Assembly (NCBI GenBank): GCA_027919835.1
Contig: JANVFP010000024.1
Coordinates: 744,001 to 808,000, forward strand
Reading direction: 5' to 3'
Length of the DNA stretch: 64,000 nucleotides
Origin: Lentinula raphanica
Taxonomy: Eukaryota > Basidiomycota > Agaricomycetes > Agaricales > Omphalotaceae
Positions 1-64,000 of this stretch are shown one piece after another. Every line of letters starts with the position of its first letter. The first letter of the stretch is position 1. A program made the position numbers and the translations under genes. The notes under the pieces are model-generated. The model did not search any database. It had not been told where the DNA came from and saw only the letters and a list, made by a program, of their open reading frames with translations.

Positions 1-378
1 AGAGGGGCTCCAAACCAGGTAAACTTTTTCGACTGAAAGAATAGTAGCTCATTATTGCCTTCTCTGACAGTAACGAAGAAAGCCGATTACGAACCCAAAA
101 AAGAGTAGATCAAGAGCTTCGAGGTTGCGTAGAACACGACACATAGGTAGATAGCCAACGCGCAAACTATCTCCTTGCTCTCCAAGCCTACGCCGAATGT
201 AAGCATACCACCTGTACGGTATGCGATCAGTACAGCAATCATGATTGGATAATGGAGCTGATCGATACCCACTGGCGAAGAGGAACAACCAGGAATCTAG
301 AAAGATGAGTAAAATACATATCCGAGCCCAGGTCATCTCCCGAAGTGAGCTCCAGGACGTCCAATCTTCTACGGCCAA
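1..378 (-). CDS. Multi-pass membrane protein, 3' part cut by window edge
   Basis: Three exons read in frame on the minus strand: about 378-273, 211-95 and 32-1, joined by introns with GT..AG ends (272-212 and 94-33). The joined protein has two strongly hydrophobic segments, one around ICILLIFLDSWLFLF and one around CVVFYATSKLLIYSFL, the second followed directly by VEKVYLVW. That layout (aromatic TM helix, short loop, Y-F-A-T-S-K, then E-K-V-x-x-V-W) resembles a large uncharacterised multi-TM family I know from Agaricomycete genomes, possibly receptor-like. The true start is not resolved; a Met lies at 378 but an earlier exon is possible. The gene continues beyond position 1, so the C-terminal half is not visible. 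No function is claimed. Confidence 0.55.
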
Positions 379-3300
379 TCGACGCGAAAGGCAATGCGTG
401 AGAATGGATATTCCTGAGAAGGGTGAGGAATTTCGTCAAAGAAGTATGAACGACCCGAATGCTCACCTAGAATATTAATCAAGAAGCTCAAAGCCTGCAT
501 CCCTTGGGAGGGGAATATCATAGACGCCATGACGGGGGGGATGGAAATGGAATGGCTGTAAATAAAAAAAGAGGGGGAGCGATTCGAATAATCTTGCGCT
601 TTGCAGGATTTTTTATAATGCTCAAGTTGGGAGTGGACGGCAAATCAAATGACGCCTATGATCTACATTCCATTCGGCCGTCGGAACTATAACAGAAAGG
701 AGGCGATCAGTGATCATACAGTACAGTGATCATACAGTATATGTACAGGAGAAACTCACCTTGAATCGTCAGTCTCTTCGTGAAGCAAGCGTACGATTGT
801 GCTTAGAGGCAGCGTGAAGGACTGCAAGGCGAAGATGATCATCGATGATTTTGCAACAGGCCACCGACCCAACCTGGGTTGCTCTCACTTTGATTGAGGC
901 CGAGCTGCCAGGGACGGCCCGCTTGAGTGAATCCAAGACTTTGCGAGCTCTTGCAAGATCGACATCAACTTTAGGTTCCTTGATCCTCCTTTTTTGCTTG
1001 ATGACCCTTTCGTAGCTAGGGAGCACAGGGGAACACAGGCTAACACAGGCTGATATAGATAGGCTGATAGACTAAGATAGTGGTTGCTAGTGCCTGCTCG
1101 TGCTTGCCGGTGAAGGTAAGTGAGTTGCGATGTCGGTGGTGATGCAAAATCTCTTTTGAGTTTTGTATAGTTTCTGTTCAGCCTTAGGAGGCCTTAGGGC
1201 AAGTATCGCCAGCTAGTCTAACCAGGTCTAACCTCGAAAGCCATATGCGTCAGGGCGCGCTCGGACGACCAATGAAATGTTAAAGTCCAATTGAGGTACG
1301 AGCAAAAGATGAGAAAGAGTCGACGACGGACGTCGGGATATCCGGTCGGATTCGGAATCGTTGAATCATGGAAAGAAGAACGACATGGACAACGAGCAAG
1401 TGCCACGTAAAGAGTCGGAAGAGAGGTATAGTGAGCGAAACTGAAAACCGGCTGGTCGATCGAGATGAGTAAGAGAGATACTCTCAACAGGTTTTCTTTC
1501 AGAGATTCGACCAGCAAATCTTTTCTGTGTGTGCGTTGGATCCAATTCGAGGAGGGGAATCAAGTTCGACGTTGAATATTCTGGTAGAGAGTCAGAAACG
1601 AGGATGAGGAAAGGGTCGCTCAAATGGTTCATATCTGATATACAACTTACAAGCTTCCATGTGTGCGTCTGATGAACTCGTGCCGCCTCGTTCGTATCGA
1701 TCATATCAGCACTGAGCATTGTCTTCAATCACTATGTCCTCCTTCATAGCTGATTCTTGGCACTGACTCAACAGGCCTTGTAGCCGCTAAGCTGAGAACG
1801 AACCACTCGGATGTTCATCGAATTGAAGGCAAGCAGTCTTTGAAACTTCAGCTGCTTTGAACGTTGAGCTTATCTCACAGCAAGTGACCGTCCTAGGCAG
1901 GGATTATAGGGAAAGGAGTGGACATTCTATTCATAGAACGGTGGTGAATGGTTCGCAATGGAATATAAATATCGCAAAGAATACCACAACAGTTTTAAGT
2001 GACGAAGTCATCATTTACGCCTACACAGGACGCAGAGAAGCTGCCAACAGAGGAGACAAAGAAGTTGATCCGCGACAGGAGGTCGAACGCCAATGGGACT
2101 CTGTACTGTAGAGAGCAGTTAGACTTGGTCAAGAACATTTGCTGCAAACGAGCACGAGCACGACTAATCCCGTATCAAGATAATGAGGCAGCTACTCAAG
2201 TACGCACTGGAAAGCCTCGATTGTCATATGCACACGACACCCCTTCACATACTCCTGAGTCTCTCCAGACTCCCAATCCATTCCAACCGGATCGTAATGA
2301 GTTGAAGTAAATCTCCAGGCTGGCGATCGAGAGCTCTGGTATTGTGTATCATTGTGGAGAGAGAGTTGAGGACGGTATGAAGAGCATCTGCGTTGACGAT
2401 TGGTCTTTGGAACTTGAAAGGGTGGTATGAGGTCGTTTCGAACTTGGAAGAGAACAGGAATAACGTAATCAACGTATCACAGACTGAGATTAGACGCCGA
2501 CGATGGTACCACGCTCACATGGTAAGTACTACGTAGTAAATTCGCGTCTTCCTCCCTGAGTCCCTCTCCTCTCTTGAAGTCTTCTGTAATGTCCTGAAGG
2601 CACTTGGCTGGCTGTTATATGGATCATGATGGTTTTTACAGATGGTTCAACTTCATCGCATCAGAGCGACAGACTTTTCGCCCTGATCACCCCCGCACAT
2701 CGTCAGAAAGCGAGTCACTGCTCCCCATGGCTACTTGAAACCAAGTCAAACACTCGCTAATCGTTCTGATGCATCTGAATCAGAGATCGATATTACAACT
2801 TCGCTCTATGCTCAGCTCTCAGCTCTAGCAGCGCATACTACACGGCTGGTACTGGCAGTGCGTTTCTGTGAAAACCACTGTATCCTTACTGGGAATTCCA
2901 GACATACTGTCTCCGCATAATACGTGTACGTATATTTATATTTTACCTTATTACCCCTTGCGAGTGTTAATTCTCTGATCCTTGGATTTATGCTCGACTT
3001 CACGGAATATTCGAGCTTCGCCCATGGATTACTACTTCGAAGTTCGATGTCAGCAGGAACCTGCAGATATCGTGAAGACAAGCAAGTTCTATGATATACC
3101 GACATTTTTGGATGCAAAAGGAATTCAACAATCTTGTTCTTTGAACTTTCTGCGTTGCTTCTTTTCTGCCAGCCTGAATTTTATTTTCAGGTCGCACTAG
3201 CACTCAGTACCTTGTCTGGTATTTTACGACTGCCGCAATGGCTAATGGGACAATTCAACCTTTTTGTCTCTTACTTCTGCATAGAGTCGATCCATGCGGT

Positions 3301-6300
3301 GTATATTGTGGTAAGGATAACATACATATATACGGAAGGATTTCATCAAGTTCTCCTGCTTCTTGCCGATTGCGAGGAAACTTTCTCTTAGCTTCTCCCT
3401 CGGTTTTTCCTGTAATAGCTAATTATACATTTTCTTGTACGACTCTGCGCGCCGCCACTGCGAGATAGCTGGAGATAACATGGGTAATACTTCAAGTTAC
3501 ATGTTATGGACGACTGAACAATACGGACGTCGTATAGCCTAGGTGGAACTAGACATCGGACCCAGCCTTCAGTGAGCTTTGTTACAGGAAGAAAACGCTA
3601 TGATTGATTAGGAATTTCTACGCCAATTCGCGCCAACAGATGAGGCGGGATTGTAGGTTTTCTGAAAAGCCCAAACGACCCCGCCATGGGTGTCTCAGAC
3701 GCCTTCGAAATAATTTCAGTTCCTCACACTTGAAGAAGTCGAACAATGGATTCGATATTCTCTCACTTCTGATGCAGTTCTGGGGTGATGCGGAGTTGGA
3801 AAAATCGTCCTTGGACATGTATAATAAAGATGGCTAGAGCTCGTCGAGAGTTTGAGGCAATTGAAGTTGTTGGAAAACAGGAATCGAACAATCGGATGAG
3901 GTAGACCAGAGTTGATTAACCCATACGAACGTGTCTAGGAATATTCGCTCGAATGGACGACGGTGGTACTGGTGTGGTGCACTCCCTCCAGTTGAAATCT
4001 TTGAACTGAATTACTTACTACACCTGAATTCGAGATTTTGTATCACTTGTGAATTTCTCATGCGATTATTATTCTAGGACGATGCGGAGTTGGAAAAATG
4101 GACCTTGGGATTTGGGGGTATATCATATGGACCAGTAAGGACCTTGAACCTGTGGTCTCCTGTGCGACCATGAAGGCTAGAACTCGACGAGCTTGAATCT
4201 TGGGGGATTATCAAGAGAAAGGGGTCATCGGCTGAGATGAGAGAATTAGTGATTATCCATTTGGTCAAGAAGGAACTCTAAGGAGCCCTGGAATCGACAC
4301 TTACTAGTACTAGGAATGGGTGATGGTGCTGGTGCGGACTAGAACGCTGTCACTAGAAGATTTCTTGTCAAAGGTCGGCGATACGCACGAATCAAGCGCA
4401 TATTGCCGCATACTCAAGGCTACTCAAGGTTGAGTAGCGATCTGTAGCGATACAAAGAACCGTAAATCCGCATTTAACGGAATTGTAGAAGGCTTGTTGA
4501 GGTGATAGATGATATCGATGATACCTGATCTTACCTGATCCTTGTCGATGCTGAGAATGACAGTCTCGACAGGGTTTTTATCTTGAACTTTACTCTGGAT
4601 TTCTTTCGTGAGCATATAATCTCGTATGATTTGAATTGTCCATTGTACTCACTGTCAATCAGAGTATACAAAATATTCATCATTCTGGCGTAAGCTCTCG
4701 TTATACTCTTCCGTCAGCTATGTCAGTGAGTAGAGTACCTTTTCATTTCCGTACCGGTTACGGCTCCGATGAGCTTATCAGTAAAGTAACCCGACTCCGG
4801 CGTGCAGATATTCGCTTCATTTCCTGAGCTTCTTTGCGTCAATCAATAGGCAACGGCAAAAGACACAGCGATCCACAGCGATCCACAAAGAACATACGCA
4901 TGGTTTTCGAAAGTAACTGCTAGCCACCGTCACCGTTTTGCTCCCACCTCGACCGGAAGTTCACTTACCTGAGGGGTTTGATCCACCTAGCACGGATATT
5001 TTCCCGTCGTTGCACGTTCTTCGACCTATATGGTTGGTTCACTGCCAGATGATTAGAGATTTTTATGCATATGCATTTTGTTCATTTCCGAAACCCGACT
5101 GTTTTCATGAGTGTCGTACAACCGTGATTTGAATCGAGTGCCACAACTTCGCTGGTTTCCAACTGTCTCCAACAAAGCTGTTAGCATCTGTCAGCGCGTT
5201 CGGGATGTGCCTTTGAGCCTGAACGTGTAAAGTTCTGCAATAAGAGAGTCAATCACTGTAAATTCATCAGAAATCTATCAACTGCTGTACATTTCAATTT
5301 TCTGAGGTTTGAAGAGTACCGAACGTGTGAAAAGAGCTCAGATATGGTTGGAAATTGACGGACATGGGGTTTGGAAAGAGATTTTGAGCGCGTGAGCACC
5401 TGCTCGGTGTAGTTGAGCAGTCCTAGTCAGCAGTATAGTTGCGTGCTCGGGGGAACGAACAAACTTCGAAGAGGAAGAAGAGGAAGAATTTGAAGCCTTC
5501 TGAATTTGTGACGCGTCGATGACGAAATGGTTCGACGCGTTTTTCCCACAACTCTTCCCCATTTGCTGATTTGATTCATTCCAATACTCATGGCAGAAAA
5601 TTTTTCTTGCTAACCCGCTTTTCTTTCCTTTACGACCTCCTCCTGTAACTTGCTCGAGCAAAAGGCGTACAGCAGTTGCATATAACGACCTTTCTCAGTA
5701 ACTATCATCTTTCTTTCATCATTTCCAATTCTCATTGTGCCACTCGCAGTTTTCAGTATTCTACAGCAAACTATTGGCTTCTTTCAGTCGGTCCGAACTC
5801 CCAAAATCTCGAAAATCTCATCTCTCAAGGCCCAAAGGACAATCATTTCCCTCGGTAACGGCAAATAACGATTCAACATCTTCACGAACAACATTTTGGA
5901 TTCTTGGGAAGAAGTTAACCTCAGGTTCTGATTGAACGAGGTAGCCGAGTTTTTATCAATCCCGCAAGGGTGAGTGTTCTCGGTAGACTTTTACTAAAAA
6001 GATATCGTGTTCTGTTACCTCTATCTACGAATTTCCTTATCTTCGGCCTGTTCCCTCCACGCGTTTCTTGCTTTTTTCCTCCCTCCACCACTAGCCTTCA
6101 CGCTCGACTCGTCTTGTATCCTTAGACCTTGTACAATCCACTCCTTTGCTTTTTCTCTCTTCATGTTCTTCTTTTCCCTTTACTAACAGGCTCTGCATTC
6201 GCAGCCAACGAACAGTGCCAGCCTTCCACGCGCCCTATAATACTTCCGGTTTCAGATTCATCTTCGCCCCCCAAGTCACATTACCGTCATACCAAGACTC

Positions 6301-6484
6301 ATCTGCATAATCCGATTATATCATTCATCGCAACTCTCTTAACGCCCCAGAGGTAGGTGGATATAATCCATAGCGAAGCAGTCCTCGACTGACTTGTTCA
6401 ACCTAGATTTCCAACGTTGCATTCGTCGACTCTCAGGTCTTCGATATACTATACAATCTCGCACTAGCCTAAGAATAGGAGGAG
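379..6484. other. Long stretch without a confident gene
   Basis: Only short unrelated open frames are present and none gives a convincing chain of exons. The best is a minus-strand frame at 769-1026 (85 codons, Arg/Lys-rich, with a helix-like CCKIIDDHLRLAVLHAASKHN segment), which I do not recognise. The last kilobase (about 5.9-6.48 kb) is pyrimidine-rich and is probably the promoter and 5' UTR of the CBM21 gene that follows. Confidence 0.4.
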
Positions 6485-9400
6485 ATGCCCTATTCACAAC
6501 CTGCTTTGTCGCCTCGTTCACCTTCGCCTTCACGCTATAACTATCCTCGATCTTCCTCATCGCATTCTATCCAAAATCAAAATACTCATCCTTCCACCCA
6601 GTCCCTTGGTCGTCCTGGACACAGAAGATCATATTCGAGCCAAGCTCACTATGGCTTCGAACCCAGCTCGTCTCCTGCTCCTATCGCGAAATCGTCTTCG
6701 ACAGATACCGCGAGGTTCAGCAATGAGCAGAGTATTGAAGGAAGCAACGTTAGTCGTGGAGCGTGGGGCGGTCTAGGCTCACTACCTCGAAGGCATTCCA
6801 GTGCTACCACACCCACTCTCACTACCTCCTCGAAATTTCGCATCGGCGACAGACGTGGGAGCAACAGCAGCGACGATGACGACGAAAATGACGATGAAAA
6901 TGACCATAGCTTGCCGCCACTCAAGTTGAAAGTCCAGGTCCTCCCGTCATTTTCCGGGGGCGTCCCATTCCCGAAATCTTCGGTGGATTCGCCAGTACGG
7001 ACGGGTCCAATGTCCATTCCAAATCCTGCCAATGTATCCATTACTAGGTCATCGGCGCCAGCGCGCACGTCATCTTCTCCCGCTGTGATTAGTCCTGAAT
7101 TTACACCAGCGCCTTCTGTTGTCTCTACTCGTCCTGCGTCCCCGGTTATTCTGCTTTCAAATGGGAAGCCTTTGCGAAGTTCGTTGAAGGGTTCGCGGGT
7201 GTCGTCCTTGTTGAATTCGCCTATGGGTTCTGCTGCGAACTCTCCCTCACCGTCACCCGCAAATTCTACCAAGAACTCACCTTCAAACTCAACGTCGAAC
7301 TCTGCTGTGACGTCTCCCATCATGAGTCCGTCCGTACCCGGTGCATCTGCTCTCTCGTTCGCATCTTTCACAAATTTGGGCACTGATTCCGCTGCAAAAT
7401 TACTCGTTCCCCCATCGTTTGGTGGACATGTTCGAGCACAATCTGCACCGTCTCCTCCGATGTCCCCTGGGCAACAGGGGATAGAGGCTGTTTTGGATTC
7501 AACTTGGACAGGATTGTTCTCTGAAGCCGCTCTATCTCCTGGGATATCTGAGCCCCCGATGTCTCCTGATGGTCTTCTATCACCTCGTAGCGTGCATTTT
7601 CCTTCCCTCCCGACTGATCTTGAGCATGTTCGTGTCTTCCGAAAGGAAGCACGTCCATCGAGTCTGCTAGTCACTCGTAAAGAACGCGATCAGCATACAT
7701 CCAGTCTCGACCATAATTCGAATAGCCCTTCGAATGGTGCTGAGAGTGCGGAGGGAAGTGGAACGGACGTCAGGAGTGGTGGAGAGGAGACTGAGACGGA
7801 AACAGAGACGGATAGGGAATACGGTTATGGGTATAATGCAGGGTATTGGGGAACTTGGGGTGGTCGGAGTCTCTGGAATGCTGCTGCTTCGTCCAAACCG
7901 CACGGGTCGTCTTCAGCCAAAGCCTCGTATTCAACTTCGAAAGATCAACCTGGTGCTTTCCCGTTCCCTCGTCTACCCAGGCTTGGTCGTTCACGAAGCG
8001 CAGGAAATAAAGACGAGGATGAGGGCGAAAGCAGCAGCAGTTCTTCTAGCTCTGGAGGACGCGTTCGCATTCGTAATACTGGTACTGGGCCTCGGTTTGC
8101 ACGAAGTGAGGAAGGAGCTAAAGAGCAGGTGGGACGTTCGAACGAGAAGGAGAAATCAAGGAAGGTGAAGACAGAACTTGATGTGCCTTCTGTTATCCCT
8201 CGACCTGAGGCCGTTCAAGAGGCTTTATCTGGTTCATCCAATGTTTTCCTGGAAGAACTCCATCTCGAAACTTCAATGACATCTTCTCCTTCCCCCGTTC
8301 CCTCTTCAAAAGACACCGCCTTGGAAACTTTCGCTCTCGAAGGAACCTTCCTTGTGCGAAACATCACTTTCGAAAAAAGCATCCATGTCCGATTCACGAC
8401 GGATGATTGGTCGACGGTGAATGAAGTTCGAGGGAACTGGGTCGGATCGTGTGGACGATCTCGTCTTATCGCTCTCGCTGCTAAATCCGGTTCTGGGTTG
8501 AGTATTCCACGCACAGTTGGAGACCTTATCGCGTTCCCCAGCTATTCATCGGAGAAAGAAAATTCCTCGGAATGGGACCGATTTGCGTTCAGGATAAACC
8601 TTCCTCCTGCTGTTGTGAGGTCCAACAGGGTTGTTGAATTCGTCGGCCGGTACGCGGTTGGTAATGCTGGTGGAGAGTGGTGGGATAACTGTGGAGGGAA
8701 AAATTGGAAAGTTGGGTTTAGAAAAGTGGAGATCACTGAACGTGAGTATCTTTTCATCATAAAATATTTCTTCGAAGTTTTTGTTTTTCCTCGGTCGTAT
8801 GCTGATAATTCATCGTCGTTTAGCCGCTATCTCCGTGCCTACACTTCTAACCACGTCGCCTTCGCCGGATCCAGTGCCCGCGTTGAAGTCCGAAACGAAG
8901 ACCCTACCGTCAATCAGTCCCATTACGCCTGACATTCCGGTGTCGACGTCCTCGATTGATGTGCAGAATGACTCGGCTGTTGTCACTTCTACGCTAGATC
9001 CGACATCCACCAGCGGTGTGCTCGATCCTTCCATTCCGAAAGAGTCATCGTCTCTGGGGAGTTCTTCCGACAGCGTAGAGCCTGTACCGGACAAGCCAAA
9101 GGTCGATGTTCAAGAAGTCGGGAACGAGCAAGGTGCCAAGGAAGCAGTCAAAGAACGTGCGCCGAAGCCCACTGGGCTTGGTTCTTTCGGTGGACTTGGA
9201 GGATTGTTTTGGCCGTGGAGGAACGTTCACAGCTCGGACGCGCCGCAGTTACCTGTGTCTAGTTACAGTCTTTCTAGTCATGGAACAGTCGAACCTCCGG
9301 ATTCGTTACCGCCTACGCCATCAGGACCAGTTGCGAACTCGCCCATTGGCAACACGCATAGCCTCAGCACTCAAGGGAGCAGGGATCTACCAGCATCTGC

Positions 9401-9989
9401 TACTGTGGAGGTGTTGTCTGTCATCCCACCTGGTACGTCGCTCAAGGAATGGTCTCCAAAACTTTCCCCCAACTATGGTCCCTCATTATTCTCCAAAGGT
9501 CCAGGCCAACGGGAACGAATACCTTCTGGAAACAGTGTTTCGAGTATCTCCAGTACGGATTCAGTTGACTCAATGATGGACGTTCCGGTACTCGAACGAA
9601 GCGGCTCCTTGAGTTCTGTTTCGTCTGACGGAGGAGAATTCGGAGAATTGGCAGAGTTCTTGCACCGTAACAGCCCCTTGCCAAAGCTGAACTCAGGAGG
9701 AGATTCTGATCTGACACCTGTTCCAAAGGGTGTGAGTGTGGGATGGGGCTCGAACGCTGAAAGTGTTGGTGAGGACGAGACAGGCTTCTTTGACCGTGCA
9801 GGACCTGGCTCCGTTGGTGGCGTTGGAATCGTCTCGCCGTCTGCAAGCGGTGACAAGCCTATGGATACCGATCCGCTTTATAGGGCGTTTGTCCAGCAAT
9901 GGTGTTTTGCCGGAACGGGAAACGGATCTCCATTAACACCAGAATCTCCGACTCACGAAATCAATCGTAGCAGATTAGAAGTGATGTGA
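6485..9989 (+). CDS. Glycogen-targeting regulatory subunit of protein phosphatase 1 (CBM21)
   Basis: Two exons, 6485-8741 and 8824-9989, joined in frame by an 82-nt intron, give 1,140 residues. Known for the family (yeast Gac1, animal PPP1R3): such proteins tether the PP1 catalytic subunit to glycogen so that glycogen synthase is dephosphorylated. Seen here: a PP1-docking RVxF motif RSVHF at residues 368-372, followed by DLEHVRVF, the usual spacing in this family; then a CBM21 carbohydrate-binding domain at about 615-752 with VRNITFEKSIHVRFTTDDW, WDRFAFRINL and GEWWDNCGGKNWKV. The remainder is low-complexity Ser/Pro/Thr-rich sequence, probably disordered, as is normal here; the 390 residues after the intron have no recognisable domain. 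The Met at 6485 begins an uninterrupted frame; a 5' UTR intron cannot be excluded. Cytoplasmic location is inferred. Confidence 0.88.
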
Positions 9990-11450
9990 AGGTTGAGGTG
10001 AATAGCGTCGCTCTCAATCATTCATGGTTATTCATCTTTTTATTCCAGCGAACATCTTCCAAAACAAAACTGCTGGCCTTACGCCAGATTATCGGATTTC
10101 TAAATTCTAAATCGCATTTTTCTACCTCCATACACGCATGAACGTTAATGAGCCTCTTCACATATCGTTGCTTCGCCTCTTCCAACGTAACTCCTGCTTC
10201 TCTTTTTGAAGAAAATCTGTCACATTTCTTATATCTGATTTATGCTCTATTTCCTCCTGCTGTTCGACCTTCTTGTAACGTTAGTCAATAGACGTCCCAG
10301 CAGGACACACATATATCCCTTGTATCATCATCATCATTCATCTCATTGTACATGTCTTTATTGCTGTTCGCTGCTATCTCTCGGTGTTCCCTCTTCTGTT
10401 TCTGGCCTTAGTCTTTTTTATCACCATCTTTCATCTCTCGTACTCAAGATGTTCATCTCTGCATGGCATTGCACTGCTCTATCTCAAATATACAGCCGCA
10501 TACGACACGAACGATTGTAATGTCGTATATATTGGTGCATCATACGGACGCTATGTGCACAATGAACCGCTCTCATCGTATCATATGTACTCATCTCATC
10601 TGTACTTCACAACATTCTTTCCCAGTTGACAACCTCGAATGATCAATCGATCAACCATTTAAGCACAAGAATTAGTATAGCTTCCTTCTCCTTATTTCCT
10701 GAATTATCACAACCCATCTGCCTTCACCGATTGTCTACATAGATCTCAGTGTAAAGGACTTGTTACATGCCAATCAGGATACTCACACCTGTGCATCCGA
10801 CTCTGCTCATCGCCTCCAGATTCATTGTTACTTGACCCATGTATGAACCATAAGAGTCGAGGTTCGGGCGATAGCTCAAATAGGAGTTCGAATCAGCGGA
10901 GGAGTCGTTATCGTTGGTACTCCCGTAGGGATTGCTGCTATTGCCATTACAAGAACCATAAGACTCTTCGTTTCCAGAGCTGTAGGAGTTGTGGTTAGAT
11001 TCATAGGCTGATATGGCTGCATAGTCGCGGTCGACTACAGGCTATTGTAGAATCCGAAAGTTCTGAGTGATGGTCAATGTGGCTGTGCCACCAAAGGCTT
11101 TCACCTCTTGTCATTTATTGTCCGAGGACAAAAATACTAGTAAATACCAAAAATATGGGAAAGGATCATGAGCAGGGTATACATGCAAAGTGTCCAATTC
11201 AAGCCCGCGAGCTCGAGGAGAGCGTGCTGAAAAAAATGAAAACCAATCTTCCGACGAAAAAGAGACTCCAAATGCGTTTCCCGCGGTCCAAGATCTGTGC
11301 GTGAGTATTCTGAGACAGTCTGCACGTGCACATCTTCCATGAAATGGACAGACCAAATCGCTTTCTTTTTACGCCCTTTCTTCCCCAACCCCCATCATCC
11401 AACCAGTTACTTTCCTCAAGCAAATTTTCTGAACTCGTTCGAAACTACCA
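9990..11450. other. Intergenic region between CBM21 gene and histone H3
   Basis: The first part is the 3' flank of the CBM21 gene, and the last 150 bp (pyrimidine-rich, CCCCATCATCC) is the presumed H3 promoter and leader. On the minus strand, about 11041-10770, a frame rich in Asn, Ser and Tyr stays open for about 90 codons after a possible CAATAG acceptor, without a Met at its start. It could be one exon of an undetected small gene. I see nothing else. No divergent histone H4 gene is present next to H3. Confidence 0.35.
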
Positions 11451-12225
11451 ATGGCTCGTACTAAAGTTCGTCGGTGTTTTGCTATCTTGTTCGCACTCTT
11501 TTAACATCACTACTCTCAGCAAACCGCTCGTAAATCTACCGGAGGTTCGTCGTCGTCGTTGAGCCGAAAATCTGAACGTTTACTAAACATAGTTTCTTTA
11601 CAGGAAAGGCTCCCAGGAAACAACTCGGTATGTGGGCTTTTGTACCCTCATTCTAACGTGCTGCTTACTTGTTGCCTAAAGCGACCAAAGCCGCTCGCAA
11701 GACCGCCTCCGTACGTTGTCGTCGTCGTCGACGACAGAAACCTCTTTGCATAGCCACTGAACTGACTAATTTTCCCACGCTTAGACCGCTACTGGTGGTG
11801 TGAAGAAACCTCATCGCTTCAGGCCTGGAACTGTCGCTCTCCGTGAAATCAGGCGATACCAGAAGTCGACCGAGCTGCTCATCAGGAAGCTTCCCTTCCA
11901 ACGTCTCGTTCGTGAAATCGCCCAAGACTTTAAGGTTTGTTCACGTTGCTTATCTGGGAAACATGATTTGTCTGACGTTGTCATACGTCCTTTATTGCAG
12001 ACCGACCTCCGTTTCCAGTCCTCCGCTGTCATGGCTCTTCAAGAGGCTGCCGAGGCTTACCTCGTTTCTCTCTTCGAAGACACCAACTTGGCTGCCATCC
12101 ACGCTAAGCGTAAGTTCCGTGTCATAGTGTAACTACTATTGGTTATTCATTACGCTGTTCTAGGTGTCACTATCCAGCCCAAGGATCTTGCTCTCGCTAG
12201 ACGTCTTCGCGGCGAACGTTCCTAA
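11451..12225 (+). CDS. Histone H3
   Basis: Core histone; packages DNA in the (H3-H4)2 tetramer and carries the N-terminal modification sites. Seven exons: 11451-11465, 11520-11544, 11604-11627, 11682-11710, 11785-11934, 12001-12109, 12164-12225, giving 137 residues including Met. The product opens [20 protein letters not shown] and ends [10 protein letters not shown], with K4, K9, K14, K18, K23 and K27 equivalents kept. Intron 2 contains a perfect TACTAAAC branch-site match. Oddity: the join of exons 4 and 5 gives [12 protein letters not shown], one residue longer than the usual 136-residue H3, just after K27; no alternative splice removes it. Cryptococcus H3 is known to have extra residues at this place, so it may be genuine. 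The replication-type sequence and multiple introns fit a basidiomycete H3. Confidence 0.96.
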
Positions 12226-12526
12226 ACGTTTATACGTATATGGTTCTGGAGGGTTGGACTAATTATTTCTCATGACCATTTATTGTTTTGTATCTCTGCT
12301 TCTGTCCGGTGTGCTGGTGGATCTTCGTACACCGTGTACATTTATATGTTGTATGTATCGTTCACTCTAGCACAATCTCCTATACTATGAAATCCTATGA
12401 ATACAGTCGACCTCACGGTCTTTATATTTTTCACACTGTGTATGGTCGATGAAAGCAGAAAGGACTACATTCAGGTTGAGGTATACATCGTCATAGACGA
12501 TTGGGAATGACGATGGGGGACGTCAA

Positions 12527-14864
12527 TCACAAGCCTGATTTTGTTGGAATAAAGGGACCGTCTTGGCATACAAAACCAACATCATTAGTGACCTGAATTG
12601 CGCTCAGTCCGGATACAAAAGTGAAGCAGCTGTGCTACTCACGGTAGAGGGATCGCACATAGCAGCTACTGGGGCACCCGTCTCGGTTTTCGCGAAGATG
12701 TCTTTCGCAAGGATGTTGGATGCTGTGCACAAAACGAATGAGCCCCAGCGAGAACGAGTGTCATTTTCGGGACGCACTGGTATTGGGATATAAGTCCAGA
12801 ATGATGACTTCTTTGCCCGTGGCATTGGTTACCGCATACCAACATGGATCAGTCACGCAGGAGCCTTCGACGTATGGAACACTGTGATTCCAATGAGACA
12901 TCCGAGCAACGTTGGTGTGCATTATAGGAGGATGCCTCTTACTCTCTAATCGTGCCCACGAAGTTCTCAAACAAGAAATCCTCAATGTGGGTATTATTGA
13001 CGGTGGTAGAATTCGGCTTCGCGCCATCCTACGAAAGATGAAGATATCAGTTCATGTCGAGCTGATGTAAAACCATGGCAGGACGTATGGTACCTCCTGA
13101 TCCCAGTAGCTGATGGACATGTTTCAGTGATTCGTTACAGAAGAAGTCCAAGATATTACTCACTTTTGGGTTACATATATCTACAGTGAAAGTTGTATCA
13201 TTTCAGGTCAATCTTCAGTAAAGAGTGTATACGGGAGGACGACAAACGGGGAATGGAACATTAGAAAACGCGATGTTCTTCCAAGTGATACTGAGACCAG
13301 TGCGTCGGAAGGAGGTTGATTCGCGCTCTTTCATTGAACTCACTTGCGTGCTATGCCATTTCCACCAGTCCAGCTCTTGAATCGAGCAGCGTATAGACAG
13401 TTTGCCTTGATATATTCTCAGTGAGTGGGAAACCCAGCACAGGATCGTACTGACCATCACAACGTTTTCGAATCTAATTTCAAACATGTTCAGCCATGAT
13501 TCCAAGATGAAACGCTAGACCACAACTAACAGCACGTTTTCGACATCAGCAACTGCCCCGCCTTCGCCAAGAGAGCCGATTGAGAGTCCGTGTCCGTTTG
13601 CACAGTATGAATCCCTGGTAATGAGTTGGACCATTCATATCATAACGAGGTGGACTAAGCAGCAGAATCTCACCGTACAGTGATATTGATCGCTCCACTT
13701 CCTACAGTAACACAATCATCACCGTTTTCGACATGGTTGTTCTCAAAAAGAAGATTTGATCCACCGGCAGAGAAGCCTTTGAAGAGTTTGAGTGAAGGCT
13801 GAACCCATCAGGACCAGTGAAAGACTCGCCATCGCTGAAGGTTGGAACGCATATTCAACACTTTTCAAAGAACGGCAGATACTAGATGAACGTACGTATT
13901 GAAAGGAAAAGCCTGCGCGATACCTAGTGAATCTGTTCCGTTCATTCAGACCTACTAGAAATGAGAACGTACGGATGAATTGTCTGAGACGGCTAAGATG
14001 ACATTATTGTAGATGTGGATATTCTTCGAACCACTGGTGGCGAAATTCCACCCAATAGGCTAATGAGCGTGAGGCAAGCTTGTGAGCGGAACTCAAAAAC
14101 GAGATGAGTAGTTCAATCCCATTGAACATACCTTCCAAAGCTTGAGGTTGCGTATGGCACCATCGGTGATATGACTGAAAGCCCATCCGTGAGGACGGTT
14201 TGTCTGTTGGTTGATATCCCACCACTGGAGTATACGAGTAATGAGACTTGTGAAGAGTGTAGTATAGAGCCTCGCCCGCCACTCACAGCTTGACCGTGGC
14301 CATCGATCCAACCCCAGTCGGGGTCTGTTGAACCTTGGACAGTGACATTCGTACCTCCAGTGAAATCGAACCTACGGAAAGATCAAAGGATGTTGATTAT
14401 GGCAAGGATTAGAAGGAAATGGATATACCAGGCTCCAGGATAGCTCTGTCCGCAAATACGCTGTCAGAAATTGTATGGAGGATAGACGAGCAGCCTTACC
14501 GAAGACGCCACAATGTCTTGAAGGTATTATCAGCAAGCCTCGATCCTAACGAGAGAGTAAGGAGCTAGTCACCTTGGATTGCTGTAATGTTCGTAGGATA
14601 CGTCAAATTGCCCTCGATTAGTATCTCCACGTTTGTCAAGGTAGGGAACTTGATAGGCGTGAAGATATTGTACGTGATCCCTTTTTGAAATATGATCGTG
14701 GAATTCGAACTGAAGTTGGCCAAAGTAGAGGTCAAAGCGGGAGTATCGTCCTGGCTTGAGGTATGAGGAACCACAAAGGTCGACCATGACGTGACTGGAA
14801 GCGTGTTCTGAAGAAGCAACGCGACGGATGAGAAGATGCTAAGCATATTGATATGGAAACCCAT
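12527..14864 (-). CDS. GH28 pectinase (polygalacturonase-like), 19 exons
   Basis: Glycoside hydrolase family 28 enzymes hydrolyse pectic galacturonan outside the cell. Exons, all minus: 14864-14573, 14516-14500, 14445-14429, 14371-14287, 14224-14132, 14059-13973, 13912-13896, 13834-13830, 13776-13674, 13614-13531, 13473-13455, 13405-13344, 13290-13248, 13180-13164, 13109-13094, 13028-12943, 12881-12778, 12722-12643, 12592-12527. The frame holds throughout: 430 residues. Start is the Met before a hydrophobic signal peptide (MLSIFSSVALLLQ). Family motifs in order: WGWIDGHGQ, the catalytic NTDGF, NGDDC (catalytic Asp pair), GHGLSIGSLG and the ARFKSW form of the RIK motif seen in exo-acting fungal enzymes; exo-polygalacturonase is therefore the best guess. 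Exon 8 is only 5 nt (CGATG) and is followed by a GC-AG intron; without it NTDGF is lost. Its 3' end faces H3. Confidence 0.93.
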
Positions 14865-15540
14865 GGCTGAGGCAACGAGAATAGGTTAAAGCTGTTAAAG
14901 ATCCTGCGTTTTATATGTTCGATGAGGAGTCCGGACATGAGCACGGTCCGGGCAGACAAGCGTCGCTACACCCCAGTGGAAGAAGGGAACCATGAGACTC
15001 ATACTCGACGTAGTATTCGTGAACGTTCATAAAATGTTCGGGAGTTGACCGGCGTATCTGCGGGTAATCTGCGACTTTTAGTTCAGGAGCAGTTTATCAG
15101 ATCTCTGGGCAGTCCGAACACAAGTCGAGGAGGATTTCAGATAGGAAGCAGGTAAGTAACTTGAAGGAATATGTGTTACTGAATCGTGCGTGATGATTCA
15201 AGATTGATGGTGGAGAGAGAGGTCAAAGCTAGGAAAAACGTCGAATGAGCCTCAAACGCGCAACAAACGCGGCAAGTTCGCGGACCGTTACCCCTAATTC
15301 TTGAACCGTGAACTTGCCGTGAAGAGTCTCGTCGCTCCAGTCTCGACTCTCGACCAGGTTTCAACTCCTGAGGCCTGAAGCTTTGGATGTTTAACAATTT
15401 ACAAATGACATCTATACGGACAGAAGAGTATGATACAATACTGCATACTACACTGCCCTTTCGACAGATCATGGTAATGTTCAATCGCGTAGAAATCATG
15501 ATAGTACTTAGCATCAAGCTGTTGAATGCGTTGGGGCAAC
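14865..15540. other. Intergenic, nothing recognised
   Basis: Promoter side of the GH28 gene on the left and 3' flank of the next minus-strand gene on the right. Short open frames only. A copper- or pH-type regulatory site was not identified. Confidence 0.4.
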
Positions 15541-16284
15541 TTAAAATCCACCCAGACAACCATCCAGACTCTCCTCACCGAACGAAGAGTCCGGCTTCAA
15601 CCTACTACCAGCAGAGCTCTCGTACCCTTTCTTCTGTTCCCAGAATTTCGACTTTCTCTGCAATTTGGGCCTGGGGTGATTATGAGCCTTCACCGGTGAA
15701 GGAGGATGAGGAAGGAAAGAAAGTGCATGGATGAACTGTTCCTGGGAAAAGGTCGAGGGTATCGAACAAGCTGACGAGGTATGGCCACCACTAGTGGTAG
15801 ATAGAAGAGATAGATTGGGAGGAGAGAACATGGGAGAGCCGTACGCATCTGATTCGTCTGATTCAGAGGATGACGAAGACGAAGAGGTGTCTGCTACCAG
15901 TGGCGGTGGGGGACTGCTAGCGTCAGGGGCAGTGTCACAAGCCTTGACCGCCTGCGGATCGAAATAGCTGTTCACTGATACTCTTGATACTCCGCGACGG
16001 ACGTAACTGGGTGAATAGCATCTGCCGCCGCGCTCGGGCAATTCGCAACAATTCGGAGACACAGCGATGGCTGTTCTGTCGTAGATGGACGAAGAATGCG
16101 TTGGCTGTGTGGATGCGATGGCCGGCGTTGGAGGGAAATGGACATGAGGCGTGACCAAGCCTGAGCTAGGTTTAGACGATGCAAAAGGTGGAGGAGTGTT
16201 CGGAGATGAAGACGAAGACGGAGATGCAGGTGAGCGCTGAGTGAAGCTAGACAGTCTAGCTTTCAGAATGGGCCGAGGAGGCAT
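15541..16284 (-). CDS. Ser/Pro-rich protein with PILK and HVHF motifs, paralogue A
   Basis: One uninterrupted frame of 247 residues. It is a clear paralogue of the 413-residue protein encoded at 17152-18393: both begin with a basic PxxILK segment (here PILK at 5-8), have HVHFPP (here 47-52), then a block of the type YDRxAIxVSPNxxELPxxGxRxYSPS (about residues 68-93). The rest is rich in Ser, Pro and acidic residues and likely disordered. I do not recognise a named domain. SILK followed about 20-40 residues later by an RVxF-type sequence is a known arrangement in partners of protein phosphatase 1; here the first position is Pro rather than Ser/Gly and no basic residue precedes V-H-F, so docking is only a hypothesis. 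Tandem with its paralogue in the same orientation, 867 bp apart. Confidence 0.7.
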   Translation of the reverse strand: MPPRPILKARLSSFTQRSPASPSSSSSPNTPPPFASSKPSSGLVTPHVHFPPTPAIASTQPTHSSSIYDRTAIAVSPNCCELPERGGRCYSPSYVRRGVSRVSVNSYFDPQAVKACDTAPDASSPPPPLVADTSSSSSSSESDESDAYGSPMFSPPNLSLLSTTSGGHTSSACSIPSTFSQEQFIHALSFLPHPPSPVKAHNHPRPKLQRKSKFWEQKKGYESSAGSRLKPDSSFGEESLDGCLGGF

Positions 16285-17151
16285 GACTACGAATGTGGAT
16301 ATTACGAGCTAGGTTGCGTGTGTGTTGAGCTCGAAGAAGTGGGAAAGAATGAGGCAGGGCTTCGTGAACAGGAGATGCAATGATTTGACTCGTCCTGCAG
16401 GCTATCTTTTGGTAAGGAGATAGCCTTTATGAAGCGTATATCGTCATTCGAAGTGGATACCAGAAATTGAGGGGCACTCGAAAGCAGCACTGGTTTTGCG
16501 AGGCAGGAGGCTAGTTAATATAGTGCCTGGCATAACACAGGCGGCGTAGACCGCAGCGAAACACCGGCATGTCGTGGTAAGAGATCAAACAGGATTCGAT
16601 CGATAAGGCCAAACACACGAATAGGGAATCTGTTTTGGTTCCAGAGACGGAAGGAAACGGAAACTCAGAAACGTCTCCACGAGGGAATGTGGGGCTGTGA
16701 TGATGGAGCGGGACCGCTTAAGGAGACTTCACCTTTCGCAGAGCGAGTAACGAGTGATGTTTCTGCAAAATACAAGTGCAGGTAGAAGAGTTAGCATTAG
16801 AGTCACATCGAGTGAAGGACGATTATCATTTCGCAGGCAGGTTTTGGCTTGCCAGTTCGCATTGACGTCAGAGCTATGTACATAACCGAAAGTACCATAT
16901 CTCCAAAACACCTCGCCTACTTATCACTAATTGATCATATATCATAGCTTGCTTCACAATCAGATGCGTTAGGATGCGTTTCGCTCAGCTCATCGCCGGT
17001 CTGCCTTCTCAATTCAAGCGATGTCATCTAAACCCCACAAATGAATGGAATTTACTACACAACGCTAACATACAACAGAAAAAAACTACGGAGATCCGAC
17101 TAATGGAAAGGGGAAGGAATACATGTAGTACAGCATGCGAAACTCTTCAAC
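16285..17151. other. Spacer between the two paralogues
   Basis: Holds the upstream region of paralogue A and the 3' flank of paralogue B. No coding frame of note. Confidence 0.4.
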
Positions 17152-18393
17152 CTAAGCAGTCTCCACAGTTACAGCCGGAGGAGGATAAGTGATTATCGAT
17201 TCCTCCTTCCCATGATCCAAGGATAGGACTGCAGAGAACGAAGGGAAGGCGGAGAACGGATCTTCTGGAGAAGGCGACATGACCATGGCACGAGAGCCGC
17301 CCGAACTGAATACGGTGTCCTTCAGATCCTTCTTATGGAAGAGCACATCTCTACGAGGTGGAGACCAAACCACGCCTTCTTTGGTTGCGAAAATCATGGG
17401 AGAAATCATACCTCCAGGACTGAGAAGTCCGGAAGCAACAGGATCCTCGTTAGTGATACGCGGAGAGCCTACGTCGTCCATAGACTCATCCAACGACATG
17501 GACTGCCAAAACGCTTGAGTAAGTTGAGCGTGACTTTTGCTGCTGGTATTGGCAGCCGTCGCAGTATGCTGAGGGGACTCCTCGACTGGAGTTAAAAATT
17601 CTTGCCTCAACGGGGAAGAAACCATCTCTGCAGAGCGCCCGATGATGGTAATGGCGGGCGGTACTTTCTTGGCTTTGGCCTTCGCTCCAGCCTCACGGGA
17701 GACGAGCGAAGGGGTGGTCCCATATACGGTCTTGGTCCTAGACCATACTCTGCCGGCGAGCCTTTCCTCATCCTCGATTTCGGCATTTTCCTGCTCCGCG
17801 AGAACAGCGGGAGCGGGAGAAGCGGGAGCCGAGGGATAAGGGGAACGAGGGTAGGATTTCAAAGCCTCACCGAGAGCGCTAACAGGACGAATAGTAGGCT
17901 GTGCGGCTATGGCTTGGAAACGAGCACTAGCACGAGTAGTGGGCTTAGTGTCTGCAACAGGAGATTTCGGGAAAACCTCATCAAAGTTGGGAGAAGAGAG
18001 AGAGAGGATCGGTGGAGTGAACGTCTTAAATGTAGGAGTGAGTTCCTCCGCTGGGCTCGACTCCGTAGATGCCGGTTTCCCAAACGTTTCCGAGCTAGGT
18101 GAATAAATCCGCGAACCCCAAGAGGGAAGCTCGAGCGGGTTCGGAGAGACGACGATAGCGCCACGGTCATAAGTATTAGGAGAGTGAGTAGTATAGGTAG
18201 CCGTCAAACCAGGAGACGGGGGAAAGTGTACATGAGGACTTCCGGGAGAGAGGACTATGGTGACGCTCGCCTTGAAAGGGTTTTGAGATAAAGCAAGAGG
18301 AGGAGGACGTTTGAGGATAGATTTTGGAGTCGAGGGAGACCTCAAACTACGAGGGGAAGAAAGTCCTGCTCGCAACAATGATTTGGCTGACAT
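17152..18393 (-). CDS. Ser/Pro-rich protein with SILK and HVHF motifs, paralogue B
   Basis: One uninterrupted frame of 413 residues starting MSAKSLLRAG. It shares with the neighbour at 15541-16284 the N-terminal basic Ser/Pro segment, HVHFPPSPG (54-62) and the block TYDRGAIVVSPN..ELP..GSRIYSPS. It carries a textbook SILK sequence (KSILKR, residues 24-29) 25 residues before V-H-F. The middle contains repeated SxxP sites, PRSP/PYPS stretches and an Ala/Lys-rich segment (AGAKAKAKKVPPAI), suggesting a phosphorylated, disordered protein. The C-terminal part has short conserved-looking clusters such as FWQSMSLDES and GLLSPGGMISPMIF. No enzyme domain is visible. Function unknown; a role as a PP1 partner is inference from the motif pair only. 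Confidence 0.75.
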   Translation of the reverse strand: MSAKSLLRAGLSSPRSLRSPSTPKSILKRPPPLALSQNPFKASVTIVLSPGSPHVHFPPSPGLTATYTTHSPNTYDRGAIVVSPNPLELPSWGSRIYSPSSETFGKPASTESSPAEELTPTFKTFTPPILSLSSPNFDEVFPKSPVADTKPTTRASARFQAIAAQPTIRPVSALGEALKSYPRSPYPSAPASPAPAVLAEQENAEIEDEERLAGRVWSRTKTVYGTTPSLVSREAGAKAKAKKVPPAITIIGRSAEMVSSPLRQEFLTPVEESPQHTATAANTSSKSHAQLTQAFWQSMSLDESMDDVGSPRITNEDPVASGLLSPGGMISPMIFATKEGVVWSPPRRDVLFHKKDLKDTVFSSGGSRAMVMSPSPEDPFSAFPSFSAVLSLDHGKEESIITYPPPAVTVETA

Positions 18394-21300
18394 GAAGGTC
18401 GTGAAAATTCGTAAGTGGGTTGTTTTAGTTGGTAAATTTTAAGCTTGAATGGCTTGACCAGCAAGTGACTGCGAAAGTAGAGCGTCGTGAGCATCGTTCT
18501 CAACGACGAGGAGAAAGAAATAAAGCTTACTTCTTCGCAGTGATTCTGGAGCAACGCTGATGCTCGTGGACGAGTGGGTTGAGTAAATTTCAACTCTGGG
18601 CTGTATTTAAGCGTTTCGGTTGTCATAGAAAGCCCACGCCACAGTGTTATCCAATCAGGCTGTGCCGGTCCGCCCTGCAAAACAGCGCCCTGGGCTGTGC
18701 TCTTCTTTCTTGTCGTCAACCGCCGTCCACAAGACTGGATTTCTCTCAATCAAACAGTTGTTACCAAGTCTTACTGCTAGCTATCATCTCCAAACAGAAT
18801 ATAGACGGCTCACGAGCTTGGAGAGGAGAAGTATCCTTTATCGAACCGGCTTTGAGCCATTAACCGATTGGAGATTAGCATCAGTTTCACGATATCATAG
18901 GTGAGTATCAAGGTATATTATCCATTGGTCCTTGTAGATATCAAACAACGATACACTCCCTTACAGGAACATTTGCCCTTCTTGCTTTATCTACATCTGA
19001 ATCCGTTGGGAAACCTTGAGGATGCTGGCTTGCTGAGGTTGGTCAGGTCAGGTGTGTTCGCAATGCTTTGATGCGTTGCGGTAGATTCTGATTGCTCAGG
19101 GAAAGTCAGTCTGCGACGTGCGTGTATCGATAAACCGGGCTAGCGTCTTTGCTAACCAGTGCTGTTAGCTGTTTCCTTTCAAATGACAAGGGTCAACTAC
19201 TGACAGATGCGAAGGAAGCACTATTGACGCGAAGGCTGCGAAGGAACGCGAAATTCCGTGTAATGATCAAGCTTGATCAAGATGGGTACCAGTCTCTACG
19301 TCTGCTTGGCTTTTGCAACCTAGACTGCAACCATATGATTCGTTACCAGTCGTTTCCCTTCGTTTCCCCGCTCTGAATAAGACTGAATGAATCTCTTACC
19401 CGGTATCTTTCATCTTCCGCACAACCATCGCTGAATTGCTCCACCGCCTCGCAAGTATATTTCTCGCATCGCACTGCATCCAAACTCTTCATATCAGCCC
19501 ATTGGCTCACTAAAGCAACGACGGAACGAAGTGGATATACGCATCCGCCGTTCTTGCTTTGGACACCTCACAAACTTCCGCATAACCTGTCCTTCTTCCA
19601 AATCCATACATAGCTCTATGACGGACGAAGTGTTTCTTATCGCTACATTTTCTGTTCGCTCAACACACTAAGATAGGCAATCGAAATCGTTTCCGCGCAC
19701 GCTGCATATATGCGATTGAACGAAACTTTGGTCGGATCAACAAGGCGTGCTACATCTCAATATCATTGAAGACTCGACGTGTCTTGTATCGGTATCGGGA
19801 GCCAGCTATCAATGGCCCTACAAAATATAATGTCGCTCCCTCATGGCTGATTTCACTTATATTATCAACAATTCAGTGAGAACCCGTCTCGCACATTTTC
19901 TACAAGCAGATAACTCGCAAAATACTCTTCTCAGAGCCGTTTCTCATTATATCTGCATCATCGCTCGCGCTGAACTAACACAATCCATAGTCCAGGCTTG
20001 CCTACGATTGAGTGAAGGAAGCGTAGGCTTGTCGAGCTTGAGAGTCTCAATTGCTCACATCAAGAGGACTCGATGCGTATGGGACAACTTGAGTAGGACA
20101 GTTCTACCGAACGGATTGAATGCTGCGGCACGAAGAAAGCTCGAGGTCGGAACGAAAGTGTTCGTGATGGAAAGCTGAACTGAAAGCGTGAATAGAGGTA
20201 AAAGGCTGCGATTCAGACGGGTCGAATGGTGAGTGTATAACAATTCTTGGTCTTTTGTGTTGATTTGACTACAGATTGTCAACGGCAAACGCTTGCTAAA
20301 GCAACGAATCAGGCGAACAGTATGTTTGGCCACACCTGAATGATATCGTTCGAACGTCCCTCGTGATTCCTACAGGACCAAGTTGATCATGAAAACCTTG
20401 CAAACTGCCCTGGTCCGTGTCCAATGAATGGAGCGATGTCAACGAGGGCAAGAGGTTTGATTTAGGGTTAGTTTAAAGCTAGTGTTTGGATATGATCGTT
20501 GACTGCGTTTACTAAGGTCTACTCTCGCTCTTATCTCACAAATGGTTCACATTCCTTCGAATCTTCAAATCCCTTGTTGAACGTCGACGCTAAAACCTTC
20601 ACGAATATCCTCACAATGTCCTTCAAACATCACAAGAGGATAGAGAGAGAAATGGATGGTTGGCTCACCGAATGTACATCAGTACTTATAATGGTAGCAC
20701 CGAGCTTGGATTTCTTGACTTCTTGATTTTTTGGAGGAATCAAAGGGGATTTGGATTACCTGTGCACAGAATCTACTCAGACCTAAGATTAGATTCTGCA
20801 TGAAAAGACCTGACGAAAGCTTGAAGCAACAATGCATGCGCGTAAACGTGAATGTTTCAACCTCAATAATGAACTTGCAAGCTTGACCATTGACATTGTA
20901 ATTTAAGGCTCGTCGGAGGTGTCGTTAGAGGACAAGAACGAGATTGAAGAGGAGCACGCGTTCGATGGTCTTGGATTGATGTACGTTCCGTGTCCGTTCA
21001 TCGCTTGGGTTCACAAATACTATTGGCCTTCATTGATTCATTGAGCGGAAGGTGTATGGAAGAGCACAGCTTCCCGCGATAGTCTCTATGTCCAGATATT
21101 ATCAATGAGCACAATGAATCTGAGGCAAAAGTCGAACTACTCACGAAGATTCAAAAGAGCGAGGCTCTGTCTGTCCTATCCTGGAACCTCCTTCTCCTAA
21201 CGCACGGCTCTTTCTTGCGAGTATAAGCGTCTTCAATGAGCGCGAACGGGTTTCATGAGCGAGTTTCAAACGCCTCGCGAGTCTTCGTTGGTCCAAAAAT

Positions 21301-24300
21301 GACCGCTATTTTGAAACCATAGACTTCAATCCCGTCGTGGATCCAGCAGTACAATTCGTCGGCATTTGCTTGGACAAGACAACTGAAGAAGGTCGTAGCC
21401 ATACCCTCGGGAAGTCCTCATCTGAGCAAGGTTGTGGAGGACAAGGGGTTGCAAGGAAGATGTGACGTACGGCAAAGAGTCAACGTCGAGTGAATTGTCC
21501 TAGGAACAAACGAAGACGATCGAAGTGGAGGGCGCTCGAAGCAAGGTTCCAAAGCTGGCATTTTTCGATGACATCGTCCAATTGAAATCTGAGCGCCAAC
21601 AAGAAAGGCAGCGTTTCTGAGCTGAGCTGATGTAGATACTGAGAGTCAAGAGAGGAATGATCGAGCTCCCTTGAAGTTATTTTCGTAACTCGTCCGTTCT
21701 GCCGTTACAGGTGCCCGATAGATCATACACATTGTCCAGGGAGACTGATAGTGGTCCACAATCCCGAGGTTGACGGGAAACGACGTAGGCAAAGAGAAGA
21801 GCAGAGGCGAGCTGGTGTAGTAAAGAGACGACGATGGAGAGAAGAAAAGGGAAATCTGAAGACGGCTTTCATTCAGCTTGGATCCGAACATCTCTTGGGG
21901 TAGGAATAATGTTACCCACAAAGAATTTAATGTTGTTACGAGAACTCACCCGTGTCCATTATTCCTCATTGTTATCCAGCCTCTAGTCAACGTCCAGCCC
22001 GGAATCCGAATTGAAGTGGAATGAACGCGGTTCCGGAAACACGAATAAGTCCAGCAGCGAGCAAGTCCCATGATTCGCTGGCGTATACCGATACCCGGTT
22101 GGTCATATTCCACTACCTTAAAGGTCGAAGCCTGAGAGATTCGTTAGTTCTGTGTGAGGCGTGAAAGGTTAATCACGTACGGGAAGCAACTAAACGGCTA
22201 CACATCGCCCTGAGCGGTGTTATAGTCGTAGTCATAAGTAGAAGGAGTAGAAGGACGGCTGGTACGCCTGACGTGATGGTTTGTGAGGACCGGCTGCAGG
22301 AAGGAGAGGCATCGGAGTTCAATGCAAAGTTGTGCGAGGGAATGAGAAAAATAAAAACTACCAGAGAAAGTCCTTGAATCCTCGGACAGCCCTCGAATTT
22401 ACGCCAACGATTTGCGTATTCCACATAGTGCAGGAACGTACATAGAAATCCTGATCGGTATATTGAAAACAGGGCACGGCGGTTTGTTCAGAAAATGAAC
22501 GGGGATAAACCGTCACTAGATGATTGGAGGCTTTGGTAGAGACCATGAACAAAAACAGCAGATACTCACCGACGCGTACTCATTGATTCCGCAGGCGGAC
22601 CGAATACAAAGGGGAGAGGATACGACATGGGACTTGTGAGTCTAGGAACATCGGGAGGGCACGAAAAAATGGAACGGTCAAGATATGGCGAAATCTTATT
22701 CACAACGACGCATCACGATCTGAGAATGGCTGAGGTCCAAACAAGCATATATAGAGGAAGCCTCAGCAAAGAATGCAGAAAGACGATGATTCGAAACATC
22801 TTGATCAACAACAGAAGCAACAACAATGGTCGGCAAAGATCTTGATTTCTGTACAAGATACCCAGGTGCATGCTGAACTGATCCAGAAGATGATCTAGTC
22901 GGAACGTGAACGAGCAACGAGAGGACGTCAACGAGCAGCAGAGGTATCTGCATATGTTAAAAGAACAAGACTGCTATTTTTAAATTGATTTCGAGAGCAT
23001 CGAGATTTGTGATTGAGATAGTCGATATTTAAAGCATGGTCGATATGAATCTGGCCAGACAATCACTCGAAGGCGCATTGAGAATGTTGAAGAGAAGACA
23101 TACATGTGAGCACAGTCCGAGAAAGGCTGAAATACCACAGTTCTCCCACTTCCCACTACTTGAAACTCGCATCATCACCTAAATTCGTCGTATGAAAAGA
23201 TTGCACAGGCTGGTCTTGATAATTGCGGCCGGTGAGAGGACAGTCCAGGTAAGGATAAAGGGTCGAATGAAGTGGCGGAGCATTACACGGTGGTGGTGGT
23301 GGTCGAGAATCGGACACTATGCCGTGGCCGAACTTTGATTTCATCTGTACGGCCGGAATCTTTGAACATCAGCATCTTCGCAGCCTCTTCACATCCGCTT
23401 CAAAATGGGGTTGCTGGATAGGTGAAAAGCTTCTCTAATGGATGCTGAGAGATGCTGGTGTAGGAATAATAGAGAGATGTCGAAGGATGCAATTATCAAG
23501 ATGTGAGCACAGCTCACTGTGGTTTCGTTTTTTCCCACAGTGGACATGGTAATGTTCCTGGGAATTTAGCCCTAAATTCCTCCCTATTAAAATTGTCTCC
23601 GCTGAATCCTCACATCCCCTTGTCTAATCCTCCTGATATTTGGCACACATGTCTTTTTAGCCTTGCCCTTCCTATCCTTCTAATGGTCCCAGTCACAATA
23701 ACCACATCTGCTTGCATGACAGCTCCAGGTGCAAAATGGGTCAACATTGACCTGAATCCCAACTTCAACTTGTTCAATGACTCTACAGCTTCCACAGTAG
23801 ATGTATAAAGGCTCCAGCTTTATTTCTTTGCAAGTGACTGAGTCTGTATATCTGCTGGATTGATTTTTATTCACAATATTTGCAGAAATCCATGGTATTG
23901 TTATCCCACCTGAATCCTAGGCTTTCCAGCTCTTATGGCCAGGCTGACCTGACCCACCTCTTCTTCTGGGTCCTAGCTACATCTTTTGCTCATATATCAA
24001 AGGGATTCATCTACAACAGCTTATACTATTCACCCAGATTTATATAGCCCCTATATATTGTTACGATTTCATTCTTTCCTATTGGTTAAGCGCCCACTCT
24101 TGCATATTCTTGTGTCATAAGTGCCCATATAATATATGTTAACTGTCGAACACTCCTCTGTCAACTGTCGACACCCTTGGTGACCTTAGGCTAACACGTC
24201 CCACAGACAACTGTCGATAATTGCAGTAGGTTTGTACACCTGTTCAAACTCTAATCTTTGCTAACTGATCCTATCTTTATTACTCCAGGAACTACACTGT

Positions 24301-24349
24301 ACTTCCAATCCCCCTACCTGAGCTCACTGTCAAGGAAGTAGGGGTTATT
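18394..24349. other. Gene-poor region, no confident gene
   Basis: Only short frames occur. On the minus strand between about 22.6 and 21.6 kb there are fragments with hydrophobic stretches (for example VPAVLLLLLLMTTT near 22,250), possibly a decayed membrane-protein gene. Between about 23.5 and 24.3 kb both base composition and short frames differ from the neighbourhood (AT-richer; minus-strand Cys-rich fragment near 23,750), which could be a remnant of a retroelement, but no LTR pair, reverse transcriptase or integrase was found. Confidence 0.3.
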
Positions 24350-24660
24350 AGATGATAGTAGGGGTTGGAGTAGGGGTCGAATCAAAAATTAGGGTAGGGG
24401 TAGGGATGGGTAGGGTAGGGGTAGGGATGGGTAGGGTAGGGGTAGGGATGGGTAGGGTAGGGGTAGGGATGGGTAGGGTAGGGGTAGGGATGGGTAGGGT
24501 AGGGGTAGGGATGGGTAGGGATGGGTAGGGATGGGTAGGAATGGGTAGGGTAGGGTAGGGGGTAAGGTAGGGTAGGGTAGGGTAGGGTAGGGATGAGATG
24601 GGTAGGGGGTAGGGATGGGATGGGTAGGGACGGCTAGGGAAGCCTAGGGATAAGTAGATT
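24350..24660. repeat. G-rich minisatellite of TAGGG/TAGGGG/ATGGG steps
   Basis: Array based on a 21-nt unit (GGGTAGGGTAGGGGTAGGGAT), about seven near-perfect copies from about 24,390 to 24,540, then degenerating into shorter GGGTA steps. The purine-rich, GGGAT/GGATA-like character continues more loosely to about 25,030. One strand has dozens of GGG or GGGG tracts spaced by 1-3 nt, so G-quadruplex formation is likely. It is not a simple telomere repeat because the unit mixes TAGGG, TAGGGG and ATGGG. Confidence 0.85.
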
Positions 24661-26892
24661 CAAAGCTGAAAGACCACAACTGAGATAGAAGCAACACTTG
24701 TAAAATCCACAGCTTGGTCAGCAAACCTTGGCCACTGGCTTTATCATCCTAACTGCTCTGAAGCTGTGGGGTGAGATAGGGCAAGGATACGGATGAGGTA
24801 GAGCAAGGATAGGGATGAGTAAGAGAAGGGATAAGAATGGCATAAGATAGGAAGGAGTAGACATAAGAATGAGATAGGGATGGATAGGGGAAGGGATAAG
24901 AATGGAGTAAGGGGGGTAGGTGTAGGACTAAGAATGGGATAGGAATGGGATAGGGATGGATATGGGCAGAGATCAGAATGGGGTAAGAATGAACTTACAA
25001 TGAGTAGGGATGAGGTATGACAAGGATAGGGATGATGTTAGGTGTGCCCTTGAGAGCATTGGCACCAGATTCAATGGCTATGAGTTAATCATTCCAAAAC
25101 ATGGAGTGAGAGCTACTAAGCAGTGTGTTCTACACTGAGGATCAGAACCTGGAAGGACTTGTTTAACCTTGTTATAGAGACTGTGTCAGACTAGAGAGTA
25201 CAAACAATAGAGAAACCACTAGATTAAATAACCAAACTGGGGTTTGGATACAAAGTACCTACAGTTTATATAGGTGTGTCTAGGTATTGATATATAACGT
25301 GATTGTATGTCGGCGGGAAGACATGTCATTGCAATGATAATATTGTAATGACACGTCCCAGTGCCGGGACGTGCTAACAAGCCATTGTTGTATAACGACA
25401 GCGCGTTATGACTTACCATGACTCGAAAGGACCCGAATCGACATGGAAACGTGTCGATCCGGCTGTTTACGAGTGTCAGAAGGTCATTGGATCTTGAGGC
25501 CCCAGACGAGGAATCGTCTTGACTCAGCTTGATTCGTCGGGGTCACGAAGAACATCTATACATACCAAATGAACAGTGCCAAAGTGTTTGTCGGTTCGGC
25601 GAAACACATATACCAGCCGAGGATGGGGTTTTTGTGTTGAGCAAAGCCTGAACGACGCATGTATGAGCCAATAATGGCAGGAGTGGGATTTGGGAAATAT
25701 TGTAATCAGGGTTGACCAAACGGATTGAGGGGAGGCCGGCGATGACAGAAACATTGAAGGGATTGCCGAACGGAAAAACGCTGGGGCGAGACGACATTTG
25801 ACAAGACGGGACCGATGGATTATTGTGTACAGGAAGAAGCAGGCACGATACTGGGTGTCGTAGATCCGGATGTGCTTGAGAGGAGTTAGGCTAACGTCGA
25901 CGATGATCCTGTCTTGACGACGGGACCTCGTTAGCGTAAGTGTAATCCGTTGGATGAACTGATTACGCACCTTGAGGTTATCTAGTTGGCAGGCCGCGTC
26001 ATCGCAGCCTCCAACCCTCCATACCCTGTCCTCATTGTCCTGTTGCTCATCCCTTGTGTGTCTTGTGCCCGTTGATGTTTTTCCTAAGTTCCTATCGTGC
26101 CGGTATGCACATCCCGGTAGTCTCCTCCTCCTCCTCCTCGCATCCCGCTAATCTCCTCGTCGTCGTCCTTGTGTCCTGGTGATGTCGTTGCTGTGCTGAT
26201 CTTCCTCGCGAAACTTCTCCGTCCTTGTGTCCTGGTAGTCCTGGTCGTCTCCTCTTTGTTGTCCTGATCGACCCCTCCTTAGTGCCCTAGTCGTTTCCTC
26301 CTCTTGTCATCCTCGTCGTCTCCTCGTTGTTGTCCTAATCATCTCCTCGTCCTCGTCATCTCCTCGTCCTCGTCATCTCCTCGTCATCTCCTTGCCGTCG
26401 TCCTCGTTGTCCTTGTTCCTTGTTGTCCTTTCTTTGTCATCTGGGTGGTCTCCTCCTCGTCTTCTTGTTGTCGTATCCGGTAGTGATGGTGGAAAAGAAG
26501 GAAGAAGTGGCGGTAAAGGAGGAGAAGGAAGCGGTGGAGGAGAAGGAAGAGTGTGAGAAAAAAATAAAAGTTGTGCCTATGCCGAATAAGACTCGGCTCG
26601 GCACAGTTCGGCCAATGAGAAAATGAGGTTGAGGATGCAGTATTGGTGTTCTCCCGAAATACAACGCGTATTGCAGAAGGCATGAGCCTGGCAAAGAATC
26701 GTCAAGACAGCGTGACGGGCAAGTATCGTAACACGTAACTCAAAGATCGTTCCAAAATGTTGTGTTTTGTGAATATTCGGTACTTGGTACTGAAGTATTG
26801 ATTCAATCATGTATTGTATGGCTATCTTTATCACTATATAACTGATACTAGTCAGTAAAACAGTCATTGGAAATGAAATCGAAAGACATACC
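24661..26892. other. Low-complexity and unassigned sequence
   Basis: Degenerate G-rich tail to about 25,030; then unassigned sequence; minus-strand frames at 25,797-25,543 and 25,970-25,524 overlap and are not recognised. From about 26,100 to 26,480 the plus strand is a pyrimidine-rich run dominated by CTCCTCGTC steps, a simple-sequence region. Confidence 0.4.
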
Positions 26893-27396
26893 TCACTCCA
26901 TTGCAGCTTTGCGAAGAATAGGTCGAATGATTTTTTTCCACACGATCGACTGCTTTGAGTTGAACAGGAAAATTTCCCGGTGCGTGTTGCAGCCTTGAAT
27001 GACCCCTAAGCGTTGAGCCTATACAGACGATTAGAACTCACACTTAGGGCAATTGATTCGCGGTCTATCGTAACAGACACGTTCTAATAGAAGGTGCGCC
27101 AGGGCCTCTGAAATTCATAGCTATCGACGAAAGTCTTGGGATCGATGAATTGGTCACGCACCAGCTCTCCTCCTCCTCTTTACAGCTAACGGTGGGAGCC
27201 AATTACGACCGGGGGATCTACATTTTATGTTCCATTGCCTCCTCCTTTGGTGGAAGTTCTTCGACATCCCGATCTTCCATCGACGACTGTGATCCACGAA
27301 TGCGTAGAGGTACCCAGGCCCGTCTGCACGAGACGTTGGACGTGCCTTTCGAGACGCATATAGAGAGCGCAGGACGCGTTTGGATCGCCGGGACAT
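26893..27396 (-). CDS. Small T5orf172 (GIY-YIG-like) domain protein
   Basis: Three minus-strand exons, 27396-27162, 27107-27042 and 26993-26893, join in frame to give 133 residues. Residues 26-75 match the T5orf172/DUF1766 layout related to GIY-YIG nucleases: GPGYLYAFVDH, then RRWKIGMSKNFHQRRRQW, then GRNWLPPL and a run of basic residues. After the second intron it continues with AHLLLERVCYDRPR, CPKCCNTHREIFLF and a Trp-containing end. This is a known mushroom family of short proteins, often many copies per genome; DNA binding or nicking is suggested by the fold but no activity is shown. Start is the first in-frame Met. Alone, with no obvious partner. Confidence 0.78.
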
Positions 27397-27980
27397 GATT
27401 TAGATCACGAGTTGGAGTGGGGAAACCGGGTAGAGTTGGTTTTGGGAGAGTTTATGGTGGTAGAGAGAGCAGCCCTGTGTAGTGTAGGTATACAATGAGT
27501 GATGAGCAGGTCTGTATTGAAGGTTGTGTGCGATGGAATAGGTCCAAAGTGTTTGTGTCGATGGGATCAGTAATTGTTTATGGTCATTTACTTGATGATA
27601 AACTTCATCTTCTTACACTATACTAGCATGATAGGACCTCTAAAACAACACCAACGACTGCAAGACATGATCAAGGGAGCCTAGAGACGACAAGGTGTAA
27701 CTTAGAGGGTTGAAGGCCGTGATGACACGGCCTGCCAACCAACACTTACACATTTGGTGCATAATCCGTTCAGATGAACGGATACCCTTCTTCTTTTCTT
27801 TCCCGCCATTGACTTACACATCCTTCAGTCTCTTTGCGCGTCTCCCGCCTTTTCTGACATCTTCATCTCTATTCTACAACTCTCTCATCTGACATATTCT
27901 CGGAGCTGCCCATCTCTTATTTAGCATCCTCCCTGTGCAGCCTGGCTCACGATGGAAGCTAACACCCCCGCCCTGTTCTA
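27397..27980. other. Intergenic, nothing recognised
   Basis: Upstream region of the T5orf172-like gene and of the following plus-strand frame; only pyrimidine-rich stretches near 27,780-27,900. Confidence 0.4.
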
Positions 27981-28565
27981 GCACCATCTTATTCATTCTC
28001 CGGTGCATCTTCTGCATCGTCTACCTTCCCAAGAGTACTCAAGCGAGCTCTTACCTCTGCTGCCGATTTGGACTTTTTCAAGCCAGCAGAATCATCGTTC
28101 AACCCACGTCCTTATACTCCCAGCGCGAATCCGCTATCCGGCACTCATTCTAAGAACAGATACAATCATCTCTCGCGCCATACCACTCGACCCGAAGTTC
28201 ATGTTATCCCTCCTGCCAGTATGGATCCATCGCCTACTGACCCCAACGCCGTTTTCATTCATCCACCATTCAATAATTTTCCCAATGTGCAAGATTTCCC
28301 CGAAGGATTGACGTACAAAGTCATGGCCGATAATCCGGAATGGTTCTTGGACGCTGCTGACTTTATTCGCGTCGAGGAGAATTCATCAGAAACATCACCT
28401 TCAACCGATCCTCAGAGACCATCGTTTCTCGGCTCGTCTTCACCTCGTTTAGACGTCCTGAATGACGGTACACATCCCAGCAACCTTTTTGTTGTGCTAG
28501 GCCCTCGGCTCCGCCCCTCCCCCTCCCCCCGTTTTGTACGTTCGTCCTCGTTCGACACTCCCTGA
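27981..28565 (+). CDS. Unrecognised Ser/Pro-rich protein, ends near transposon
   Basis: An open frame runs from a possible acceptor TTCTAG at about 27,980 to a stop at 28,565; the first Met inside it is at 28,068 (165 residues from there). The visible part includes RVLKRALTSAADLDFFKPAES, an NPRPYTPSANPLSG region and DPNAVFIHPPFNNFP..EGLTYKVMADNPEWFLDAADFIRV, which looks like a conserved core flanked by disordered sequence. The last 25 codons run through a C-rich tract and are probably not the native end; a splice site or an insertion-related truncation before the transposon at 28,700 is likely. Function unknown. Confidence 0.45.
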   Translation, partial: APSYSFSGASSASSTFPRVLKRALTSAADLDFFKPAESSFNPRPYTPSANPLSGTHSKNRYNHLSRHTTRPEVHVIPPASMDPSPTDPNAVFIHPPFNNFPNVQDFPEGLTYKVMADNPEWFLDAADFIRVEENSSETSPSTDPQRPSFLGSSSPRLDVLNDGTHPSNLFVVLGPRLRPSPSPRFVRSSSFDTP

Positions 28566-28691
28566 TCGCGATCTCCTCATCCTCGGTTTGTATACTTTTT
28601 TTTGGCTTTTCCCTTCCTCAAATTCAACATCTTGGCTCGTCTACGCATATACAACGGTGCCCATCTTCTGGTCTAAGTTCCTAACTGTGTT

Positions 28692-28699
28692 GTCCTTTA
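28692..28699. repeat. 8-bp target-site duplication, left copy (GTCCTTTA)
   Basis: Identical to 35110-35117, directly abutting the terminal inverted repeats of the transposon. Confidence 0.9.
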
Positions 28700-28717
28700 A
28701 GGACCCCGGAAAATCCG
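28700..28717 (+). repeat. Left terminal inverted repeat of the transposon
   Basis: AGGACCCCGGAAAATCCG, perfect reverse complement of 35092-35109. Inside it, to about 28,860, lie several copies of an AATTCGGCC-type subterminal motif. Confidence 0.92.
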
Positions 28718-28972
28718 GAAAGAGCTCTCATCCTGAGTTGGCCAAATTCGGCCTTTCCCACGTTCCCAATTTGGATAAAATTCGGCCATTTCCACGATAC
28801 CTCTGACCAAAATTCCAAAATTCGGCCCTTTTTGGGATCATACCTCTTCTCGAGCAGCAAACACCTTACGCCCTCTTACGATCATGTCAAAAACATTGTA
28901 TTAGACTACAGAGGCTCAGTAGAATGTCAATTAGAAGTCAATTCACCCGCTACACCATTGCCAGCAGCCGCC

Positions 28973-31900
28973 TCAATTCATAGCAGCCGCCTTGCGTTTA
29001 CCATGAGGCGATTGGTCCTCTACAATTGCCTTGGCAATTGCGACCAGCTCTGAGTGTTGCGGTTGTAAGTCCCGCAGGAGCACATCGAGAGATTCAGGAT
29101 ATTTGACCAAATATAACTGTGGGGCAATTTCGACGCTTCCCGGTATGTCTTGGACCTTTGTGCATAGCATTCCTGTATGTGTCGATAGATTAGAATCTAG
29201 GGAAACAATGAGATTGGCCGAGCGCAGGAATGCAAACGAAGGTGCTGGACGGGAAACGTTCTCGACTGTTGCAACTTGTGGTGATAGATAACCACCGAAG
29301 TCGGTATACAGTTGGACAACGAGTCGGGAAATAGAACGAACATCCGTGGAGTGTGGGGTGTAATTATGGGTGGTTCTTTTGAGTCCGCCTTCATGATAGA
29401 TCACCTTAACTAAGACAGCTATATGAGACGACGTTGGTAATGATAAGCAGTGATACACACCTTGTCCAACCCATAACTTTGCCTGCAGCATCACAATAAC
29501 CCACGAACCTTGTCTGAGCGGTCGGAATTCTGAGATTCCAGCAGACACCAGTGGGAGGCGGGTTCTCCTCTCCAAAATTTCATAGCGAGCTCTTCCTTTT
29601 CGTGGCGTTGCGAGTCTGGTAGTTATCGATTTGTTTTGGATATTTGTTGTGGGAGTCGTGGCAGCAGGCGTCTGTTCCTCCGGAATTGAGAGACCAGGTA
29701 TTCGTAGATTTTGCCAACGGGCTCGACGTTCCATGCCAGATACAGAGGTGACATCCTGTGTGAGATTAGCTGATATCAATCGGGTGATTTCGTTGACTAG
29801 TGCAGCTTTGAGTGGTTTGGTATCATAAGACTCAGACTCTGTGCCAGAGTCGTTGACCGCCGGACATTCTATCTGCTTTGTGATATCTGCATGACGGAAG
29901 CGAGACGCGATTGCAGTCTTGGCCTCTTGTGTTTCGTGGGCTTCCCGCAATGATACGAGTGCGGAGTATTTGAAATTGTTTGATGTTCCGAAGTCGGTAG
30001 CTTTCTTGGCAGCAAGAGCAAGCAGAGCATCGCGATCCGTGGTCTGGAATATATGAACACATGTCAGACTCCATCTTTGCTTGACCGATCATATACGAAG
30101 TGGTTCAGACTCACCATCAATACAGTGTTTGCTTCAGGCTGTTTGCGTCGTTCTTGCTGTACCTTCTGCATCTCGAGAGCAAGGTCTTTGATCGTGCTCA
30201 TCCAGCCCTGTTGGTCTTCATCTGAGAGCTCCGGTAATTCGTCTCTGTAGAAGCATTAGGGAAGGGAACATGGCACAATTATTCTCGATTTGGCACTCAC
30301 ATGCGAAGCGTGTCATATATGACTGCTGATGCTGCAGCAGCTCCTAGATTTGCCATTCGCGTCTCATGTAGATGAGGAAGGATATGCTGTTGTTCATCAT
30401 CAATATCGGTCTGCAGTATACGCTCGAGGATGGTGTCGACTGGAATGTCATCTAACGAGTCATAGTGTACAGCGCCGACACCATTGACCTTGCTTTCCTC
30501 CGTCATCGCAGCTAATGCTTCTTGCAGTCCCTGAGCCATGTCTTCTGTCTGCGAACCCATATAGTCCATACCAAGTACTGCAAGAAGTCGTTTCGCCTCG
30601 ATAAAACCGACATCCATAGCTTGCTGGAATTCTACGTCGGTTGGAAATGTGGCTAAATTCTTGAGATCGACGTTTGCATTGTCGTACCAGGAGTGATGGT
30701 ATCCCGAACGATGACTGCTAGCTGAAGCTTGAGTCTGTTTGAATTTCGCCGCACCATTCATGATGAATTCCACCTTCGGTTTCATCAAAATCCAGTCCGC
30801 GAATGTGAAATCCTTCAGACCGGGGATACTGGTTCTACCGACTCCGAATATGTGTTCGCAAACCTCAGTCGAATGAGACCACGGGGAGCAGGGAACGTTG
30901 GGAAAGTAATCCCGATGGATTAGTGGGAGCATCAGCATACTCGAGATGAAGATTGAGAGAATATCATAAAGGTCCCGAGTGATGAAGTGCGTGTTGATGT
31001 TATAGTGGGGATGTCGCTGAACATAACTATGCCAACCTTCGAGAAAGAAGCGACCTCTCCAGAGCATCTTGACACGTTCCACATGAGAGATGGTACGGTT
31101 CTGCTGCGCATCAATGATTTCTCCGATGACAAAGAGGTAGATAGTGGTGCCCAGCTCATCCGGCAGTATCTTGGAAATGTACTGAATGACCGAAGCAGAG
31201 AACAGTCTAGCAGCAGCCCTGTCGTCTTGCTTATCAACACCAATGATATCGGCCTTCATGAGAGGTGTATCGGGGCCTTCTGCGAGATGAGCAAGTTGAC
31301 CGTAATGTACGATATAGCGACCCGGACAAAGAATACGAGCACCACTAGTTGCGCTTCCTCGTCCATTTTTCTTCCCATGTTTACCATCAGACGTGACTAC
31401 TCGAGGCTTCCCGTTGGGCAAAAGCGGAGCTTTCAACGTGATTTGTTGACCCTCGGCGGCAGGGTGAGAGAACGACCACATACGACACTGCTCAGATGCA
31501 AGGGCTTCATCTACTAGATCGTGTCCCAGACTACGCTCAGTTTGAGCACCATCGACATTATATGATATGTGATGAAGCCCTCGCTCCTGTAGCTTCTTCT
31601 CGATTTCGTCATGCCAGCTACGCAGCTCTTTGGACGTGACCGAGCTTGCGATTGCAACCGTAGCGATCATCTTCGGTGGAATTCCCGGTACAGGGACAAT
31701 CAGCATCCAAACCCGAACCTGTATATAGAGCAATGAGATTACCAACCATGAACTGACATGGAGTAAATGTCACCTTTTCAGCTAGATTCTTACGCTCAAT
31801 GTCTCTCATCTCCAACAACTGCTCGTAACTCTTGAACCTTCCCATGCATACCTGCCAGCTTCCAGGTGTCACCATCTTTGTATGAGCGAAGTGCTCGGGT

Positions 31901-34747
31901 GAGTTTGGTGTCATCGACCGCAAGTGCCAAAGGACCATCGTATCCCATTCCTTTCACCCATTCGAGAGCGTCATCGAAGTTCTTGTCAACTATTCCAGGC
32001 TGGAACCGTCCGTGCTTACTTCTGAGTTGTCTATTTCACGTTGCATATCAGCCATTGAAGGTATATGTGATTACTTCCACAGAAAGCTACTTACCTGACT
32101 CCACGGAGAGTTCGCCCACCAAGTTCTCCTTGTACAAGATTATAAGCACGAGCCGACGTTAAGGCCAGCGTTGTCATCAAATGGTCGTACTCCGCCGGGT
32201 ATTTGATGTTCTGTAACCCCTTGCCTTTATGTTGCCGTTGTTCGATGATCATTGTTGTTTCGAGTAAGCCCTTGAACACCTTCATTCCTTCGTAACGATC
32301 TTGGAGTGCCCGTTTGGTGAACTCAAAGTACATCTTGTTTCCCTACAAATGAAAACGGTGTTGAGCAAGCTGTGACTGCTCATATATGAAGTAGCATACC
32401 ATCTCCATAAGCCCCCCAATATCTTCATGCGCAAGAAATACTGATCCCAAAAGAGGGTTTCGAAACTCGCGAGGCGTGAACTTCATGTTTTTGTTTTCTG
32501 GTGCCGTTCTCTTCAACGCATTTTGGAAGATTTTGATTTTCGGGACCGTAAGACAATTTGCACAGACTGGTCCGCCAGAAGGTTGTATTGTAATCGTTCC
32601 CAGACAATTTTTGGAGAAGACAGCATTGAGATCATGTCGGTTGACCCATTGCGAAAGTGCCCACTCTTTCAGCCTGATCTCCTCCTTCGACGGTGTATAA
32701 GCCTTCGAAGCCTGGCCTCCTTTCTCATGCTCAGAAATGAGTATCTGTTGTATAGTGGAACGATGAGGAGCACCGCCGTTGCCCATTTCAGTACGAGAGA
32801 GATAGATAGGAATACGTGGCTCGATTTTTGCAGTCAGGCCAGTACAAGCCACCGTCACAAGTGGAGCAGGTTTAGAAGGAGCTGTTGCTGTCGGAGAGAG
32901 GAAATGACTCAAACCAAGTTGCCCAGGGTTGGTACTAGAACACCTTTGAGATTTTCGATGCTGCTTATAGGGATCAACAGAGTTCTTGTCATCACGAAGA
33001 CCAACAAGTTTCCGACATCGTCCACAAATCAGGATCCTGGAATCTGTACGATGGAAGTCGGTATTTGGATCGATCGCACGTATTTTTGTCATGAATCTCT
33101 GGAAGGTTTTCTCAGACCACCACCACGGATTGGATGAGGTCTTGAAAGCCACTTGTGTCAGCATAACGAATTCATGATCGACTCAATGTACTCACTATGG
33201 TAGGACTCGATGTTTTCTCTTTCTTCACAGCCGTTGCTTGAGGCTTCGGTGTCAGCTTCCCGTGGCTTTGCTGAAGGTTTGCGACGTCGTGTGTTTCAGA
33301 ATCTGTGTCACTCTCTACTGAATCAGAGTCGTGTTCGTGTATGTTATGTGTAGCCTTGAAAAAGGTGCGGTTCCGTAATGCTGTATCATTTTGAGCAGTG
33401 GCCGTGTGAGAATTTGAGTGCTTTTGGCTCTTTAGGACTGCCTCCATCTCGACCAAAACATCCATTTGTTGCTCTGCCAGCTGTAGCGTTCAATATGTGA
33501 GTATTCATCCACAGTCTAAGTCTTTCATGACTTACGTTTGTCCCTTGGAGGGAACTCACTACCAGGTTGAAAAGACGAGCTCTTCCTTCCAACGCTCGAT
33601 CCGGATTCCAAGTACATGCCATCGAGCGAGAAACTTCATGCCACATTGTCATCAGCATTCCAACGCCGCAGGAGAATGTATCTTTCTGCTTCGCTATGCT
33701 ACTGTCTTCAAGGATCTGCGTCCATTGTGACCCCGGGAAATACTCTCCCAGCCACCGCTCTAAGCACAGTAATATTCCATCCAGGTGAGCAGCTGTAACT
33801 TCTGGCGCGGTATCGTGAACCTGAATAACCTTCTGGTTGGTATCCACCGTAAGCCATAGCCAGTGGAGGTTGGTGATGTTCCAAGGTAGATGAAGGATGG
33901 TTAGATCGCCCGCTCGAAGTTTATCTCCCCAGTGAGTGGGCCGTTGGCTACTGCACATCTCCCCATTGACCACAGGCATATATTTTCTTTGTAGAAACTC
34001 ACAGAGAGAACTCTCCGTGAATGCTTGCTCGAAATCAACGTTAGGATCTGCAGCGGGGGCGCCAATAGCGTTCAGGACACAATCGACTGTCTCGCCAGTG
34101 ACCCATTTAGAAGACAAGAGAATTTCGGCGACATGTCTGATGGATACGATATTTCCTCTTCCAGTGATGGTGCCCAACTGCCAAGGTGATTGGAGAATAG
34201 CGCACTTGCTCGCTGACAGCAAATCTGAACACCATTCTTCCTTCGCGGCTGTTCGCTCGACCCATTTGAGCCTTTCTTCCCAGAACAGCTTTGATCCAAG
34301 GAGAATGCCTGCCCATTTCCAGGCTCGTACGGCACCTAAAGGGAGCAGAACATTGTCTTTGACTGGATGCCTCACTGACCGACACTTTTGCTTGACGGCC
34401 TTTCGCAGAGCTTCCCCATCAAGCACCGCACTTTGTCGCAGAGATGGAATGACCAACAGCGCAGGGTCAAGGTTGAGCTCTGAGTTGGGTTCTTCCTTAC
34501 TGAACCACTCGGAATCCTTGACGTAGATTCGTCGGCTCCCAGGGCAGTTAGGCATGGCCATAGAGAGAAGGTTTGAGACAGAAGTTGTGGGATGGATTTT
34601 TAGGGACGAAAGGAGCTCCGGCGAGGGCTGAATCTGTTCGAGGATGTCATCGTCACTGCGCTCGTCTATCTCGATGGAGTCTATAGTTAGGCTCATGGGC
34701 GCACTCATGGATTGGAAAGAAAAATAAATTTTTGTTGAACTGTACAT
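28973..34747 (-). CDS. Fused C48 protease, zinc module and DDE transposase, frameshifted
   Basis: Eight minus-strand exons: 34747-33536, 33480-33196, 33140-32400, 32342-32095, 32030-31774, 31718-30301, 30244-30115, 30043-28973, about 1,786 residues if the shift is ignored. Seven intron joins keep the frame, so it appears to be one protein. Order: C48 Ulp1-type cysteine protease with H295 (NLHWLWL), D312 (VHDTAP), Q354 and C360 (KQKDTFSCG); a coiled, acidic linker; a C538-x2-C541-x18-H560-x5-C566 zinc-binding module after a WWWSEKTFQRF stretch, probably DNA-binding; an RNase-H-like transposase with D868-D869 (LALAVDDTKL), NVDGAQTER, SDGKH, DKQDD and STEVCEHIFG; then a C-terminal domain of about 350 residues. 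Oddity: around 31825-31840 the frame shifts (exon 32030-31774 is one base out), with a few codons seemingly missing between KVQEL and SYEQLL. A second start, MSAPMSLT, is 13 residues further in. Confidence 0.82.
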
Positions 34748-35091
34748 TGGTCTATGAGATTCGCAAGTGCTTTCGTTGTGGCGGTAGGTAGTGATGCGTG
34801 ATGATTCAGCTATTACAGGCTATTACATTTTTACTGTCGAGACAGGTCGAGACGATGACTAGCAACAACTACCTTCCACTGCAGGATACATACAGCTTAG
34901 TTCCTTAGACCTGGTCACCTCAGAGTTGAGATTTTCAGCCCTTTGGCATCATACCTCACCAAGAATTGCCTATTTCCAGCCTTTTCTGGGACCATACTTG
35001 ATGTCCCAAAAAGGAAATGAATCGGCCTTTGGCACTATACCTGAACGTCAAATCAGGCCAAAATTCGGCCATTCCGGATGAGGGCAGGTTG

Positions 35092-35109
35092 CGGATTTTC
35101 CGGGGTCCT
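35092..35109 (-). repeat. Right terminal inverted repeat of the transposon
   Basis: CGGATTTTCCGGGGTCCT, perfect inverse of the left end at 28700-28717. Confidence 0.92.
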
Positions 35110-35117
35110 GTCCTTTA
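35110..35117. repeat. 8-bp target-site duplication, right copy (GTCCTTTA)
   Basis: Same 8 bases as 28692-28699; removing the element and one copy restores a reading frame of the older transposase. Confidence 0.9.
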
Positions 35118-35853
35118 CCGTCAAGTTCGAGAAATTGCCTTACAAAAAGGACCACTGTACAACCGAGATGTAGGGTCTAATTCAGACAAACAAGACGACA
35201 ATGCTGCTTTACGGTTCTGTTCAGCTAACACGTTAGAGTGGCTTGTTTCAGGTGAACACTACTCCGACGAGAATATCGGACTGATTGTCTATATCTTTGT
35301 TTTCGGCGAGCTCATCGATGCTTTTCAAAATCGAACAATATCCCTTATGGAGCGCGCGCGTATGGTTCTCAGGGCGTATTTCTTTCTAAACATCTGGGAG
35401 AAATTTCTCGATGTCGCTGGATATCCCAAATCCAAATACTTCCTCTCTCGTGATTCAATCGACATTATCCGGATCTGGATTCGTGGATTCTTCCAGATCA
35501 TCTTCATCCATCGTGATCATCTTCCCAAGCAACATCCAGTGTTTCCTCATATCATTGGCACTAGCATTTGCGAGCATGTCTTCGGAATCAGTCGAAAAAT
35601 CGACCCCGATTTTACCATGTACAGTTGGTACATTCTCCTGCCCAAGATCATGCTCATGCTACGAAATGCAGTGCAACTTTCAGAGCAGGGAAAGGATGGA
35701 AAGGCTCGTGCCAGAGGGTACAATCACAGCTATCTGGACCGACGTGGGATCGATGTCGCTGCCCTCTCAGCATTCCCTTCTGATTCCGAGCTCGACGATG
35801 CCTCCAGAGCTGCATATGATGATGCTATCAGCTTGTTCTCTCTACTCGGTTAG
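35110..35853 (+). pseudogene. C-terminal half of an older, related transposase
   Basis: From the insertion point a plus-strand frame of about 246 residues runs to a stop at 35853. It aligns motif by motif with the transposase of the inserted element: DKQDDNAALRFCS, VFGELIDAFQNRTISLMER, YFLSRDSIDIIR, IIFIHRDHLP, STxICEHVFG written here as GTSICEHVFGISR, DFTMYSWYILLPK and GYNHSYLDRRGIDVAALSAFPSD. The frame's first Met (35,017) lies inside the younger element and is an accident. Upstream of the insertion only about six codons (PNCVV before LYRQVRE) can be matched in the left flank, so the N-terminal part and the D-D region of this copy are missing or separated by an intron. It has no C48 protease visible. 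A dead relic. Confidence 0.8.
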
Positions 35854-36020
35854 GTGGGTCAGGACCCCTGAAAGTCAACTGAAAAGTCGTTTCCGATATT
35901 TTCTGAAATAGGTGGTTTTTTCCGGGACATGATTTCGCCCAAACTTTCCGGGACATTGCCTCACACGTCTGTAGACTACCAAATTCTCCGGGACAGTGTA
36001 TCATAGGTCAAATTTTCCAT
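35854..36020. repeat. Probable 3' end of the older element with TCCGGGACA repeats
   Basis: Right after the stop of the older transposase, TCCGGGACA occurs three times in 65 bp (35931, 35946, 35987), each followed by a different word. This looks like the subterminal repeat region of the older element, comparable in position to the AATTCGGCC repeats of the younger one. Its terminal repeat could not be paired because the other end was not found. Confidence 0.5.
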
Positions 36021-36369
36021 GTATCACCACCTATGACATGCTCTATTAGACTATTACTCCAATTCATCTTCTCTCGCCTTCCGTTTCGATGTAGAGAGTT
36101 TTTGAGTGCCAGAATCTGAGCCCCAAGACTTTTATGAAGCTGTTCGTCCGGACTCATCACATATATATATATATATATCTACTATAGTAAGCATCTAAGC
36201 GGCAGAACATTAGAAATTAAGTCACTCTCATATGAGATGGACATGATTCACCAAATATGCCCTTAGTACTCATCCTGCTTATTCATGCTAACCTAACACC
36301 TCTCTCCTATTTCTCTTCTGCACCTCAGTCACAGTTCACCCTAGGAAAAGGCTAATTGTGCCTTGTTAG

Positions 36370-36580
36370 AAGTTTGAAATAATTATTGCTTCACCGAGTT
36401 ATTCTATATGTACCACAAAAGGGCAATATCGCCTTGCAAGGAGGTTTGGACATCACTTGATGCACAGGGTGTGGTACAAAAATAACATTCTGCCATTCTA
36501 AGCCTACCAGAAGACATTAATATTGCCTGATATTACTTGACACATAGGGCGTCCAGGAAGGACCAATATTGCTCTGTAAG
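36370..36580 (+). repeat. Dispersed ~80-bp unit, forward copies
   Basis: Two to three degenerate copies of the unit described at 43342-44661 (CTATATGTACCACAAAAGGGCAATATCGCC; GACACATAGGGCGTCCAGGAAGGAC). They run directly into the 18-bp minisatellite. The stretch from 36,021 to here holds only an (AT)n run near 36,163 and nothing coding. Confidence 0.7.
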
Positions 36581-36974
36581 GTTAACACACAGGCCCACGT
36601 GAACACACAGGCCCACGTTAACACACAGGCCCATGTTAACACACAGGCCCATGTTAACACACAGGCCCATGATGTTAACACACAGGCCCATGATGTTAAC
36701 ACACAGGCCCATGTTAACACACAGGCCCATGATGTTAACACACAGGCCCATGTTAACACACAGGCCCATGTTAACACACAGGCCCATGTTAACACACAGG
36801 CCCATGTTAACACACAGGCCCATGTTAACACACAGGCCCATGATGTTAACACACAGGCCCATGTTAACACACAGGCCCATGATGTTAACACACAGGCCCA
36901 TGTTAACACACAGGCCCATGTTAACACACAGGCCCACTTTAACACACAGGTCCACGTTAACACACAGGCCCACG
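36581..36974. repeat. 18/21-bp minisatellite, 21 units
   Basis: Twenty-one consecutive copies of GTTAACACACAGGCCCAT, of which several carry an extra GAT (21 bp). First and last units have C in place of T in the final step (CCCAC). Because all unit lengths are multiples of three and lack stops, long frames stay open on both strands (for example NTQAHV and LCVNMG repeats); these are artefacts. GTTAAC is itself a palindrome. Confidence 0.95.
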
Positions 36975-37079
36975 TTTGCTAAACAGACAGCCGTAGGGTT
37001 GGTTTTTTTTTCTTTTTGCTGCAAGGTTTGCTAAACAGACAGGTGTCTGTGTTTGTGTTAAGCAATATTTGTCGTTTCG

Positions 37080-37740
37080 CGGTAAGGATAGACTGGCAGA
37101 ATGCTGGCCTTCCAGGACGCCCTGCGTATCAAACTACATCCAGGACTTTCTCCTGGTGGAATGGCACCATCCTGCCCTTCCAGGAGGCCCTGCGTGTCGA
37201 ACAATATTTGCCCTGTTGTGGCAGGTATAGACCAGCACGATGCTGGCCTTCCAGGACGCCCTGTGTATCGCGCTACGAGAGGCGATGTTACTCTCTTGTA
37301 GTGGGAATGGAATAACAGGATCCTGTCCTTCCAGGAGGCCCTGTGTGTCAAGCAATATTTGCCATTTCGGTGGTCGGTAGCGTGTCAAGCATTATGCAAA
37401 TTTCTTGCGGGGCAATATTGCCGTGTTAGAGTAGGTATGGAATAGTCAAATGCTTGTTTTGCCTTATAAGAAGTTCCAAATATTGCTTCATCCTGTTATT
37501 CTATACCTACCACATAAGGGCAATATTGCCTTGCAAGGATGTTACTTGATACACAGAGTGTCCTCGAAAGACAGCAATAAGCATCCCCTTATTCTATACC
37601 TACCACAAATAATGCCATGATATTGCTTGACACATAGGGCGTCCCGGAAAGACCAATAGTGCCTTTCAAGGAGGTTTGTTGATTGCTTGATACATAGGGT
37701 GTCCTGGAAAGACAGCAAGGAGTATCAGTTGAGAGGAGAT
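37080..37740. repeat. Dispersed ~80-bp unit, inverted then forward copies
   Basis: From about 37,090 to 37,420 the unit is in reverse orientation (CTTCCAGGACGCCCTG occurs repeatedly, with GGTATAGACCAGCA); from about 37,430 to 37,720 it is forward (CTATACCTACCAC, CAATATTGCC, GGGCGTCC). The switch makes a large imperfect inverted repeat. No gene is seen from here to 38,848. Confidence 0.75.
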
Positions 37741-38364
37741 GATACAGCCTTTTGAGCTTTAAATTGGGATACGAACGAGAGAAATATTAGTGCATCTGTT
37801 ATTTTTACTGTAAGGAATTGCAGCAGCAGCGCAGAGTGTGTGTTTCCTTACTGCAAGGTATTGGTGGGTGGTTGTAATCAAAATAGGCATTGCCACTACG
37901 ACGGAATTCCAGTAAAGAAGGAATTGAGGAGTGAGCTTCCTGTATGGATTGCTGCAGAAGTAGCTATCTTCCTTTAAGCTCACTTGTCCGTTCACAATTT
38001 AGCCTAGGTGGTCCTTGGGGAAGTCCTTCCAGGACGCCCCTTCTTTCGCCTTGTCGCCTGCAATTTTTCTTTTTGAAACAACTTGGTGGTCTTGTGGTGC
38101 GTACTACATGACAAGCTTCGTACGAAGTCCTCTCCATCAATGCTAACCCTTTTACATTCAAATCTGTTGTGGTAGTACCCTGATAGTATCTAGCTCGGTA
38201 CTCTTTGCAACAAGAATGGGGTAACACGCCTTGCAAGGCGCCCTCAGGGCTGGGTATAATAGACCTTTTCCATCCAAGATTTACCCCTACAGTAGTTGAG
38301 CCTGTCCTTCTACGACGCCTCTTGTTTTTTTGTGTTGTTTTATGTGCAAACACCCAGGGGGGAC

Positions 38365-38430
38365 ACCGGGCTGGACTTCGGGGAAGCCGGGACGAAGTTC
38401 GGGGAAGTCGGGACGAAGTTCGGGGAACCG
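38365..38430. repeat. 21-bp minisatellite, short locus
   Basis: About three copies of GAAGTTCGGGGAAGCCGGGAC (reverse orientation of the array at 52845-52965). Flanks differ, so only the repeat itself is shared. Confidence 0.75.
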
Positions 38431-38848
38431 AGCCGGGCTACGGAGTGGGACGACATGAATGAATAAAATACAAGTTTTACTCATATGCAATAAGAGTTTA
38501 TTCACCAGATACAAGTTAGTGCATACGCTTCTTGAGGCAAACTGTAGTTTCGTTTCTTACGGTCCATAAAGGTGGAGAAATCACTCATTTCTCAAAAGAT
38601 TACACTCGTGTCATAACATTCGCCAAAACAGTTCTTCTATTTTACCCAGGCTTTCACCTCAAATTTTACACAGGACATAAAGAACAATAAAAGTAAACAA
38701 AAAGGGTAGAAACACAAACATGTACATGGGAATTCGAGGGATTTTTATGAGCTACATAAGTAAAATAGTCCAAGTCCAAAGCACATTTCAGTGATGAATC
38801 CACGTCTCGAGATATAGATGATGGACTGTACAAAAATCGGTCCTTAGA

Positions 38849-40493
38849 TTAGATGTGACAAAGGGGGCACTTCCAGTCCTGCTCAATGGCCGGCAAGACT
38901 GCCATCATCGACTCGGCAACGGCTTGAGGCGTCGCTCGCGAGCCCTGCTCGTAGGAGAGCGCCCAAGTGTTCGCCCAATCCCCCCCAGGAAATCCCTGCT
39001 TCGGTTTCCATTTCGTAGAGTGGAGAAAGTGATTTCCGGTAACGAGCCAGCCATGGACTCCTGCAGCGTGGCCGTGGGGATACAGCTCCTGCTCCCATCC
39101 TAAACCTCGAAGGATGGGAGCCTGCCGCAAAGCCTTCAGTATCTTGGGCGGACTATCCTTGGCATTCAAGTTGGTGTTGCTATGGTTGGTGGCATGACTT
39201 GCTACCCGAATAGGTGGCAGATAAGTCACTGTGATCCTCCCAAGATCCTTGGTCTCCTCGCTCTCTGCATCAGCATCAGTCTCTCCGTCCCCATTGTCCC
39301 CATCGTCGTTCTGGTCCTCGATCTCACTTTCCCCGTCGTCGTCGTCGTCGTTCTTATGGTCCTCATCCTGCTTTGGCCCCTCCTCATCGACGTCCATCTT
39401 CTCCTCCTGACCCTTCTGACCGAGGTTGGTCATATTATTATCCTTATCCTTTCCAGCCTTTGCAACGTCACTGGTGGCCGGTGAAGGAGGAGTACCTGCA
39501 ATCGCCGAGGATGTGCGTTGGCGAGTGGAAGATGGTACAACATGCGCAGGTCTTGAAGATGGAGGTGCTGGCGAAGGAACTGGGGGAGGTGTCGACGAAG
39601 GAACTGGGGGAGGTGTCGACGAAGGAACTGGGGGAGGTGCTGAAGACAGTTGATGTCCTGTTTGTGCTGGCGCCTCAAGAGAAGATTTGTCTGCAGATAC
39701 TTTTGTGACAGGTTTTCCTCCCTTAGCTTCCTCCGGATCTGGCAATGGGTCCACATGAAGGATACAGAACCAATGACGGCATCCCTGACAGTATACCTGA
39801 TAGCACGTATCGGGATCATATATATGCTTGCAGACATTGCATATATTGTCGAACCAGCGTCCGTTTCCCAAGACATCCAGACGACCAGTCTTGGTACTAA
39901 GGAAAAACCGATAGAAATACGCTTTTGCTGTAAGGAGGTGAAAATCGACATCTTCTATGTCGTCTGTAAGGAGATGTAGGCCAGCCAAATCTACAATAAT
40001 CAAGTTCAATAGCAGGCTTGATAGAGGGATATTCTGAGTCCTTACCTAAAACGTCCCGTTCGTCGATGATTCCTTCAATGTCCGTGTCGACAAACTCATT
40101 CTCGGCTAACCCGGCGATGAGTTCTGGGGGATACCCAATTTTGCGGAGGTACTTTTCAATTTCGGTCTTTCGAAGGAACCACGTTACGAGGACTTTTATC
40201 TCTTTGTTGATCTCAAGGATGCCTCTGATTGTCCCATAGGACAGAAGTTCACGTTCACGTTTGAAATTAGAGAGGCGATTCTTGATGCAAACTCTGAATG
40301 GAGAGATTGGTGAAACGGCTTGAGTCGAACTGAATTTGAGATTTACATACACGTCATGTAGTTCGATCGATGTTTTTTTGCCCTCCTCGAAGTAGAGTGT
40401 CAAGGATGTTCCCTTGTCACGTATCCGGGTGGCGGACTTGTTGCTCGGGCGGTATTTCCTTGTGTCGAGATTGATTTTGACTGGGGCAGGCAT
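38849..40493 (-). CDS. BAH-like plus Cys-rich zinc-finger protein, copy 1
   Basis: Three minus-strand exons, 40493-40351, 40293-40046 and 39990-38849, give 510 residues without a break. Residues 1 to about 170 resemble a BAH module (VLVTWFLRKTEIE, NEFVDTDIEGIIDE), a fold used to bind nucleosomes or chromatin proteins. A Cys/His cluster follows at 181-210 (CNVC, then YCQGC and HWFCILHV), PHD-like. Then come a PPPVPSST repeat, a Lys-rich segment, an acidic D/E tract and a compact C-terminal domain (VHGWLVTGNHFLHS, SYEQGSRATPQAVAESM) ending in KCPLCHI, another possible metal site. The same architecture and intron positions recur at 48616-46892 and, for the 5' part, at 63456-64000, so this is an expanding family. 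A chromatin role is inference from the BAH-PHD pairing. A TATA box lies about 40 bp upstream of the start. Confidence 0.78.
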
Positions 40494-40498
40494 GGCGC

Positions 40499-40601
40499 AT
40501 TCTAATCAACTCGATTTTGGCTGGTCTTTTATATGAGTCGTGAATTCATACTCAGAAATGGAGGTTTGTGATATGTCCAGAAGGACAATTATGTGACGAA
40601 T
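40499..40601 (-). promoter_or_regulatory. Upstream block conserved between BAH copies 1 and 2
   Basis: About 100 bp directly upstream of the start, nearly identical to 48620-48733. It contains TATAAAA on the minus strand (40533-40527), about 35-40 bp before the ATG, and a shared segment AGAAATGGAGGTTTGTGATA on the plus strand. Duplication carried the promoter with the gene. Confidence 0.5.
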
Positions 40602-40888
40602 AGAAGCAATAGAACGGGGATGATCGAGGATTCAGGAAGATGATGAAACGAAGTTTACCCACGAAATCACCTCTTTTTACGTGAAACTTACGTACGATTG
40701 AGTGAATGGATCACACCCGGCTCCACCGGTGTAGGTCCCAATCGGCACAGTCTGTTCTACTCTGTGAACGCCCTCCCCTGAGATTCTTCTATTTCCATAC
40801 ACACTACTTCAGGAAAATATATATACCTTTTACATATTTACAGGTATGTTCTTGAGTTTTACGCTCCTCACTCGGCCAGGTCACAGTA
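40602..40888 (+). promoter_or_regulatory. Divergent spacer with TATA box for the TEA gene
   Basis: Space between the BAH gene (minus) and the TEA gene (plus). TATATATA at 40818-40825 is 64 bp before the TEA start codon. Confidence 0.4.
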
Positions 40889-42508
40889 ATGGCCGACAGA
40901 TTTCCCGATAGCCCTTCGTTTGTTTACAATGAATCCTCCACGGATTTCTATCGTTCGACATTGGAATCAACCTCTCCCTTTAGTACTACAGCAAAATCTG
41001 GTTTGACGCCGCTTCGAAAGCACCACAAACTTCTGAAGGACGGCTCAGGTAATGAAGTTTGGCCCGAATCTGTGGAAAATGCATATTCATAGAAGGTAAG
41101 TATAGATGTCGGATGTTCAAAGCTCAGCCCTGTTTCCGACTATGATTGTTATTTGCTAACAGGTCTTCGAGCGTACACTCAGCCTCGACTGGTTCGCAAA
41201 ATCACGCGGTTAAAATTTCAGACGCTGCTGTACGCGGTCGCTCTCGCTTGCGTAATGCTTACCTTGTAAAGTATCTCGTGCACTATGAGATTGAACGCAC
41301 CCGGAAACAAGTTGCGTCTCATCTACAAGTGCTCAAGAATATGTGGAGGGCAGAGGGGAACTATGCCAGTGATCGCGTTTGAGGGTATAGATTGAAAAAC
41401 AACATTTCAATACCTCGTTATATCATTTCATTCAAGTTGCTCCGTTTTGCTGAATGATGCGGCGTAGACTTTTCCCTTGTCGTGGGTTCTGATTCTTTGT
41501 TAGTGTTGCAGACACAACCGTCCAACTCAGAGAATACAGCTAGTCGACGGCCTTCTTCACACTCTGTTTCCTCCACATCCTCTGGTTCTTCCAAGCTATC
41601 TTTCGCAACGGCCTCGCCGCAAGTATGGTCTAGGACGATGACATCGCCGAATTCGACTCTGGGCTCTTCTGTAAACTCTATTCCCTCTGGAGTACGAGAA
41701 CCTTACGAGGCACATAGTAGAGCATTGCAAAGCCCAGATGTCCAAAGTGGTGGCTTCCGAACAGTCGCAGGAGATGGATTCTCAATTTCTACAGCAATGG
41801 AGCTACCGTCAGGGATGATTCCTCTCACTGTCAATCTTGAAAAGCTCCTCGGAAGTGGTGTCGTGTCTTTACACTTGCAGCTAGACGTTCCTGATTTCCA
41901 GGCTGTCTCCTCTTCCTTCGAAGCGAAGACCATACAACCTGGTTTCACCGCTAGATTAGAGGCCGTTTGTCCAGTGGGAAGACACACATCGGCAATATCA
42001 TGCAAATGTATCACGTATGTGTGGGGTCCTACAAGCTCGCATGCCGACTGTTCTTTCCAAGTGGGAGATCCCATGGCGTACAAGAAGGAACCAATATTCT
42101 ACGAATCATCTATGTTGCGCCGAAAATTGCCTTCTATGATGCAAGGCTCTACTCACACAGAACCGCATCAACCTTTGGTATGCTTGAGCAAAGAAGAGGC
42201 TGAAATCCAAGCAGACATCTTGCAGTCAGAACAGGAAATATCGACTACTGCTTATGGACAGGTGACGATCTTCAACTTTCCAGAAAGTGTGCTGCCTACT
42301 TGCCGCCTGTTTGAGCAAGGTAAGTACTCTGATTCTCTTTGAACAATCTTTCATGCATATCTGTTTTTATGCTGTAGGAGCAATGATGATACAACAAGAA
42401 ATATGTTTCGCGGAACAGACAATTCTGTGCACGACATATAATCTAAATCGACACGCCAGCCAAATGATGAATTGGCTGTGCTGTATTGTTCACGAAGTAC
42501 AGCAGTGA
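40889..42508 (+). pseudogene. TEA/ATTS-domain transcription factor, disrupted in the TEA domain
   Basis: TEA/ATTS proteins (yeast Tec1, Aspergillus AbaA, animal TEAD) bind CATTCY-type sites. First half of the domain: LRKHHKLLKDGSGNEVWPESVENA in exon 1 (from 40889). Second half: RGRSRLRNAYLVKYL and ERTRKQVASHLQVLKNMW around 41,245-41,355. Between them the frame is broken: the exon with VENAYS meets TAG at 41,089 just before a perfect GTAAGT donor (41,095), while EGLRAY-like sequence after the acceptor (41,162) is in yet another frame. The rest looks healthy: a Ser-rich region and a globular part from about 41,500 to 42,318 (LTVNLEKLLGSGVVSLHLQLD), an intron, and a final exon 42,378-42,508. Either a recent pseudogene, a sequence error, or splicing I cannot resolve. 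Confidence 0.6.
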
Positions 42509-42789
42509 TGTTTGAGCATCACTTTATTGGACCTGGCTGGGGTTTTTGAATATGAGTGAAAATGAGTGTACATACAACTCGGGTGATGCGAGTTCCATTC
42601 TCGCAGTGGACATCGGGCTTGTACTCCATTTTACTGGGAGCGGTGAGTTTGGAGCTATTTTACTGAACGGGACAACCACCAGAGTTGGGACACACAAATA
42701 ATCGGACAAGTAGCACAACGAAACTAGTTCGGTTAGAGGTCGCGCGAACAGCTTCCCTGCTAGTGACGCCATTAATGGTACTTTTATGC
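42509..42789. other. 3' flank of the TEA gene
   Basis: No gene or repeat recognised. Confidence 0.35.
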
Positions 42790-43341
42790 TACAAGCTCCT
42801 GCAAATATATACCTACGACAAAAGGGTGTCATTAACTTATTACCTTGTAAGAAGCCTCTCGAATACTACCAAATACGCAGTGAGTCCAGGAAGAACAGCA
42901 TCCAGCTATCCCTACCACAAGAAAACAAGTTTTTAGGTGTAGCTTGGCAAAAGGGGCATCCAGGAAGGACAATATCCTGTTATTTTATTCATACCACACC
43001 ATTGCAACAAAGGGCGTTCTGGAAAGACAGCATCCCGCTATTCTACGCCTACCATAAAACGATGATATCACCTTACAAGAAGTTTCGAATCTTGCTTGAT
43101 ACTCAGGGCTTCCTGGAAGGACAGAATCATACTAATCCATACGTACCACAATAAGCCAATATTGCCTTGGAAGTTGGTTTTGATATGACTTGACATTCAG
43201 GGCATCCACAAAAGTGTTGAATATTGCCTGGCTAGAAGTCTTGGATATTGGTTGCCGCAAAGGGTATGCGTCTTGGAAGGACAGCATCAGGCTGACATCC
43301 TATTCTTACCACAAAAGGATAAATTGGTGTAAGAGATACCG
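42790..43341 (+). repeat. Dispersed ~80-bp unit, degenerate forward copies
   Basis: About five to six diverged copies of the unit at variable spacing: GGGCATCCAGGAAGGACAATATCCTG, GGGCGTTCTGGAAAGACAGCATCCCG, GGGCTTCCTGGAAGGACAG and so on, separated by CTACGCCTACCAT and GCCAATATTGCCTT blocks. Confidence 0.7.
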
Positions 43342-44661
43342 TATCTTACATTTATATGTGCTGAACGAACAGCTCGGTAGATCATAGACCGCACAATACA
43401 GTCACGGAAGAATACTTCAAAGTAACCTCGTATTGAATTTGCGCTCTGATCAACTCCCATACACTCATTTGGCTTCGAACTGACCGTGTGTACTTGCCGA
43501 ACAATCAATAATTAATCTTCTCGACTGGGCACACAGACAAGCCCTTTTGGTCTCTGTTAGCTCCTGTTATGAAACTGTTTTCCTTTCTTCGTATGACAGG
43601 ACGCTGTGATTCTATCTACAAGAAAGAAATATTGCCTTAATATTACTTGACACAGAAGGCGTCCTGGAAGGACCACATCCTGCAGGCTGCTAATCTATAC
43701 CTACAAAGAGGTTTGACTGGAAGGACGACATCCTGGGATCCTATGCCTAACACAAAAAAGCAATTGCTTCGATATTGCTTGACACATACTAGGGCGTCCT
43801 GGAAGGACATTATCTTGCTGTTCTATACCTACCACAAGAGAGTAATGTTACTTTGATATGACTTGACGCAGGGGGCGTCCTGGAAGGGCAGCATCCTGAG
43901 ATGCCATGCCTACAGAAAGAGTGCAATATTGCATTGATATTACTTGTCACATAGGGCGTCCTAGAAGGACAGCATCTTGCAATTATATATCTACCACAAA
44001 AGAGCAATATTGCCTAGATATATTCACACCATTCAAGGGTGTCCTAGAAGGGTCCGCATCCTCCTATTTTATACCTACCACAAAGGGCAATATCTTGGAA
44101 ATTGCTTGATACGCAGGCTGAGGTTGTCCTGGAAGGACAGCATCATGCGATCCCATGCTTACGAGAGCAATATTGCCTTTTGCTTGGGACATACATAGGG
44201 CGTCCTGGACGGACAGCATCCCGCGATTCTAGCTCTACCACAAGAGAGAAATATTGCCTTGACATTACTACATAGGGCGTCCTGGAAGGACTGTAGAACT
44301 CTTGGATATTGGTTGCCTCAAAGGGCGTGCGTCTGCATTCTGATATCCTAGTCTTGCCACAAAAGGATAATATTGGCTGGCACTGAGTTTGAAATTTTGC
44401 TTGACATACAGGGCATCCTGGAAGGACAGAGTCACACGATTTTTCTGTTGCAATATCTTGCAGCAAGAAAAACGCCTACCTTGCGCCTCTATACAGCCCT
44501 CTTTGTGTTAATGCTGCTGCAATTCCTCCCCGTTCAAAACCAGTGTGGTCGTCATGGATGATGGTACCAACTTTAGCATCCCTAAGTCTTGAGTAAAATT
44601 AATTTTAGGGCGGTCTATCATCTACAGAGCTGTTCGTTCAGCACATATAAATCTAAGATAA
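43342..44661. repeat. 1.3-kb block: ~80-bp satellite framed by 52-bp inverted repeats
   Basis: 43342-43393 and 44610-44661 are inverted copies of the same 52 bp with about five mismatches, both containing GCTGAACGAACAGC. Between them, from about 43,640 to 44,430, lie about ten copies of a unit with a period of roughly 75-88 bp. Consensus blocks: GGGCGTCCTGGAAGGACAGC, then ATCCTG, CTATACCTACCACAA, GCAATATTGCC and TTGATATTGCTTGACACA. GCAATATTGC is a perfect palindrome, and GTCCTGGAAGGAC can form a 5-bp stem with a 3-nt loop. Nothing coding is convincing. Inverted ends suggest the block moves or was amplified as one piece. Confidence 0.7.
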
Positions 44662-45200
44662 TACTGGTTCCACCACCGTTCTCATTACGCAGAACTAGGA
44701 TACAGTATGCCCTATATAATCTCAGTATTAGTACTAAATTAGCTCTTTCTGAAAAATCAGAAAACTGGATCGTGACGATCGATGACGCACTAGTGGACTT
44801 CAAAGCTTCAAGCTTCAAGCTTCATGTTTCTTTGACGTGATGGAATACCAGGATAATTATCGGAATATACATGAGAAGTGAGAGCAGAGTAATAAGATGA
44901 AGGTTGTAAATAAATAAATGTTTGCCGATTGATACCGATTGCAACTCGATAAGCCTGTAAATATTGCAGGCCCTGGGCCACCGTGATTAGCACTGTTCAT
45001 CAGTTGAAGTCTGAACAAAAACCGGTACCCGAGACACACCTTGTGAAGTTCGCAATGAACAGGAAAGTAAGGACCCCGTCACGGTACGGACTCAGTGCTT
45101 GCTAAATAATTGCTTTCAAACTTCAAGCTTTCAATGGGCGACGGAATGAGGGGAGCACAGAGATGCCCAGAGGGTGATGTTGTAAGAATGAAAATAAACC
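44662..45200. other. Unassigned sequence
   Basis: No gene recognised. Contains a short AAGCTTCAAGCTTCAAGCTTC run near 44,803. Confidence 0.35.
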
Positions 45201-45272
45201 GGCCAAAGCCAGGGATTGAACTTGCGCCTCCTGCCTTTCCTGTGCAGTGCTCTACCACTGAGCTACTGGGCC
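45201..45272 (-). tRNA. tRNA-like sequence, probably a pseudogene or SINE head
   Basis: The minus strand reads GGCCCAG TA GCTC AGTGGTA GAGC, a perfect D arm and A-box, and the ends GGCC/GGCC can pair as an acceptor stem with one mismatch. A CTGC/GCAG anticodon stem is possible with loop CAGGAAA. The T arm (around GTTCAATCC) does not form a proper stem, so a working tRNA is unlikely. Confidence 0.4.
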
Positions 45273-45629
45273 ATATTCCAATGAATGTTGGATTTCACAA
45301 TCCTAGCAGATGTGACTGGCCTGTGCTTGATGAATGAGGTTGAATGAAGTACTCAATGCAAGGGATCAGACGGGTGTTGAGGCACAAGGTTCTACAAGAT
45401 TTTACAGCAAGAATCATCGGTAGACCCTTGAAACCTATACGGTACTGATCATAAAACGCCAACTGGTATTAGCCTTATTAGCGCTGTTGGAGCACAGGTA
45501 GAAAGAGGTAAATCGTGATACGATAACAGTGGATATCATATTAATGGGTGAATGTTAGATACGGATCTCTTTCAGTCTGTCCTGTCGCGATAATCCGTGA
45601 TATGACAATGCCAAACACTTGTAAAGTGA

Positions 45630-45722
45630 ACCTGCTTAGCTCAACGGTAGAGCCCCGGATCTATGTACAAATATGACAAACTAAGCGTGCTGGCCCATGT
45701 GAGGTCGACTCTCGCGGCAGGT
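45630..45722 (+). tRNA. tRNA-like sequence, possibly intron-containing, degenerate
   Basis: ACCTGCT at the 5' end pairs with GGCAGGT at the 3' end (7 bp with one G-T), GCTC/GAGC forms a D stem around AACGGTA, and GTGAG-GTCGACT-CTCGC forms a T arm. The anticodon region is too long (about 40 nt) and its stem pairs poorly, so it would need an intron; the anticodon cannot be assigned with confidence. May be a pseudogene. Confidence 0.4.
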
Positions 45723-45784
45723 ATGTAACCACACCTTGTGATTTTTTTGACCTTCGGATGAATGCTCTCTACCACCTAGCATAG

Positions 45785-46120
45785 GTCCAGGACGCCCTTG
45801 TTGATGTCCTTTTAGGACCCAATATTTCTAACTTCTTCGAAGGTCATATTGCCCCCTTTTGTGGTAATTATAGGATATCAGGATGCTGTCCCTCCAGGAC
45901 ACCCTCTGTGGCAAATTTGCTCATATCCAAGACTCCTTACAGGGCAATATTGCCCTCTTGAGGTACGTATGGATTTGCAGGATTCTGTCCTTCCAGGATA
46001 CCCTTTCTGGCAAGCAATATTTCCCCAGTGTGGTTGGTATAGACCTTCCAGGACCCCCTGTGGGTCAAGTTATATCCAAAGCTTCTTGCAAGGCAATATT
46101 ACCCTTTTGTCGTAATATGA
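45785..46120 (-). repeat. Dispersed ~80-bp unit, inverted copies
   Basis: Four copies in reverse orientation (CCAGGACGCCC, CTCCAGGACACCCTCTG, CTTCCAGGATACCC, CTTCCAGGACCCCCTG) alternating with GGCAATATTGCCC. Confidence 0.75.
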
Positions 46121-46292
46121 ATTGGATCGAGCAGCAGGTGTTTAAAATAGAAATAGAAATGCGTACTACTTGGATTTCTTTATGATTCTCGGCAGGATGT
46201 TAGAATCTCAAAGACGATATATCAGCTCAAAGATTTTGCACTCAAGAAAGAACCTCCCAAATCATGCAAGAGTTCCGAGTTATATATAACAC

Positions 46293-46562
46293 TTGAAGCT
46301 TCGAAGTACTGATTATAATCAGAAGCCTGCGATGCCTGGCAAGAATCTTGATATGGATTCAGATATCGATGGGTACACAAAGCAGCTCATTCAGGAGCGC
46401 AATGAGGCAACTCTACGAGCAGATGTTGCTCAAGCTGGACTTTACCGTTTGCACAAGCTGTTGATGGTGGTAGGGGATGATTTGCGTGGTCTAGCATCTG
46501 CATTGTGCAGAGATGAGCCAGTGGCAAGACAGCATAGTTGGATGTACTTGCCGCAAGACTGA
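46293..46562 (+). CDS. Possible small coiled-coil protein
   Basis: Open frame of 89 residues with a helix-rich core (DGYTKQLIQERNEATLRADVAQAGLYRLHKLLMVV). TATATATA-like sequence lies just upstream (46,281). Not recognised; may be chance or one exon of a longer gene. Confidence 0.25.
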   Translation: MKLRSTDYNQKPAMPGKNLDMDSDIDGYTKQLIQERNEATLRADVAQAGLYRLHKLLMVVGDDLRGLASALCRDEPVARQHSWMYLPQD

Positions 46563-46891
46563 CATGTACAGAAAAGAATGAGTCTGCAAATCATGAGCAG
46601 AATGAACAGAGATTGCAGCAGCTCAACCCTACATACAGCTCTGGAAGAATCTAGTAGTGAATTTGTATTGGAAACGTAACTAAATTGTGAACGAACAGGA
46701 GTCAAATTATATTCATCATCACAAACCATTGTACTTATGAAGTATCACAGTCCGATATTGATAAGCAGGAGAGTCTTTCGTATGATGTTATACATATCTC
46801 GATATATATGGGAACAAGAAAAAGCGGGCAAAGCGGCGAAGGAGGCGACGGATATGAAAGCTGCACAAAGATTATGAACAAAAATCGGTCC

Positions 46892-48616
46892 TTAGAGATC
46901 TGAAGACAAATGGAACCCCATCTGCTCAATGGCCGGCAAGACCGCCATCATCGACTCGGCAACGGCTTGAGGCGTCGCTCGCGAGCCCTGCTCGTAGGAG
47001 AATGCCCATATTTCCTCCCAATCCTCCCCAGGAAATCCCTGCGTCGGTTCCCATTGCGTAGAGTGGAGAAAGTGGTTTCCAGTCACGAGCCAGCCGTGGA
47101 CTCCTGGAGCGTGGCCATCGGGATACAATCTGTCTACCCACATGAGACCTCGAATAATGTGGGCGTCCTGCAAAGATTTCAGTATCTGGGCCGGACTAGC
47201 ATTCGCTTTCAGTTTGGTTTTGCCATGGTTGGTGGCATGATTCGCTCTCCGGATAGGTGGCAGAATCGTCAATGTGACATCCACTTTGGTCTCCTCCCCG
47301 CTCCCTGCATCAGTATCAGCATCAGTATCAGTATCAGCATCAGCATCAGCATCCCCGTCATCATCCTCGTCGTCCTTTTTCTCATCTTCATCTTCATCGT
47401 CGTCATCCTTTTTCTTGTCGTCGTCATCCATGTTCTCGTCGTCGTCGTCATTCTTCTCGTCATCGTCGTCGTCGTTCTTCTTCTCGGCATCGTCGTCGTC
47501 GTCCATGTTCTCGTCGTCGTCGTCATTCTTGCTTTCTACTTCACTTTCCCCGTCGTCGTCCATACCCTCATCCTCATCCAGCGTCGGCCCTCCTCATCGA
47601 TGTCCATTCCCTCCTCCTGACCTTTCTGAGTGAGCTTGGGGTCCTTATCCTTTCCGGCCTTGGCCGGTGGAGGAGGAGGACCTGCACTGGTCGTCGAGGA
47701 TGTGGGTTTGTGAGTGGAAGAATGTGCAACAGGCAGGAATTTTGAAAAAGATGGATGTCGGGGACGTGCCGACGACGGTTGTGTTGATCGTTGTGCTGGC
47801 GCTGCGTGAGGAGCTTTGTGAGCAGGTTTTTGTTTGGCAGCTTTCTTTTTGTCTGGATCTGGCAATGGATCGACATGGAGTAGGCAGAACCAATTACGGC
47901 AATTCTGGCAATATATTTGACAGCAAGTGTCGGGATTATATATCTGCTTGCAGACCTTGCAAATGTGTTCAAACCAATGGCCTTTTCCCAAAACATCCAG
48001 ACGACCAGTCTTGGTACTAAAGAAAAACCGATAAAAGAACGCTTTGGCGGTAAGGAGGTGGAAGTCCTCGTCCTCTATGTCGTCAGTCAGCAGGTGGAGA
48101 CCTGCTAGATCTACAATAATTAAGTTCAATGGTAGGCTTCGATTGAGGGATATTCTGAATGCTTACCTATGATGTCCCCTCCGTTCACGATCCCTTCAAT
48201 GTCCGTTTCTATAAACTCATTGTTGGATAATCCGTCAGTGATTTCGGAGGTGAACCCGGTATCGACGAGGCACTTTTTGATTTCGGTCGATCGAAGGAAC
48301 CACGTTACGAGGACTTTTGTCTGCTTGTTCTTGGTGCGAATGCCCCTTACCCTCCCATAGGAGAGGTGTTCCCTGTCGTCAGTTATAGACGACTCGTTTT
48401 TGATCGCGATACTGAATTGAGAGATTATAGTGAAACGGCTTGAGTTGAACTGAATTTGAGATTCACATACATGTCGTCTTTTTCTATCAGTGTCATTTCA
48501 TCCCCCTCGAAGCGAAGTGTCAAGGTTCCTTTTGCCCTACGGATCCGTCCGGCAATACGGGGCTGATTGGGCGGGTATTTCTTTGGGTCGAGCTCAACTT
48601 CTGGTGGGATAGGCAT
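46892..48616 (-). pseudogene. BAH-like plus zinc-finger protein, copy 2, frameshifted
   Basis: Same architecture as the gene at 38849-40493. Exons 48616-48471 and 48411-48167 and the start of exon 3 (48110) join with the same intron positions and phases; BAH-like (VLVTWFLRSTEIKK, NNEFIETDIEGIV) and Cys-rich (CKVC, YCQNC, NWFCLLHV) parts are preserved. Near 47,590 the copy has GAGGAGGGCC where copy 1 has GAGGAGGGGCC: one G fewer, shifting the frame so that translation ends soon after. Beyond it the correct frame resumes as a longer D/E/K-rich tract and the same C-terminal domain. The very end is also altered: the CPLCH motif is replaced by an unrelated tail. Either a decayed duplicate or a homopolymer sequencing error plus a divergent end. 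Confidence 0.75.
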
Positions 48617-48619
48617 AGC

Positions 48620-48733
48620 AAATTATAATCGACTCGATTTTGGCTGGATCTTTTATATGAGTCGTGAATTGATTCATACTTAGAAATGGAGGTTTGTGAT
48701 ATGTCTAGAAGGGTGACAATTACGTGACAAATA
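48620..48733 (-). promoter_or_regulatory. Upstream block conserved with BAH copy 1
   Basis: Nearly identical to 40499-40601, including TATAAAA (minus strand, 48657-48651) about 40 bp before the start codon. Confidence 0.5.
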
Positions 48734-49559
48734 TGATCGAGAAAAAATTGATGTGATGATTGAACTTCCATATATATCCGAACACCGCGAACATGCCCGG
48801 AGCAGAGAATGCCGAAATGCCGTTGGGTACAGATTACCGACAATGCTGAGAACTCGATGAGCAAAAGTGCTGCGCTAGAAACTCTTGTGTTGAGCACAAC
48901 CCAGTTTCTAGCACGTTATCAACATTGCAAATAACAAGGACCCCAAAAAGTCCCTGCTCAGAGTGAGTAGGGCTATCTTAGGCGATACTTGATATGTCAG
49001 CGAACCTTTAGTGACTTGGACACTTGCTGATTCAGTCCGTGGCAGCATAGTTGAAGCTAATGACATGGAGTTAGAGGAGGATTGGGATGTTGACGATTTT
49101 GCTTTGTAGTTTGATGCATTGCTTAATGAGCGATACATTACGGTTGTGTTGTTTCCTTTGTCTGTTCTGATCTTTTTAAGGCCTCAAATTCAACAGTGCG
49201 CCTATGATAAGTCAGATGTGTTCAGTGGGAAATATGAGGGCTCATAGTAAGGCTTACAAGTCGACTTGTTAATGCTGTACCAGCATCTTTAGCTTTTCTT
49301 CTAGGCCAGCAACTCTTTGACGCAGTGAGCTCGGATCCTTGTGTTCAGCTTTCCCAAATGTATCAACAACAGGTAGGAACCGTCGTTACAGCGTGGCAGT
49401 TTTGAGTTAGTTGATCTCCGATGACTCGTCCCTCAAAGCCAACTATTTTGAGAAGGAATTGTTCCTATTCCATTCCGGATCCATTGCGAACTCGAGGCCA
49501 CCGGCTGCTTTTGGAAAGGCAACCCTCTAAGCAGGACAGGATTCTACCATTCTGTACAC
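48734..49559. other. Unassigned sequence
   Basis: Two short minus-strand frames (48897-48520 and 49138-48908, the latter Ser-rich) without recognisable features. Confidence 0.35.
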
Positions 49560-49995
49560 ACCTAGAAGACACAATGGTGCAATGATGTCTTAGGGACAGC
49601 TTTAAATATTGTACCTAGCACAAGATAATTGTATTTCCTTGCAAGAAGTTTTACATATAGCTTGACACACAGAGCGTCCTGGAAGGAAGGCATCGTGCTA
49701 TTCTATGCCTATTTCAAGACAGTAATATTGTTTTATATAGCTTGACACACAGGTCGTCCTGGAAGGACATCATTTCTACTAGTTTATACCTACCATAAAA
49801 GCAATCTGGACAGACAGAATCCTGCTGATGTATACCTACGATAAGAGAGTAATATTGCGTTGCAGGAAATTGGGATATAGCATGACACACAACATAGGCA
49901 TCGTGGTCGGGCAGTATTCTGCTATACTATACCTACCATAATTCAAGCAAGCTACAGCGTGTGCTACGAAGCAAAGGACGTCTTCGAAAGATACA
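49560..49995 (+). repeat. Dispersed ~80-bp unit, forward copies
   Basis: Four to five copies: GAGCGTCCTGGAAGGAAGGCATC, CACAGGTCGTCCTGGAAGGACATC and others, with TATACCTACCATAA and GTAATATTGCGTT blocks between them. From 49,996 to 50,354 I see only the presumed promoter of the SET gene. Confidence 0.72.
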
Positions 49996-50354
49996 ATTCT
50001 GCTATGGGGTTAGGGATCATCAATCATTCCTAGAACACCCTGCGCAAACCTCACCGATGTTGTAACAGTCACCGCCCCGTGGTTCTTTGGTGCGGTGAGA
50101 ACTTCGCCCGTATCCTCTCATACAACAATTTACCTCTGGTGGCACCTGTCGACGACTTGCTTCTAAATTATTTGCTTTACCTAAGATAAAAGACGCAACC
50201 ATTGAAAAGACACCATTTCTCTGCGTGTTGCAGAATATTTACAGGATCTCTATAATTCAGCTAGACATCCTCATTAAAACGGTAAATTTTATGCTAATTT
50301 CGGGGCTATAAAACGCTATTGCAAGGAACCACACCACAGTAGACAATTCATCGA

Positions 50355-51602
50355 ATGCCTCAACGTATGCAAACACTGTCCTTCCAATGGTCAGCCGCTG
50401 CAGCTGGCCACGGAGCAGCAACACTCCAATTTCTCAATGAAATAGATGATGAAGACGGACCTCCCTTGCACACGGAATTTCAATACCTGGAAAAGTACGT
50501 CCTTTTTGATACTTCATTGGATTTGAATACTGAATACTGTATATGTAAAAGGACATACTCTTATCAAATCCAACGTGAAGAAAAGCCAAAAGCACAGAAT
50601 CATAAAACGAGTTGCCCGTGTTTGAGGCGTAGCCCCAGAAATTTCGTTTTCAACCCGTTCCTTCAAAGTGGATATAGGGAAGCAAGTATCTACCGCATCT
50701 GACAAAAAGATATTCCCTGATCCCTCATTGTTGTGTTCAGGGAATGTTTTCCTTTGCTATCCCAATTGGAAATGAAGTTGTGGAGTGCAACCAGGTTAGT
50801 TTGATATATTTAGTTATATGAATATTCACCATTGATCTGTAACTGCTAAGTGGTGTTCTTGTAACGAGAAAACTTGTCCTAACCGTTTGGCCCAAAGGCC
50901 AAGATCGGTCCCCATAATCATATACAAGACAGCAGGGAAAGGCTGGGGCGTGCGCTCACCAGTTCATGTATCCAAGGGTACTGTGTTGGGCGAATTCACT
51001 GGGTAAGTCTGTGAAAACAAAAGCAAGCCATCATCTAAAGCAAGAGTATTATGCATCAGGAATATCATGTACATTGCACTTGCACGCTCAACCGATAGGT
51101 TTGTTGATTTAGTCCCATTGCAGAACACGTTCAGATGCAGATGCTCAACAAGAACCGACATTCATATTTGACTGGGATGGCTGTGATCATGACGAGACTA
51201 GACATGGACACAAGTACAGCGTAGATGCAACATTACAGGGAAACTGGACCCGCTTGTTAAGTAAGTTTTGGATGTTAAGCGTTGAACGTTGGACCCCTAC
51301 TGACGACAACGTACGACCGCTCACATATGTAGCCATTCATGTGAACCCAATGTCGGGGTCTATAACGCCGTTTACGATGAGGCTATTGAGGTAAGTGTAT
51401 AGAAATGTTTTCAATTACTGTTTAACACGATTAATAGTCAAATATTCCACATATTGTTTTTGTGGCTTTACGGGATATTCCTGCTCAACATGAATTTGGT
51501 CTGGACTACTATCCTCAAAAAGCAGGAAAAAAAACTAAAGGGTCTCGAAAAGAGCGCACATGTTTCTGTGACGCTAAGAAATGTCGAAATGTAGTATTCT
51601 GA
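50355..51602 (+). CDS. SET-domain histone lysine methyltransferase, SUV39/Clr4-like
   Basis: SUV39/Clr4/DIM-5 enzymes methylate H3K9 and set up heterochromatin. Exons: 50355 to about 50,690 (join to the next unresolved), 50741-50794, 50851-51002, 51124 to about 51,265, 51333-51390, 51438-51602. Pre-SET: ECNQWCSCNEKTCPNR. SET: KTAGKGWGVRSP, YSVDATLQGNW, NHSCEPNVGVYNAVYDE with the cofactor-binding NHSC, and RDIPAQHEFGLDYY in the place of the usual E-L-x-F-D-Y. Post-SET: CFCDAKKCRN, so the third-zinc cysteines are present. The pre-SET segment in exon 1 has fewer Cys than usual. At 51,260 the strong GTAAGT donor is one base out of frame with NHSC, while a weaker donor 5 nt later (GTTTTG) restores it with one extra residue. 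So the gene is probably intact but needs transcript data. No chromodomain is visible. Confidence 0.8.
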
Positions 51603-52099
51603 CAGTAAAAATACATGACTTCAGAATTACAACTTATGATATTCGATACCTGATACTTCTTGGCTCTCGAGTCTGCATGACTCCCTGCCTCGACTTTTGT
51701 CTTGCATCATGTGTAACATAATTGTTACAGTTATCTTATTTGACATCTTTCTCTTTCCAAGTTCTCACAGTGGATGACTTCGACTCTGAGCCCCCTCGAT
51801 ATGAAAAAAGGAAACAAGTTTCGATATGAAAACAAGATTGGTTGACTACGCTACATTATGTAACTCAGGTATAGTACACTATACCTCGTCAACTCGTTTT
51901 GAAACTCGCCAAAATATGATACTACAAAACAGAACGACAGACTGAGAAATGAAGAGAATGTGAGATCACTTCAAGTTCTAAAATTCATACTAGTGGATGA
52001 CTTCGACTTGGAGCTCCCTCGATATGACCAGGTGACAAAATGATCATGAAACGCCAAATGGTCTCATAAACCAATTCTCCACTGTTGTCGAAACTCGAA
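51603..52099. other. 3' flank of the SET gene
   Basis: No gene recognised. Confidence 0.35.
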
Positions 52100-52351
52100 A
52101 CCAGTTCTTCGTTGCCGTGTAAAATGAACGTGAGCATGGCTAAGGAGTGTGGGATCTGGTCTGAATGTGTGGGCAGGATCGATGAAGTCCGGGACTCTAG
52201 GTTTGCCCATGAAGACATAGGAGACACCAGTTCTTCGTTGCCGTGTAGAATGAACATGAGCACAGCTAAGGAGTGTGGGATCTGGTCTGAATGTTTAGGC
52301 AGGATCGATGAAGTCCGGGACTCTAGGTTTGCCCACGAAGACATAGGAGAC
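52100..52351. repeat. 126-bp tandem duplication
   Basis: Two adjacent copies (52100-52225 and 52226-52351) differing at a handful of positions. 126 is a multiple of three, so frames on both strands repeat a 42-residue block; on the minus strand it lies in a 147-codon open frame that I cannot assign. Confidence 0.85.
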
Positions 52352-52844
52352 ACCAGTGAGCACATGGGGTCGAAGGCAAGATCCTTGAAGAAATTCAAGG
52401 TAACCCGACCAGCGCTTGGGAAATGCACTGGTTCGATGTGAAGATCCTGGACGAAACCAAGGTAGCCTTGGAGTCATGATGAGGAAGTGAGTGAGTTGTG
52501 TTCCAGAAAGACCAAATGATTCATCCGAAACAGACTCGGCGTCCAAAAGTAGTGAGATGATGAGTGTGCCAGTGGAGTCGAGAAAAACAGACTCGACGTC
52601 GAAAGGCAGCGATGCGAAGAGCTCACTATGGGGTGGATAAAGATTATGGCGAAATTCTGTGGTTGATAAGGGCGAAAAAGGGGTAACCAAGAATTCTGGT
52701 TGTGGTTGTGGTTGTGGTATTGGTGGTGTTTATTGCTTATGGTGGTGGTGGTGGTGGTGGACATGGTGGAAGTGCATAGAAAACAATGAAAACAAGATTT
52801 TATTGGTTGACTACGTATAGTCTGAAGGCCTATTTCCCCAAGTT

Positions 52845-52965
52845 CGTTCCGGCTTCCCCGAAGTTCGTCCCGGCTTCCCCGAAGTTCGTCCCAGCTTCCC
52901 CGAAGTTCGTCCCGGCTTCCCCGAAGTTCGTTCCGGCTTCCCCGAAGTTCGTTCCGACATCCGAG
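52845..52965. repeat. 21-bp minisatellite, main locus
   Basis: Five to six copies of AAGTTCGTCCCGGCTTCCCCG with C/T and G/A variants; read on the plus strand it repeats KFVPASP. The same unit occurs inverted at 38365-38430. To its left, around 52,690-52,760, is a (GGT)n/(GTGGTT)n simple repeat. From 52,966 to 53,560 nothing is recognised. Confidence 0.85.
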
Positions 52966-53560
52966 ACCCAGTTCTATGTATACACTGCAGCGAGCTCATA
53001 ACGCGCAAGGAGATTGTAGACTGCAGCATGAGCAGAGGGTGACATAACGTGCTACGACACATAGAGTACATGTGTATGCTATGGGTAGAACTTCTGCCGG
53101 GTGAGTGTGTAACAGGCTCTTGATATAAGAACTATGCTCAGAACTTGAGGGAAGGATGACAGGAATATAGTGAGTTCCTGGAATATATCCAAGAAACCAA
53201 GACCCAATCAGAGATGGATGTCCTGGAGAATGGATCGATATGTGACCGGAGAGGGGTAGAGACAAAGGAGAGGGGTTTGTTGTAAAGATTGTAAGATGAC
53301 TTTCTCATTACCAACTGGTACTGTGAACGGCACACATGGATTAGGTTAGGTACCAATTGGGTGCCCTAACTAACATTCATTCCCTCCTAAAGTAATGCGA
53401 ATTATCATAATAAGTATATAGTAATTCTTAAATGCCATAGTCCGCTGATTGTATGAGAAGGTACTGGCGGTGAGGAACAGTAGATAAGAGTTCGGTGTAA
53501 TGAGGAGTGGAGCAATCATAAAGGACTGTTCAATTTGATGTTTGGAAGGCCAATAATCAA

Positions 53561-55750
53561 CTATGAGGGTAAATGACACTTCTGAACTACTGATAGAAAC
53601 CCTTCCGCTATGGCCCACTCGTCACTGTGATCCGTTCCAAGGAGCCCCATCAGTCCTTCTTGGACTTCATTTAATGATAGATGGTGTAATTGATGTGCCT
53701 CAGACCATTGTAGGCAGACATCGATTCTGCAGAAGAATCCCAACGAACAACGCGGATGACCCATCACTCTTTCCTGCGCTATCAAGGATTTGGCGACCAA
53801 TTCGGCAAAAGCTTTCACGTCGTCCATGGCCTTCGCGCTTTCATCTGAATCCAGATTGGCATAAGTCATCAACCAGGACCCTGCGGAATTCCCTGCGTAG
53901 CGATTTGGAGGAGGAAGTCTGAATTGGATTGATTGACAACTCTTTGTCCATGTAGATTATACGAACTCACTTTGTTATTTGTTTGTAGGGACGGAGATTC
54001 CCAGACACAGGCTCAAAAGTTATTTCGTCAAAGTCGAGAATGTCTGGAACGTTCGCAAGATGGGTGGAGCTGATTGGGCGTGTATGCACCATTCTTACCA
54101 CCCTACCGGCTGCCATATAGCAACGAACTTCTCCACGGGAGAGGAGGGCTTCGTTGTATGGTTCAGTGAAGAACTTTGGCTGATCGAAAGGTCCTGGCCA
54201 ATTGTGCTCCTCGGTCTGTGTCCAACTATTTTTGAATCGATCTAAAACGACATCCAACTTGGAAATGCTCGGATGGACCACAAAAACGTCAACGGCACTC
54301 GCGCTCTTTTCACGTTTCACCACCCTGCCGTTCATGATGTGATCTATGCCGTCGTTGATGGAGGTGACTAGCTTGACTTGTCCAACCACCGGGTAGCCAT
54401 CGTACTCTAAACCCGCTAATAGGAGGCCGAGCTTGGATTTCTGTGTCGCGTAGTTGTTTGCGTGATGATTGGGCCACAGGAAAACCTTATGACGGGAAAG
54501 GAGGAAATCTAGGTTGGACTCGAAGGTCAAGTCCGTCGTGTAATAATCGGGTGTCCTAGATTGTCATGTTTCAGCAGGAACCTAGATGGGTTCAAAAGAA
54601 CACATACCCTCGTCGACATTCTCCAATAATCATGTCAACGCGACTACAAAATTCATACACCTCTCCTTGGGCTGATTTAACTTGGTTGTAAAAGTCCGTG
54701 TCCATGACAAAGAAAACATCGATATTTGCCATGTACAACTTTAGGGCAACTTTCATCTGTGCTCTCATTATTCTCAGAGCGTGGGTAGCAGTCAAAGATG
54801 AGCTTACCCATTCCCAACATGTGAAAACATGTTTTACTGGTTCAATTATGTTGTAACAGAAAAACCGTTGAAGGACGGTACTCTGATCTACAATACGTAG
54901 AAACGCCTCATATCTCTCACGCTCTGGTTGGGGGAAGGCGAGGGGGTTGACTTGTTGGGTTTCCCAGTAGATTTGATCTTGCCCAGATAGTTCCAGGTCG
55001 GAATCCATTCGAACAGGCTTATCGTGACCTCTGGTAGTGCGAAGAATCCACAGGATAGATGTGACAGGGGAAGAAGTGAGACGGGTGTTGCTGGCGAGTT
55101 GTAGTATCCATCAGTGATGTCGACGCCTGACGATGTATGGAGATCTCCGACAAGTACCACAGGTTCGGATCGGAAGGTGGGTGCTGGAGGCCACGAAGCA
55201 TCGGACTGAAAAGCATTACTCAAACCCAGACGGGCATTGTAGTGATCGAATGCACGGACGTCTTGATTGTCGTGGGTCGGGATATCAGGGAATTGGCGGA
55301 GGTGGAGATTGAGCATCCAGTCGAGCCCTTCTCCTCCAAAGCCTCCGTCAGTGAATACGGATATTCTCGAATGAATACGTAGGGACCATCGTCTTTTGTC
55401 GGCAGTACATCCAAAATGTCGTAGAAAGTGTTTTTTCCTGGGTCCATGCAGGAATTTCCATCACTCCAATCGCCTTTGCCGCTCGTTCGCCATTCTTCAA
55501 GCAACTGAACACTCTTCCCGCGTCGCACCAGTGCGCCCAGTACGGAATTGCCGTAGAATCTCTTCGTTGGAAGCAACCCTCCAAATTGCACTTCCTTTAA
55601 GATATCCAGGACAGGAAGATGTGCAATGTGGGTGAGATGTATCGTCGTGGGGATGCTGAGATTTTCTGCGATGGTGGGCGGTTGAACGAAAATTGGAGGG
55701 CGACCTGTAGGGTTACGTTTGCGAATTTGTGCGGGCATACATGCATGCAT
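53561..55750 (-). CDS. Unrecognised multi-exon protein, perhaps ATP-grasp-like
   Basis: A string of long minus-strand frames covers the region: 55750 to about 55,320 (starts MHACMPAQIRKRNP), about 55,316-55,150, about 55,020-54,592, 54530-53967 and 53872-53561, with GT..AG introns between the last three (54,591-54,540 region and 53,966-53,880 region). I could not fix every join, and one may hide a frameshift near 55,310. Conserved-looking parts: GLLPTKRFYGNSVLGALVRR, EVRCYMAAGRVVRMVHTRP and SLGFFCRIDVCLQ with LNEVQEG. The last two (E-x-R-x-Y..G-G/A-R and R-I-D..N-E-V) recall the end of an ATP-grasp fold; this is a guess from pattern, not an identification. About 700 residues expected. Confidence 0.5.
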
Positions 55751-56056
55751 GCATGGAAAAGGTGTTCATGGACGTAGTTGCGAGGCTTGAGACATACCGC
55801 GTTCTGTTTTTCGATCTGTCACTTATAAACCAAAACCCCGACGTAACGAGGCGGGTACCTGTGGGAAAATGAAATACGGCAGTGTGATACGTGCCTGTGA
55901 TAGGAAGGAGAGAAGGATATGATCACACATCAGATTGTGATTATGTGTGACTTGTGGGAAAATGAAGTACGGCAGTGTGATTTACGTGCTTCCTTTACGT
56001 CTTTACGGCATTTCATATAAAAGACAGCGTTTGAGCTGTGTATCCGACCATACTCG

Positions 56057-56462
56057 ATGGGAGGACCTCGGTAAGTCTTCTGCACTGGTGTCGACTGACT
56101 GACCTTCTGACATATAGTAGGCGCTCCAATAGAGCTCGACCTAAGCCGTCTTACAGACAAAGAACTCCAGAGGGGTTTGAAGAGGTAATGACGAACCCTG
56201 CCAAAACCAAGCAAAAGAGCCAAAAAGGTCATCCAAGTCCTAGTCATACGATGCGTGAGCCTGAGGGATTGATAATTGGTCTCAATCCGGGTATGAAGGC
56301 AGAATTGGCCCAACGCTCCGAACAACGAAAAAGAGCTCACGAGCAACAACAAAAACAGACAGCTCGGTGGCCTACTTCCGTATGCCTTTTTATTTGTTCA
56401 CTAAACATCAGATTGAATGATATTGACAACAGACCTACTGTCAAAACTCCAAGAAGAAATAA
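56057..56462 (+). CDS. Small basic protein, unrecognised
   Basis: Three exons, 56057-56070, 56118-56379 and 56433-56462, join in frame to give 101 residues. It is Arg/Lys/Gln-rich (RRRSNRARPKPSYRQRTPEG) with a helical segment MKAELAQRSEQRKRAHEQQQ. Start and stop are consistent and both introns have GT..AG ends, but no family is recognised. Confidence 0.4.
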
Positions 56463-57287
56463 ATGACCAAGTCAAGTTCCAAGACGGCATATTTGTACTG
56501 CCTAGTTCTGTAAAGTAGAAGTTCAGAAGCTCCGTAACGATGTGACATCTGAGCGACTAAAGGTAGCTCAGTTCAAGCGGTGCTAATTAATCTTGTTACT
56601 TACAGTAGCTTCTAGACATTTACCCAATAACACATGGGTTTAGGTTGCCGTTTTATCAGCCGGTTTGAGCAAGAGAGCAAGAGAGAGCAAGAGAAAGCAA
56701 GGGACTCTAGAAGGCAAATAATTTGTGTTGATTCAACGACTGAACAGTACAACATCGAGTAGTATATTCATGTACAGAGAGGAGTTAGGAGGAGAACCTG
56801 AGATAATGCTAGATAAAGGTACATCGAGGCGAATGAGATTAGACTGAGTAAAACGAAGAAACTGCAGAATGAGAATGAGACCGAGTCATGGAAATCTAGA
56901 GTGCGGGAGGCGTATTGTTTCAGCCGTCTTGACTCTGGGTGAAGTAAGTGATATCAATACGGAATGGAAAGGGGTTATAACCTCACTATATGCTAGTGTC
57001 TTCAAACATTGACATGATGCCAGGATCTATTTTTGAGCTTTCAGACTCATAGAATCCACTAGAAACTGTTAGGTGTAACCACTGTACCGACTCTCCTCAG
57101 CAATTCACACGAAATAGTAGATACCTGCCGTTAGTTGTCCATCATTGCAGTTATCTTCTCAAAATAAAAGCTGCTGCTGTTGTTACGAAATACTATGAAA
57201 ATCTTTCGCCCTGCCTGTTTATGGAATGATAAAGTTCAAAATGACAGAGAGGTATGTACCAACGGCTCTGCACTATGAATGTGTTTA
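56463..57287. other. Unassigned sequence
   Basis: A short AAGAGAGCAAGAGAGAGCAAG purine-rich run near 56,670; no gene recognised. Confidence 0.35.
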
Positions 57288-58011
57288 CTACTCTTCGGTT
57301 AACCCACTATAGTTCAAATCCCAAGCAAATCCAGCTTGTTTTGAAGTGAGAAGACCGGATGCAACAACTTTATAGAGAAAGTCATCACGGATCCGACTTT
57401 CGCCCATCATTGTTATAATATCACAAATATCTCCGGCCGAAATTTCTGGCAAAGTCTCCAAGTAACGCCTTCTCCAGCGGTCGCCTTCCATGAGAATTGG
57501 ATTGAAAGGAGGACAGTATATGAATCTGGATATCTCCTTCTTCTTCCCTTTGTCCTTATAATCCAAGTTAGGTTGTGAAAAATCGCCTAATAAGTAGATA
57601 TCATAGTATTAAGGAATGCCATTTACTGCAAAGGAGTTGAATCTCTCACCGTAATCAACGCTGATGGGTTGGTGTGAATGAACGTGAACCATGTTAGGGA
57701 AGGGTGAAGAATGTCCTAGTGCTTCTCCTGGAGTTGTTGTAGCAGTAAAAACCATTTTGCTTGTCTCAGCTGAAGCTGCCAATTGGTAAAAATTTAGCTC
57801 GAGCATCAGGATCCAGAGTAGGATGATAATCGTATTCAAGATGGTTTGGATCATCTTTCTTGGTTAGATATGCAGAGAATGCATTGCGGACGCTCTTGAA
57901 GCCGAATGCGCGACGCCATTCTTTGGTACCCATATCAACATATTTAAGACTACTGACAAGCCACCGTAGAAGCTCGTATATGGAAGGGTGAAACTGAATT
58001 CTGACCCTCAT
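57288..58011 (-). pseudogene. Unrecognised two-exon protein with a one-base frameshift
   Basis: Exons 58011-57650 and 57586-57288. Exon 1 has one base too many for the exon-2 frame; deleting one T from the run AAATTTTTACC at about 57,788 gives a continuous 219-residue protein (MRVRIQFHPSIYELLRW.. through AETSKMVFTATTTPGEALG.. to ..AWDLNYSGLTEE). The corrected protein has no recognised domain. Homopolymer position makes a sequencing error as likely as a real mutation. It is divergent from the gene starting at 58089, with a 77-bp shared promoter region. Confidence 0.55.
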
Positions 58012-58088
58012 TCAAACCAGTACACCGGTATATAAGGAGAGCAAACCAGCGCTCGGATTTGTTGCACCTCTCTCCATACTCCTATACT

Positions 58089-58660
58089 ATGTCTACCAGC
58101 CAGCCCAAGCGTTACGTCGTGCTTGGCCCTTCTGGGGCGAACCCCCGCCCGGGGGTGCATACTTCGATGTTAGTCTTGTTCTTGATGTCAAATATTACAG
58201 GTAGTTACTAGTGACTATGCCTGCAGGCCCTTCCGAAAGGGAGGCTTCAACTCACCACCGCTTCCTATCCCAATTCAAACAAAGGACGAAGCGCAGGCAA
58301 ACGCCTTGTACAACGTCTTGGGCAGTTGGGTCGAGACTAATTATCCACTGCCTCCCGACATTTTTGTTGATAATTTCTTGCACTCCACGGCCTTCCAAAA
58401 AGCGGAGGCCGCGCTGGAGGACACTGGAGATGGCTGGTGCTGGGTCGTCATTTACGGCTCGAAGACTGGTATCTTTCTGAACATGTAAGTCGTTTTGAAT
58501 TTTCAAAGGTTGATGCGCCTAAAGACTACCCATTCGTAGGACTGAAGCTCAACTGACATTGGACGTAGATAATCAGCTGATAGGCTACATTATGCAACTT
58601 GAACTCTCGGAAACCCGCGAGGCATGGCCACTTACATATGGGCTTCCCGTAAATTCCTGA
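58089..58660 (+). CDS. Unrecognised 157-residue protein with viroplasmin-like motifs
   Basis: Exons 58089-58168, 58212-58484 and 58540-58660, all in frame with GT..AG introns. The start MSTSQPKRYVVLGPSG..PGVHTS and a second segment WCWVVIYGSKTGIFLN resemble the short K-x-Y-V-V-x-G-x-x-x-G-I-F pattern of the RNase H1 N-terminal (viroplasmin) domain, followed by DYACRPFRKGGF, but the similarity is short. The end lacks features. Function unknown. Confidence 0.5.
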
Positions 58661-59307
58661 CCATTGTGTGTCTCTCACAGGGTGAGTGCCCTTTTTTTGT
58701 CCAGTCTTTCGAGCTGCCCTCTTGCTTGGATGCTGAGCTTGTTCCTCTCAAGACACCCTTGTGGTTCTGATTCAGGTATGGAATAGCTGCCGTCTTCCAA
58801 GAAGCCCCTTACTTTCGTGTCATAGGCTGCGACTCACCTGCTCAAAACAAGTTGGCGTATATACAACATTTTAAGGCCTCTGACAGAATGGAAATCTGTC
58901 CGGTATTCTTCTCAGTCCGGGTCGCGAACTCGCTTCTCGCGGTGGTTATGGTTCTCGTTTGAATGCCCTATTAGTACCTGACGTTATATGTATTTAGGCA
59001 TCGGGACAGAGCATCAAAAGGAACAACTGGCTAACCCACAGGAGGGTTTCTGAACTGTGAAATGGGGGGTTCTAAGAGGGCTACTCAAATAGTCAAGCTC
59101 ATAAGTTGTTTCGATATCAGTTGGTTGGTAATGCTAGTGTGTAGAGGCTGGATTAAGATAACGTTGGTCCCCACCAAACTACCCTCTGGCACCTGTGAAG
59201 CCTCAGAGAGATGATTATACGACAGGGAAGCTGAATCAACTGGAAGCTTCGCGTGTCTTTTGACTTTATGCACTCTAATCAACCGACCGACCGAAAACCC
59301 GGCTGGT
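58661..59307. other. Unassigned sequence
   Basis: 3' flanks of two convergent genes; no further gene seen. Confidence 0.35.
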
Positions 59308-61944
59308 TTATTCAGTGCCCCATAGTGGTTTCGCCCTACAGAGAATATGTGGAGCGGGTCCATCTGCCCCTTCTGGAAATCGCTCAAAGCCTGTATTTCG
59401 TTGTTTTGTGGTCCACATCTTGTCAGAGCAGGCATAGGGGATCCAGTTGAGTTTGAGGACCTTTTTTTGAAGCTGTTGTCGTATCGCATTCACCGTATTC
59501 TCGTCGGCACGGTTACAGATGTCTTTCCATGTCCTATAGTAAGTGCACTGAGTGTAGTTTTGCGCACTGGCCGGCGTTTGATGTCCCTTGATTGGAAAAA
59601 GGTGGCCAAAAGCTGTTAGACGCTCTTGCACCGTTGCGATTTTCCAGCGACACATCCTCCACATATCTGAGAGTCGAAGATTCATATACAAATCCTCCTT
59701 AACTGCCTGTCTCTCAGGAAAGGTGAGCGTGAGGTAGGGAGGCTCTGCATTACGTTTTGGACCAGGAGATTTGAGGACAATATCAATGAGAAATTGACCC
59801 CACATTTGGGTCACTGTTGAGTTGATATCCCCAGAGATAGAGAGATTAGCAACACCTTCTTCTGGTTCTTCTACATCCGAACCATCATCTTCAACAGGAG
59901 GAGGGAGGAAATGACCTCTGGATGCAAAGTCAAACAGGACTTCATTCGTATCGCCAGTGGCAACAAAGGTTGGAGTTCTTGTTGACCTGTTATGGGCAGG
60001 ACGAACTCCGGGACCTCGGGGTGCTATACCTTGAGGATTGTATGTATATCTAACATCCTCCTCTGTGGCTTCAAAGAAATAGCGAAATGCTGATTTGGAG
60101 AGGTAGATGCCGGTGGGATGGACGCGCATACGAGGTACCTCAACGTCCAGCATTAAGCGACGTAAAAAAATAGTGCCATGAGCGATGTACGGAAGTTCCG
60201 TGAGTTCGACATCCTCGTCGTCACTTTCTCGGGAAAGAAAGAGAACTGTATTAGGGTCTGGGTTGTCTGCATCTGTCAATGGCAACACTGCTCGCATCAA
60301 GCTTCGACCTGCTGACCCATCATCGGGTCGGGAATGTAAACTGTTCAAAAGCCATACACAGGCTGCTGTCAGAAGTAATGCGTCTGGTTTGACACGCAGT
60401 GAGCCTTCCCCAATTTGTTGCTGCATGAGAACTCTGCTGATAGCCTCTGTACGTATCAGGCGAAAATTCCTAATGTCATAATGTCAGTTTCAATCAAAGT
60501 TGTGAAGAATTAAGTCGTTACCACCAGACTGATCGCTGAAAAGAAAGAAGTGACGTGATCACATCGGTTGACAATGAGTTAGAGAGGACTCGAGTTGCAT
60601 GATGCACCGGCACCCGAACTTCCACTCTAGCGTTGGAGGCATTCCGTGTCATTGCATTGGTGTACAGATGAGTTAGACCGTTGATAAAGTCAGCCGGTTG
60701 AGTTTGGCCCATTGCTAGTTTGGTTGTGATGGCCTTCCCATGATGACGGCCTTCCGGGTTGTATGTGAGGGCTTTGTCAGTGGTATACAGTTGTAAGTAC
60801 ACCGCTTCATAGGGTCCTTGGGCCCGGGTCCCGGGCTCAATTCTACATCCAGAGACACCCATAAGGTGACTCACTACATCTCTCGAATACTTGGAGCTCG
60901 AGAGTTTAGTGATCCGACTCGCGTCTTCACTTGATATTGAGAGAACGTCCCGAACAGTAAAATAATGCCCGGGGGTGGACCATTGAAGGCACTGGAGGTC
61001 TTGACTGACCAACTCCATTCCCACGTCAACATACCACTGTCCTACAAGTTCGTCTGGGCCGGGCAGATCGACGGACCAAAGAAATTGCTGTAAAGTGTCG
61101 ACCGCTGCATCAGGGTTGTGGAGATTGGTATGCTTCACTCCACGAACTGTATGTATAAAGAAAAACCCTTCGGTCCATTCCGTGTCTTCTCTTGTTGCGA
61201 ACTGTTGACGTATATAATCAGCTACCGATGGCACTAGGAAATTCGGAACCATCTTTGTCTGATAGGAGAAGTGTCCAGTGTGCCTCTTTGCACGAAATAT
61301 CTCGCTGTCATAGGTCGGTGGCCAGTCAGACACCTCCGCTGGGAGTAGCTTTGCTATGGCGGGTAGAAGTCCTTTTTCGTAAAAGTCCGCCATTTGTGAC
61401 TTCGAAAGCGGTTTACCCGCTTGATCGGCCTCTTCAGACACTAGAGCCGGAAAGAATATGTGGATTTGGCATCTGTTGTTCCAACGCCCAAATTGAAAGT
61501 TAGGGATTTTATGGATTGGTATGTGCCGCTCTTCCTGAGTTGCTTAGTGAGTCAACAAATCTATTCAGATAGAAGTAGCACTTACCCCATTATCGACAAT
61601 GGTTTTTTGAGGTGGATACTCGATTTGAGAGATTCCGCAGGATTGGGGATGGGGGAGATGGAAACGGCCCCCCTCACAACAATGTCATCGGTGATTCCTA
61701 TCAAGGAATCGTAGTCACGAGATACGTTTAATGCGGTTCCATTTTCATCGTCGAAGAGGTTTCGCATGGGGTCTACGACCGCTTGGAAACCTTTATCGAG
61801 GTGTTCTCCAGTAAGGACAAAACGGATGAACGCCTCGTCATCGTTATCGAGATCCTTTGCCTCTTTAACGAATTGGCTGAGGCTTAATGACTTGACCGGG
61901 GAAGTAGAGTACAGCGAGGTCATTTTTGAAGGACAATCGCACAT
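59308..61944 (-). CDS. Large mushroom-family protein of unknown function
   Basis: Minus-strand exons: 61944 to about 61,586 (MCDCPSKMTS.., containing NVSRDYDSLIGITDDI), about 61,540-60,522 and 60469-59308. The last intron (60,521-60,470) joins in frame (..QRSVWW then NFRLIRTEAISR). The middle exon includes RHIPIHKIPNFQFGRW, RCQIHIFFPAL and LSKSQMADFYEKGLLPAIAK, a pattern I remember from a family with many copies in Agaricomycetes and without assigned function. The junction of the first two exons does not keep frame with the obvious splice sites, so either a small exon is missed or the copy is damaged. The last exon contains an acidic linker (EDDGSDVEEPEEG) and ends ..CRAKPLWGTE. About 850-880 residues expected. 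No catalytic motif is visible. Confidence 0.6.
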
Positions 61945-62255
61945 TGTGTTTGGCAGTTATATATCCTCAGTCATTGGGCCCGGGGACCCCACCTTTGGGA
62001 GAGCCGGCGGGTAACTTCCTTCCTTCTTTCTTTCTCAGATTATTGACCTGGGCATTACCAACAGGTGTCATTTTGAACTACCGCGTGCATCTGAAGATGA
62101 TCTACGTTCTTTTTTGGTTCGTTCCATGACCACCGTTTACATCCCCGTTTTCAATTTTACCAACAAAGAAGGAGGCAGCCACCAAATTGGCTTAAAAGAA
62201 AGCTCTTTCATACTTTCCCCATATCGTATCACCATGCGCGTAAGGCAAGTATATC

Positions 62256-62967
62256 ATGTCCTCTGGTGGTTGTGATATACTAACACGAGCTGAGTCCAGA
62301 TGCTGTTTTTGCGGAGAGATATTGTCCGACGTCCTACATCTTCCTTCTCATTTGAGTGGACATGAGAAGGACGAAGTCCTCTCTTTTTCCATTCTAGGTG
62401 CGATTACCTGCTTCAGATTGCCTGACTCTGTCATCTTATCCACTTAGATTTCAAGATACCTTGCTTGACTACGCCAAAGGGCTTCCTATGCCCGATCTCT
62501 CGTATCAAGAAAAATCCTTGTGACTTCGAGGGTAGCCCTTCCTCAATGTATTCTCACTTTTTTGATCATCACATCGACTATTTCGAGGTAAGCATTGTTA
62601 CACGTGGAGTTGTTGAAAGGGAGCCTTACCAGGCGATAGACTTTCTTCAGTCTCGCCAACAAGAAGTTTCGCATTGTTGATTTCGAAACATCATCAGTAA
62701 GTCAAGCATATCCATAGTCCACTGGAGGTCATATACTTAGTTGAGTTGAAGGACAACGAGCAAAAAGACCAGCCAATGTCTGACAGTAGCCTTGACAGCA
62801 GTGATTGGAGCTGGTTCGCACAGAACGCATCACCCGTGCGTCCGTCTTCGGATACAAGGCGACGACATTGGCTGGACGAACTATTTACGTCTTCATCGGA
62901 GTCTGATAGAGAGGATTCATCATCTGATGATAACCAAGAAATTGCACAAATGTTACTAGATGAATAG
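62256..62967 (+). CDS. Small protein with Cys/His zinc-finger-like pairs
   Basis: Exons 62256-62397 and 62448-62587 join in frame: SRCCFCGEILSDVLHLPSHLSGH and then GFLCPISRIKKNPCDFEG..MYSHFFDHHIDYFE, two C2H2-like patterns (C-x2-C..H-x4-H; C..C..H-x4-H). An acidic Ser-rich frame at 62,746-62,967 (DSSLDSSDWSWF..SSSESDRED) looks like its last exon, but I could not connect it without a frame change. DNA- or RNA-binding is suggested only by the finger-like spacing. Confidence 0.5.
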
Positions 62968-63455
62968 AATGCTTATCCTGGTTCAATGTTGTTCAAGGGC
63001 AGGTTTTGACCCTGTTTTGACCTAAAGTTGAGAGGGAAACTTCAAACGAGGTCGTCGGTGGCTTTCCGGAATCCTTGTACCAGCTTGTACCTCATAATAT
63101 ATATATTAACCTTGCATTCACCTCTGGACTTAGTACTCACTACAGCCTCAACGTCTACTTCCACCCATCTGTCCTCGCCGAAGCGAAGCGTAGGCACTAA
63201 CTTGTATTTCTTACTTATATAGTCATACGTAAAGTAGGGTCAATTCTTAAAGATTGAATAAACGATGGCGCCCGAGTTTCAGGGTTGTTTGAATTGATTT
63301 ACTATTATTATTATTCAAGTTATAAGAATTGAGCGCCAAATAGGGTGGGATATGCCAATAGATAAGCGGTTACTTAATACCCGTGGCCCTAATCCACTTT
63401 GTAAGTACTATGATATAAAAAGGAAGGACACTGACAGCAGACACGAGCAGAAAAC
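62968..63455. other. Spacer and promoter of the third BAH gene
   Basis: AT-rich; contains ATATATATAT near 63,098 and ATTATTATTATT near 63,305. No coding frame of note. Confidence 0.4.
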
Positions 63456-64000
63456 ATGGCTCTCGAGTTGGATTGCGAGAAATATCACCGAGCTGATCCC
63501 GTATTTGCGCGGACCATTCGAGGTGGTCAAGGTTCATTCCGCGTTTTCAACGACACAGTCAAAATAGGATGCAAGTAAGTTTCTCAGCTACATTCAAGTT
63601 ATGACTCAGCCTTCAATTGAATGTCCCAGTGTCGTCATCCAAAACAGAATATATGACCCCGATGACGGTGACCGACTCGATATGTCTATTGGATATATCC
63701 TGGCTATCAAAATAGTCGAGGACAAGACATATGTCTTGATCCAGTGGTACATGAAACCCAGCGAACTGAAATCGATTTTGAAAGAGAGGTAAGTCATATT
63801 GGTTCTTGGACGCTGGTTTATCATCATAATCAATGATATTTAGCAAAATTGGTGCAATGGTTCTGAAGGGAGCTGCTCGAGGAGAATTCATTTTGACTGA
63901 TATCGAAGGTATCGTAGAAAGCAAGGATGTTATGGGTAGGTGGTACACTCATCGATTGGCACATATCTTCCTAAGTTGGTTTGCAGATCTTGCAAACATT
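63456..64000 (+). CDS. BAH-like protein, copy 3, cut by right window edge
   Basis: Exons 63456-63574, 63630-63788, 63844-63935 and 63987-64000 (continuing). Protein starts MALELDCEKYHRADPVF; then VIQNRIYDPDDGD, YVLIQWYMKPSEL and GEFILTDIEGIVESKDVMDLAN. It aligns with copies 1 and 2: the first intron is at the same place and phase, and the last one (after DVM-G) is at the exact position and phase of intron 2 in the other copies. An additional intron (63,789-63,843) splits the region corresponding to the middle of their second exon. The Cys-rich finger and C-terminal domain would lie beyond 64,000. More divergent than copies 1 and 2, so an older member. Confidence 0.75.

Follow-up and report, generated by a model that had tools for sequence, protein, structure and literature searches.

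Known mainly from animals, P transposition depends on GTP, cleaves with a 17-nt stagger and serves as the textbook case of cut-and-paste movement. The P superfamily (Drosophila P, THAP9; 6p5a/6pe2; PF21787/PF21788/PF21789/PF12017) has in common with the element described here an HTH, an RNase H core, the residue order D-D-D(2)H-E and an 8-bp target site duplication (TSD). Ulp1-type proteases are described from other transposons. In Ginger1 with Ulp1, as presented in PMC2836005, a DDE transposase and an Ulp1 protease likewise share one protein; unlike our element, however, Ginger1 has a Gypsy-integrase-like core and a C-terminal protease, and the table of that paper gives it for animals only. 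Mutator-like elements with Ulp1, as treated in the same paper, are also DNA transposons, but with a Mutator transposase; for them it gives plants, hydra and lancelet as hosts. The authors of PMC2836005 suggested a role of the Ulp1 domains in transposition or repair. Fungal KDZ elements (PF18758) resemble ours in their hosts and, following the account in PMC12730594, in the 8-bp TSDs made by Zisupton and Dileera; a profile similarity to our element, in contrast, was not found. For a P-like transposase and a SUMO-type protease in one predicted protein, we found no earlier description.

The element, a 6,410-bp DNA transposon, occupies positions 28700-35109 of the window, i.e., of the whole stretch of 64,000 nucleotides that was analysed. 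Its termini are of the AGGACCCC type, with perfect 18-bp inverted repeats (TIRs) at 28700..28717 (plus strand, AGGACCCCGGAAAATCCG) and 35092..35109 (minus strand), and the 8-bp TSD GTCCTTTA flanks it, without assigned strand, at 28692..28699 on the left and 35110..35117 on the right. The sequence-only reading had placed TIRs and duplication at exactly these positions. By a crude estimate, such a pair of TIR and TSD has a chance expectation of ~5e-7 in 64 kb. Inside the left end, three ATTCGGCC repeats start at 28746, 28780 and 28820 (28746..28827, plus strand), and a fourth at 35063 lies close to the right end. The element contains TTCGGCC four times, in each case no more than 250 bp from one of its ends (shuffle mean 0.046). 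We regard the subterminal ATTCGGCC repeats as candidate transposase-binding sites.

The gene lies on the minus strand and starts at 34708 or 34747; residues of the predicted protein are counted here from 34708. Between its eight exons lie seven introns, all GT-AG and 40-71 nt long; intron 2 can be spliced in frame in two ways, from donor GTACAT (40 nt) or from GTGAGT (55 nt). Exon 1 (33536..34708; minus strand, as all exons) encodes, judged from family profile and codon positions, an N-terminal Ulp1/C48 SUMO-type protease with the catalytic codons H282 (33865-33863), D299 (33814-33812), Q341 (33688-33686) and C347 (33670-33668). Exon 2 (33192..33480, with its 3' end at 33192 or 33196 by splice solution) encodes an acidic, low-complexity linker, and exon 3 (32400..33151, 5' end at 33151 or 33140) a C2HC zinc module (C530, C533, H552, C558) together with a second Cys cluster. 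In exon 4 (32095..32342), an HTH-like stretch, SARAYNLVQG, stands opposite GPRAYNHLYK of the P element in the hhalign column match. The first RNase H part, with D1 = D860 (31915-31913), is in exon 5 (31774..32030), whereas exon 6 (30301..31718) holds D2 = D965 (31553-31551), D(2)H = D1020 (31388-31386), the insertion domain and, from homologue model and alignment, E1194 and E1197 (30857-30855). After exon 7 (30115..30244), exon 8 (28973..30043, stop codon at 28973-28975) encodes a C-terminal domain that is beta-rich by AlphaFold prediction and for which PDB comparison gave no clear match. Zinc module, RNase-H-like core and C-terminal domain, all named in the sequence-only reading, are thereby located in exon 3, exons 5-6 and exon 8, respectively. 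Compared with its two sister copies, on C9 and C21, the window copy lacks 8 bp of exon 5 between 31830 and 31831, and this deletion breaks its gene. The C9 element is otherwise identical (0 mismatches) and its gene is open, all eight exons reading without a stop over 1,781 or 1,776 aa, depending on the splice chosen. The C9 copy hence bears out the earlier claim of one gene with eight exons joined in frame; the single shift reported with it is real, but is a deletion private to the window copy and present in neither C9 nor C21.

Homologues were gathered as a set of 78 proteins (18 plus 60 new, P0079 left out). They come from Mycena, Favolaschia, Trametes, Ganoderma, Lactarius, Russula, Amanita, Coniophora, Schizophyllum, Paxillus, Coprinellus and other genera, which for all rows but P0076 we take to be Agaricomycetes. 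Conservation was counted in an alignment of these 78 with C9, in each column where a residue was present. The protease region is found in 62 of the 78 homologue models, which are gene predictions from many species, within the same protein as the transposase; it is absent from 16, some of these partial. Among the 62, the H/D/C triad is intact in 56. In the zinc module, the first position is C in 45 or H in 15 of 63 rows, and positions two to four are C (62/64), H (64/66) and C (48/55). The family profile matched yeast Ulp1 (1euv) at 3.6e-14, and human SENPs were matched as well. PF02902 was listed at E up to 10 for 12 of 19 rows (best 1.6e-12) and at E up to 1 for 15 of 28 rows (best 4.4e-10). 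Taken alone, the window protein reached only an E of 0.016 against PF02902, below the Pfam cut-off; its identity as a protease therefore rests on the family and on the triad. Both marks of a C48 protease, profile match and catalytic His-Asp-Gln-Cys, are present, in agreement with the sequence-only reading, whose H295, D312, Q354 and C360 are our H282, D299, Q341 and C347.

From the gene structure we infer that protease and transposase are translated from one mRNA. They might instead be two neighbouring genes of one transposon, fused only in prediction: without splicing, the exon 1 frame extends to a stop at 33386-33388 and could yield the protease as a product of its own, the linker has a low-complexity sequence, and the homologue fusions are themselves gene predictions. 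However, the GT-AG intron 1 keeps the frame, C9 is open through the whole length of the gene, and the fusion recurs in homologue models of many species. Moreover, the C11, C12 and C28 relatives have the protease upstream of the transposase on the same strand and in the same order, and we consider two genes improbable. If the enzymes form a single chain, as predicted, the protease could also cleave the element's own polyprotein and not SUMO conjugates. To this we give little credence, as the exon 2 translation, inspected by eye, has no Gly-Gly and the matched solved relatives bear names such as Ulp1, SENP or deubiquitinase. We favour deSUMOylation as the putative role of the protease.

As a stand-in for the window protein, an AlphaFold model was built of homologue P0017 with 14 homologues. 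Its mean pLDDT is 66.7, with ~80-95 in the core, and the five models ranged from 52.6 to 66.7. D324/D325 lie in strand 318-327, D434 directly after strand 427-433, and D484 directly after strand 477-483, with a long run of helices following it; E659/E662 belong to helix 659-671. When this model was compared with folds in the PDB, P-element transposase came out on top by a wide margin, and no other superfamily was near it; the closest fold was not the hAT transposase Hermes. At the profile level, hhalign aligned A1 (19 rows) with A3 (24 P-family proteins) over 397 columns at an E of 1.3e-8 and ~16% identity, in the order HTH, D1, D2, D(2)H, DKQDD...LFSA / AKQKV...LFSN and, last, the helix with the final Glu. 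For the D-D-D(2)H-E alignment, the P residues were taken from PMC8230255. The core alone scored 99.2 (E 2.1e-11) versus at most 21.6 in 61 decoys, i.e., 59 column shuffles and 2 reversals. The E value was 4.5e-14 with 73 rows and 1.3e-9 when the P side consisted of 13 of its more distant rows, whereas the protease part, serving as negative control, gave 0.42. Among the homologues D1 is kept in 70/71, D2 in 73/74 and E1197 in 60/63 rows, and D(2)H in 74/75 (Asp) and 73/75 (His).

Pfam models PF21787, PF21788 and PF21789 had no match in the 47 family rows scanned. The P-element HTH model PF12017 was found in 1/19 and 2/28 rows, the best match (P0066, E 5.5e-4) being under the Pfam cut-off and covering residues 361-400, before the D1 motif at 437. 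An HTH ahead of the core is hence seen in the hhalign coverage, and only weakly by Pfam alone. Fold, core profile homology, D-D-E and D(2)H in P order and the 8-bp TSD all agree with P, and the P/THAP9-like character proposed from motif order emerges strengthened, with P as the top fold and a core profile score far above decoys. The element is very unlikely to belong to KDZ (Kyakuja/Dileera/Zisupton), although Zisupton and Dileera TSDs in fungi have the same length and the genome holds at least 158 KDZ transposase profile matches. None of the matches listed lies inside the element, PF18758 was found in 0/47 family rows, and a CxC3 match in 1/28 rows (E 0.27) is at chance level. With a KDZ profile of 2 rows only, the hhalign score was ~18, i.e., at decoy level, and both fold and profile fit P. 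At the sensitivity used, absence of PF18758 and the decoy-level score refute the KDZ reading. The sequence-only reading had named a clearly better profile match to KDZ or hAT as an outcome that would speak against P; P is ahead of KDZ in the profile comparison and of hAT in fold.

Nevertheless, the element is not a canonical P: it is without THAP, has AGGACCCC ends, and most GTP contacts are replaced. THAP (PF05485) was found neither in the 47 rows scanned nor in the window protein, while P itself did give a match; a review, PMC7776569, describes THAP as restricted to animals. Unlike P, the element carries the C2HC zinc module in THAP's place, the N-terminal C48 protease and the C-terminal beta-rich domain. 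In contrast, a similar helical insertion separates D(2)H from E, of 192 residues in P and 177 in the element. P contacts GTP, as listed in PMC7776569, through D528, K385, K400, V401, S409, F443, D444 and N447. Paired by reading off the hhalign alignment, seven of these align and K385 is unaligned. S409 is kept in 69/70 and D444 in 67/68 rows. K400 and V401, however, are both Asp in 70/71 rows, D528 is Glu in 55/61, F443 is mostly Ile or Val, and N447 is Gln or Glu. As most contacts are changed, the GTP site of P is not conserved in the family, and GTP use by the fungal enzyme appears doubtful.

We hence place the element either in the P superfamily, as a branch of it in fungi, or beside it as its sister; the SUMO-type protease at the N-terminus is an addition. 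It could also form a separate superfamily, sister to P and not inside it, with common fold and D-D-D(2)H-E order but without THAP, the GTP contacts and the ends of P. We take this possibility seriously without preferring it. In a 36-row tree, 28 fungal rows split from 8 P rows at 100/100 on a branch of ~5.4 changes per column, and the mostly changed GTP contacts and low profile identity point the same way; yet homology is detectable over HTH, RNase H and insertion domain, no other superfamily is close in fold, and rank is partly convention. Only tentatively may we speculate that the element represents an undescribed, Agaricomycete-wide lineage of superfamily level, sister to P, with AGGACCCC ends and 8-bp TSDs. 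THAP/GTP end recognition would have been lost or never had, K400/V401 would have become a near-invariant Asp-Asp, a captured SUMO protease would counter SUMO-dependent silencing during transposition, and the C4 family would be the pre-capture state.

The C4 family has two copies, C4:739046-745301 and 795208-801463 (L034, L035), of 6,256 bp, which are 1 bp apart over this length and have different TSDs; it has apparently moved very recently. With the element it has in common AGGACCCC ends, an 8-bp TSD and a homologous transposase (hhalign E 3.4e-36), whereas its TIR is 33 bp long. No C48 protease was found in C4 by tblastn with six queries, and the same queries also missed C4's own upstream exons. 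In the 36-row tree, C4 branches outside the remaining fungal rows (84/86, with a long-branch warning).

Whether inside P or beside it, the element very probably represents an autonomous transposon family of the cut-and-paste type, found in Agaricomycetes. The one protein that it encodes would combine, in this order, an Ulp1/SENP-type C48 protease, an acidic linker, a zinc module of C2HC (BED-like) type, an HTH, an RNase H core with a P-like large helical insertion, and a C-terminal beta-rich domain. Zinc module and HTH may bind the subterminal ATTCGGCC repeats and the AGGACCCC ends. The D860/D965/E1197 site would then cut the ends and join them to the target with an 8-bp stagger; the 8-bp TSDs are observed, the chemistry is assumed. 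In the weakest step of this scheme, the tethered protease might strip SUMO or a related tag at the donor site; its substrates would be host proteins of chromatin, silencing or repair, or else the transpososome. A P-fold branch in mushrooms with a changed GTP site makes the GTP need of the P fold testable. It also raises the question why unrelated transposons, Ginger1, Mutator-like and now P-like, repeatedly join Ulp1 proteases. Furthermore, many mushroom proteins labelled hypothetical or 'ubiquitin-like protease family' would gain a name.

The host genome (assembly G000, 49 Mb, 75 contigs) contains three full-length copies, the window copy (C24), C9 and C21. Flanks and TSD are common to all three, which therefore go back to a single insertion that was duplicated together with the DNA around it. 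Identity between C9 and the window is 99.87% over 27340-36581 and 99.80% over 36734-44197; for C21 it is 99.79% over 27605-35563. In the C21 copy, a nonsense change interrupts exon 6 and 1 bp is deleted; an open gene is thus present in one of three full-length copies, C9, all within one duplicated block. This block, window 27340-44197, recurs on C9 (99.8-99.9%) and partly on C21, each near a contig end. The element copies lie 40 kb into C9, and ~2.5 kb (C21) and ~35 kb (C24) from the end. Such positions suggest that the duplication may be subtelomeric; the contig end pieces read contained no telomere-repeat array. A search for an empty insertion site found none.

Past mobility of the family is shown by ends and TSDs. 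The same 18-bp ends occur at C3 (4,012 bp) and C25 (3,311 bp), each with its own perfect 8-bp TSD. At C27:431157-450796 (L027, L028), an insertion of 19,640 bp, of which ~15.6 kb were compared with the element, has ends with one mismatch each and its own perfect 8-bp TSD, CGCTCAAC. Shorter derivatives and C27 hence give three further 8-bp TSDs. In the stretches read, the C3, C25 and C27 insertions match the element near the ends only and therefore look non-autonomous. Fifteen loci, most chosen for facing AGGACCCC-like ends, were scanned for TSDs with at most one mismatch. Fourteen contained an element with an 8-bp TSD, 15 elements in total, and all 15 TSDs were perfect; at L058, no element with an 8-bp TSD was found. 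L049-L057 are short MITE-like elements of 374-1,320 bp with AGGACCCC ends, 8-bp TSDs and several end types.

The element most likely inserted into an older, decayed relative of its own transposase gene, as judged from homologue alignments to the right flank and to the joined flanks. By tblastn of 12 homologues, remains of such a gene lie at 35110..35850 (plus strand). Six of the 12 match from 35110-35116 on, and six from 35005-35050, just within the element's right end. With the element removed, one TSD kept and the flanks joined, 9/12 alignments begin 52-76 bp left of the junction, 2/12 inside the TSD and 1/12 to its right; joining raises the score by no more than a few bits, and one stop lies in the left part. 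Elsewhere in the window, a low-complexity Pro-Thr repeat ORF lies at 24348-24659 (minus strand), and a 398-aa ORF at 38849-40045 (minus strand) combines a stretch rich in Cys and His with long parts that are acidic or proline-rich. At 36517-37030, a minisatellite-like array is open in several frames, with peptide repeats of the Thr-Gln-Ala-His-Val-Asn type.
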